NCBI GenBank assembly: GCA_016874735.1
Contig: VGTI01000039.1
Location: 1 to 36,921 of the forward strand
Direction of reading: 5' to 3'
From: Deltaproteobacteria bacterium
GTDB lineage: Bacteria; Bdellovibrionota_B; Oligoflexia; Oligoflexales; CAIYRB01
Length of the DNA: 36,921 nucleotides
Made by a program: the position numbers and the translations under genes
In this document: positions 1 through 36,921 of the stretch, in pieces
How the letters are laid out: the number at the start of each line of letters is the position of its first letter
Numbering within the stretch: the first letter of the stretch is position 1
Notes under the pieces: generated by a model
What the model saw: only the letters and a program-made list of their open reading frames with translations
Told to the model about the DNA's origin: nothing
Databases searched by the model: none

Positions 1-2
1 CC

Positions 3-1514
3 GGGAGGGTCGAGGAATTAGTTGGCAGAGCAAGTGCTGGGCTAGGATTCCCGTCGCATGAAGGCCCGCGTGAGGGCGATTTTATGTTTGTCGGAAAACA
101 CTACCTGGCGTGGATTGATAATACGGGATTTTCCGGTAAACTGAACGGACTGTGGCCCCTGAATGCCATACCAGATAATTTAGATTTTGTTTTGCTTGAG
201 CCAACCCCAAACGGTACGCGCCCAGTGAGTATGCTCCTCCCGGGGGAGGACGGCGATGGGCGCTGGCCTAGAGCCTATAACGGTGCCGAACATTACGAGC
301 TGCCGCGGTACAAAAACGGTCGTCACGATAGCCAGGCCGGGATACTCGAAGCCAACCACTTTACTGATGCTCCCGCATGGTGGCGTGAGTGTATCAATGA
401 CAACACTGACCCAGGCCGGTGGGACCATCCCGTCGGATCAACCGAAGTCGCGGTCGTTGCGGGTGGCATTCGTTTTCGTAATGAGGCTTCGATGACGATC
501 GTCGCGCGGTTTCATCCCGATTCCTTCGCCTGTGGGAGCCCTTATCCTGTCGACGATACGGAGACGACGGATCTTCGTCTCGTCAGTAGCTACATCATGC
601 TCGGTGATCAACCGATTATCGAGCGGCGCTACCAACTCATTAATTACGGTGACAGAGCCGTTGCCAACGTCGGGATGGAAAAACTGATCGGTGGCCAGAT
701 TCTCACCGATTGGCCGCATCCGCACTACCTAAAGCAGTACCAGAACTTTATCTCGTGGGACGGCGAGGATCTTAAGAAGTACGCTCCCTTAAAATACAAC
801 GGCGACGGTCAAAAGAGTGATTTCATCCAAGTCAGAGGCACCGGGACGCTCACTCTGAGCGCGACGCCGCAACTGAGAGCGGGGCAATCGATTAGCATGC
901 AGCAAGAGGTCGATCACGCCGGCGAAGATCTTGGCGTTTGCCTCTGCATTGCACATGGTGGCTTTGAATTCACTGGGTCTGTACTCGCTGGGCAGCGTAT
1001 TGCGCCGCGGCAAGAGACCCCTGGTAGTATCGGACCCGAACAACTGCGGATCCTCAATATTCTCGGTAACCGAACCGAATCGAGTCTGAGCGCGATCACC
1101 ACAACAGTCCTAAATATCCCCGGCACCGGCGTCACCAGTCACAGCGTGGGGCATGATAGCGGCGGCGGATGGGCGGTGCAGCAAGATCATGATAAACCTG
1201 GATTTATTTACTATCGGAACTACCTACCCATGACGTCAGGCCGCGTTGGTCAGGCGGTGTTTTACTTGAGGCGCGACAGCGGCGCGACCCGCAGCGACGC
1301 CGTTTTGGAAATTGATCTTGTATGGAACGGCCGTAAGGTTTTGGCGCAGAGGCTGATTAAAGCGGATGACTTTTTTGCCAGCGGTGAGTCTCAGCGCTTC
1401 GTCCTCGATTTTTTGGCACCCGGCACGGGTGTCTCCGGTGTCATGGAGCCGCGCGTCCGATGGCTTGGAGGCGCTTCGATCACATTAGAGGCTCTGATCG
1501 TTAATGCGATCTAG
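3..1514 (+). CDS. Unrecognised protein, 5' end cut by window edge
   Basis: The frame is open from the first bases of the window, so this is the 3' part of a longer gene. An internal ATG at 84 has a GAGGG-like sequence before it, but the upstream codons (..EELVGRASAGLGFPSHEG..) read like ordinary protein, so I do not take 84 as the start. I recognise no family. The sequence is rich in Trp, Tyr, Gly and Asp. Its last third (FYLRRDS, then DAVLEIDLVWNGRK) looks like beta-sandwich strands, as in carbohydrate-binding or surface proteins. It converges on a sugar-acid-type MFS transporter, and both stop codons lie in the same CTAG at 1511-1514. A carbohydrate-related role is only a guess from that neighbour. 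Confidence 0.75.
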   Translation, partial: GRVEELVGRASAGLGFPSHEGPREGDFMFVGKHYLAWIDNTGFSGKLNGLWPLNAIPDNLDFVLLEPTPNGTRPVSMLLPGEDGDGRWPRAYNGAEHYELPRYKNGRHDSQAGILEANHFTDAPAWWRECINDNTDPGRWDHPVGSTEVAVVAGGIRFRNEASMTIVARFHPDSFACGSPYPVDDTETTDLRLVSSYIMLGDQPIIERRYQLINYGDRAVANVGMEKLIGGQILTDWPHPHYLKQYQNFISWDGEDLKKYAPLKYNGDGQKSDFIQVRGTGTLTLSATPQLRAGQSISMQQEVDHAGEDLGVCLCIAHGGFEFTGSVLAGQRIAPRQETPGSIGPEQLRILNILGNRTESSLSAITTTVLNIPGTGVTSHSVGHDSGGGWAVQQDHDKPGFIYYRNYLPMTSGRVGQAVFYLRRDSGATRSDAVLEIDLVWNGRKVLAQRLIKADDFFASGESQRFVLDFLAPGTGVSGVMEPRVRWLGGASITLEALIVNAI

Positions 1515-2779
1515 TTGGTCTTGGGTGACTTTAGAGTTAGGGTGAGCAGGGCACCCAGGACTAAAAATGCAGCGATAGCGTGGAGTCCAGCGACCGCCGA
1601 TCCCGTCCGGTCGTTGAGCCAACCAACTAAGTAGGGACTCAGGAATCCCGCCACGTTACCAAGGGAGTTGATGAGCGCGATACCGCCAGCGGCGGCGACA
1701 CCGGACAAAGTGGTGGCTGGTAGACTCCAAAATATGGGCAGGCTCGTGATAATCCCGCAGGCAGCCAGGGTCATTGCCACGAGGGCACCGGCTGTGCCGT
1801 GTAGATGACTCGCTGTAAGGTAAAATCCAAGCGCGCTAAGTAGAGACGGCATCGCAACATGCCAGCGGTATTCCCGGTGTCTATCGGCACTAGCAGAGGC
1901 GGCCATCATGGCGACAAGGGCAGCGATCCAGGGGAGCGCGGAGAGCAGGCCTACTTGACTTGGGTCGGTGACGCCGGTGCCTTTGATGACAGACGGTAGC
2001 CAAAAACTGACGCCGTAGTTTCCCATGACGAGGCAGAAGTAAACGGCGCAGAGCTGCCAAAAACGAGGAGTCCCAAGCGCGTCACGAAAACTTCCGTGCG
2101 TCTTCGTGGTCTCCTCAGTAGCGATGCTGGTGGCGACCAATTCTCGTTGCGCATGGCTGAGCCACCGCGCATGCCTGGGATTATCAGGCAGCCTTGCTGC
2201 CACATAAATGCCGAGCAACACTGCGGGCACCGCCTCAATCCAGTACATCCACTGCCATCCGCGTTGCCCACCGTGACCTTCGAGAAACTGCATGATCCAG
2301 CCTGAGAGTGGACCACCGATCATCCCGGCGACGGGGACAGCCGCCATAAAGATGGCTGTCACGCGGGTCCTGACTCCTGCGGGATACCAGTAGCCGAGGT
2401 AGAGGAGGATTCCCGGGAAAAAGCCGGCCTCTGCCATGCCGAGTAACAATCTCACCACGTAGAACTGATACTCAGTCGTGACGTGAGCCATGGCGCCTGA
2501 AAGGATGCCCCAGGTGATCATGATGCGCCCAATCCATAGCCGGGCGCCGACACGATGTAGGATCAGATTACTAGGGACTTCGAGTAAAAAATAGCCGATG
2601 AAAAACATGCCGGCGCCTAGACCATAAGCGGCTTCCGACATCGAAAGATCAGTAAGCATCTCCAGCTTGGCAAACCCGACATTGACTCGGTCGATGTAGG
2701 CGATGACGTAGCAGCAAAAGAGCAGTGGCAGTAGATGCCAACTGATTTTTCGGTAAATAGGGTGGGGATCTGAGTTCAT
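1511..2779 (-). CDS. MFS transporter, anion:cation symporter (ACS) family
   Basis: A 422-residue integral inner-membrane protein with about 12 hydrophobic segments, the usual length for the major facilitator superfamily. The N-terminus has the ACS-family pattern YIDRVNVGFA at the end of the first helix, then GYFLLEVPSNL in helix 2 and RLLLGMAEAGFFPG in helix 4. Family members import organic anions such as glucarate, galactonate, tartrate or 4-hydroxyphenylacetate with protons, but the substrate cannot be read from the sequence. The gene starts with ATG at 2779 with a weak Shine-Dalgarno sequence. It stands alone and converges on the unrecognised gene at 3-1514. Confidence 0.9.
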   Translation of the reverse strand: MNSDPHPIYRKISWHLLPLLFCCYVIAYIDRVNVGFAKLEMLTDLSMSEAAYGLGAGMFFIGYFLLEVPSNLILHRVGARLWIGRIMITWGILSGAMAHVTTEYQFYVVRLLLGMAEAGFFPGILLYLGYWYPAGVRTRVTAIFMAAVPVAGMIGGPLSGWIMQFLEGHGGQRGWQWMYWIEAVPAVLLGIYVAARLPDNPRHARWLSHAQRELVATSIATEETTKTHGSFRDALGTPRFWQLCAVYFCLVMGNYGVSFWLPSVIKGTGVTDPSQVGLLSALPWIAALVAMMAASASADRHREYRWHVAMPSLLSALGFYLTASHLHGTAGALVAMTLAACGIITSLPIFWSLPATTLSGVAAAGGIALINSLGNVAGFLSPYLVGWLNDRTGSAVAGLHAIAAFLVLGALLTLTLKSPKTN

Positions 2780-3033
2780 GATTGACTCAAACGCGCTCCG
2801 TACGAGAGGAATCTATCGGAAAATCGTCTTCTGTCAGTTGCACCATGGAGCTCGAACCGCCCTGAGTTAGCTAGAGCCCTATGTATAACCCACGGAAAGC
2901 CCTTGGGTATTGGTTTTTTTGGGGTGGGCTTAAATTTTCCCTAAAGTAATTCTGGCAAGTGCCGAACACAATCTTGGTGCGCGTGAGTTAGAGCTAAGGT
3001 CACGCCCTAAGCTAACTTTCGCGGGGGTCTCAC

Positions 3034-3249
3034 ATGAAATGCATAGAAATGTATCCAACTATCGAACAGGCAAAAGAAAAATTACCAGTACTTAAAGGCC
3101 GCGGCATCGATGCCAGGCTGATAGTCGACCCCCTTGAAAGCATGGCTCCAGCTCTTTCTGACATGTCTGGGGTAGGTATCTCTGTCCCTGACGCGCGCGC
3201 CGTGGAGGCTTTTGAAGTCCTCCACCCGGCATACAAGAAAGCCTCTTAA
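3034..3249 (+). CDS. Small DUF2007-like protein
   Basis: A 71-residue cytoplasmic protein with no signal peptide or membrane segment. The order 'short strand, TIEQAKEKLPVLKGRGIDARLIVD, variable middle, VGISVPDARAVEAFEVL' resembles the DUF2007 fold (putative signal-transducing protein), in which a helix follows the first strand and a residue-sparing loop ends in a 'V...A.EA...L' segment. The window's other protein of this kind (13858-14175) follows the same plan. A GGGGG tract at 3023-3027 precedes the ATG, and the hairpin at 3271-3306 closes the unit, so it is probably a single-gene transcript. The family assignment is by pattern only. Confidence 0.65.
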   Translation: MKCIEMYPTIEQAKEKLPVLKGRGIDARLIVDPLESMAPALSDMSGVGISVPDARAVEAFEVLHPAYKKAS

Positions 3250-3267
3250 AACAGGGGTTTGATGATC

Positions 3268-3325
3268 GCCGGCCAGCCGCCTGAATGGACTTCGGGCCGG
3301 CTGGCCGCGAGGTCGTCTTATTTTA
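3268..3325 (+). terminator. Hairpin terminator after the DUF2007-like gene
   Basis: GGCCAGCCG at 3271-3279 pairs perfectly with CGGCTGGCC at 3298-3306 around an 18-base loop, and a T-rich run (TTATTTTATTA) follows shortly after. It lies 20 bases past the stop of the small gene and separates it from mnmA. The T-run begins about 12 bases after the stem, which is less tight than in a classical terminator. Confidence 0.55.
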
Positions 3326-3366
3326 TTAGAAAATCATAAAATACTGGTGCATTGATTAAAAATAGG

Positions 3367-3372
3367 TATACT
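3367..3372 (+). promoter_or_regulatory. Candidate -10 box for mnmA-rnc-der
   Basis: TATACT lies in an AT-rich stretch 50 bases before the mnmA start, after the upstream terminator. The hexamer 17 bases further up is a poor -35 match. This is the best candidate for the operon promoter, from position and base composition only. Confidence 0.35.
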
Positions 3373-3422
3373 GCGACCCTCGCCGGATCAGGCTTTTATC
3401 AATAGTCGGGGGGGTACGCAGC

Positions 3423-4610
3423 ATGACCAAGACTCGTGTCGTGGCAGCAATGTCGGGAGGTGTGGACTCCTGTGTCGCGGCGGCTTTGCTACTTGAGCAG
3501 GGCTACGAGGTTATTGGTATTACGATGCAGCTGTGGAACCATGCTGGCGACGGCGAGGAGCGTTTTGATAGCTGCTGCTCGCTCACTGATGTCCACGACG
3601 CACGCATGGCGGCCCACCGCATGGGTGTCCCTCATTACGTCGTGAACTACGAGCGTGAGTTTAAAAAGGGCGTCGTCGATTATTTCGCGTCTGAATACGG
3701 CGCCGGGCGTACGCCTAATCCGTGCGTGATGTGCAACAGTAAACTCAAATTTGATCACTTAGTGGACCGTGCACGTGCGCTCGGTGCCGACTGGGTGGCG
3801 ACTGGGCACTATGCGCGGGTCGTGCACCATAGCGATGGACGCCCGAGTGAGCTCTATACAGGCCTTGATCCCAAGAAGGACCAAAGCTACTTCCTCTTCG
3901 ACATGCAGCCCGACAATCTCAAGCGGGCGATGTTTCCGCTTGGTGGTTTAACTAAACCTGAGGTGCGGGCGATCGCTGCACGTCTTGGACTCCATACGGC
4001 GGAAAAACACGAGAGCCAAGAGATCTGCTTTGTCACTGGGGGCCGCTACAGCGACTTTTTAGAAAAGCATTATCCCGACGTGGTGCGTGGACGCGGCGGT
4101 GAGATTGTCGATCGTGATGGTCTCGTTCTTGGGCGTCACGAGGGAATTCATCTCTTTACAGTCGGGCAACGCAAGGGACTTGGGGCTTTAGGTCCCGACC
4201 CCAAATATGTGGCTGCGATCGACGCAGAGCACAACCGTGTTGTCGTCGATGATCTCGAGAATCTTAAAGTCGAGGGCTTTGGCGTCGATCTCGTCAATTG
4301 GCTTGTACCGCGCGACGAGATCACGGCTGATCGGACCTTAAGTGTGATGGTGCGGTACCGGGCTAAGCCGGTCGCTTGTCGCGTGGTGCCAGATGCGGAT
4401 AAACCAGGGCGCTACCAGGTCCTGCTCGCCGAGAAGGCGCGCTGGGTGACTCCGGGGCAAGCGGCCGTATTTTATGACCAAGAGAGGGTAGTCGGTGGAG
4501 GGTTCATTGCCAACAACACAGCCTATAAGGCCACCGTGGCCGCGGCCAGCACGCCTGGAGGATTATCAACTCCTCGGGGCCCAACATCAGCCGATCTTCA
4601 CGCGACTTGA
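3423..4610 (+). CDS. mnmA: tRNA-specific 2-thiouridylase MnmA
   Basis: Puts sulfur on U34 of the Lys, Glu and Gln tRNAs with ATP and persulfide sulfur. Visible motifs are the PP-loop SGGVDS (residues 11-16), NPCVMCNSKLKF with catalytic Cys101, ATGHYAR (126-132), QSYFLF (154-159), SQEICF with the second catalytic Cys202, and TVGQRKGLG later. The conserved core ends at VVGGGFI. The last ~33 residues are a Thr/Pro/Ala-rich tail not usual in the family, and the rnc frame begins inside this tail. The start is the ATG at 3423 after GGGGGG-type Shine-Dalgarno bases. First gene of an mnmA-rnc-der operon. Confidence 0.96.
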   Translation: MTKTRVVAAMSGGVDSCVAAALLLEQGYEVIGITMQLWNHAGDGEERFDSCCSLTDVHDARMAAHRMGVPHYVVNYEREFKKGVVDYFASEYGAGRTPNPCVMCNSKLKFDHLVDRARALGADWVATGHYARVVHHSDGRPSELYTGLDPKKDQSYFLFDMQPDNLKRAMFPLGGLTKPEVRAIAARLGLHTAEKHESQEICFVTGGRYSDFLEKHYPDVVRGRGGEIVDRDGLVLGRHEGIHLFTVGQRKGLGALGPDPKYVAAIDAEHNRVVVDDLENLKVEGFGVDLVNWLVPRDEITADRTLSVMVRYRAKPVACRVVPDADKPGRYQVLLAEKARWVTPGQAAVFYDQERVVGGGFIANNTAYKATVAAASTPGGLSTPRGPTSADLHAT

Positions 4611-5361
4611 CGTGCTGCAGGAACGGGCCGGCCACCGCTTTGCCGACCTGACCCTGTTGTACGAGGCGCTGACGCATCGCTCGGCCTTGATGGAACTCAG
4701 TAGCGTTGTACCCCAGCGTGGTGCGACTGCTAGGAGAAAGTCCGCAGCCAGTGCGTCGCCAAGTTTACCTTGGAACGAGCGGCTTGAATTTCTTGGCGAC
4801 GCCGTTCTTGGTCTGGCCATCAGCCAGAGGCTCATGGAGAGTAGCGACAAGCTTGCAGAGGGTGATCTGTCCCGTCTGCGTGCCATGCTGGTGAACGAGG
4901 AAAACCTGGCTGACCAAGCACGTCAATTGCAACTCGGTAAGTTCCTCATTATGGGTAAGGGCACGGCTCAGACTGGTGGTCGTAATCGCGACTCACTCTT
5001 AGCTGATGCACTTGAAGCCCTAATCGGTGCGGTTTTTGTCGACGGTGGCTTCGCTGCTGCCGATGCTCTGATCGGGCGGATCTTCGCCGGTCAGCTCAAA
5101 GGTGATTTAGCTCAGTACAAAAGATCGGACTATAAGACGCAACTGCAGGAATTAACGCAGGCCCACAACAAACAGACACCTGTTTATGAGGTGGCGCAGG
5201 AATCCGGCCCCGATCATGCCAAGGTGTTTGAGGTGCGTTGCATTGTCTCCGGCCGTGAACTCGGTCGTGGCCGCGGCGCCAGTAAGAAACGAGCTTCGCA
5301 AGAAGCAGCCAAGTTAGCCATATCTTCATTTAAGCAGGTAGCGAAGGAGGGGCAGTTATGA
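4495..5361 (+). CDS. rnc: Ribonuclease III
   Basis: Double-strand-specific endoribonuclease for rRNA and mRNA processing. ALTHRS (58-63) and the signature NERLEFLGD (94-102) mark the catalytic domain, the second acidic site lies in LLADALEALIGAVFVDGG, and a C-terminal dsRNA-binding domain (about 213-285) carries DYKTQLQE and GASKKRASQEAA. ALTHRS and the signature are about 30 residues apart, while E. coli has about 9, so a Ser/Arg/Ala-rich insertion sits next to the active site. The start used is GTG 4495, with AGAGAGGG about seven bases upstream, giving 288 residues and a 116-base overlap with mnmA. A GTG at 4612, just after the mnmA stop, would also give a normal RNase III N-terminus but lacks a Shine-Dalgarno sequence. 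Confidence 0.94.
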   Translation: MEGSLPTTQPIRPPWPRPARLEDYQLLGAQHQPIFTRLDVLQERAGHRFADLTLLYEALTHRSALMELSSVVPQRGATARRKSAASASPSLPWNERLEFLGDAVLGLAISQRLMESSDKLAEGDLSRLRAMLVNEENLADQARQLQLGKFLIMGKGTAQTGGRNRDSLLADALEALIGAVFVDGGFAAADALIGRIFAGQLKGDLAQYKRSDYKTQLQELTQAHNKQTPVYEVAQESGPDHAKVFEVRCIVSGRELGRGRGASKKRASQEAAKLAISSFKQVAKEGQL

Positions 5362-6761
5362 TCAATGGTATCGTCGCCATAGTTGGTCGGCCCAATGTCG
5401 GTAAGTCAACTCTCTTTAACCGTCTCACCGTATCGGATGACGCTATCGTCGATGATCGGCCGGGCGTGACGCGCGATCGTCTCTATGGCCATGCTTGGCT
5501 TGATGCCGAGAAGACCAGTGGCTTTATGGTGATCGACACCGGCGGATTTGAGACGGATGACTTCAAGTTTCAGCCCTTTGCCGAAAACTTAGTGTGGCGC
5601 CAAACCGAGGCGGCTATCAAAGAATCGGATTTAGTCCTGTTGGTTTTAGACGGCAAATCAGGCATGAATCCGCATGACCGTCAGCTCAAGCGCTACTTGG
5701 AAGAGATAAAAAAACCACACGTGATCGCCGTCAACAAGGTTGACGGGCCCGAGCAGAGTCAGGTCATGTGGGAGTTCTTCGAGCTAGGTGTCGATGAGCT
5801 TATCAAGGTTAGTGCGGCGCACAATCGCGGCGTTGGTGATCTGAAGCAGCAGCTGGCTGACGAGCTCGAGACGCTACCGAGTCTGGCGCACGTTAAATCG
5901 GCCAGCGATGCTATCCGCATAGCCATCGTCGGGCGTCCGAATGCAGGTAAATCGTCGATACTTAATCGGATGATGGGCGAGGAGCGGGCCTTAGTCTCAG
6001 ACATTGCAGGCACGACTCGTGATTCGCTCGACACTCCGATGGTCTATAACAACCAGGCCTACGTCCTGATCGACACAGCGGGTATCAGGCGTAAATCCAA
6101 GATCAACGAGCGTCTGGAAAGCTTAAGTGTCATGCGGAGCCTTAGGGCGATTGAGCGCGCCGATGTAGTTCTGCTGGTGCTTGATGCCGTTCAGGGTCTG
6201 ACGGAGCAGGATGCGCGCCTGGCTGATCTCGCTGCAGATCGCGGTAAACCGGTCGGGATCGTCGTCAACAAGTGGGATATATTCCCCGATAAAGAATCGA
6301 ACACGGCCAAGGAGTATACGGCGGCCATTCATCGCGAGCTGAAGACGCTGTCGTATGCGCCTATTACCTTCGTGTCGGCCCTGACGAATCAGCGTGTCCA
6401 CCAGTTGATGTCTCTGGCCGAACGACTAGCACAGTCGGCAAAGAGCCGCGTCGATACCAGCGAGGTCAACCGGGTACTGCGGGCCATGGTCCAGGAGCAT
6501 ACTCCGGCACTGATCAAGGCTAAGTCGAAGCGGGTGAAGTTTTACTTTGCCACCCAGGTCGCCGTGTCGCCCCCAACGATCGTTGTTTTCTGCAACGTAT
6601 CCAATGAGATTCATGAAAGTTATGTGCGCTATATGACTAACAGGTTCAGGCGGGATTTGGGCTTTGCAGAAGTGCCGATCAGGCTTATATTCCGTCCCAA
6701 GAGCGATGTGCGCCAGCGCGATGCAGAGGCTGCTAGCGAGGCCAAGGAGTCCCTAGATTAG
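5358..6761 (+). CDS. der: Ribosome biogenesis GTPase Der (EngA)
   Basis: Essential GTPase of 50S subunit assembly with two tandem G domains. Domain 1 has GRPNVGKS (10-17), DRPGVTRD, DTGG and NKVD (126-129). Domain 2 has GRPNAGKS (192-199), AGTTRD, DTAGIRRK and NKWD (304-307). A KH-like C-terminal domain follows, ending FRRDLGFAEVPIRLIFRPK, the family's typical close. At 467 residues it has the usual length. The start codon overlaps the rnc stop in ATGA (5358-5361), preceded by GGAGGGG, indicating translational coupling. Last gene of the operon. Confidence 0.97.
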   Translation: MINGIVAIVGRPNVGKSTLFNRLTVSDDAIVDDRPGVTRDRLYGHAWLDAEKTSGFMVIDTGGFETDDFKFQPFAENLVWRQTEAAIKESDLVLLVLDGKSGMNPHDRQLKRYLEEIKKPHVIAVNKVDGPEQSQVMWEFFELGVDELIKVSAAHNRGVGDLKQQLADELETLPSLAHVKSASDAIRIAIVGRPNAGKSSILNRMMGEERALVSDIAGTTRDSLDTPMVYNNQAYVLIDTAGIRRKSKINERLESLSVMRSLRAIERADVVLLVLDAVQGLTEQDARLADLAADRGKPVGIVVNKWDIFPDKESNTAKEYTAAIHRELKTLSYAPITFVSALTNQRVHQLMSLAERLAQSAKSRVDTSEVNRVLRAMVQEHTPALIKAKSKRVKFYFATQVAVSPPTIVVFCNVSNEIHESYVRYMTNRFRRDLGFAEVPIRLIFRPKSDVRQRDAEAASEAKESLD

Positions 6762-6777
6762 GGCGCTGCGGTGGTGC

Positions 6778-6783
6778 TATAAT
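6778..6783 (+). promoter_or_regulatory. Candidate -10 box for the HiPIP gene
   Basis: A perfect TATAAT hexamer 17 bases after the der stop and 85 bases before the HiPIP ATG. The -35 region (AGATTA at 6755-6760, 17-base spacing) is weak. It probably starts a HiPIP-globin transcript. Confidence 0.45.
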
Positions 6784-6868
6784 TGGGGTGCCGGAAATGT
6801 CCCGCCCCCCCTTGCTCTTGCTACTACCCTAAACTCACGCAGACCCATCGGATCAAAGGAGCCCCATC

Positions 6869-7273
6869 ATGTCGGATCAGTCAGACTGTAAACAATTGAG
6901 TCGCCGTCAGGCTCTCCAAAAACTTGCTGCTGCAGTGCCGGTCACTGTCGTAGCTGCCAGTGCTGTGCGGGCGATGGCTGCAGAAGCCCCAGCGGCCAAG
7001 CCGGCGGCTGCACCAGCTGCTGCTGGCCCCGAGCTAAAATTAGTGCCCGACACGGATGCCACCGCAAAGGCGCTTAAGTACGTGCCGGACGCTACCAAAG
7101 CGACTCGCGTCGACAAGATGGGCGTCGCAGGTAAGGACCAAAACTGCAAGAACTGCCAGTTCTACACCAAGGCAGGTGAAGTTAAGGGGCAGGAAGTAGG
7201 CAAGTGCCTCATGCTTCCAGCTGGTATGGTGGCTTCCACTGGTTGGTGTATGTCGTGGACCAAGAAGGCCTGA
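6869..7273 (+). CDS. High-potential iron-sulfur protein (HiPIP)
   Basis: A 134-residue periplasmic electron carrier with a [4Fe-4S]3+/2+ cluster. The N-terminus has a Tat signal, SRRQALQKLAA (11-21), then a hydrophobic Ala/Val stretch and cleavage near AMAAEA (35-40), followed by an Ala/Pro linker. The mature part has the family pattern with cluster ligands Cys93, Cys96, Cys113 and Cys127, an ALKYVPDATK segment before them, and the closing GWCMSW. Tat export fits folding with the cluster already inserted. AAAGGAG precedes the ATG. Its 3' end overlaps the globin gene, suggesting co-expression of a redox carrier and a haem protein. Confidence 0.94.
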   Translation: MSDQSDCKQLSRRQALQKLAAAVPVTVVAASAVRAMAAEAPAAKPAAAPAAAGPELKLVPDTDATAKALKYVPDATKATRVDKMGVAGKDQNCKNCQFYTKAGEVKGQEVGKCLMLPAGMVASTGWCMSWTKKA

Positions 7274-7638
7274 GTACTGAGCCCTCTATCTACGAAGAGA
7301 TAGGTGCCGATCTCATACGCCGATGTTTGACCGTTTTTTACGAACGGGCATTCACCGACGGGGTGATCGGTCATTTCTTTTTTGGTAAAGACCGCGCGCA
7401 TATCACCGAGCAGCAGATCGATTTTGCCACAGCCATGCTCGGTGGTCCGCGCAAATACCGCGGTAAACCGTTGGCTGCGGCTCATGCCCATCTGGACATC
7501 AGACGACCGCATTTTATGCGGCGTCAAGTTTTGATGCGCGAGGTGTTGACGGAGATGGGGGTTCCGGAGCGCCAGCGCGATGCATGGCTGGCACTTGAGG
7601 AGGCGCTGCGTCCCGTCGTCACGCGGCCGACTAGGTAA
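7255..7638 (+). CDS. Truncated haemoglobin-like protein
   Basis: About 127 residues, cytoplasmic. It matches the 2-over-2 globin pattern: FYERAFTDGVIGHFF (B-E region, with Tyr29 at the usual B10 place), LGGPRKYRGKPL, then AHAHLDIRRPHF, in which His77 is at the expected proximal (F8) position. Likely to bind O2 or NO at haem. The start is uncertain. The frame is open from GTG 7204, but the globin fold begins after 7255, so GTG 7255 is chosen, giving a 19-base overlap with the HiPIP gene. No good Shine-Dalgarno sequence precedes either start, so translation is probably coupled to HiPIP. Subgroup uncertain, nearest to group I by the F-helix pattern. Confidence 0.82.
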   Translation: MDQEGLSTEPSIYEEIGADLIRRCLTVFYERAFTDGVIGHFFFGKDRAHITEQQIDFATAMLGGPRKYRGKPLAAAHAHLDIRRPHFMRRQVLMREVLTEMGVPERQRDAWLALEEALRPVVTRPTR

Positions 7639-7642
7639 GGAA

Positions 7643-8488
7643 TCACCCTAGTAGGCTCAGCATCGGCAACGCGGGATCCCGCTGCAGCCAAATCCCATCA
7701 CGCCGTGGCAGGTCGCCCTCGCTGACATGGAGCGTATAGGCGTGACGCGAACGCGACGACGTATTCTTGTGACTCATATGCGGTGCAAGCGCATGCAGGA
7801 GTATAACGCTGCCCTTGGGCACCTCCAAGGGCACGGTGGCATCCAGGTTCCACGGGGTGGCGTCGTGAGTCTCAAAATTTGTTGTTTCGTCTGGTAAACG
7901 AGTCATTGTTTGTCGGCGTCCCGCCTTATGAGCGCCAGGGATAGCCCATAGGCAACCGTTTTCCTCTGTAGCATCTTCAAGCGCAAACCAAAGACCAATC
8001 AAACTGCTCGGCTCGGTGTCGAGAAACGTACTATCTTGGTGGCACGTCACTTCGCCGCCGATATGCGGTTGTTTGAATATGTACATAGACTGCATGATGC
8101 GTGGGTCACGAAATTTACCTAGGCTAGTCACAATGCTGCGAATCTCAGGCAGCAATGAGAATTCGCGGAACACCGGGTCGAGATCAGCCAAGGCGTGGCC
8201 GATCTTATTGATGGCTAGGTGCTTGTCGCGCGTCAACGTGCCGTCGGCGCTGAGGGCGTCTTCTTCAAAAAAGAAGCGGATCTTATCCCCCGACTCCAGG
8301 AAGTAATGATTGCGGACATGACTGTTGCGATCGGTCGCGAAGATGACCTTGAGATCACCTGGCTCAAAGGCGTCGACCAGCTCATCGGCGCGACCGCGGA
8401 GTGCGTCGCAGGTGTGAGATGGAATGACACCGGGGAGGACTAAAAAGCCATCACGGTCAAACTGGCTGATATCACGGGTAGTTAGCAA
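7643..8488 (-). CDS. Phytanoyl-CoA dioxygenase (PhyH) family protein
   Basis: Predicted Fe(II)/2-oxoglutarate oxygenase of 281 residues, the usual PhyH length. The iron triad is visible as His150-Gln-Asp152 (CHQDSTF) and the distal His237 in HMSHKNTS, with the Arg-rich SSRSRHAY after it as the 2-oxoglutarate anchor. ENGCLWAIPGAH (177-187) is the typical PhyH segment. The start is TTG at 8488, nine bases after AAAAGGAG. No ATG in frame lies near the N-terminus. Convergent with the globin gene (four bases apart). The substrate is unknown: family members hydroxylate acyl-CoAs and many small metabolites. Confidence 0.9.
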   Translation of the reverse strand: MLTTRDISQFDRDGFLVLPGVIPSHTCDALRGRADELVDAFEPGDLKVIFATDRNSHVRNHYFLESGDKIRFFFEEDALSADGTLTRDKHLAINKIGHALADLDPVFREFSLLPEIRSIVTSLGKFRDPRIMQSMYIFKQPHIGGEVTCHQDSTFLDTEPSSLIGLWFALEDATEENGCLWAIPGAHKAGRRQTMTRLPDETTNFETHDATPWNLDATVPLEVPKGSVILLHALAPHMSHKNTSSRSRHAYTLHVSEGDLPRRDGIWLQRDPALPMLSLLG

Positions 8489-8782
8489 AACTACAAGCTC
8501 CTTTTTACCGACCTTCAGGTGGGGGTGCCCCCATGTGACGATCTCTCGTCTACCTGGTAGTAGTCCGGTCTACCAGGGGATTTTTGCGATGGGTCGCCCT
8601 TACTGCGGTTTGCCCGAGGTTCAAAGTTGGGATTACGGTATTTTCCGAACCATTAAACCGATATTATTGTAAATAAACTACTTAACAAATAATTTTTATT
8701 ATATTATTTACTTTTTAATTAAATAAAATTATATATAACTTGTCTTGAAGATATCTTTTTAACAAAATCTTGGGAGATCTTT
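8489..8782. other. Intergenic region with hairpins and an AT-rich island
   Basis: No gene seen. Near the PhyH start lies a GC hairpin (GGGG..CCCC around 8520-8532) and an 8-base inverted repeat (8553-8577). From about 8640 to 8770 the sequence becomes extremely A+T-rich with TATATA and TAAT strings, in contrast to the GC-balanced surroundings. This island probably carries the promoter of the small secreted protein gene at 8783. No single -35/-10 pair stands out. Confidence 0.6.
8553..8577. promoter_or_regulatory. 8-bp inverted repeat upstream of the PhyH gene
   Basis: CCTGGTAG (8553-8560) and CTACCAGG (8570-8577) are perfect inverted copies around a 9-base spacer, about 65 bases upstream of the PhyH TTG start. 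The position and symmetry suit a repressor/activator site or a leader hairpin of the PhyH transcript. On the plus strand five Ts follow, but no gene there would need a terminator. Confidence 0.35.
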
Positions 8783-9016
8783 ATGAAACTAGCTTCAAAC
8801 AAACTCGCTTTGACCGTTCGCGCCGCCATCGCCAGCACCTTCGTGGTGGTCACCATGTCTTCAGCTGCCATGGCTGAGGAGCTCCAGTACTGCGATCAAA
8901 TTTTCTCAGGCGGTGACTCTGCTTATGTCCCATGCGTTTCCGGTGTTGATCAAGGTAACGGCACAGTCGTGGTCTATGACAACAATGGCAACATTGTGCA
9001 CATCGAGAAGAAGTGA
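8783..9016 (+). CDS. Small secreted two-cysteine protein
   Basis: 77 residues, family not recognised. Residues 1-31 form a clear Sec signal peptide: KLASNK at the start, a hydrophobic TFVVVTMSSAA core and a likely cut after AMA. This leaves a mature peptide of about 46 residues with Cys37 and Cys51 (QYCDQIF and VPCVSG), which could form one disulfide, and a DNNGNI turn near the end. A strong Shine-Dalgarno sequence (GGGAG) precedes the ATG, an AT-rich leader lies upstream and a long hairpin terminator downstream, so it is an independent and perhaps highly expressed unit. Function unknown. Confidence 0.72.
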   Translation: MKLASNKLALTVRAAIASTFVVVTMSSAAMAEELQYCDQIFSGGDSAYVPCVSGVDQGNGTVVVYDNNGNIVHIEKK

Positions 9017-9065
9017 GTCTTCCAGCCTCTGACACCCGTGGTGGTTTAGATCGCCAAGGTGAAAG

Positions 9066-9125
9066 GTGGGCCCACAAGCTAGATGTCGTCAATCAGACGG
9101 CGCTAGTTTGTGGGCCCTTTTTTCG
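9066..9125 (+). terminator. Strong intrinsic terminator
   Basis: A 15-base stem (9068-9082 with 9103-9117, GGGCCCACAA.. against ..TTGTGGGCCC, one G-T pair) with a 20-base loop is followed directly by six Ts at 9118-9123. It terminates the small secreted protein gene. A partial repeat, GTGGGCCTTTTTTCG, follows at about 9126-9140. Confidence 0.85.
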
Positions 9126-9226
9126 TGGGCCTTTTTTCGTGGCTTACCATGATCTTGTTGGTTTCACTGGTTGATTCCGATTACTATGTGTATAGCGTGA
9201 GACGACAATTCGAACGGGCTTAGACG

Positions 9227-9667
9227 ATGACGATAACCTCGACACCTCTCTCAACCACACACCTCGGTAGAACCATTAAGACTCTCGAGGTGTCCTATCA
9301 GATGCTGCGGTCTGCACAGGCTGGTAGCATTGAATACGAGGTGGCTCGTAATGCTACCATCAAGGGCTTTGAGCTTTGTCTTGAGACTTCTGGCAAACTA
9401 CTGCGCAAGTCTCTAAAGCCCTACTTTGCTTCGTCGCGCCAAGTCGATGAGCTCATGTTTAAGGATCTTTTTCGTCACGCCCACAAGCATGGCTTCTTTA
9501 CCGCCGATGAGGTCGATAGGTGGTTTTCCTACCGCGATAATCGTAACAAAACTGCCCACGATTACGGCGAGGGATTTGCAGAGGAAACGGTGAAGCTCAT
9601 ACAACCATTCTTGCACGACGCCATCAAACTCAAAGGTGTGATCGATGCCCGCAGCGCTTCAGCTTGA
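9227..9667 (+). CDS. HEPN-domain toxin, HepT-like (HI0074 family)
   Basis: 146-residue all-helical protein of the nucleotidyltransferase substrate-binding family. The helix pair with GFELCLETSGKLLRK is typical, and the HEPN active motif R-x4-H-x-Y is complete: Arg106, His111 and Tyr113 (RNKTAHDY). In characterised HepT-MntA pairs this motif gives RNase activity, and the Tyr is the residue modified with AMP by the partner. The MNT partner follows with a 23-base overlap, so the two are co-translated. Usual order toxin first, antitoxin second. Function here is inferred from the family. Confidence 0.85.
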   Translation: MTITSTPLSTTHLGRTIKTLEVSYQMLRSAQAGSIEYEVARNATIKGFELCLETSGKLLRKSLKPYFASSRQVDELMFKDLFRHAHKHGFFTADEVDRWFSYRDNRNKTAHDYGEGFAEETVKLIQPFLHDAIKLKGVIDARSASA

Positions 9668-9968
9668 TCCGCGTTACTTAGCGATGCTGCGTTTGATCTT
9701 TGATAAGTATCTCAAAGATCAATCGGTGGAAGTTTTGGCCTACGGTAGTCGTCTCACGGCAAATTTTCACTCCGGCAGCGATCTCGATCTGGTTATCAGG
9801 AATACCAAAGATCGCTCCCTGCCGGTAAAGCACATGTTTGACCTGCTCGAAGACATTCGCGAGAGCAACGTCCCGATCCTGGTCGATGTCTTAGACTGGG
9901 CTAGGATTCCGGACGAATTTCACACTCAAATCGAGCGCCAACATCTAGTGATTTGGCCGGTAGGCTAA
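9645..9968 (+). CDS. MNT nucleotidyltransferase antitoxin, MntA-like (HI0073 family)
   Basis: 107 residues, a minimal nucleotidyltransferase. The signature GS-x10-DxD is intact (GSRLTANFHSGSDLDL), and a third acidic residue is offered by VDVLDW further on. In type VII toxin-antitoxin systems, proteins of this type transfer AMP to the HEPN partner and silence it. The ATG at 9645 lies inside the end of the HEPN gene and has AAAGGTG as Shine-Dalgarno sequence eight bases upstream. Confidence 0.85.
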   Translation: MPAALQLDPRYLAMLRLIFDKYLKDQSVEVLAYGSRLTANFHSGSDLDLVIRNTKDRSLPVKHMFDLLEDIRESNVPILVDVLDWARIPDEFHTQIERQHLVIWPVG

Positions 9969-10004
9969 AGAATTTCGCTTTGTTAGATCGAAGTGCTAGA
10001 GTTG

Positions 10005-10010
10005 TATAAG
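10005..10010 (+). promoter_or_regulatory. Candidate -10 box for the cobalamin operon
   Basis: TATAAG preceded by TG lies so that transcription would begin about at the first base of riboswitch stem P1. TTGTTA at 9980-9985 could be a -35 with a long 19-base spacer. Tentative. Confidence 0.35.
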
Positions 10011-10015
10011 AGGCA

Positions 10016-10107
10016 GCCTACTTGGGGAAGCTGGTGGGAATCCAGCACTGTGCCGCAACGGTGTATGGAGGTTCGTGTAACCCCATGAGTCCGAATGCCA
10101 AGTAGGC
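10016..10107 (+). ncRNA. Cobalamin riboswitch (compact form)
   Basis: The B12-box pattern is present: GGGAATCCAGCACTGTGCCGC (10037 onward), then a hairpin ATGGAGGTT..AACCCCAT, then GAGTCCGAATGCC. The closing stem P1 is perfect over ten bases (GCCTACTTGG 10016-10025 with CCAAGTAGGC 10098-10107). At 92 bases it is much shorter than full class-I elements and resembles the compact class-II type. Six Ts follow P1 directly at 10110-10115. It precedes the lipoprotein and TonB receptor genes, which should therefore be switched off when cobalamin is plentiful. Confidence 0.88.
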
Positions 10108-10138
10108 ATTTTTTATCTCTCGAGCAAGGGGACTGTTG

Positions 10139-11371
10139 ATGAAGCTAGCAAAACACGGTCGTGTCGGTACTGGTCAGCTGGGGGCGATGCTTGCAGTTGG
10201 GGTCTTAGGCGCGTCGCTTGGGTGTGGGAACAAAGATAAGGATGAGACGGCGGTGACGGCACAGCCTTTTTCGGGGATTGCAATTGCTGGCGTGCCTGCG
10301 GACTACAGCTCTTCGAAGTTGTTTTTTCAACCTCTGAAAGATGGCGCCATTAACGGCGACCTTAAAACTTTGCTTAGTGGTGAGTCAGGTGATCCGTGGC
10401 TGACCACGATGAACGACAAGCTTTATTTTTTCAACAGGACAAGCACCAGCTCTAATTTTCGCTCGATAGATACCAAGCAATCTGATGGCGCCCCGGGCAA
10501 CCAGATTCGCACAGAGCAAGCGGGTTCTGGTGATCCTCACGACGCACTGTGGTTGTCATCTGACCGAGTGTTACTCGCACATTACATTGCAAATAAGTTG
10601 GTTGTGGTTAATCCGGCGGATGGCAGTATTAAGCAGGAAATAACTGCTAATTGGGACTTAGGATCCGACGCTCAAGCGGTGTTCCGGCCTGAGGCGTTCT
10701 ACCGCGCTAGTAGCACGGTCCCCGGCGAAATTTACGTGCTTAATCAGGGTCGTAGTGCAGACTTTTTTGGCTACACCGGCGCCCAGCAAATTTTTGTGTT
10801 GAAGGACGATGGTACCACAGTCACTGTGGTCGATATTGATCCGGCGAAGGAAAAGGTACAAGGCATTAAACTAAACGTCATGAATCCGCAAATTATCTAC
10901 GGCGTAGATGACGCAAATAAACCAATTGTCGCCGGCTTCTGCACAATTTGGGATACAGCATCACCATGTGTGTCGGGGTTTGAGCGCGTGGATTTGGCAG
11001 CGCGTACCTCTACCTTAGTGCTTGACCGGTCCACCGCAACCGAAAAAGGTAACGGCAGTGTAGTTGGTGCTAAAAATGGTAAATACTACGGCGTTGTCGC
11101 TACTTCAGATGGCGCCGGCGGCTACAAATCGCAGGTTCAGGTGTTTGACATAAATGCTGGTACCGCGAAGACATTTTACGAAATTGCCGATGCCAATTAC
11201 GCCGACTACTCAATTGCTTACGATATCAGTGCCAATAAACTATATGTCGGTGAAAAGAAAACGGACGGGACAGGTCAATTCTCGATTTTTGATTTAGCGT
11301 CTGAGAGTTCTACGCCATCCGCCACTTTGGCTCTGCCTTTAGTTCCCTATAAGATCAAATTTGTACCGTAA
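10139..11371 (+). CDS. Putative beta-propeller lipoprotein, possible cobalamin-binding partner
   Basis: About 410 residues. The N-terminus is a lipoprotein signal with Cys29 (..GASLGCGNKDKD). Repeated strand-turn units follow, such as KLVVVNPADGSI, QIFVLKDDGTTVTVVDI, SQVQVFDINAGTA and NKLYVGEKKTDGTGQFSIFDL, the look of a WD40/YVTN-type propeller. It lies directly behind a cobalamin riboswitch and five bases before a TonB-dependent receptor. In Bacteroides, BtuG is a B12-binding surface propeller lipoprotein encoded next to BtuB, and a similar role is inferred here, not shown. The ATG at 10139 is chosen over TTG 10136 because AAGGGG lies at the right distance. Confidence 0.82.
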   Translation: MKLAKHGRVGTGQLGAMLAVGVLGASLGCGNKDKDETAVTAQPFSGIAIAGVPADYSSSKLFFQPLKDGAINGDLKTLLSGESGDPWLTTMNDKLYFFNRTSTSSNFRSIDTKQSDGAPGNQIRTEQAGSGDPHDALWLSSDRVLLAHYIANKLVVVNPADGSIKQEITANWDLGSDAQAVFRPEAFYRASSTVPGEIYVLNQGRSADFFGYTGAQQIFVLKDDGTTVTVVDIDPAKEKVQGIKLNVMNPQIIYGVDDANKPIVAGFCTIWDTASPCVSGFERVDLAARTSTLVLDRSTATEKGNGSVVGAKNGKYYGVVATSDGAGGYKSQVQVFDINAGTAKTFYEIADANYADYSIAYDISANKLYVGEKKTDGTGQFSIFDLASESSTPSATLALPLVPYKIKFVP

Positions 11372-11376
11372 ATGAA

Positions 11377-13440
11377 ATGACTACCGTATTCACCACAGCC
11401 CTGACCATCATCCTCTCGACCTTGGCCACTTCGGTGGCTAAGGCGGAAGACCAAGATGGACCAGTGTCACGGGCGAATACGGTTGAAGTTTGGGGCACAC
11501 GCACGGAATCTACGCGCGCAGCCCGAGCTGGACAGAGTGTGATGATTCGACCGGATGATGAGACGCGCTTTGATACGCGCGTCCATCTCCGGAATGAGCC
11601 TAATCTAGCACTGCCCGATACTGGTAGGATCAATGCGTCCGGCTTCAATCTACCACGGGTGCGAGGCCAGGATTCTAGGTTTACAGAAGTGTACCTTGAC
11701 GGTCTGCGGGTGCAGGATCCCTACGTGGGTTTCCCTTTCATCGATGACTTAGACCTGCGTGCCTGTGGTGAACTATCGATCTACGTGGGTAATCCACCGC
11801 CGTCGCTCCCTACGATCAATCCAAACGGCGCTATCGCTTACCGGATGTTTACACCGGTAGGGCGCAAGGATCAGACTGGGATATTGGTGGGGCGTCCCTA
11901 CGGTACTGCGCTCTGGGCCCTCAGTCGCTATCGTTCAGCAAATGGCAGCGATGCGCGTTTTTATGGACGAGAGCATTGGACGGATGGTCGCTTTCCCTAT
12001 CACGATGATAACGCTACCCCCTACAATGTCTCTGACGATAGAACGGGTGAGCGGCGGCATGCCGATAGGCGAGCCATTCAGTTTCTACCGACCTTCAACT
12101 GGCAGAGTGGCGGGCATCATGTTTCGGTCCTTGGTCTCTGGAACGACGCCAAGACCAGTCTGCCGGCGCGCAATAGTAGCACCAATAGCTTGGCGCGTGA
12201 GTATTCCCGTCACCGCGTGGGGCGCATAGCCTATAACTTCAAGCCTGAGTCGTCTCATGTCGCCGTGCCAGAATTGATGGGACTCGAGATCGGTCGCTAC
12301 GATGACCAGATGGACGTTAGTGACCCGACTAATGTAGTTTTGGGATCGGTTCAGTCTAATAAAAGGCGTCTTCTATCAAGTAGTGCGGCTACCAATTTGA
12401 AGTGGACTGTAGCTAGTGACCAAGGGGAATCGTCGCTATACCTGCGTGGCGAGGCCACCGATACAAGTATCCGCGCAATGACTAGTGCAGCCACGGATTA
12501 TACGATTAGAAGGCGTCAGAGCTTATTTTATTCTGGACTTGATCTAGCGATTTTACCCACGGTTAGAGCCGAGCTCAAGGGCATGATTACGCGCCAGACC
12601 GATAATGCCAACGGCAAGAAGAATCAGGAGACCGTTAAGAGCCTCAGTCAGTCGCGTCATCTGATGATACCGGGGAGTTCTTTGGGGCTAGCTTGGCAGC
12701 CGCAAGACTTAACCGTTTACATGCAGGTGGCAAGAGTACGTCGATCACCGACGCTGCTTGAGCAGTTTGGTGATGGTGCTTTGATTCGCGATAATCCTGG
12801 GCTGTCTCCTGAGACCACTATCCACCGCGAACTTGGCATTCAGTGGCGGGTAGAGGGCGGGGCGCTGATCACTGGACCCATGAAGCAATTTAGTTTACGC
12901 AGTTCCCTGTTTAGAGATGACACGTGGGACCGGATTATCTTGCTACCTTCCATTGCGCAGACCATGCGGGCGCAAAACGCGGTGCGTACAGCCATCAATG
13001 GAGCTGAGATTGCTGGCGAGATTACGGCCTGGTCGACGACGCTGATGGCTGGGTATGCGCGGCTCTTTCCGATGGACTTGAGCTACTCTAGCCGACACCG
13101 GACCGTGCCGGGAGTGGCTGAGCATGTTGCTACCGGTAGCATCAGTCAAAACCTAGGACTTGCAACTCTCAGGTGGCAGTCAAGATACCAAAGTCAGGTG
13201 TGGCGTGACTCTGAGAACAGTATCGCTGTTCCTGGCTACTTGATCCACGATGCTACGTTAGATGCTAAATGGTCGCAGTTTAGCTTTGGTTTTGGGTTAT
13301 TCAATCTTACCGATCAGCGGCGTCTTAATATTTACGCTGATGGCACCGAGGCTAATCGCGGTGCCACCTCATACAGTGACTATGCTGGTATGCCGCTACC
13401 GGGTCGGCACTGGCGCGTCAGTGTGTCGGCTTCGCTATAA
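11377..13440 (+). CDS. TonB-dependent outer-membrane receptor, probable cobalamin receptor
   Basis: 687 residues. A signal peptide ends near SVAKA (about residue 23). A TonB-box-like NTVEVWGTR follows, then a plug domain with RVRGQDSRFTEVYLDGLRVQDPYVG, and a barrel of alternating strands. The end, PLPGRHWRVSVSASL, has the usual PGR motif and terminal amphipathic strand, though with Leu and not Phe as the last residue. Placement behind the cobalamin riboswitch, five bases after the lipoprotein gene, points to corrinoid uptake. Overall the plug is diverged and the substrate is inferred from context. Confidence 0.87.
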   Translation: MTTVFTTALTIILSTLATSVAKAEDQDGPVSRANTVEVWGTRTESTRAARAGQSVMIRPDDETRFDTRVHLRNEPNLALPDTGRINASGFNLPRVRGQDSRFTEVYLDGLRVQDPYVGFPFIDDLDLRACGELSIYVGNPPPSLPTINPNGAIAYRMFTPVGRKDQTGILVGRPYGTALWALSRYRSANGSDARFYGREHWTDGRFPYHDDNATPYNVSDDRTGERRHADRRAIQFLPTFNWQSGGHHVSVLGLWNDAKTSLPARNSSTNSLAREYSRHRVGRIAYNFKPESSHVAVPELMGLEIGRYDDQMDVSDPTNVVLGSVQSNKRRLLSSSAATNLKWTVASDQGESSLYLRGEATDTSIRAMTSAATDYTIRRRQSLFYSGLDLAILPTVRAELKGMITRQTDNANGKKNQETVKSLSQSRHLMIPGSSLGLAWQPQDLTVYMQVARVRRSPTLLEQFGDGALIRDNPGLSPETTIHRELGIQWRVEGGALITGPMKQFSLRSSLFRDDTWDRIILLPSIAQTMRAQNAVRTAINGAEIAGEITAWSTTLMAGYARLFPMDLSYSSRHRTVPGVAEHVATGSISQNLGLATLRWQSRYQSQVWRDSENSIAVPGYLIHDATLDAKWSQFSFGFGLFNLTDQRRLNIYADGTEANRGATSYSDYAGMPLPGRHWRVSVSASL

Positions 13441-13450
13441 GGCAAGAATA

Positions 13451-13470
13451 GCTCGCCCTTTGGGGAGAGC
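13451..13470. terminator. Possible bidirectional hairpin between convergent genes
   Basis: GCTCGCCC and GGGAGAGC form a hairpin with one mismatch and a TTTG loop ten bases after the TonB receptor stop and just beyond the end of the convergent antitoxin gene. There is no clean T-run, so termination is only suggested by position. Confidence 0.3.
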
Positions 13471-13478
13471 GGCTGGAT

Positions 13479-13745
13479 TCAAGCTGACCTTTTGCGTCTC
13501 TCTTCTTCAAGCTTTTGAATGAGCAATAATTTAATGACCGGCTGGCGTGAAATACCAGCACGCGTTGCTTCAAAGTCTAGCTGAGCAACCAGCCATTCAG
13601 GTAAATCAAGGTTGACTTTGTGGATTTTAGGTATCTGAACTTCGCCATGAGACGCGAAAAGATACCCAAGATCTTCTTCTTCGAGAAAAGCATCCATTTT
13701 CTTCGATGAATCAAATTTTTTTGAGATAAACTTCTTTTTCCCCAT
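13479..13745 (-). CDS. CopG-type (BrnA-like) antitoxin, no toxin beside it
   Basis: 88 residues. A basic N-terminus (MGKKKFISKKFDSSKK) precedes an acidic linker, then the ribbon-helix-helix half KVNLDLPEWLVAQLDFEATRAGISRQPVIKLLLIQKLEEE, the pattern of the CopG/BrnA antitoxins: a DNA-contacting strand followed by two helices with 'G.SRQ..IK'. Such proteins form dimers that repress their own promoter and bind a BrnT-like RNase. No toxin frame lies upstream (13746-13857) or downstream, so the gene is an orphan or acts as a stand-alone regulator. Confidence 0.8.
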   Translation of the reverse strand: MGKKKFISKKFDSSKKMDAFLEEEDLGYLFASHGEVQIPKIHKVNLDLPEWLVAQLDFEATRAGISRQPVIKLLLIQKLEEERRKRSA

Positions 13746-13857
13746 TTCGGGCTCTCTTCCCGCTAATTAACCGCATGCTGGGTAAGTTTATCATGGAAAG
13801 TCATCTTGACCTTGGCTGGTCACAGGCGTAAGCCTGAAGTAGGAGCGAGGTGAATTT

Positions 13858-14175
13858 ATGAGCACTAAAAACCATAAAGATCTCATCCGGATCGCGACCT
13901 ACCGAGTGTATGAAGAGGCCGAGATCGCTCGCAGCTTTCTCGCTCACCGGGGAGTGGCGGGAGTTGTGGTAGTCGACAAATCGGCCGTGATCGAGGACGA
14001 AGCAGACTTAGGTTTCGCTGCAGGCCTTTTTGATCTTCTTGTAGCACCGGCCGATGCAGCCCGGGCTGTGTTGTTACTGGGTGAGGAATGGCGCCTTGAA
14101 AGCGAAAACGCGGTGGTAGTGGACGTACCATTTGCGTCTGAGCAGCCTGAGGATCTCAACATTGAGCCGTTGTAG
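13858..14175 (+). CDS. DUF2007 family protein
   Basis: 105 residues, cytoplasmic. The DUF2007 pattern is clear: LIRIATYRVYEEAEIARSFLAHRGVAGVVVV, an acidic middle, FDLLVAPADAARAVLLLGEEW, then an acidic tail. Members of this family are called putative signal-transducing proteins, and no biochemical role is established. AGGAGCGAGGTGA lies before the ATG. The DUF167 gene follows 30 bases later on the same strand, so the two are probably co-transcribed. Confidence 0.82.
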   Translation: MSTKNHKDLIRIATYRVYEEAEIARSFLAHRGVAGVVVVDKSAVIEDEADLGFAAGLFDLLVAPADAARAVLLLGEEWRLESENAVVVDVPFASEQPEDLNIEPL

Positions 14176-14205
14176 TTTGCTGTCTCAGCGATCTCGGGAG
14201 TACGC

Positions 14206-14496
14206 GTGATTCAGGCGCATGAGCAGGGATGCGTGTTGCTAGTGAGGGCGCAGCCGGGTGCAAGGCGTAGCGGTATCCAGGGCGAGTACCGCGGCATGCT
14301 TAAGATTGCAGTGTCTGCTCCTCCCGAGGATGGTCGGGCCAATGATGCTATTGTCGATGTGCTACGCGACAGCCTGTCGCTTAAGCGCTCGCAAATCGTT
14401 TTGCTGAGCGGGCAGACCAGCCGAGACAAGCGGTTCCTGATCACCGGAATAACGACCGCAGAGCTGACGGCGCGATTGAAGCCTCACGCAGGTTGA
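14206..14496 (+). CDS. DUF167 / YggU family protein
   Basis: 96 residues, the normal length of the YggU family. The conserved pattern is present: VRAQPGARRSGI, LKIAVSAPPEDGRANDAIVDVLRDSL, then KRSQIVLLSGQTSRDKRFLI. Cytoplasmic and widespread, with no settled function. The start is GTG at 14206, preceded by GGGAG. Confidence 0.92.
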   Translation: MIQAHEQGCVLLVRAQPGARRSGIQGEYRGMLKIAVSAPPEDGRANDAIVDVLRDSLSLKRSQIVLLSGQTSRDKRFLITGITTAELTARLKPHAG

Positions 14497-14633
14497 GTAA
14501 TCTAAGCCGATCATTTGTTCAAACTGCGACACCTGGTCCTACACCAATTACACCACAGCATACCAGTTTCGCTGCTGCATACTGTGATACCTTCCTGCAA
14601 CTACAACATGCCCTGTCGCGTGGGCTGAGGTTG

Positions 14634-14654
14634 TGCATCCATTGTATGGATGCA
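14634..14654. promoter_or_regulatory. Perfect 9-bp palindrome, candidate TetR operator
   Basis: TGCATCCAT and ATGGATGCA are perfect inverted copies with a 3-base spacer, a 21-base symmetric site of the size TetR-family dimers bind. It lies about 250 bases upstream of the regulator gene, which is far for a direct operator. Confidence 0.4.
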
Positions 14655-14776
14655 TCGTGACTGTGATGCTTGTCGCTGAGTCGCGTTCCTTTGTGCGGGC
14701 AAATTTACGCATTCTAGTTGGAAACCGAGTAAAAACTCGCTTTGACTGGGTCTTGTTGGTTCTCATTAGCACAAAA

Positions 14777-14797
14777 AACTAACATTTTTGATTAGTT
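14777..14797. promoter_or_regulatory. AT-rich inverted repeat near the TetR promoter
   Basis: AACTAA (14777-14782) and TTAGTT (14792-14797) are inverted copies around a 9-base spacer, directly before the possible -10 TAATAT. Its location at the likely promoter makes it an alternative operator. Confidence 0.35.
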
Positions 14798-14907
14798 GTA
14801 ATATTCAAAAAAAATTTCCCTTCCCCTAAAGTTTCCGAGCAAAAACTCCGATAAGAGCATGTGACTGCTGGTTCAGACACACCAAGCCACAAGTGGAGTT
14901 TGGTATC

Positions 14908-15636
14908 GTGGTGACAAAGCGCAAAATCACAAAGAACCCCGAGGAAAGCCTGGCCCGGCGTATTCAGGAGGCATGCGTCGTCACCAAGGTGACGCGTCAC
15001 ATTGTGAAAAAGCGCCGCTCCCATGCAACGATGCAGGTGCCTATGCAGGCACGTGCCCAGTCAACCATTGATCAGATCCTGGTATCTGCAACCAAGCTAC
15101 TGCTGCGCGAGGGTTACGAATCGTTCAATACGAACCGCATCGCGGCTGAGGCAGATATCAGTGTTGCCACGCTCTACCAGTATTTTGACGATAAGACAGC
15201 GATCATCGGTAGTCTTATTGAGGGACAATCTGTGCGGCTTATCGCGGCTCTTGAGAGTTCTGTAGCTGACTATGCCCATTTGCCGATACAGGATGCGATT
15301 GCTGAGATCATATCGGTCATGTTTAAGACCTACCGCGACGAAACGCGGCTATTCGGTTTGATTCGTGATCATGTTCCATACGGCGAGCACGCGGACTTAA
15401 CAGAAGCTGCTATGCAGAGAATTGTCGACATCGTGACATTTGCACTCCGCACCAGGGCGCGTGAAATCAACTTAATCGATCATCAAGCCGTCGCATTCAT
15501 TATTGTCTACGCAATAGATGGGGTCATTGCTGCAGCCTTAAATAAAAAAATGAGCGACATGGAATATCAGAACCTGAGCAAAGTAGCAGCTGGGATGGTC
15601 CAAGCGCTGTTACGCTCTCAAACTGTTGAGGTATAA
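14908..15636 (+). CDS. TetR/AcrR family transcriptional regulator
   Basis: About 242 residues. The helix-turn-helix domain is typical: IDQILVSATKLLLREGYESFNTNRIAAEADISVATLYQYFDDKTAII. A C-terminal ligand-binding helical domain follows (..HQAVAFIIVYAIDGVIAAAL..). Before the HTH lies an unusual basic extension of about 45 residues (KRKITKNPEES.., RHIVKKRRSH). The start chosen is GTG 14908, nine bases after GGAG. An ATG at 15031 would remove the extension but has no Shine-Dalgarno sequence. First gene of a four-gene operon, probably its repressor. Confidence 0.9.
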   Translation: MVTKRKITKNPEESLARRIQEACVVTKVTRHIVKKRRSHATMQVPMQARAQSTIDQILVSATKLLLREGYESFNTNRIAAEADISVATLYQYFDDKTAIIGSLIEGQSVRLIAALESSVADYAHLPIQDAIAEIISVMFKTYRDETRLFGLIRDHVPYGEHADLTEAAMQRIVDIVTFALRTRAREINLIDHQAVAFIIVYAIDGVIAAALNKKMSDMEYQNLSKVAAGMVQALLRSQTVEV

Positions 15637-15639
15637 ACT

Positions 15640-16254
15640 ATGGGTATCTTCAAAATGTCACTTGGTCCTGTGGATCCATCTCAAGCCGAGGGCCGTACCC
15701 GCGAGCTTCTGCAGAGCGTCAAAGCCAAATATGGCATGATCGCTAATTTGCCACGGTTCATGGCGAACTCACCGGCGATGATGAGTACCTACGAGCGCGC
15801 CGAGGAAGAGTTCCAAAAAAACTCGGGATTTAACCGAAGCGAACAAGAAGTCATATTCCTAGTGATCAGTAAAGAGAACGGTTGTGACTACTGCGTTGCT
15901 GCTCATAGCATTATGGCCGACATGAAAGCGACCGTGCCACCGTCGGTAACCAATGCCATTCGTGATGATCAGCCCATACCTGATGCTAAGTATGCCGCCC
16001 TAGCTACATTTACCCGTATCATGGTCCAGAAGCGGGGATGGCCCGAAGAAGCCGAAGTTGCAGCATTTTTGAGCGCAGGTTACACCGAGCAGCACATTCT
16101 CTCAATTATTCTGGCCATTGCGATGAAGACGATGACCAACTACACCAATCACGTCTTCCAGACGCCTCTTGATAAGGTGTTTAAAGCTCGTGAGTATGCC
16201 CCATTTAAGGCGGCCACCTCCTTGGTGCAATTTGTACGCAAGATTGCGTCCTAA
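15640..16254 (+). CDS. AhpD-like (carboxymuconolactone decarboxylase family) protein
   Basis: 204 residues. The AhpD core motif Cys82-x2-Cys85-x3-His89 is intact, with Glu79 just before it (ENGCDYCVAAH). AhpD-type proteins use this cysteine pair for thiol-disulfide peroxidase work. RTRELLQSVKAKYGMIANLPRFMANSPAMM is the usual N-terminal segment of the family. It starts three bases after the TetR stop with GAGGT as Shine-Dalgarno sequence. A downstream peroxiredoxin-like gene supports a peroxide or reactive-electrophile role. Confidence 0.9.
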   Translation: MGIFKMSLGPVDPSQAEGRTRELLQSVKAKYGMIANLPRFMANSPAMMSTYERAEEEFQKNSGFNRSEQEVIFLVISKENGCDYCVAAHSIMADMKATVPPSVTNAIRDDQPIPDAKYAALATFTRIMVQKRGWPEEAEVAAFLSAGYTEQHILSIILAIAMKTMTNYTNHVFQTPLDKVFKAREYAPFKAATSLVQFVRKIAS

Positions 16255-16288
16255 ACTTCGCGATAACATCACTTTCATGAGGCTAACC

Positions 16289-16831
16289 ATGAGCCGTCTT
16301 CACATTGGTGCCAACATACCCGATACGACCTTTTACACGATACAGGGGGATTCAATTACGGTTCCCTACAAGGATACCCCGCTGTTGCACATTCAGTTTC
16401 GCCGTTATGCTGGGTGTCCCATTTGTAATCTGCATATGCGTAGCGTGATGAAACGCTACGATGAGATCAAGGCGTCGGGGATTTCAGAGTTGGTGTTTTT
16501 TCACTCAAGCGCTGCTGAAATGATGCCTCATTTGGCAAATTTACCGTTTGGCTGTGTGGCTGATCCGGTCAAGACGCACTACAAATCGTTTGGCGTCGAG
16601 ACTTCCCTTTGTGGTGAACTAAATCCCAAAAATATAGTGGCAGTCCTAAAGGGGCTTCAAATAATCGATCCGCGTCTTCTCCTTAAAAAACCGGAAAACG
16701 GCAGACGCGGTATGCCAGCTGACTTTTTAATCAATCGTGATGGGCTCATATTGGACTTGAAATACGGAAACTTTGCCGACGATCAGTGGTCGGTCGACGA
16801 GTTGGTTGCTAAGGCGAAGGCGGTCATTTAG
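16289..16831 (+). CDS. Peroxiredoxin-like (AhpC/TSA-like) protein
   Basis: 181 residues with a thioredoxin-like fold. The FRRYAGCPICNLHMR segment places Cys43 and Cys46 as a CxxC at the active-site loop, as in peroxiredoxin-like 2-type proteins. The closing GMPADFLINRDGLILDLKYG is the usual strand-turn-strand with a cis-Pro-like region. The start is ATG 16289 with GAGG seven bases before it. Longer frames reach into the AhpD gene but have no support. Lies 34 bases after the AhpD-like gene. Confidence 0.87.
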   Translation: MSRLHIGANIPDTTFYTIQGDSITVPYKDTPLLHIQFRRYAGCPICNLHMRSVMKRYDEIKASGISELVFFHSSAAEMMPHLANLPFGCVADPVKTHYKSFGVETSLCGELNPKNIVAVLKGLQIIDPRLLLKKPENGRRGMPADFLINRDGLILDLKYGNFADDQWSVDELVAKAKAVI

Positions 16832-16863
16832 CTACAAAGGCACTTGGCGAAAGGATTTTCACC

Positions 16864-17739
16864 ATGAAGTATGCACCCGTGGTAGAAGCTTGGCGAGATC
16901 AGTCTGCCGTTCACAGCGTAGACGGCGTGGCGACTCGTGTGTGGAATCAAGGTCAGGGCGAAGCAGTGGTCTGTATCCACGGCGTACCGACCTCTGCCTA
17001 CTGCTACAGAAAGTTACTGCCTGAACTTGCAAGTCTTGGCATGCGTGGCATAGCTTTTGATCTGCCTGGGCTTGGGCTTGCGGATAGGCCTGATCAGTTT
17101 GATTACAGTTGGAGTGGTCTAGGCGTGTTTGCAACGAAGCTGATTGAGAGCATGAACCTAGGCAGATTTCATTTACTGGTACATGATATCGGTGGTCCCG
17201 TGGGCTTTGGAATTCTCGAACGCCTCAGGGATCAAATTAGCTCCCTGACCGTTCTGAATACTATGACGCTACCCACTAAATTCAAGCCGCATCCGATGAT
17301 GCGGATATTTACTGTACCACTAGCCGGAGAACTTAGTCTGGCAGCGCTGAATGAGCAGAGCTTCGCTTTTACCTTAAATAGTCATGGCTTCATGAACAAA
17401 TTATCGCGCGATGAGTACCGTGCTTATTACCAGCTGCTAAAGGGTGACGATCATGGGCGGAGCTTTCTGCGGATCATGCGCGCTTTTGAGATGACGGAAG
17501 TTTTTGAGGATCGGATAATCCGTGCTGCTAAAGCCTATACAGGTCCGCGCCAAATCATTTGGGGGGCAGACGATCATGCGCTTCCTCTCAGTGTATACGG
17601 GGAACATGCGCGGCAGGTTTTTACATGTAATCAGATCACGACACTGCCGGCCAAGCACTTTGTGCAAGAGGACTGTTACCGCGAGATTGCCGCCAAGGTG
17701 GCTGCACAGGTGGCTAGCGCGCAGCGTCGCGCTAGTTAG
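16864..17739 (+). CDS. Alpha/beta hydrolase with Asp nucleophile (epoxide hydrolase/haloalkane dehalogenase-like)
   Basis: 291 residues. The motifs are HGVPTSAYCYR (39-49, oxyanion hole), a nucleophile elbow LLVHDIGGPVGFG with Asp108, WGADDHALP with the acid at Asp236/237, and PAKHFVQED with His265. An Asp nucleophile in VHD.GG places it with epoxide hydrolases and haloalkane dehalogenases, not with Ser esterases. The Trp that follows the nucleophile in dehalogenases and holds the halide is Ile109 here, so dehalogenation is less likely. AAAGGA precedes the ATG. Last gene of the TetR operon. Confidence 0.88.
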   Translation: MKYAPVVEAWRDQSAVHSVDGVATRVWNQGQGEAVVCIHGVPTSAYCYRKLLPELASLGMRGIAFDLPGLGLADRPDQFDYSWSGLGVFATKLIESMNLGRFHLLVHDIGGPVGFGILERLRDQISSLTVLNTMTLPTKFKPHPMMRIFTVPLAGELSLAALNEQSFAFTLNSHGFMNKLSRDEYRAYYQLLKGDDHGRSFLRIMRAFEMTEVFEDRIIRAAKAYTGPRQIIWGADDHALPLSVYGEHARQVFTCNQITTLPAKHFVQEDCYREIAAKVAAQVASAQRRAS

Positions 17740-17754
17740 CTTAAGTTAAAGCCA

Positions 17755-19488
17755 TTAAAAGTTATTGAAATAACTGTAATTTGGCGTATCAGAGATTTGC
17801 AAAACCTGATTCGGATCGATTCTTGTGTAGCGCTCGGCAGCGCTCTTGCCGTCTGGTTTCCCGTTTTCCGCGCTGATGCCAATAAGTAGTTGCTTGCCAT
17901 CACGTCTTATCGTGGTGAATGGATAAAGCGAACCATAAAACTCGCAGGACGTCGTGGGTTTGCCGATCTCATAACGGCATTCTGAGCGGATCGCATCTCT
18001 CATTTTAGATGGCATCCAGCTGTCATCGTACACAGTTAGGCTGCGCCGCGATAACTGTGGCGCAATGTCGAGGCTGAATGTTTTATCTGCTGCGTTAGGA
18101 ATCAACTTACTTACAAGATAATTGTTTTTGATCGTCAAGGATGGCTTCTTAGTGCACCCGGCCTCGCTGTAAAGATGACCGACATATTCTATGCTACTGA
18201 TTTGTGGATCATACATAATCACTTCGCGAAGAAACTGGTCAATCGAGGAATCTACAGGTCGATGACACTCACGTGCCCAAGTTCCACCGAGAATGCGCTC
18301 GCGCATAAAGTTCTTGGTGGAAATAGATTTACCGTTAACAGTGATCGCAGCTAAGTTTGGCAGGTCATCTAAACTATTGGTAGGTAGATCGTTGCTTTCA
18401 TCGACAGTGACAGCTATGAGGCTATAGGAATGCGCAAGTGGACTAAGGTTCGTGACTCCCGTGTTTTTTAGCGTCACTCGCTCTAACTTTGTGATCCCAC
18501 CAATAGCATCGAAATTGGAGAGCTTAACCCCGTCGGCCTGGATATTGGTGAGCCAGGTAATATCAGCGATCAATGAGAGATCGAATTCACGCGCGACTGT
18601 GTCATCAGGCGATAGGGTCAAAGTGGTAATAGTTGCTAGGTAGGCATAGGCTGTGTCACAGGAACCATCATCACCTGATCGTTGCATAATGGTTTTTACA
18701 CTGGGGCTTTTGATTGAGTCCCTGCATTTTTTGAGAAACGATGCCGGTTCCACCGTTACATTGTTAGCAAGTGTACTTTCGATGAACGCAGTCTCGCTTG
18801 CAAGTGACGTGTAGTATGATCTAACGTCGTTGGCAGACTCACGCTTCACAAAGGCTGCGATCCCTATAACGTCGCCTTTTTTGCTTAGTAATGGTCCACC
18901 CGAGTCACCCGATCCTAAAGCTGAGCGCGTGCCATCTGGACTAGTCGCATCGGTAGCATTGGCACCAGTCTGACCTAGTAATGCAATGGCACCATTTTCA
19001 ACTTTTTCAATTTGATTGGTGCCGATACGTTTGATGCCGGATCCAGCTGAGTCGGTTCCCTCAAAATACTGATTGTCTCCAAAGCCAATCAGCTGAACGG
19101 GGTCGCCCTCCGCCGCCGGATCTAGTTTAATGCTGAGCGTTTGATCGCCAACATCATCAGGAAAGAAGACAAATGCCAGATCGTGAGGAGGCATGGCGGG
19201 GCCTCCCGTATAGTCCGGATGTACCACGACATTGTTACTCGCAACATTTAGGGCGGGGACGAATATCGGAAGCTCCCGGTTGCTCACGCAGTGGGCCGCA
19301 GTGATGAGGGTGTTAGGTCTGATAAACGTGCCTGTGCATCTGCTCGTGCCGTTTCTAATTTCCACAACGGCAGGGTACTGAGTCGTACGCTTACCGTTGG
19401 TAACTTTAGGCTTGCTGCTGCCGCGTCGTAGAGCGCAGGAGGATGTGAGGGCCGCAATGATGATGGTCAGGAGGGCAGAACGAATCAT
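17755..19488 (-). CDS. Secreted S1-family serine protease lipoprotein with LRR-like C-terminal region
   Basis: 577 residues. A lipoprotein signal ends at Cys18 (LTSSC). Residues 30-245 form a trypsin domain with the full triad: His66 in TAAHC, Asp103 in HDLAF and Ser196 in GDSGGP. From about 290 to 385 there are leucine-rich repeat-like segments (LADITWLTNIQADGV, GITKLERVTLKNTGVTNLSPL, LDDLPNLAAITVNG), and a Cys-containing C-terminal domain follows. The ATG at 19488 follows AGGTGA. Probably anchored in the outer membrane and acting on extracellular or periplasmic proteins. Substrate unknown. Convergent with the TetR operon. Confidence 0.9.
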   Translation of the reverse strand: MIRSALLTIIIAALTSSCALRRGSSKPKVTNGKRTTQYPAVVEIRNGTSRCTGTFIRPNTLITAAHCVSNRELPIFVPALNVASNNVVVHPDYTGGPAMPPHDLAFVFFPDDVGDQTLSIKLDPAAEGDPVQLIGFGDNQYFEGTDSAGSGIKRIGTNQIEKVENGAIALLGQTGANATDATSPDGTRSALGSGDSGGPLLSKKGDVIGIAAFVKRESANDVRSYYTSLASETAFIESTLANNVTVEPASFLKKCRDSIKSPSVKTIMQRSGDDGSCDTAYAYLATITTLTLSPDDTVAREFDLSLIADITWLTNIQADGVKLSNFDAIGGITKLERVTLKNTGVTNLSPLAHSYSLIAVTVDESNDLPTNSLDDLPNLAAITVNGKSISTKNFMRERILGGTWARECHRPVDSSIDQFLREVIMYDPQISSIEYVGHLYSEAGCTKKPSLTIKNNYLVSKLIPNAADKTFSLDIAPQLSRRSLTVYDDSWMPSKMRDAIRSECRYEIGKPTTSCEFYGSLYPFTTIRRDGKQLLIGISAENGKPDGKSAAERYTRIDPNQVLQISDTPNYSYFNNF

Positions 19489-19567
19489 GGAGCAGTCACC
19501 TAGGGATTTGTCGTTGTTAAAGGTGGATCAGGGTGAGTTATTCTCATGATCTAATCAACATAAGTAG

Positions 19568-20029
19568 CTACGAGATAAAGCCCTTTGCGCGGCAGTACTC
19601 TTCAGCCTTAGCAAACATCTCTATTAGTAGTGGAGCGAAATTTAGGACCTCAGTGACCACCCTGTCAGTTTCATCGATGATATATTCATGAACGATTTGG
19701 TTGCGAAGGTCTTTGAGCAGAGCGTAGTTGATTTCATCGCGAAGGATGCGCCTCTTTTTGAATCGATTAATGCGATCAAGGACACTGCCGTCGTCGGTCA
19801 ACTCGATCCGGTCGATAGTGCGCATCAATTTCTGAGTTAAAAAGTCGAGAGCGCGACCATAGCGAGAGGTAAGAGCTTCTAAGCTCTCTCGTTCATCGTC
19901 GGTGAGTTGCCGTTTACCGGCCTCTTTGAGTAATGATTCTGATTTAATGGTACTTTGATTGAATACATGGACTGCTCTACGGCCCAAATCTAGGTCGATC
20001 TTTAGTTGTCTAATGATAGGATCAGTCAT
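19568..20029 (-). CDS. HEPN-domain protein, HepT-like toxin
   Basis: 153 residues, helical. It carries the HepT active motif R-x4-H-x-Y as Arg109, His114 and Tyr116 (LRNQIVHEY), the same motif as in the 9.2-kb pair but in an otherwise dissimilar protein. Such proteins act as RNases neutralised by AMP transfer from the partner. Here the nucleotidyltransferase comes first and the two frames overlap by eight bases. Base composition is AT-rich compared with neighbours, a hint of horizontal acquisition. Confidence 0.8.
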   Translation of the reverse strand: MTDPIIRQLKIDLDLGRRAVHVFNQSTIKSESLLKEAGKRQLTDDERESLEALTSRYGRALDFLTQKLMRTIDRIELTDDGSVLDRINRFKKRRILRDEINYALLKDLRNQIVHEYIIDETDRVVTEVLNFAPLLIEMFAKAEEYCRAKGFIS

Positions 20030-20363
20030 TTGTCGTCCAAAGTATTTTGCTTTTCTTGGAAATTAATTCGTAAAAATTGTTTTCTCGCTCACTATTAAAG
20101 TATTTATTTTCGCAGATGATCAGAATATCAAATTTTTGCTCTCCCAATCTTCTGACGAGTTCGCTGCGTAGTCTTTGTATATCTAGAAACTTATCGTTTG
20201 ATGCTTCCTGGATTTCAAAAATAAGATCAATGTCTCCACCTGCTTTTTCCAAGTCACAGCGAGATCCGTATAGCCTAACTTCTCTTAGGTTCTCGCCAAG
20301 CGTAGTGACGCCAGCGGCAATAATTTGCTCAATTTCTTGTGTTGTTAATCGAACATTTTTCAT
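20022..20363 (-). CDS. MNT nucleotidyltransferase, MntA-like antitoxin
   Basis: About 113 residues. The nucleotidyltransferase signature is present (YGSRCDLEKAGGDIDLIFE, GS-x9-DxD), and KFDILII offers the third acidic residue. The frame is open to 20492, inside the btuD-like gene, but the protein character begins at MKNVRLTTQE, so ATG 20363 is chosen. ATG 20378 is also possible, and neither has a clear Shine-Dalgarno sequence. It heads a two-gene antitoxin-toxin unit and is AT-rich, especially at its 3' end. Confidence 0.8.
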   Translation of the reverse strand: MKNVRLTTQEIEQIIAAGVTTLGENLREVRLYGSRCDLEKAGGDIDLIFEIQEASNDKFLDIQRLRSELVRRLGEQKFDILIICENKYFNSERENNFYELISKKSKILWTTND

Positions 20364-20406
20364 AGCTATGGCCAACATAACATAATTTGCAAAGTCCCTA
20401 TAATAC

Positions 20407-21162
20407 CTAAGTCGCCGCCACTCCACTGATAAACCAACGGCCGCTAGTATGCGACGCACGGACACCAAACACTCGCTCTGCCAACCCTTCACTAAGTGCC
20501 TGATGGAGATTACCGTGACCTACCAATCGCCCCTGATGCAAGCATACGAAGTCATTTGTGAGTTCCGAGGCTAGCGCTATATCATGGAGCGATATGATGA
20601 TGCCCGTGCCGCTTTTGGCCCGTGCCTTTAGGATTTCGAGCATCATGTAGCTGGTTTGTAGGTCCAAATTAGTGAGCGGCTCGTCGAGTAGTAGATAGGA
20701 CGACGGTGCGACTAGAGCGCGCGCCAGCATAACGCGTTGTTTCTCGCCGCTCGATAGTTGCATAATGCTGCGGCTGGCGAGCTCGTGGGCACAAAGCCCT
20801 GTGAGTGCGGCCATAGTTAACTCGTCGTGACGGCGCGTGGGGCGTCCTTGGTGCCACGGGAAGAGGCCCATGCGCACCACTTCAAACACAGTGTAGTCGA
20901 AGGCGACTTGCGTCGTGGGGGGGAGCCACGTGCAGATCTTGCTGTGCTCGAGGGCAGTCGTACCGCGCCCCACAACCTCTCCAGTGCTTGGGCTGATGAT
21001 GCCGGCCAGGACTTTGAGGAGAGTTGATTTGCCGGCACCGTTGGGGCCTATGAGCGCCGTGATTTTGCCGGGATCAAGCATGGCGCTGATCTGATCTAAG
21101 CTGCGGTGATTTGCTATGACGCAGCTGACGTCTTTGACACCAAGTGAGCGATTAGCACTCAT
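20407..21162 (-). CDS. btuD: ABC transporter ATPase, BtuD/FecE type
   Basis: 251 residues, cytoplasmic ATPase of a cobalamin- or siderophore-type importer. Walker A is GPNGAGKS (39-46), the ABC signature LSSGEKQ (136-142), Walker B LLLDEP (157-162), and the switch His is in ISLHD. It starts in an ATGA overlap with the permease gene and closes the btuFCD-like operon. The gene symbol is by family and context, because haem or siderophore importers look alike. Confidence 0.88.
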   Translation of the reverse strand: MSANRSLGVKDVSCVIANHRSLDQISAMLDPGKITALIGPNGAGKSTLLKVLAGIISPSTGEVVGRGTTALEHSKICTWLPPTTQVAFDYTVFEVVRMGLFPWHQGRPTRRHDELTMAALTGLCAHELASRSIMQLSSGEKQRVMLARALVAPSSYLLLDEPLTNLDLQTSYMMLEILKARAKSGTGIIISLHDIALASELTNDFVCLHQGRLVGHGNLHQALSEGLAERVFGVRASHTSGRWFISGVAAT

Positions 21163-22208
21163 TCTGATCCTCCTTTACTTGGACGGGCCAGCAATAGGAG
21201 GAAAAATGTCGCACCCAGGGCTGAAGTGAGGATGCTAGCTGGGAGTTCAATAGGTGCCCTGAGCCATCTTGCGGCAAGGTCAGCTGCCACTACCAATGTT
21301 GCTCCCTGCACAGCCGCAAGTGCCACGAGGCCGCGGTGACTGGCTCCAATTAGACGTCTGGCGATGTGCGGGACGATGAGTCCAACAAATGGTAAGGCGC
21401 CAGCAGCAGCCACAGCGCCTGCTACTAATATGCCTATGACCGCAATGGTATGTCGCCGTAGACGCTGAAGGTCGATGGACAGCGACTGAGCCGTGTCTTC
21501 TCCGAGGCCTAAGACGTCCAGTGCTGCAGCGACTTTGAGACCAGCGATCAGTCCCATGCTAAGCGTCACGCCAGCGATGATCACGTGCTCGTAGCCTTTG
21601 GCTGCCAGGCCCCCAATGAGGAACGATAGGGCCCGACCACTGCGTCCTGGTTCTTCCAGTGTCATCGTGATGAGGTAAGATGTCCCTGCACCTAGAAGTG
21701 CGTTAATGGCAAAACCCGAGAGCATGATATGCGTAGTTGAGCTCGTGATGGAATCCTGTGACTGTGAGCGCTTGGCAATGCCCAATGCCATGAGGGTCGT
21801 AGCGATGGCACCGGCAAATGCAGCTAAGGGCAAAAGTAACGGATTCTCGTGAGCCCAGCCGAGCATGAAGGCAATAGCTGCCGCGATACTACCGCCAGCC
21901 TCGGTGCCTAGTACCGTTGGGCTTGCCAAGTTCTCCCGGAATAAGCCCTGGGCGAGCACGCCTGCTACTGCTAGAGCGCTGCCCACAAGTGCTGCAGTCA
22001 GTGCACGCGGGATCCTCAGCTCAGTCAGGATCGTCCAAGCCATGGAGGCAGACTCGGTTGTTGCGGCTCCACCCAGGTGGTTGGTAAATCCGAGGGTAAG
22101 ATCATCCCAATTTAGTACCGATCCGCCAAAAATCAAACTTGCCACCACAACGACAGCTAAGGTCACAATGCTGATGATCCAAACCGATTGTTTACGGTGT
22201 GGCATCAT
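21159..22208 (-). CDS. btuC: ABC transporter permease, BtuC/FecCD family
   Basis: 349 residues with many hydrophobic helices. Characteristic FecCD-family segments are LRIPRALTAALVGSALAVAGVLAQGLFRENLASPTVLGTEAGGS and, near the end, LPFVGLIVPHIARRLIGASHRGL. Works as a dimer in the inner membrane with the ATPase (20407-21162) and the binding protein (22205-23176). Stops and starts overlap by four bases at both ends, so translation is coupled. Substrate by inference. Confidence 0.9.
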   Translation of the reverse strand: MMPHRKQSVWIISIVTLAVVVVASLIFGGSVLNWDDLTLGFTNHLGGAATTESASMAWTILTELRIPRALTAALVGSALAVAGVLAQGLFRENLASPTVLGTEAGGSIAAAIAFMLGWAHENPLLLPLAAFAGAIATTLMALGIAKRSQSQDSITSSTTHIMLSGFAINALLGAGTSYLITMTLEEPGRSGRALSFLIGGLAAKGYEHVIIAGVTLSMGLIAGLKVAAALDVLGLGEDTAQSLSIDLQRLRRHTIAVIGILVAGAVAAAGALPFVGLIVPHIARRLIGASHRGLVALAAVQGATLVVAADLAARWLRAPIELPASILTSALGATFFLLLLARPSKGGSE

Positions 22209-23176
22209 TTGGCCTGAGCCTCGGTGACTGGTGGTTCGTTTTTTAGAGCAGACTTGAGTTTGGCAACGGCTTTGGTGATATGCGGTGAGACTGCTGCGAG
22301 CTCAGAGTCTGGAATCACGATGATACGTCCGGCGCTCCACGCGGCAAGCTTACTAATGCCTGGTATGGCTTTGAGTTTGGCTGACTCCTCGTCACGACTG
22401 GTGTTGGGTGTACCGCCAACGACGATGAAGCTTGGGTTTAGGTTAAGTAGAGCTTCGACACTTAATTTTTGCCAGCCGTTAACGAGATCGTGAGCTGCAT
22501 TGGTGGCGCCCGCTGCGGTGGAGATCGCGTCGAATAAAGTATTTCGTCCGCTAATTGTTCCATCATCGTAGATATGCAGTACGCTCGGTTGCGCTCGTGT
22601 TTTTTCCCCTTTTTCTGAGGCTAATGCGAGTGAAGATTTCATCTCGGTCACGACTTTAGCTGCAGCCTCTGGCTCGTCAATACGTTCGCCCAATGATTTA
22701 ATGGTAGACTCAATCGCCTCTATGCTCACGAGATCGGTCATCATAAATTTCGCGATCTGCATACTCTGCAGCCTACTGATAATTTCGGGGCGACTAAAGC
22801 TTGCTAGGATAACGAGATCTGGTTTGAACCTCACAACCTGCTCGACGTCACCGTGAAAGCGGCCCTTGATGCCGCTCGCCATTGCGGTGATGTTGCTGTA
22901 GCGCTGATCATCAGCAAATCGCGAGACAGCCACCAATCTGGCAAGTGCCGATTGGCACGGTCGCGGCTCGCACGATGCTGCCAAGATGGCGGTGAGCATT
23001 TCGTCACTCGCCAGTGTTGCTGACAATATGCGCTGAGGCTTAGCGAGGCAAAAATTGCCGTGAAAAAAAGCCAGAAATACCAATATCCCAGCCAACCATG
23101 GGCCGACAGTGGCGGACATCGACAATTGCTGGGGAAGCCCCTGAACTCTCAATTTGTTTTGCGATTTTTGTAGCAT
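22205..23176 (-). CDS. btuF: Periplasmic substrate-binding protein, BtuF/FepB type
   Basis: About 323 residues. A hydrophobic export signal (LAGILVFLAFFHGNFCLA, about residues 29-46) precedes PQRILSATLASDEML. The binding-protein core shows VVRFKPDLVILASFSRPEIISRLQ, a long linking helix and LLNLNPSFIVVGGTPNTS, the two-lobed cluster A-II plan. Whether ATG 23176 or an internal ATG at 23119 is used is unclear. Two Cys (AASCEPRPC) may form a disulfide as in BtuF proteins. No riboswitch was found upstream. Cobalamin is suggested by the B12-regulated receptor operon 10 kb away. Confidence 0.85.
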   Translation of the reverse strand: MLQKSQNKLRVQGLPQQLSMSATVGPWLAGILVFLAFFHGNFCLAKPQRILSATLASDEMLTAILAASCEPRPCQSALARLVAVSRFADDQRYSNITAMASGIKGRFHGDVEQVVRFKPDLVILASFSRPEIISRLQSMQIAKFMMTDLVSIEAIESTIKSLGERIDEPEAAAKVVTEMKSSLALASEKGEKTRAQPSVLHIYDDGTISGRNTLFDAISTAAGATNAAHDLVNGWQKLSVEALLNLNPSFIVVGGTPNTSRDEESAKLKAIPGISKLAAWSAGRIIVIPDSELAAVSPHITKAVAKLKSALKNEPPVTEAQAK

Positions 23177-23410
23177 CACTAAAATTATATGGTCCTCTCC
23201 AGAGTCGGGTCAACTGGTGCACGACGCCGGTGGCGTAGACAAAAAAAAGTTCGGCGAATTCCAGGTTTAAGACGCAAGGCGGCCCTAATTCTAAAGGCTG
23301 TCCAAGATTTAGGCGATGCAAGACTTGGTATCGGTCGATGCGTCATAGTCTTTAGCGACTTAGGTTAGCGCATCCAAGTTTAGCGGAACTGCAGCGTTTG
23401 GAGGTTAGTC

Positions 23411-24694
23411 ATGTCCGGTCTTAAACAGTCACGCCGCCTCAATGTTCGCGATTGGTCCCTGATAGTCTTGGGTCTGGCTGGCATGGTGGCGTGTGGCGAG
23501 GGCCCCATGACCTTTAAGCGTGTGGAACAAGAGACTGCGGATAGTGCGACGCGTGGCGAGGCACTGCAAGCCACTACCCACGACACGGCTAAGGCACCCG
23601 GTGGCGCTGAAAAAGATGATAGCGGCGATGCGCGCAAAGGAAACGGTCCGCGGCAGGGTTCCGGTAGTAGGGACATCCCCGACACCGCGGGCCCGGAGGG
23701 ACCTCGTGATCCTAGTGCGGTACCTGGTCTTGATACCTTGAGCATACAGTGGCGTCTACCGTGTCAGCATACCGCCTTAGACTCAGGGGCCATAGTTGGT
23801 GGCGGGCGGCATGCGGTTACTTTGGGTCAGGCATCGAAGCTCGCGGTAACCTTCAGTGGCACCGTCTGTGAACCTGCTCCGACGCCGCGCGAGATTGTGC
23901 TGGTGGTTGACGTAACGGGATCCATGGGTCCAGGAACGGGCGATGGATTCAACCACGATCCGATGCGCAATGGTTCTTGCGGACGCATGGAGGCCGTGCG
24001 CCACGTTCTCGCCAAATTGCCCGCCGATGGCTCAGCGCGCGTCAGCTTGATTACCTTTAATTCCAGAGTCACTGCCAAGTCGAGCGAGTTCCATACGAAT
24101 GGGGCAACTCTATTTGCTGATTTGGAATCATCGACGCGTCGCCCGATTGCCAACGTCCTTTGTGCTGCAGACGGTGAGACAGATTACGCTGCTGCTTTGT
24201 CTACTGCAGGTAAGATGCTCGATAAGTTTGGACGGACGCATGTGCAACGAGAAATCTACTTTGTCACTGACGGTATCCCTACGGTTCGTGATGGAGTCCG
24301 CGAGGCATGGGCACTCAAGGCTGACGGTGTTATGATCGCACCGATTATGCTGATAGGTGATGAATCTATCCTGCGTGACAAGATAGCTAGCCGCGATTCT
24401 TCCGGACAGCCCTTTTTCCGCAAGGTTGCTGAAGCGAATGAACTGCCGCGAGCACTGGCGGATCTTGCAGTAAGTAAGCTGGTAAGCGTCCAGTTGAAGT
24501 ACCGCGCTGTTGGCAAGTCAAACTGGGAGTCTGTTAACCTTGTAAGTAAGCTTCAGGGCTATAGCTTTGGTCTGGCGCCACTGCAGTTTGACATGACCCT
24601 TGGGGACGGCTTCGAGATGCGTCTAGAAACCCTGGACAACCGAGGGCGCAAGACGGAAGTGGAAGGTGTGTTGATGGCGAGTCCCAATCCTTAG
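23411..24694 (+). CDS. vWA-domain lipoprotein
   Basis: 427 residues. The lipoprotein signal ends at Cys28 (GMVACGEG). A Gly/Asp/Lys-rich disordered linker (about 40-105) follows, then a von Willebrand factor A domain from about 160 to 350: MIDAS Asp167-Val-Thr169-Gly-Ser171 (VVDVTGSMG), ETDYAAAL and FVTDGIPT. The usual DxSxS has Thr in the second place. A beta-rich tail ends the protein. GGAGG precedes the ATG. Likely a surface or periplasmic metal-dependent binding protein. Its stop overlaps that of the NTF2-like gene by four bases. Confidence 0.87.
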   Translation: MSGLKQSRRLNVRDWSLIVLGLAGMVACGEGPMTFKRVEQETADSATRGEALQATTHDTAKAPGGAEKDDSGDARKGNGPRQGSGSRDIPDTAGPEGPRDPSAVPGLDTLSIQWRLPCQHTALDSGAIVGGGRHAVTLGQASKLAVTFSGTVCEPAPTPREIVLVVDVTGSMGPGTGDGFNHDPMRNGSCGRMEAVRHVLAKLPADGSARVSLITFNSRVTAKSSEFHTNGATLFADLESSTRRPIANVLCAADGETDYAAALSTAGKMLDKFGRTHVQREIYFVTDGIPTVRDGVREAWALKADGVMIAPIMLIGDESILRDKIASRDSSGQPFFRKVAEANELPRALADLAVSKLVSVQLKYRAVGKSNWESVNLVSKLQGYSFGLAPLQFDMTLGDGFEMRLETLDNRGRKTEVEGVLMASPNP

Positions 24695-25191
24695 GATTCG
24701 TGATCACCTAAACGAGCCTTAACCTTACGCGTGAGCCATCCCACGACTGGGACGTGCTCATAGACCATTTCACCTAGGTCAAAGTAATCACGGTGGTAGA
24801 CCACCAAGTCACCGCGGTAACGAAACTGCGACACACCTTTAACCGTAACGGTCTCGCCGTCTTCAAGTTTGGGCGTGTTGAGATACATCGTCCAGGAGGC
24901 GAAGCCCTCGTCGCCCTGGCGTACCTGGGTCGCCAATTCAAAACGGATCTTGCTCACACCCTCATACATATGGCGGTAGTAGCTGAGGAGCTTATCCCGA
25001 CCCTCAAGATGCGTGACTGGATCCTCAAAGACGCAGTCCGACGCGTAGAATTTCTCTACCATCTCTTTCATATTGGCGAGAGATGTTTGGTTGTAAAAAT
25101 CGGCCACACTGAGCTGCTGAGCCACTGCAGGCGGCATTGCGGTGGTCACGTATAACAGCGCTGTGAGTGCCACAGATCTTCTGTTTATCAC
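24691..25191 (-). CDS. Secreted NTF2-like (SnoaL-fold) protein
   Basis: 166 residues. A signal peptide (MINRRSVALTALLYVTTAMPPAVAQ) precedes an NTF2-like domain: VEKFYASDCVFEDPVTHLEGRDKLLSYYRHMY, then FRYRGDLVVYHRDYFDLGEMVYE. The closing YFDLGEMVYEHVPVVGWLTRKVKARL is the pattern seen in proteins encoded with DUF1295/lipid-modifying genes. The start is GTG 25191 after AAGGAG, six bases behind the DUF1295 gene, so co-transcribed with it. Binding partner or substrate unknown. Confidence 0.85.
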   Translation of the reverse strand: MINRRSVALTALLYVTTAMPPAVAQQLSVADFYNQTSLANMKEMVEKFYASDCVFEDPVTHLEGRDKLLSYYRHMYEGVSKIRFELATQVRQGDEGFASWTMYLNTPKLEDGETVTVKGVSQFRYRGDLVVYHRDYFDLGEMVYEHVPVVGWLTRKVKARLGDHES

Positions 25192-25197
25192 TTCTCG

Positions 25198-25995
25198 TTA
25201 CTCCTTAGCTGAGCGGCGTGGTAATAGTCGCGGCCAAAACGGTGGTACCTCAGCCACGTAGGCTGCGTATCCAGGCTTACGCCTCACAAGATCGGCTTCA
25301 AGCAACGTCACACCTGAGACACGCCGCAGTAGGAATGTCATCAATGCTGGACCGACTAAGGTCCAGTAACCACCGGGGCAGGAAAGGCTGATGATACCGA
25401 AGCCCCACCACAGTAGGCTGTCGCCAAAATAATTGGGGTGGCGCGTCAGACCCCAAAGGCCACTGCGGAGCACCTGGCCACGGTTTTGCGGATTAGCCTT
25501 AAAGGTCTTGAGCTGGGCATCGCCGATGACCTCAAATCCAAGACCCAAAGCGAATACGGCGAACCCTATGATATCAAATACGGTGGGAAAGGCGTCTCCG
25601 CCGCCGCCGGCAATCACCGCTAGAGGGGTCGAGACTATCAGGAGTATCGTTGCTTGGAGGAGGTTGACGCGGAGGAAACTCTTCCAAACAAAACTGGGCC
25701 CAATTTTGTTACGCATGGCCGTGTAGCGTGGGTCCTCGCCCTGGCCACTATTACGGCGATGGAGATACCAAGATAGACGTATCCCCCAGAGGGCGACGCA
25801 GGCCAAGGTCAGGCCACTTCTAGGGTCGAGCTCTCCTGCTTGCCAGCAGTACCCTGCCATGGCTAACACAAATCCTAGACCCCACACCCGGTCGACGAAG
25901 CTGACATCATGGTGGCGGACCCCTAGGTACCAAATCACCACCATCATCAGGCCCACTGCGCCTGCGCCGGGCAATATGAGTGTCCATAGACTCAT
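25198..25995 (-). CDS. DUF1295 family integral membrane protein (steroid 5-alpha-reductase-like)
   Basis: 265 residues with about six or seven hydrophobic segments. The C-terminal catalytic-type motifs are GLTRHPNYFGDSLLWWG and EADLVRRKPGYAAYVAEVPPFWPRLLPR, typical of DUF1295 and related to the isoprenylcysteine methyltransferase/5-alpha-reductase group, which binds SAM or NADPH. VSFVDRVWG near the start is family-typical. ATG 25995 with GGGAG. Forms a two-gene unit with the NTF2-like gene and diverges from the acyltransferase by about 60 bases. Confidence 0.9.
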   Translation of the reverse strand: MSLWTLILPGAGAVGLMMVVIWYLGVRHHDVSFVDRVWGLGFVLAMAGYCWQAGELDPRSGLTLACVALWGIRLSWYLHRRNSGQGEDPRYTAMRNKIGPSFVWKSFLRVNLLQATILLIVSTPLAVIAGGGGDAFPTVFDIIGFAVFALGLGFEVIGDAQLKTFKANPQNRGQVLRSGLWGLTRHPNYFGDSLLWWGFGIISLSCPGGYWTLVGPALMTFLLRRVSGVTLLEADLVRRKPGYAAYVAEVPPFWPRLLPRRSAKE

Positions 25996-26056
25996 AGGGC
26001 TAAACTCCCGTTTAGTGACCGATCCATCTCAAGTACTATGGTGCGGGAATCGGGTC

Positions 26057-26770
26057 ATGTCCAGATCGAATCGGGTCTGGATCGCTTCATTGGTGGTGGG
26101 TATGAGCTTCATCCGTTTTCTTGTGCTCATGAAGATTAAGATGATTAGTCTTCTGTACTTTCGCTTCGACGTCGCCTGGTTTGGTCCTAAGCCGGAGCGT
26201 CGTAACTGGAGCGATATTAGGCTTGCTGTGATTTTGAATCATACGAGCCTCCTTGAGCCCATATTTGCGGCAGTTTTACCGGTCGGATTTCTATGGCGTA
26301 TTGCCAGTCGCGGTATGTTTCCTGCCGCCGATCTGACTATGAATCGTCCTATAGCGGGCAGATTATTTCGCATTCTGGCACCCCAGGTAATCGCGCTCAC
26401 ACGTAAACGCGATGAGAGCTGGCAGCAGTTTCTGGACCAGATTGATCCAAATGCCGTCATGCTCTTTCTCCCTGAGGGCCGAATGAAGCGTCCTAACGGG
26501 CTGGACAAGCACGGTAAACCCATGACAGTGCGGGGCGGTATCGTCGACGTTCTGCAGCTTCTCGGTCACGGCAAGATGCTTATCGCGGTCAGCGGTGGGC
26601 TCCATCACTTACGCTTCAGAAAGCGCCTGCAGCTTAGGCTGACTACCGTAGACATAGCTGAATACTTAAAGCAGTTCACCAGAGATGGTCAGCTTGATGG
26701 TAAGGCCATCATCAGCGATCTCGAGCAGATCCGTGACGAGCACAGTGTGCTGGCCAATAAAGCGCCGTGA
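26057..26770 (+). CDS. PlsC-like acyltransferase
   Basis: About 237 residues. LAVILNHTSLLEP supplies the acyltransferase block 1 with His and an acidic residue in HX4E spacing (PlsC has HX4D). VMLFLPEGRMKRPNG is block 3 (FPEG-like). VRGGIVDVLQLLGHGKMLIAVSGG follows in place of the usual block 4. A hydrophobic N-terminal segment (VWIASLVVGMSFIRFLVLM) may anchor it to the inner membrane. The start ATG 26057 is the first in a sensible context. The frame reaches back to 25859 inside the opposite DUF1295 gene. Its last codons lie in the left 41-base direct repeat. Confidence 0.82.
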   Translation: MSRSNRVWIASLVVGMSFIRFLVLMKIKMISLLYFRFDVAWFGPKPERRNWSDIRLAVILNHTSLLEPIFAAVLPVGFLWRIASRGMFPAADLTMNRPIAGRLFRILAPQVIALTRKRDESWQQFLDQIDPNAVMLFLPEGRMKRPNGLDKHGKPMTVRGGIVDVLQLLGHGKMLIAVSGGLHHLRFRKRLQLRLTTVDIAEYLKQFTRDGQLDGKAIISDLEQIRDEHSVLANKAP

Positions 26771-26774
26771 CGGT
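26734..26774 (+). repeat. Left copy of 41-bp imperfect direct repeat
   Basis: TGACGAGCACAGTGTG and the following 25 bases match 29821-29861 at 34 of 41 positions with no gap (the first 16 bases are identical). It spans the last codons and stop of the acyltransferase gene. Together with the right copy it flanks a 3.1-kb block holding a hypothetical gene, prs-like and nadV. Confidence 0.75.
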
Positions 26775-26802
26775 CTGGCGCTGGTATCAAAATGATTATT
26801 TA

Positions 26803-26840
26803 CCCCTGCCGGTAGTACAGGTTTGAAACCGCCGGCGGGG
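26803..26840 (+). terminator. GC-rich hairpin after the acyltransferase gene
   Basis: CCCC-T-GCCGG pairs with CCGGC-GGGG (one bulged T), about 30 bases behind the stop of the acyltransferase. No T-run follows, so intrinsic termination is doubtful. Confidence 0.3.
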
Positions 26841-26981
26841 TAGGCTAGGTTTCGCGGCGATTGAAGATAACGCACCGTAATAAATAGACTAATTGGGCTC
26901 CCTGAAGAAATGGCACGCAACTTGCTGTACGGGTTTTATCAACGATGCCTTTTCGGCTCTCCTGTGTGGTTAGGATGAGAT

Positions 26982-27506
26982 ATGAGACGCCCGAGTTTGA
27001 ACAAGTTTGCCGCTACCTTAAAAAATCCCGTTTACCTCCTTAGGGCCCCAATCTCGCGGCTACTTTTTGTACTAGCCCTGACGCAAATGTCTTACGCCTC
27101 GGCTGTAAAGAAGATCCACGAACTAGGTGGCTACCTTACTTCCCTAAAAAGCTACTTGAGTGGTCTCGGTGAGCAAGGCGAGCCTTCTAACCTCGATGAT
27201 CTCAGCAAATTTTTTGCTGAAGGACCGAGTCGATGCCGGTTTCCAAAGTATCGTCTGCCGGCTCCGACGCTCCCACTCCGTTTTGTCTTGGCCCCCTTAA
27301 AAGAAGCGGCAGAAGCTTTGACTGCGGCCGCACTTGAATCAGATGATTTACAAACAACCCGATCTGACTCGTTTGTGGCGGTCGTATCAATACACAGAAT
27401 CATTAAAGCCAAGATTATTAATGTATCTCGTCGCAAACATATAATTCCGGTCAGTGTCACCGCTAATCTTGTGAGTTTAAATGGCAAGAGGCTAGCCACA
27501 GCGTGA
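26982..27506 (+). CDS. Hypothetical protein, possibly a degraded fragment
   Basis: 174 residues, AGGATGAG before the ATG. The N-terminus has a hydrophobic segment (ISRLLFVLALTQMSYASA) that could be a signal peptide. The part LDDLSKFFAEGPSRCRFPKYRLPAP loosely recalls the start of DUF4105-type periplasmic proteins, while the C-terminal part (after about residue 95) is unlike them. It could be a frameshifted remnant or simply a local protein. No family is claimed. It lies between the left direct repeat and the prs-nadV pair. Confidence 0.45.
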   Translation: MRRPSLNKFAATLKNPVYLLRAPISRLLFVLALTQMSYASAVKKIHELGGYLTSLKSYLSGLGEQGEPSNLDDLSKFFAEGPSRCRFPKYRLPAPTLPLRFVLAPLKEAAEALTAAALESDDLQTTRSDSFVAVVSIHRIIKAKIINVSRRKHIIPVSVTANLVSLNGKRLATA

Positions 27507-27553
27507 CCTTTGTATTGCCTCTGAACGTACCGATCTAGGCGAGGGCTTTGTCG

Positions 27554-28333
27554 ATGCTCAAACTATTTAGCAAAAGCCAGGAAATCACATTTAAAACGAC
27601 GATCTTCCCAGACAAAACCAGCCAAGTCTGGCAGGTAGATGACACTCACGGCAATGATCTTTCAAATCTGCGCGTACTTTGGCTGTTTGAGGGTGAGCAT
27701 GAGCTTGCGCAGCTCTTGCAGCTTGTCTACCTTTTGCGGTCTCTCTACGGATCCCGCATTGAACTGCATGCGCCTTATTTACCCTACGCTCGCCAGGATA
27801 AGCCCGTAAGCAACAGCAGTACTTGGGCAGTTCATCTGCTAGATAAATTGATCCGTGAGGCTGGTATTGAAAAGGTGAGAGTCTTTGACCAACACTCGCA
27901 GTGCTTTTTTGAATCCGAGTCAGCTGAGTCCTTTCACAAATCGGTCATTAACCATGACCTAATTTGCTTCCCAGATAAGGGTGCGTGGCAACGCTATAAT
28001 CACCTGCATGTGTCAGCATATGGATCACGTTATGTTTGGTGTGAGAAGGTGAGAGATCAACTGACTGGTGCGATCACTGCTCATACTCTCCATACGATGG
28101 GGCATCAAATAAAGGGTGCACGTATTTGCATCGTCGATGACCTATGCGACGGCGGCAGAACCTTTGTCGAGGTGGCTGCCAAACTGCGTGCTGAGCAGGT
28201 CGCGGCAGTTGATCTGGTGGTGTCCCATGGCCTGTTTTCATTGGGTAAAGATGTCCTACACAACGCTGGAATAGACACCATCTACACGACAAACTCACTG
28301 TTGCACAACCGAGACGGATTCAAAGTCTGGTGA
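27554..28333 (+). CDS. Ribose-phosphate pyrophosphokinase-like protein (PRPP synthetase)
   Basis: 259 residues, shorter than housekeeping Prs (about 315). It keeps LHAPYLPYARQDKPVS (pyrophosphokinase segment) and the PRPP-binding loop CIVDDLCDGGRTF, and replaces conserved stretches elsewhere, as in the Prs variants paired with NAMPT in bacteria and phages. The likely job is to supply PRPP from ribose 5-phosphate and ATP to the next enzyme. ATG 27554 is chosen over TTG 27548 because GAGGG lies at the right distance. The stop is 11 bases before nadV. Confidence 0.85.
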   Translation: MLKLFSKSQEITFKTTIFPDKTSQVWQVDDTHGNDLSNLRVLWLFEGEHELAQLLQLVYLLRSLYGSRIELHAPYLPYARQDKPVSNSSTWAVHLLDKLIREAGIEKVRVFDQHSQCFFESESAESFHKSVINHDLICFPDKGAWQRYNHLHVSAYGSRYVWCEKVRDQLTGAITAHTLHTMGHQIKGARICIVDDLCDGGRTFVEVAAKLRAEQVAAVDLVVSHGLFSLGKDVLHNAGIDTIYTTNSLLHNRDGFKVW

Positions 28334-28344
28334 ACGGAGATTCT

Positions 28345-29817
28345 ATGAACGCCCAATTGAGTGCCTTGTTACTTTGCGACTTCTACAAAATTAGTCATCG
28401 CGAGCAATACCCGGAGGGAACTGAAACTGTCTACTCGACGTGGACACCACGAGAGTCTCGTATCAAATCGATTGACCACGTCGTCAGCTTTGGTCTGCAG
28501 GGTTTTATCAAGGAGTATCTCGTTGATTTCTTCAACGAGCATTTTTTTCGCCTCCCTATGGCAGATGTGGTTAGGGACTACGCTCGGGTTATTAAATACA
28601 CCCTTGGGCATGAGAGGCCGTACACGCAGCATATCGAGGACCTACATGATCTAGGCTATTTGCCGCTTGAAATTAAGTCGGTTGCTGAGGGGACCTTGGT
28701 TCCGATTCGAGTGCCCATGCTGACGATCAGAAACACGGATCCACGATTTTTTTGGCTGACAAACTACATTGAGACCTTGGCATCTTGCGAGCTGTGGCAG
28801 GCGTGCACTAGCGCTACGCTAGCCTTTCAATACCGTAAGATTCTAACCAAGTACGCTGAGGAAACTGGCGGCAATCTGGACCTAGTGAGTTTTCAGGGTC
28901 ATGATTTTTCTATGCGGGGTATGAGTAGTCTGCACAGCTCGATGCTAAGTGGCGTCGGTCATTTACTTTCGTTTGTTGGTACTGACACGATTCCGGCAAT
29001 TTACCGCGCCGAAAAATACTACAACGCCAACATTGAAACTGACCTAGTTGGCACCTCCATTCCGGCGACGGAGCATAGCGTGATGTGTGCCAACGGTCGC
29101 AGCGAAGAGGAGGTCTTCAGGAGGCTTTTAACCAAAGTATATCCAACCGGCTTTGTATCGATAGTATCCGATACATGGGATTTCTGGAACATTGTGAGTG
29201 TCGTGTTGCCGAAGATCAAAGATTTGGTGATGGCTCGCAACGGCAAAATGGTGATCAGGCCCGACAGTGGGGACCCGGTTAAAATCATTTGTGGCGACCC
29301 TGAAGCAGCTGATGAGCACGCCTGCAAGGGTCTGGTCGAGTGCCTGTGGGATATATTCGGCGGCACTTACAACACCAAAGGTTACCGTGAACTCGATCCG
29401 CATGTAGGCGCCATATATGGCGATTCTATTAATTTGGAGCGATGCGAACGTATCAGCCAACTACTCAAAGATAAGGGATTCGCCTCGACCAATATGGTTT
29501 ATGGCATTGGCTCGCTGACCTATCAGCTCAACACCAGGGATACGTTTGGGTTTGCGCTTAAGTCCACTGCTTGTGTTGTTGATGGTACTGAGTATCAACT
29601 CTTTAAGGCACCAAAGACCGATAACGGTGTCAAGACGTCGCAAAGAGGTTGTGTCGCCGTGATCGACGACGGTCAAAGGCTAGTCTGCAAAGAAGGCCTA
29701 AACTTAGACGATCAAGTGACTGGTGACCTGCTTAGGCCTGTCTTTAGGGACGGTACCCTGCTCGTCGACGAGCATCTGAATACTATTAGGCGGCGACTGA
29801 TGGACCGGCTTACGTGA
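28345..29817 (+). CDS. nadV: Nicotinamide phosphoribosyltransferase (NAMPT)
   Basis: 490 residues, matching eukaryotic and bacterial NAMPT length. Makes NMN from nicotinamide and PRPP for NAD salvage. Visible motifs are DFYKISHREQYP, FQGHDFSMRGMSSLHSS, GTSIPATEHSVMCANG (NAMPT ATEHS motif), RPDSGDP (phosphate binding), YGDSINLERC, and GIGSLTYQLNTRDTFGFALKST. The start is ATG 28345, six bases after GGAG. GTG 28330 is an unlikely earlier start. Encoded directly behind the PRPP synthetase-like gene, so the pair makes and uses PRPP. The right direct repeat begins three bases after the stop. Confidence 0.93.
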   Translation: MNAQLSALLLCDFYKISHREQYPEGTETVYSTWTPRESRIKSIDHVVSFGLQGFIKEYLVDFFNEHFFRLPMADVVRDYARVIKYTLGHERPYTQHIEDLHDLGYLPLEIKSVAEGTLVPIRVPMLTIRNTDPRFFWLTNYIETLASCELWQACTSATLAFQYRKILTKYAEETGGNLDLVSFQGHDFSMRGMSSLHSSMLSGVGHLLSFVGTDTIPAIYRAEKYYNANIETDLVGTSIPATEHSVMCANGRSEEEVFRRLLTKVYPTGFVSIVSDTWDFWNIVSVVLPKIKDLVMARNGKMVIRPDSGDPVKIICGDPEAADEHACKGLVECLWDIFGGTYNTKGYRELDPHVGAIYGDSINLERCERISQLLKDKGFASTNMVYGIGSLTYQLNTRDTFGFALKSTACVVDGTEYQLFKAPKTDNGVKTSQRGCVAVIDDGQRLVCKEGLNLDDQVTGDLLRPVFRDGTLLVDEHLNTIRRRLMDRLT

Positions 29818-29820
29818 ACC

Positions 29821-29861
29821 TGACGAGCACAGTGTGATCACTGATAAAACGCCATGACGGT
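29821..29861 (+). repeat. Right copy of 41-bp imperfect direct repeat
   Basis: The same 41-base unit as at 26734-26774 (34 of 41 identical, same orientation), starting three bases behind the nadV stop. It also covers the last codons and stop of the convergent surface protein gene. The start-to-start distance is 3087 bases. Confidence 0.75.
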
Positions 29862-32800
29862 GAGGGTGCGGCCGCCGATTGGAGTTGCAGGTGATCCGCT
29901 GGTCCAACCTGGAGAGCTGTACCACATTACACCACAAGAGGCACACCACCAGTATATGTCGGCGGTATGTGCACCTGCGCTTAGATTGGCAACGGCAGAA
30001 CCAGATAATTGGATGTTACAATCACCGCTGCAATATGGATGAAAGTGAGAGCCGGATCCCTGATAGTAAACACCGTCGATATTGATGATGGTACTTACAT
30101 AGTCTGCACCAGGATTACTGCCCGGGGATGCGTTCATTGAATAGTGAGCGTATATTGTGGCAGGGCGATCGAGTGTAAAAGATACCGTTGAATCAGGCAC
30201 TTTGGTGACCGCCGCAGTTTGAATTGTGATGTTAGTGGTCGGCGCAGATTGCCACATCCCAGCCAATACCCCACCACCCTTAATCGTGCCGTTAACGTCG
30301 AGCTTGGCAGCCGGTGTCGATGAACCAATGCCGACATTGCCGGTGGTTGTTAAAGTTCCTGTGATAGCAATGTTGTCGTTGATGCCGACCGATCCACCGC
30401 TGGTGGCGGCGCTAAAGTCCTTGACCCAAGATGCGTAGACTTTAGTGCCAGCCTTGATCAGAGTGACTAGAGTATCGCTTCCTGGAGTCACAACCACGGG
30501 GCACGCGGGATTGCAGTAGAAGGTAAGGCCAGTGCTTGCGAAAGTGTAGTTACCGCCGGTAGCGTTGGTGAGTGCTAGCGTGTAGTTGGCGCCGTCCACC
30601 ATGGAATTGGCGACAAAAGTGATGGCACCGGCGGCAGCATTCGTCGATTGGATGTTGCCGCCTTTCCAGTCGATCGTGGTGGTAGTGCCCGCTACATAGG
30701 TACCAATGATCGGTCCGCCGCTTACTGTAAGGGATCCCGTCATCGTATCACCGGTTTTATTCACTTTGGTCGTGTCGATTGTGGATGCGATAGTCACAAC
30801 TCCGGCAGAGTTGGTGACGTTTATCCCGGTACCTGCCGTGATCGTGCCGAGCGCATAGCCGCTTCCGTTGCCTATGAGTATTTGACCGTTCGTGGGTGTC
30901 GTCGATACACCGGTACCACCGTTAGCGACGCCAATGACGCCTGAGCCGATAGAGCTTGCTGGCAAAGACGGAATATCAGCAGCCGTTAGTGGTAGCCCTG
31001 CGGTGATACGGCCTTTGGTGTCAGTCACAACTTTGGCATAAGTCCCGGCTGTGACACCTGTCGCAGCAAGAGTAGGGTTTGGAAAGTTTCCAACCAAATC
31101 ACCTCCGGCGCTGCCAGTGGGAGCGGCACCAGATACCCAAGACATGACGCCACTGCCGTTGGTGGAAAGCAATTGACCGTTGGTGCCATCGGTAGATGGC
31201 AGTGTCCAAGTGGTCGATGCACCGAGGGTGTCAGGCGATTTTAGAGCGACGAAGTTAGCACTACCGCGGTCATTCAAGACGAGTTTATTAGCTGTGGTAC
31301 TGTTACCCACCACCGTGATGTTGCCTTTAACCGTTGCAGCAGAGGTTGTGACCGTACCAGTGGTATCAATAGACGCTGTACCAGTGATTAGTGAGGCCCC
31401 GCTAATTGTACCTGCATTAATAACGGGACTTGTCAGCGTCTTGTTGGTTAGCGTCTCTCCGGCAGTCTCAGTAACGACTACACCCGATGTCGGGAATGTG
31501 GCCGTGGAACTCACCCCCGTACCACCGTTAGTCGTCGCGAGTAATCCTGTGACGGCAGCGGATTGCGCTAAGTTGAGAGCAGCAAAACTGGGTACACCGC
31601 CACCTGCAGGCACGGAGAGGATTTGGTAAGCATTACCAGCCGCGGTGCTGATGAGATTGCCGGTGCCGTTCCCGAGCATCACCCCGTTACTGGTAAACGT
31701 TGTGGCACCTGTGCCGCCTTTATCGACACCAAAAACACCGGAGCCGATAATGCTGGCTGGTAGTGTGGGCACGTCGGCCACGGCCAATGGTAGCCCCGCG
31801 GTGATGCGGCCTTTGGTGTCGGTCACTACTTTGGCATAAGTCCCAGCTGTGACACCTGTCGCAGCAAGAGTGGGGTTAGGAAAGTTTCCAACCAAATCGC
31901 CACCCGCAGCACCAGTAGGTGCTAAACCCGATGTCCACCCGAGGCCTCCGCTACCGTTAGTCATGAGCACTTGTCCTGATGTGCCGTCGGTGGACGGAAG
32001 TGTCCACACTGTGGACGCGGACAAGGTGTCGGCTGCTTTAAGGGCGACAAAGTTTGTGGTGCCTTTATCGTTTAATAAAATCTTGTTTGCTAAAGTACCG
32101 TCGCCCTGAACAGTCAGATTACCGCGGACTGTGTTAGCACTTGAGGTGACTGTGCCAGCGGTATCAATGGACGTTGCGCCTGTGATGAGCGAATTGCCGC
32201 TGATCGTCCCCGCGTTAACAACGGGACTAGTCAGCGTCTTATTAGTAAGCGTTTCAGCTGCGGTCTGAGTCACGATCACGCCGGATGTGGGGAATGTGGC
32301 CGTGGAATTAACTCCCGTACCACCGTTAGTCGTCGCCAGTAGTCCTGTGACGGCCGCGGATTGCGCTAAGTTGAGAGCAGCAAAACTGGGTATACCGCCA
32401 CCTGCAGGTACGGAGAGGATTTGGTAGGCGTTGCCGGCAGCAGTGCTAATGAGATTGCCGTTGCCATTGCCGAGCATCACCCCGTTACTGGTAAACGTTG
32501 TGGCACCTGTGCCGCCTTTATCGACACCAAAAACACCAGAGCCGATGATACTAGCTGGTAGTGTGGGCACGTCGGCCACGGCCAATGGTAGCCCCGCGGT
32601 GATACGACCTTTGGTGTCGGTCACAACTTTGGCATAAGTCCCAGCTGTGACACCTGTCGCAGCAAGAGTGGGGTTAGGAAAGTTTCCAACCAAATCGCCA
32701 CCCGCAGCACCGGTCGGCGCTAGGCCGGACGTCCAGCCGAGTGCACCACTACCATCGGTAGATAGCACTTGGCCGGCACTACCATCAGCGGGTGGTAAGG

Positions 32801-33989
32801 TCCAGACGACTGAGCTGCTCAAAGTGTCGGCAGATTTCAGGGCGACGAAATTTGCGGTTCCTTTATCGCCTAAAACTAACCGACTTGCGTTTGTGCCGTT
32901 GCCGTTTAGCGTGAGGTTGCCCCCAAGCGTGGCAGACGCAGCACCGATGCTTCCGGTAGTGGTGATGTTTGTGGCACCAGTGATAAGCGAATGTCCAGCA
33001 ACCGTGCCCGATGTGATGATCGCTGCTGTGAGACTTGCTGCCGTTAGGCTCTTGTTGGTGAGTGTCTGACTGGCATCCTCGGTTACGATCACGCCAGAGG
33101 TTGGGAACGTGGCTGTCGAGTTCACCCCGGTACCGCCGTTGGCCCTACCTAATAAACCAGTCCCAATCTTTGCAGCATCGAGCGTTGGGATATCAGCAGC
33201 AGTTAGTGTCGCGCCCGCAGTTATTTGGCCGTACCGATTGGTTGTAACTTTCGTATAGGTTCCAGAAGTCCCAATTTCAGCGAGAGAGATGGTCGAGGTC
33301 CCCCCGGCGTTAGTGACGACGACGCCTTCACCTGCACCGAATCCAGCAACACCCGGAGACGCGGCAACCCACTTCGCTCCGTCGAATGTCAGCACTTGCC
33401 CCAAACTTGCGGGTGCACCACTAGCTGCATCAGCACTCAGAGTAGCCAGCGAGGGACTGGCCCAACTGAACTGACCGTTTGCACCGCGCGTAAGGAACTG
33501 GTTGGGCCCAGCGTTGCTCTTTAGAGCGAGTCCTAACTGTCCGTTAGCGTCAAATGATAGCGAATTGTCTGTAGGCACGCGCAGGGCAAAAGGCACCAAG
33601 TGAAATTCTTGCCGCGGATAGGTCTTACCAGCTGCGCTCACTTCAACGAATACTGGCTCACTGCCGTTACCGAAGACAGCAGTAATCTCTGCTGGGCTGA
33701 GCTCTAACGCTACTGTAAACACACCCTGATTTAGCTTAACAGCACTCAAAATCAGATTGGGGCCTAGTCGGGTTCCGTTAGTTCCTGCGGACCAGAAGCT
33801 CACGCTCAAGTCCACCGGGCCAACGAGCGGTGCGCCGCTCTCATTGGTCAGCCGCCCAGAGTAACTCAGAGGTAAAACCTCGGCGGCACGAGCCATGGGA
33901 GCAAGGCTGGCCAGGAGGCAAAAGACCAGTGCGTGCAGCAGGTTGCGCCGCATCGACTGGAATTTTCCTGTGGTACCAGCAAGTTGCAT
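29838..33989 (-). CDS. Large secreted surface protein with tail-fibre-like tandem repeats
   Basis: 1383 residues. A hydrophobic signal (LLHALVFCLLASLAPMARAAE, about 17-37) follows a short N-terminal tail. Then comes a beta-sandwich-like domain (GRLTNESGAPLVGPVDLSVSFW, about 42-135), then repeats of an about 266-residue module (SGLAPTGAAGGDLVGNFPNP.., with YAKVVTDTKGRITAG and GGTG turns). The C-terminal part has GNVGIGSSTPAAKLDVNGTIK, as in tail-fibre and adhesin shafts, and a Cys-containing end domain. GAGGAGG precedes ATG 33989. Probably an extracellular fibre or adhesin. No phage genes are nearby. Confidence 0.87.
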   Translation of the reverse strand: MQLAGTTGKFQSMRRNLLHALVFCLLASLAPMARAAEVLPLSYSGRLTNESGAPLVGPVDLSVSFWSAGTNGTRLGPNLILSAVKLNQGVFTVALELSPAEITAVFGNGSEPVFVEVSAAGKTYPRQEFHLVPFALRVPTDNSLSFDANGQLGLALKSNAGPNQFLTRGANGQFSWASPSLATLSADAASGAPASLGQVLTFDGAKWVAASPGVAGFGAGEGVVVTNAGGTSTISLAEIGTSGTYTKVTTNRYGQITAGATLTAADIPTLDAAKIGTGLLGRANGGTGVNSTATFPTSGVIVTEDASQTLTNKSLTAASLTAAIITSGTVAGHSLITGATNITTTGSIGAASATLGGNLTLNGNGTNASRLVLGDKGTANFVALKSADTLSSSVVWTLPPADGSAGQVLSTDGSGALGWTSGLAPTGAAGGDLVGNFPNPTLAATGVTAGTYAKVVTDTKGRITAGLPLAVADVPTLPASIIGSGVFGVDKGGTGATTFTSNGVMLGNGNGNLISTAAGNAYQILSVPAGGGIPSFAALNLAQSAAVTGLLATTNGGTGVNSTATFPTSGVIVTQTAAETLTNKTLTSPVVNAGTISGNSLITGATSIDTAGTVTSSANTVRGNLTVQGDGTLANKILLNDKGTTNFVALKAADTLSASTVWTLPSTDGTSGQVLMTNGSGGLGWTSGLAPTGAAGGDLVGNFPNPTLAATGVTAGTYAKVVTDTKGRITAGLPLAVADVPTLPASIIGSGVFGVDKGGTGATTFTSNGVMLGNGTGNLISTAAGNAYQILSVPAGGGVPSFAALNLAQSAAVTGLLATTNGGTGVSSTATFPTSGVVVTETAGETLTNKTLTSPVINAGTISGASLITGTASIDTTGTVTTSAATVKGNITVVGNSTTANKLVLNDRGSANFVALKSPDTLGASTTWTLPSTDGTNGQLLSTNGSGVMSWVSGAAPTGSAGGDLVGNFPNPTLAATGVTAGTYAKVVTDTKGRITAGLPLTAADIPSLPASSIGSGVIGVANGGTGVSTTPTNGQILIGNGSGYALGTITAGTGINVTNSAGVVTIASTIDTTKVNKTGDTMTGSLTVSGGPIIGTYVAGTTTTIDWKGGNIQSTNAAAGAITFVANSMVDGANYTLALTNATGGNYTFASTGLTFYCNPACPVVVTPGSDTLVTLIKAGTKVYASWVKDFSAATSGGSVGINDNIAITGTLTTTGNVGIGSSTPAAKLDVNGTIKGGGVLAGMWQSAPTTNITIQTAAVTKVPDSTVSFTLDRPATIYAHYSMNASPGSNPGADYVSTIINIDGVYYQGSGSHFHPYCSGDCNIQLSGSAVANLSAGAHTADIYWWCASCGVMWYSSPGWTSGSPATPIGGRTLTVMAFYQ
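31134..32729 (-). repeat. Two tandem 798-bp repeat units (266 residues each)
   Basis: Units run 32729-31932 and 31931-31134 in the reading direction. The same point of the sequence recurs at 32729, 31931 and 31133, exactly 798 apart. A partial unit lies before them (about 33145-32730) and another after (31133 to about 30895). Some 90-base blocks, for example 31822-31913 and 32620-32711, differ at only about one position, indicating recent duplication or gene conversion. Confidence 0.85.
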
Positions 33990-34155
33990 GGCCCCTCCTC
34001 ACCTGCGGCTCCAGTGTTACGCCCACTGGCTCCTACCTACGCATTCGGAGGTCCCGGTTAAAACTTAAGCACTACGGGAAATCATTTTTTTTCCTTCGTA
34101 ATTACCGATCCTTGTACACGACATTAGGGGTAGAAATTTCGTACCGATTTTGACC

Positions 34156-36630
34156 TTAGAGGCCATATTTCGTGCGCAAATAGGCCTCGACCCTTTGTCG
34201 TTCGACCTCGGTCAGGGCGCGGTCGTAGACAATGACCTCGGCAATATCGCCGTTGAAGTAGCCGTTACTAACCGGAGTACCGTTGATGATGTGGCGTGCA
34301 CTGAGGTTGAAGGTGCCGTTCGTTATGGTCGGCGGTGAGTAGGTAGTTGTCGACTGCAGGAGCTGACCGTTGCGATAGAGTGCATAATCTGAGGTGGTCG
34401 ACCTGATGGTGACAATGTGCGGACCGATGCTGGTCTCGTCGGTGGGGGACACCATTGACGGTGTGCGCGTAAATCCATCCGACCCGTTCATCCAGCGCTT
34501 CACCGTGTACTCGTTGTAAACAATTGCATCGAAGGTATAACCATCGGCTGATTGCACAGTGACCGCTGCTCCACCATAGGCTGCTCCACTGGGGGTCAGT
34601 GTGCCGAGTTTAGCAACTACAAACATGGTCTTGCTAGTGATTGATCCAGTGAACGCGACCTGCATGTAGTTGGTTGAGCCATTAAATCTGACTGCTGGCC
34701 TTCCGTTAATCTGTCCCATTTTAAACGTCGGTCGATTGGCCGCAGTGCTTTGGCTTAAGTCAAAGCCGTTACCGCTTTGATCTTTCCAAGTCCAAATAGC
34801 CGTCCCGTCGGCCGTGCCAGTGAGGGTCTCGGCCTTCAGCCAAAGCCTTAAACTACTGATCGACTGCGGACCTGTAGGTGAGTGGACGCAGCGAAACCCA
34901 ATACCATCCCAGGTGCGGCTTGCGAGTGAATCTAAGGCGGTTGCGAAGGGGCCAGCCATTACTCCAGTGTCGAAGCGTCCTCCGCGGCACATATAGCCAC
35001 CGGTGCCGTTGGTACCTGCGTAGTATTGTCCCGCGTTTTTGTTTGAATTCCAGGTGTTGGTCCACCAACTTTGGTACGGGCTGACGGGTAAAAGGTTGTT
35101 GATGGGGGTACTGATAGTCCCAGCAAATGCTGTCAGCTCCTGTACTGTCGTGCCAGCCCCTGGTTTGTCACTGGTGTTGACGTAATCTACCCACTGCCAG
35201 AGGTTTCCACCAACGTCCCAAATGACATTGCCGCTGGCCAAATTTTGCGTGCGCCTCAAACTGAACGTGCCCGTATTTTGCCCCACGCAGTTGCTATCGA
35301 CGTAGGCGTTGGTGTCGTTTGCAGATGCTGCGCAGGCCGCAGTGGTGACACTGCCGCTATTACCTCGGGAGAGCGTACCATTACCAACTACTCCACCGCT
35401 CCAGTTGCTCGGGGTGCGTGCAATATTGGTGGCGATGGTCATCCATTCTGGATTGGTGATCAGGTGGTATTCTGTCCCAAGCGCTGCGCATGCGGCTTTA
35501 GCTGCAGTAAAGCTGACGTTAACCCAAGGCGCCTGGCCAGCTTGAGCTGTCGCGATACCGCTGACGTTGGAGGCTGGGTATTTTTGGACACAGAATTCAC
35601 TGGTGCCAAAGTCCGGGTCACCGGGAACCTTGACCCAGTTGCCGCCAGCCAGCCCCGTGCACTCGCCTGGAGTCCATGCGCAACGGATGCCGTAGTGCGT
35701 TCCCGCTAGGGTAGGGGTGTTATCCATCGCTGCAGTAAAAAGACCGCTTGTCAAGCTACCGCTTGGGAAGGCAGCGCCGCGATACATAGCACCACCGCTG
35801 CCATTCGGAGCGGGAAAAAACTGTCCCACCCGCTGCGTCGAATTCCAGTTATCGTTCCACCAGCTCTGCGTACTCGACACTGGAACTAATTGAGTCCGCG
35901 GCAAAGTTGCAGTCCCGGTAGCTAGCGCTGGGTCCGTAAACTCGTACCATGAATTGGTGGCTCCGGGTTTATCGCTCAGGTTTGTATAGTTGATGTTATG
36001 CATGATGTTGCCAACGAAATCCCAAATCACCCGCCCAGTTGAAAGAAACTGCGTCCGCCGATTGGCAAAGGTGCCTGCGTTGCTTGCCGTGCAGCTACTG
36101 TTCACATAGGCGTTGGCGTCGTTAGCATCGGCAGCGCAGCCAGCGGATGTGACACCGCCGATATTGCCCTGCACCAGAGTGCCGCTACCAATGGCCCCAC
36201 CGCTCCAATTACTCGGCGTACGGGCGATGCTGGCTGCGATGGTCATGAACTCAGGATTAGTCAGGAGGTGATAACCGTTGCCGAGACTACTGCAGGTGCT
36301 AGCCGCCGTAGTTTGACTGATGTTTACCCAAGGTACCGTACCCGGTTGCGCCGTGGGGGCACCGCCGACATTTGAGGCTGCATACTTTTGAATACAAAAA
36401 TCAGTCGTTCCGTATATGTTGTCACCAGGTACATCGACCCAGGTGCCACCGACAAGTCCCGAGCAGGATATTTTAGGGCTACGGTTCCAATTAAATGGCT
36501 TAAGCATGGCGCCTGGACCTGTCTGCCCCAAAGCATGACCCGCACCAAGCACGGTGGCAAAGCTACACGTAGTCAGCAAAGTCGTGCTGAGTGTGTTTCG
36601 TGTCCTAATGGTTAGTCGTCCCTTCCTCAT
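34156..36630 (-). CDS. Secreted protein with two SUMF1-like domains and a LamG-like domain
   Basis: About 824 residues with an N-terminal signal peptide. Two related domains (about 55-320 and 325-588) each run VPGD..YGT.DFC.QKY.., LLTNPE(F/W)MTIA, IARTPSNWSGG, RTQ.LS.G.VIWD.GN, and end GIRCAW or GFRCVH, the plan of SUMF1/FGE-sulfatase folds. The catalytic Cys pair of formylglycine-generating enzymes is not visible, so a lectin-like or structural role is more likely. The last 235 residues are a concanavalin-like LamG domain (LRLWLKAE.., DQSGNG, GDIAEVIVYDRALTEVE). ATG 36630, GGTGA before it. The same strand as the next large surface gene, 166 bases apart. Confidence 0.88.
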   Translation of the reverse strand: MRKGRLTIRTRNTLSTTLLTTCSFATVLGAGHALGQTGPGAMLKPFNWNRSPKISCSGLVGGTWVDVPGDNIYGTTDFCIQKYAASNVGGAPTAQPGTVPWVNISQTTAASTCSSLGNGYHLLTNPEFMTIAASIARTPSNWSGGAIGSGTLVQGNIGGVTSAGCAADANDANAYVNSSCTASNAGTFANRRTQFLSTGRVIWDFVGNIMHNINYTNLSDKPGATNSWYEFTDPALATGTATLPRTQLVPVSSTQSWWNDNWNSTQRVGQFFPAPNGSGGAMYRGAAFPSGSLTSGLFTAAMDNTPTLAGTHYGIRCAWTPGECTGLAGGNWVKVPGDPDFGTSEFCVQKYPASNVSGIATAQAGQAPWVNVSFTAAKAACAALGTEYHLITNPEWMTIATNIARTPSNWSGGVVGNGTLSRGNSGSVTTAACAASANDTNAYVDSNCVGQNTGTFSLRRTQNLASGNVIWDVGGNLWQWVDYVNTSDKPGAGTTVQELTAFAGTISTPINNLLPVSPYQSWWTNTWNSNKNAGQYYAGTNGTGGYMCRGGRFDTGVMAGPFATALDSLASRTWDGIGFRCVHSPTGPQSISSLRLWLKAETLTGTADGTAIWTWKDQSGNGFDLSQSTAANRPTFKMGQINGRPAVRFNGSTNYMQVAFTGSITSKTMFVVAKLGTLTPSGAAYGGAAVTVQSADGYTFDAIVYNEYTVKRWMNGSDGFTRTPSMVSPTDETSIGPHIVTIRSTTSDYALYRNGQLLQSTTTYSPPTITNGTFNLSARHIINGTPVSNGYFNGDIAEVIVYDRALTEVERQRVEAYLRTKYGL

Positions 36631-36814
36631 AACCAAATCACCAACCTGAGTGATGCTACGACTGTTGCTAAAGTTAACCCTACAAAGGCCATCGGCAAAT
36701 CAGCTGAAAACTAAATGGATGATGAATATTGCTTGTAAAATTGGGGTGTTAGGTGTGGTGAAAACAGGCGGTTCCCAGGCCGTTGTCTGCGATTTCCCTC
36801 ATCTGCAAAAAAGT

Positions 36815-36919
36815 TTAAGTCCTTGAGGGCTGGCTCTCCAGGACCCTAGAGCGCAGGTAGCCACAGACCTGCATGATTTTGAGTTTGAAGTAATCCATGT
36901 TGCGGTAGCCAAAGGCCCG
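36815..36919 (-). CDS. C-terminal fragment of an ISL3-family transposase, cut by window edge
   Basis: 35 residues in frame from the window end to a TAA. RAFGYRNMDYFKLKIMQVCGYL matches the closing segment of ISL3-type (DDE) transposases, where 'GYRN.D.F.L.I...CG.L' is conserved. The rest of the gene lies beyond the window. The element end should lie in 36640-36815, but I could not identify its terminal inverted repeat. Whether the element is intact is unknown. Confidence 0.6.
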   Translation of the reverse strand, partial: RAFGYRNMDYFKLKIMQVCGYLRSRVLESQPSRT

Positions 36920-36921
36920 GC

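What the first reader, a model, noticed from the sequence alone, without database searches (positions are those of the whole stretch)
10016..13440. B12-riboswitch operon pairing a propeller lipoprotein with a TonB receptor, a BtuG-BtuB-like arrangement
Seen: a compact cobalamin riboswitch, then a lipoprotein with propeller-like repeats, then five bases on a TonB-dependent receptor. Established: in Bacteroides, BtuG is a surface propeller lipoprotein that binds B12 tightly and works with BtuB. Inference: this could be an independent lipoprotein-assisted B12 capture system outside Bacteroidetes. The lipoprotein has no recognised family, and its propeller fold is my reading of the repeats.
Basis: partly seen in the sequence, partly recalled or inferred. 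Interest (0 to 1): 0.72.

Follow-up and report, generated by a model that had tools for sequence, protein, structure and literature searches.

The report
BtuG-like vitamin B12 capture pair
An uncultured bacterium that appears unable to make vitamin B12 carries a B12-controlled operon for an outer-membrane transporter and a propeller-shaped lipoprotein whose predicted fold most resembles BtuG, a B12-grabbing protein that a key study described as confined to Bacteroidetes, which suggests that lipoprotein-assisted B12 capture is far more widespread.

Summary
An AdoCbl-II riboswitch (RF01689, 35.1 bits, just under Rfam's cut-off) precedes a lipoprotein gene (10139-11371) and a TonB-dependent receptor (11377-13440). 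The lipoprotein matches no Pfam family, but a template-free AlphaFold model from 17 relatives (pLDDT 82) is a propeller whose ten best PDB matches, out of 350,542 chains, are all Bacteroides BtuG. The pair is conserved: all 22 receptor-bearing genomes of 56 relatives have the lipoprotein gene directly upstream. Nine pairs have cobalamin riboswitches, of three Rfam families. A lipoprotein-only profile search in the class of a Kofleriaceae genome gave 12 loci that I examined; 11 hold cobalamin riboswitches. The genome has B12-binding enzymes but lacks MetE and CbiC. Its only FecCD permease lies in this window, in a BtuFCD-like cluster (20407-23179). Two congeners without the pair lack the permease and strong B12 enzymes. 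The receptor is neither BtuB-family nor siderophore-family; it forms its own clade. Best reading: a cobamide uptake pair working like BtuB-BtuG, divergent in sequence, outside Bacteroidota. B12 binding, surface exposure and complex formation remain untested. New variant of a known kind.

The parts
10015..10108 (+). AdoCbl-II type cobalamin riboswitch aptamer (P1 arms 10016-10025 and 10098-10107; core CTGTGCCGCAACGG 10048-10061)
   Evidence: RF01689 35.1 bits, E 5.9e-7; weaker overlap with RF00174, 28.6 bits; coordinates of arms
10109..10114 (+). T6 run directly after P1; possible terminator when P1 closes; among the pair loci compared, a T-run of 5 or more follows P1 only in members of this genus
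   Evidence: Sequence and comparison; function inferred
10117..10131 (+). Conserved expression-platform hairpin CUCU[CGAGCA]AGGGG whose 3' arm holds the Shine-Dalgarno sequence; probably the regulatory P13/L13 hairpin
   Evidence: Present after the riboswitch in 14 compared loci, 96% of cells paired, two pairs with both-side changes
10139..11371 (+). Propeller lipoprotein, BtuG-like (410 aa; lipobox Cys29)
   Evidence: AF2 model pLDDT 82.3; Foldseek ranks 1-10 all BtuG; no Pfam family
11377..13440 (+). TonB-dependent receptor, partner of the lipoprotein (687 aa)
   Evidence: Plug domain weak, NCBIfam TonB receptors, profile matches to solved receptors, own clade
22205..23179 (-). BtuF-like periplasmic binding protein (Peripla_BP_2)
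   Evidence: PF01497 E 3.4e-20; nearest solved relatives include haem-binding proteins and E. coli BtuF
21159..22208 (-). BtuC-like permease (FecCD), the only FecCD permease found in the genome
   Evidence: PF01032 E 6e-69; single match in genome
20407..21162 (-). BtuD-like ABC ATPase
   Evidence: PF00005 E 5e-25; NCBIfam best matches haem and corrinoid type ATPases

Best explanation
This is a cobamide (vitamin B12) uptake operon that works like Bacteroides BtuB-BtuG. When cobalamin is scarce, the riboswitch leaves the Shine-Dalgarno sequence free, and the lipoprotein and the tightly linked receptor are made together. The lipoprotein, tethered by its lipid to the outer membrane, binds cobamide on the face of its propeller and sits as a lid or hand-over partner on the TonB-dependent receptor. 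The receptor imports the cobamide with TonB energy, and the BtuFCD-like importer in the same window carries it across the inner membrane to B12-dependent enzymes such as MetH. When cobalamin is plentiful it binds the aptamer, which docks on and closes the hairpin holding the Shine-Dalgarno sequence (in this genus perhaps also a P1 terminator), shutting the operon off. Shown by computation: riboswitch, gene pair, propeller fold nearest BtuG, conservation, co-occurrence, and B12 dependence of the genome. Inferred: ligand binding by the lipoprotein, surface location, the lid mechanism, the direction of regulation and the hairpin's role.
For: (1) Cobalamin riboswitch upstream, and riboswitches of three Rfam families before the same pair in relatives: AdoCbl-II in G002, G004, G005, G033, G036, G039, AdoCbl in G041, Cobalamin in G011. 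(2) Template-free model: Foldseek ranks 1-10 and 15 of the top 17 are BtuG chains. (3) All 22 receptor-bearing genomes have the lipoprotein, usually with overlapping or abutting reading frames (Fisher p 1e-13). (4) A lipoprotein-only profile search in the class of a Kofleriaceae genome (G058) hit 14 of 193 genomes; of 12 loci examined, 11 hold a cobalamin riboswitch of 54-109 bits, and one also carries a periplasmic binding protein and CobT. (5) The genome needs imported B12: 6 B12-binding domains, no CbiC, no MetE. (6) Its sole FecCD permease is in this window and lies beside the pair in G002 and G005. (7) Congeners G001 and G003 lack pair, permease and strong B12-binding proteins.
Against: No B12 binding shown. 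The lipoprotein does not match PF16819, the propeller family reported beside DUF4465 B12 binders. The receptor's best solved matches are siderophore and PQQ receptors. The ABC transporter's closest solved relatives are haem transporters. Thirteen of 23 pairs show no cobalamin riboswitch by Rfam or motif scan. No established surface-export signal is known to me for this phylum.
Confidence: 0.8

Rival explanations
1. The receptor takes up cobamide but the lipoprotein is not a surface B12 binder: it is a periplasm-facing or assembly partner of the receptor.
For: Surface export of lipoproteins is unproven in this phylum and there is no conserved export signal after the cysteine across the family.
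Against: Fold is nearest to BtuG, above generic propellers such as E. coli YncE at rank 35; profile relatives occur beside other receptor clades in cobalamin-riboswitch loci.
Confidence: 0.13
2. The pair imports cobalt or another metal complex for B12 synthesis, which is why a B12 riboswitch controls it.
For: B12 riboswitches control cobalt transporters in some bacteria (general knowledge); the receptor resembles metallophore receptors in the PDB search.
Against: No CbiC in the genome nor in any pair-bearing genome searched except G011, so there is no de novo synthesis to feed; propeller is BtuG-like.
Confidence: 0.03
3. It is a haem or PQQ uptake pair; for PQQ the parallel is E. coli PqqU, whose gene neighbours the propeller gene yncE.
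For: PqqU is among the best solved matches of the receptor; pqqU and yncE are neighbours in E. coli; the ABC parts resemble haem transporters.
Against: Neither would be expected under cobalamin riboswitches of three Rfam families; YncE barely matches the lipoprotein profile; joint absence with B12 enzymes in G001 and G003.
Confidence: 0.04

Closest known systems
BtuG (BtuG1/2/3) of Bacteroides
   Same: Propeller lipoprotein encoded beside a TonB-dependent receptor under a cobalamin riboswitch; the ten best structural matches in the PDB. BtuG2 is seven-bladed and binds corrinoids (PMC10404256, PMC6143338).
   Different: About 12-16% identity in the structural alignments; does not match PF16819; lies outside the Bacteroidota, to which the 2018 study found BtuG homologues restricted (PMC6143338).
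BtuB cobalamin receptors (E. coli type, TIGR01779, and Bacteroides BtuB)
   Same: TonB-dependent receptor under a cobalamin riboswitch.
   Different: Not matched by TIGR01779; separate, fully supported clade; Pfam barrel domain not detected and Plug only weak.
Receptor plus propeller loci of Myxococcota and Eisenbacteria genomes found here (L132, L133, L200, L207)
   Same: Receptor paired with a propeller-like lipoprotein that matches the window family's profile; L133, L200 and L207 have clear cobalamin riboswitches, none was found in L132, a short contig.
   Different: Receptor comes first, lipoprotein second; RF00174 riboswitch; weak DUF5074 match in one (L132).
DUF4465 B12-binding lipoproteins (BtuJ, BtuH C-terminal domain)
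   Same: Accessory B12-scavenging proteins reported in eight bacterial clades, often beside PF16819 propellers (PMC13398666).
   Different: Different family; no DUF4465 domain in this operon.
PqqU and YncE of E. coli
   Same: TonB receptor gene next to a seven-bladed propeller gene.
   Different: Divergent genes, PQQ substrate, no cobalamin riboswitch known to me.

Membership tests
BtuG | Beta-propeller fold like BtuG | tested here: met
   Model pLDDT 82.3, pTM 0.82; ranks 1-10 all BtuG, E 2e-11 to 2e-9, TM-score 0.66-0.73 on target length
BtuG | Exactly seven blades | tested here: inconclusive
BtuG | Lipoprotein signal with lipobox cysteine | tested here: met
   ASLG|C29 in the window; lipobox-type cysteine aligned in the family
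BtuG | Bacteroidetes lipoprotein export signal after the cysteine | tested here: inconclusive
   Window has CGNKDKDE; acidic residues occur in some members but not in others such as CGPLPRPR
BtuG | Sequence membership (Pfam PF16819/DUF5074) | tested here: not met
   No Pfam family at E up to 1; no BtuG in profile search of PDB sequences
BtuG | Encoded beside a TonB receptor under a cobalamin riboswitch | tested here: met
BtuG | Binds cobalamin tightly and caps the receptor | not testable with these tools
   Needs protein work
BtuB (TIGR01779) | Match to the TonB-B12 equivalog model | tested here: not met
   Receptor locus not matched; the only match in the genome is another place, G000:C14, at 37.6 bits against a cut-off of 599.7
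BtuB (TIGR01779) | Groups with BtuB in a receptor tree | tested here: not met
   Own clade 100/100, apart from BtuB and siderophore receptors; long branches
TonB-dependent receptor | Plug plus 22-strand barrel | tested here: inconclusive
   Plug E 2.4e-4, just under Pfam's cut-off; profile matches 48 distinct solved sequences at E 0.001 or better, mostly over the C-terminal barrel; not modelled
AdoCbl-II riboswitch (RF01689) | Covariance-model match over the gathering score | tested here: not met
   35.1 bits against 36.5, but full length and E 5.9e-7; relatives pass the cut-off before the same pair
AdoCbl-II riboswitch (RF01689) | Regulatory hairpin over the ribosome-binding site | tested here: met
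   Covarying hairpin holding the Shine-Dalgarno sequence; its docking to the aptamer is not shown
BtuFCD importer | Peripla_BP_2, FecCD and ABC ATPase in one operon | tested here: met
   substrate class cannot be told by sequence

The most novel reading that the evidence does not exclude
BtuG-like propellers form an unrecognised superfamily of cobamide-capturing lipoproteins spread over Oligoflexia, Myxococcota, Eisenbacteria and Bacteroidota, teamed with several different TonB receptor clades. The lid-type B12 capture machine would then be ancient or repeatedly transferred, not a Bacteroidetes gut adaptation.
Probability: 0.6. Interest if true: 0.75.

Novelty: new variant of a known kind. Interest (0 to 1): 0.62.

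Why it matters
BtuG was described as exclusive to Bacteroidetes and tied to competition in the gut (PMC6143338). A BtuG-like partner in Oligoflexia that depend on imported B12, with kin in Myxococcota and Eisenbacteria loci under cobalamin riboswitches, would make lipoprotein-assisted B12 capture a general strategy. It would give a testable function to many uncharacterised propellers and receptors, and suggests a simple rule (propeller lipoprotein plus receptor plus cobalamin riboswitch) for finding B12 scavengers. A 2026 study of DUF4465 (PMC13398666) already argues that B12-scavenging proteins are widespread, which lowers the surprise but fits.

Tried and rejected
Single-sequence AlphaFold model: useless (pLDDT 37). 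Sequence and profile searches of the lipoprotein against PDB sequences: no BtuG or other meaningful hit. Plasmid collection: no homologues. The idea that P1 plus T6 is a general terminator switch was set aside, because only the genus members have the T-run while the Shine-Dalgarno hairpin is shared. A second weak AdoCbl-II match in the genome (G000:C23, 25.1 bits) was not followed as a riboswitch. Co-occurrence of the pair with FecCD across the order is only mildly significant (p 0.046), so the within-genus contrast is given as an observation from six genomes, not as a statistic.
Full report
WHAT IS THERE. The window carries an AdoCbl-II cobalamin riboswitch at 10015-10108 (+): RF01689, full length, 35.1 bits, E 5.9e-7. 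It is 1.4 bits below Rfam's gathering score, so a default scan reports nothing. It is followed by a 410-aa lipoprotein gene (ATG 10139, stop 11371; lipobox ASLG|C29) and, five bases later, a 687-aa TonB-dependent receptor (11377-13440). Pfam finds nothing in the lipoprotein and only a weak Plug in the receptor. NCBIfam places the receptor among TonB receptors without a specific name.

FOLD OF THE LIPOPROTEIN. A model from the sequence alone failed. A template-free model from 17 aligned relatives (window, Oligoflexales-type loci and three distant homologues; none from Bacteroidota) has pLDDT 82.3, pTM 0.82 and 27 strands, which fits about seven four-stranded blades. Against 350,542 PDB chains, ranks 1-10 are all BtuG1, BtuG2, BtuG3 or the B. 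uniformis BtuG structure 3DSM (E 2.2e-11 to 2.2e-9, TM-score 0.66-0.73 on the target), and 15 of the top 17 are BtuG. Other propellers, such as E. coli YncE at rank 35, score worse. Sequence searches do not see the relation, and the Pfam family PF16819 does not match. So the fold is specifically BtuG-like, while sequence membership fails.

CONSERVATION OF THE PAIR. Of 56 genomes of the same order and class, 22 have the receptor and all 22 have the lipoprotein gene immediately upstream, usually with abutting or overlapping frames (Fisher p 1e-13). A 23rd pair (G056) lies in another family of the class. Named relatives are Oligoflexales, Oligoflexus and Pseudobacteriovorax MAGs, so the window most likely comes from an uncultured Oligoflexia bacterium; that assignment is inference from these names.

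RIBOSWITCHES. The same pair carries AdoCbl-II in G000, G002, G004, G005, G033, G036 and G039, RF01482 in G041 and RF00174 in G011. G056 has the core motif only. Thirteen pairs show none. After the aptamer comes a short hairpin, CUCU[CGAGCA]AGGGG in the window (10117-10131), that contains the Shine-Dalgarno sequence. In 14 loci the four-pair stem is kept in 96% of cells with both-side changes at two pairs, better than shuffled or shifted controls. This fits the kissing-loop hairpin of cobalamin riboswitches occluding the ribosome-binding site (general knowledge; the docking itself is not shown). In the window's genus P1 is followed directly by a T-run, so termination may add to it; other genera lack the T-run. 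In other members of the class the same riboswitch type precedes a BtuB-like receptor (L102, L107) and a metE-like gene (L111), the last read from its translation.

INDEPENDENT TEST IN OTHER PHYLA. The receptor scan also found distant receptors in a Kofleriaceae, an Eisenbacteria and two deltaproteobacterial MAGs. L133 and L134 have RF00174 riboswitches of 80 and 79 bits, and L132, L133 and L135 each have a propeller-like gene next to the receptor that matches the lipoprotein profile. A search of 193 genomes in the class of the Kofleriaceae genome with the lipoprotein profile alone hit 14. Of 12 loci taken from these, 11 hold a cobalamin riboswitch of 54-109 bits, where a rough guess of chance is about 1% per locus (assuming five riboswitches per 7 Mb). 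L200 also has a BtuF-type protein and CobT. The lipoprotein family is thus tied to cobalamin beyond this one clade. Not every one of these loci has the receptor beside the propeller.

PHYSIOLOGY OF THE GENOME. G000 has six B12-binding domain matches, including MetH-sized and mutase-sized open frames, no CbiC and no MetE, so it most likely must import cobamides. Its only FecCD permease is in this same window, in an operon with a Peripla_BP_2 protein and an ABC ATPase (20407-23179, -). In G002 and G005 that permease lies about one kilobase from the pair. Two congeners, G001 and G003, lack pair, permease and all but one weak B12-binding match, and G001 has MetE. The four genus members with the pair, the window's own genome included, have all of the B12 parts. 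This is joint loss or gain in few, incomplete genomes, but it is what an uptake role predicts. By sequence the ABC parts resemble haem and B12 transporters, with haem slightly closer.

THE RECEPTOR. It is not recognised by TIGR01779. In a tree with E. coli BtuB, FepA, FhuA, FecA, CirA, Fiu and PqqU, the Oligoflexia receptors form their own clade (100/100). The best-scoring outsiders are the receptors of Myxococcota, Eisenbacteria and deltaproteobacterial loci that are also paired with propellers (79-138 bits), ahead of PqqU (62) and BtuB (31). Branches are long and composition is uneven, so placement beyond the clade is unsure.

COMPARISON WITH THE KNOWN. In Bacteroides, BtuG is a seven-bladed surface lipoprotein that binds corrinoids with very high affinity and caps BtuB as a lid (PMC10404256, PMC6143338). 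The 2018 study reported BtuG homologues only in Bacteroidetes (PMC6143338). A 2026 study showed that DUF4465 B12 binders occur in eight clades and often lie beside PF16819 propellers (PMC13398666). In the papers I could search I found no description of a BtuG-like propeller in Oligoflexia; most subscription journals and preprints were not searchable. The pair here works like BtuB-BtuG on all computable evidence but fails sequence membership in both families, so I call it a new variant of a known kind.

WHAT IS SHOWN AND WHAT IS NOT. Shown: riboswitch, operon, propeller fold nearest BtuG, conserved pairing, cobalamin linkage across phyla, B12 dependence of the host as far as gene content can show it. 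Inferred: cobamide binding by the lipoprotein, surface exposure, complex and lid mechanism, Shine-Dalgarno occlusion.

Noticed in passing
window 20407-23179 (-): BtuF-, BtuC- and BtuD-like ABC importer operon, holding the only FecCD permease of the genome; probably the inner-membrane half of the same B12 route. No riboswitch was found in front of it.
   Followed up: partly
window 9227-9968 (+) and 19568-20492 (-): Pair of a nucleotidyltransferase-substrate-binding (HEPN-like) protein and a minimal nucleotidyltransferase at 9227-9968; a second pair at 19568-20492 looks alike by eye but has no Pfam match.
   Followed up: partly
L203:5350-6075, L205:3556-4251, L208:5268-5960, L201:1637-2380: Small lipoproteins of about 230-247 aa without a Pfam match, next to the propeller lipoprotein in cobalamin-riboswitch loci of the Kofleriaceae class; they share a stretch like LGPPQGxGDxxGxxDVVSLGxGGEIVLxFD. 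Possible second B12-binding accessory protein.
   Followed up: partly
L107:3672-6803 (G021): AdoCbl-II riboswitch, then a BtuB-like receptor, then a propeller-like lipoprotein: a second receptor type teamed with a propeller in the same order.
   Followed up: partly
L096 (G006): A same-family genome outside the genus has the lipoprotein gene without the receptor and without FecCD; a smaller secreted protein follows. The genome is 77% complete, so this may be assembly loss or a different use.
   Followed up: no
L103, L104, L105: AdoCbl-II riboswitches in another family of the class lie before a thioesterase-like gene followed by a ribonucleotide-reductase-like gene of about 800 aa (read from translations), suggesting B12 control of that operon.
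   Followed up: no
L215 (E. coli K-12): E. coli pqqU (TonB receptor) lies next to yncE (seven-bladed propeller), another receptor plus propeller neighbourhood; YncE may be an analogue of BtuG for PQQ.
   Followed up: no
window 29838-36636 (-): Two very large proteins (1383 aa without Pfam match; 826 aa with a C-terminal Laminin_G_3 domain), probably surface or secreted.
   Followed up: no

Follow-up and report, generated by a model that had tools for sequence, protein, structure and literature searches.

A block of about 3 kb holding a hypothetical gene, a phage-type PRPP synthetase gene (prs-like) and the nicotinamide phosphoribosyltransferase gene nadV lies between two direct repeats in a Deltaproteobacteria bacterium (CAIYRB01; assembly GCA_016874735.1, 4.65 Mb), and its acquisition from elsewhere is well supported, the mechanism being what we infer. 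The window, that is the whole stretch of DNA analysed, comprises positions 1 to 36,921 of contig VGTI01000039.1. Probably, though far from certainly, an acyltransferase gene received the module at its 3′ end, through Campbell-type and perhaps site-specific recombination within a 16-bp core that both repeat copies share. The features on which this reading is built are as follows.

26102..26770, + strand: acyltransferase gene (222 aa), the putative target gene; weak match to Pfam Acyltransferase, E 0.0057, below the cut-off
26734..26774, + strand: repeat copy 1 (candidate attL), the acyltransferase 3′ end, reading DEHSVLANKAP-stop plus CGGT
26734..26749, + strand: 16-bp core of copy 1, TGACGAGCACAGTGTG, identical in copy 2
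26982..27506, + strand: hypothetical gene (174 aa), not phage-like, with one homologue found, in the congener G002
27554..28333, + strand: phage-type PRPP synthetase gene, prs-like (259 aa); phrog_619, E 4.1e-51
28345..29817, + strand: nadV, nicotinamide phosphoribosyltransferase gene (490 aa), phage type, intact; phrog_448, E 4.8e-201
29821..29861, + strand: repeat copy 2 (candidate attR), an apparent alternative acyltransferase tail, reading DEHSVITDKTP-stop plus CGGT
29821..29836, + strand: 16-bp core in copy 2
29838..33989, − strand: convergent surface-protein gene, ending inside copy 2 immediately to the right of the core

The repeat pair and the two apparent acyltransferase tails

The sequence-only reading had described two copies in the same orientation, 34 of 41 bases identical without gaps, the leading 16 bases perfect and the spacing 3087 bp, and all of these values and coordinates were reproduced exactly. 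Its placement of the copies, one at the end of the acyltransferase gene and the other behind nadV at the end of the surface-protein gene, was borne out with small corrections: copy 1 lies within the acyltransferase reading frame and comprises its last 11 codons, the stop and four further bases, and copy 2 begins three bases past the nadV stop and overlaps the final seven codons and stop (29838-29840) of the convergent gene. The suspicion that part of the match could be chance did not hold. With +1/−1.5 scoring, the pair reached 23.5 across the 5.4 kb of 24601-30000, far above the mean of 12.5 (SD 1.15, maximum 16.5) of 100 dinucleotide shuffles. Supportively, an 81-base query around copy 1 recovered copy 2 from the whole 4.65-Mb assembly at E 2.6e-5, the next-best match having E 0.007. 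The search for further copies that had been proposed along with the repeat located the 16-mer core, one mismatch being allowed, at these two sites only, so that a dispersed repeat was ruled out; the pair is the only one of its kind in the assembly.

Several other resemblances were considered and set aside. A candidate third copy at G000:C13:57793 encodes a similar peptide within an unrelated kinase-like gene and was taken as chance, and a 14-mer in G003:C122 lies in a transposase-like frame beside a reverse-transcriptase-like frame, with no acyltransferase, and was judged unrelated. The tail pattern had no match in the viral contigs searched, and no repeat near this score was found at acyltransferase 3′ ends in other genera, most of which offered 1-3 kb of downstream sequence. 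A 13-bp palindrome, AGCACAGTGTGCT, at 26739-26751 begins within the core of copy 1; copy 2 retains only its inner 9 bases.

Copy 2 can be read as a second version of the acyltransferase tail. It encodes DEHSVITDKTP-stop in the same frame as the DEHSVLANKAP-stop of copy 1, and several acyltransferase relatives from other genera (38-51% identity) end in R-D-x-H-C/Y or similar, matching the RDEHS found here. The similarity begins abruptly at the core, stopping at once upstream of it, and the seven differences are all found in the final 25 bases; identity there is 72%, close to the 73% at the nucleotide level between the locus and the congener G004. On sequence comparison, the tails thus appear to differ like genes from two species, whereas their 16-bp core shows no difference. 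Four of the differences are at codon position 1, three at position 3 and none at position 2; the lack of second-position changes has a probability of ~0.06 under equal rates, so the codon pattern is weak alone, and the conserved frame is in part a consequence of the ungapped identity itself. A simple transposon target-site duplication is unlikely, because the 7/41 differences follow a codon-like pattern, none of them lying before the final 25 bases, and a transposase was not detected. Rather than a freshly duplicated target site, copy 2 appears to be a displaced allele of the acyltransferase tail, and its identity as an in-frame alternative to that tail makes the recombination footprint more specific. 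The simplest picture would be one species' gene tail beside the displaced tail of another, with an exchange in or next to the core.

Contents and origin of the cassette

The content claimed for the block was likewise confirmed, the hypothetical, prs-like and nadV genes all lying between the copies. The prs-like protein carries the motifs PYARQDK and VDDLCDGGRT; it matched TIGR01251 at E 6.2e-25, below that model's cut-off, and solved PRPP synthetases weakly, at E 1e-13. NadV matched solved nicotinamide phosphoribosyltransferases over its length (PDB 9w5x, 715 bits), with its motifs GHDFSMRG, SIPATEHS and RPDSGDP aligning with that structure. The predicted roles are that Prs makes PRPP and that NadV joins PRPP and nicotinamide to give NMN. 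The G+C content of the cassette is 0.49 vs 0.53 for the window, and codon fit is low for all three cassette genes, as it also is for some resident genes. Searches of the block returned no adenylyltransferase, no tRNA or Rfam features were found, and consensus promoters were no more frequent than chance.

A full-length match to phrog_448, together with a place inside the phage (viral) clade of a maximum-likelihood tree, assigns NadV to the phage type; the viral comparison set was drawn from viral contigs, and cellular members of the clade are therefore under-sampled in it. Three chromosomal NadVs from the same order, 38-39% identical, formed a separate group in the tree, and the best 80 viral relatives (IMG/VR) were 45-67% identical. 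Of the 80 viral loci sampled, 77 had a detected prs relative close to nadV, mostly directly upstream, as here. A NadV relative was present in 1932 of 50,697 phage records, and plasmid relatives reached 59% identity. A nadV universally present at this locus was the case that the sequence-only reading had named as contrary to a gain, and a gene of this type is absent from all five congeners. Among the viral genes, four (L119, L136, L137 and L138) have a NadV match that is split in two by roughly 230-290 bases, which may be an intron or an inserted domain. In the bin of a genome from the same order, a contig of 7.9 kb (L145, G040:C514) carries genes of phage tail type next to a 60% NadV; it resembles either a phage contig from that lineage or a contaminant introduced by binning.

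Searches with the hypothetical protein against Pfam, PHROGs and phage and viral sequences came back empty. A single homologue was found, encoded in G002:C206 (42% identity, E 4.6e-16), at an unrelated chromosomal locus (L169, 9996-10421) whose neighbours are of housekeeping type, an endonuclease III-like and a Maf-like gene. As the only homologue lies in a congener, the evidence points to a donor from within this lineage and away from direct capture from a phage.

Proposed route of insertion and competing explanations

Direct repeats bound the block and one copy completes the target gene, as in elements integrated at gene 3′ ends. All three block genes are non-recombinase, the block showed neither an integrase or transposase gene nor a tRNA, and no recombinase was recognised among the window proteins tested; a tyrosine recombinase search gave seven matches elsewhere in the genome and none on this contig. 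The block follows an e14-like layout yet lacks one defining feature, an integrase gene of its own. Of the earlier proposal, the gained module with a recombination footprint stood, given the unique paired repeat, the phage-type prs-nadV absent from five congeners and the lower G+C; its attachment-site part is no more than a candidate, as the integrase is absent from the block and homologous or illegitimate recombination fits too.

In the favoured reading, the acquired DNA would extend from 26734 to about 29837 and would have entered at the acyltransferase 3′ end through a single crossover, in or beside the 16-bp core, between the resident gene and a circular donor (or its equivalent) bearing a copy of the gene's tail. 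The resident acyltransferase would have retained its body and gained the incoming tail (copy 1, LANKAP), and its original tail (copy 2, ITDKTP) would have been displaced beyond nadV, still overlapping the end of the convergent surface gene. The cargo would be the phage-type nicotinamide-salvage pair Prs and NadV, accompanied by the hypothetical gene. Here we infer the direction of insertion, the circular intermediate, which tail is original and a site-specific recombinase, and likewise the enzyme activities. The right junction is placed at or left of 29837 because the surface gene end lies just right of the core, and both flanking genes are unbroken. The surface-protein gene is a member of a repetitive family, matched dozens of times at the DNA level in this genome and in congeners, and the last ~110 residues of its product appear unique; a search of relatives for this C-terminus, made to establish the native end, gave no usable homologue. 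The route may have been a recombinase acting in trans, a since-lost integrase, or RecA-type or illegitimate recombination with donor DNA. The fully specified version, in which an integrase-less 3.1-kb circle carrying the phage NAD-salvage cargo was inserted at the acyltransferase 3′ end via the 16-bp core by a trans-acting recombinase and supplied the new tail, is offered as a tentative and rather doubtful proposal.

Among the five congeners, an acyltransferase orthologue was found in G004 only (82% identity). Its contig, G004:C150, ends at acyltransferase residue 207-208, ~10 bp short of the repeat, and no empty site was found; the missing end is on no other contig, and a contig scan for the acyltransferase gave no additional close relative. 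G004 carries a pair of SnoaL-like and DUF1295 genes twice, at L060 (G004:C246) 3746-5908 and L021 (G004:C150) 6408-7672, and only one of the pairs adjoins an acyltransferase.

Four other explanations were weighed against the favoured one. A linear fragment (acyltransferase-hypothetical-prs-nadV) from a related bacterium, brought in by homologous or homology-facilitated illegitimate recombination without an integrase, with the left exchange in the shared acyltransferase gene and the right join at the short core, has an appreciable but minor chance of being correct. The block without a recombinase, the tails diverging at congener level and the congener homologue of the hypothetical gene, which makes a same-lineage donor plausible, all fit it, but the right junction coincides with the beginning of the repeated tail, three bases past the nadV stop and with its neighbours intact, a precision seldom expected of a random illegitimate join. 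It is unlikely that copy 2 is what remains of a second acyltransferase gene, produced by duplication, that lost its body through deletion or replacement on the arrival of prs-nadV. The doubled SnoaL-like and DUF1295 genes indicate that this neighbourhood does duplicate, but no acyltransferase body was traced upstream of copy 2, the second G004 pair has no acyltransferase, and the tails share a perfect 16-bp block followed by merely 72% identity. A remnant of a prophage or larger element, with the acyltransferase gene as attB and all but the useful NAD genes later lost, is very unlikely. It would account for prs-nadV occurring mainly in large phages here and for the integrase, which would have gone with the lost parts; phage structural, replication and integrase pieces are nevertheless all absent, no other recognisable phage gene was found in the block, and the hypothetical gene has no viral relative yet has a congener homologue. 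Hardly credible is a chance match, or a short motif common to both places for unrelated reasons: elsewhere in the genome, 29 bp that match the core region at 86% lie within a gene encoding a similar QIRDEHTFLADL stretch, which indicates that such peptides can recur, but the shuffles never came near the observed score, copy 2 has its E of 2.6e-5 genome-wide, and the copies flank a foreign-looking module at a distance of just 3 kb.

Relation to known systems and biological meaning

There is precedent for elements that insert at the 3′ end of a gene and replace its tail. The Escherichia coli element e14, integrated in icd, supplies the terminal codons of the gene and leaves homologous attL and attR (PMC6379469). 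The present locus resembles e14/icd in that the insertion is at the 3′ end of a protein gene, a replacement tail is provided, the original tail is moved to the other end and the gene stays open (PMC6379469); it differs in having a repeat of 41 bp vs about 163 bp in e14, and an insert of 3 kb without an integrase. With phage NAD+ salvage (NadV with NadM/NadR; NARP2-type counter-defence) it shares a phage-type NadV and a nearby phage-type Prs, whereas the pair here lies in a bacterial contig, in a block with neither phage genes nor an adenylyltransferase. The Haemophilus ducreyi plasmid NC_005329 is a further case of a bacterial nadV on mobile DNA, its product matching at near full length with 52% identity; there the gene is on a 5.6-kb plasmid, and here it is in an insertion in a chromosomal contig.

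Phage NAD salvage has been proposed as a counter to NAD+-depleting defences (PMC9503650). For this bacterium the benefit may be nicotinamide salvage, or protection against NAD loss. If the favoured reading is true, the locus would be a small, clear case of a little-studied bacterial lineage harbouring Prs and NadV, a metabolic or counter-defence module of phages, and its footprint would tell how the module arrived. If the cassette is mobile without an integrase of its own, it would add to the few trans-mobilised mini-elements that spare their target gene.
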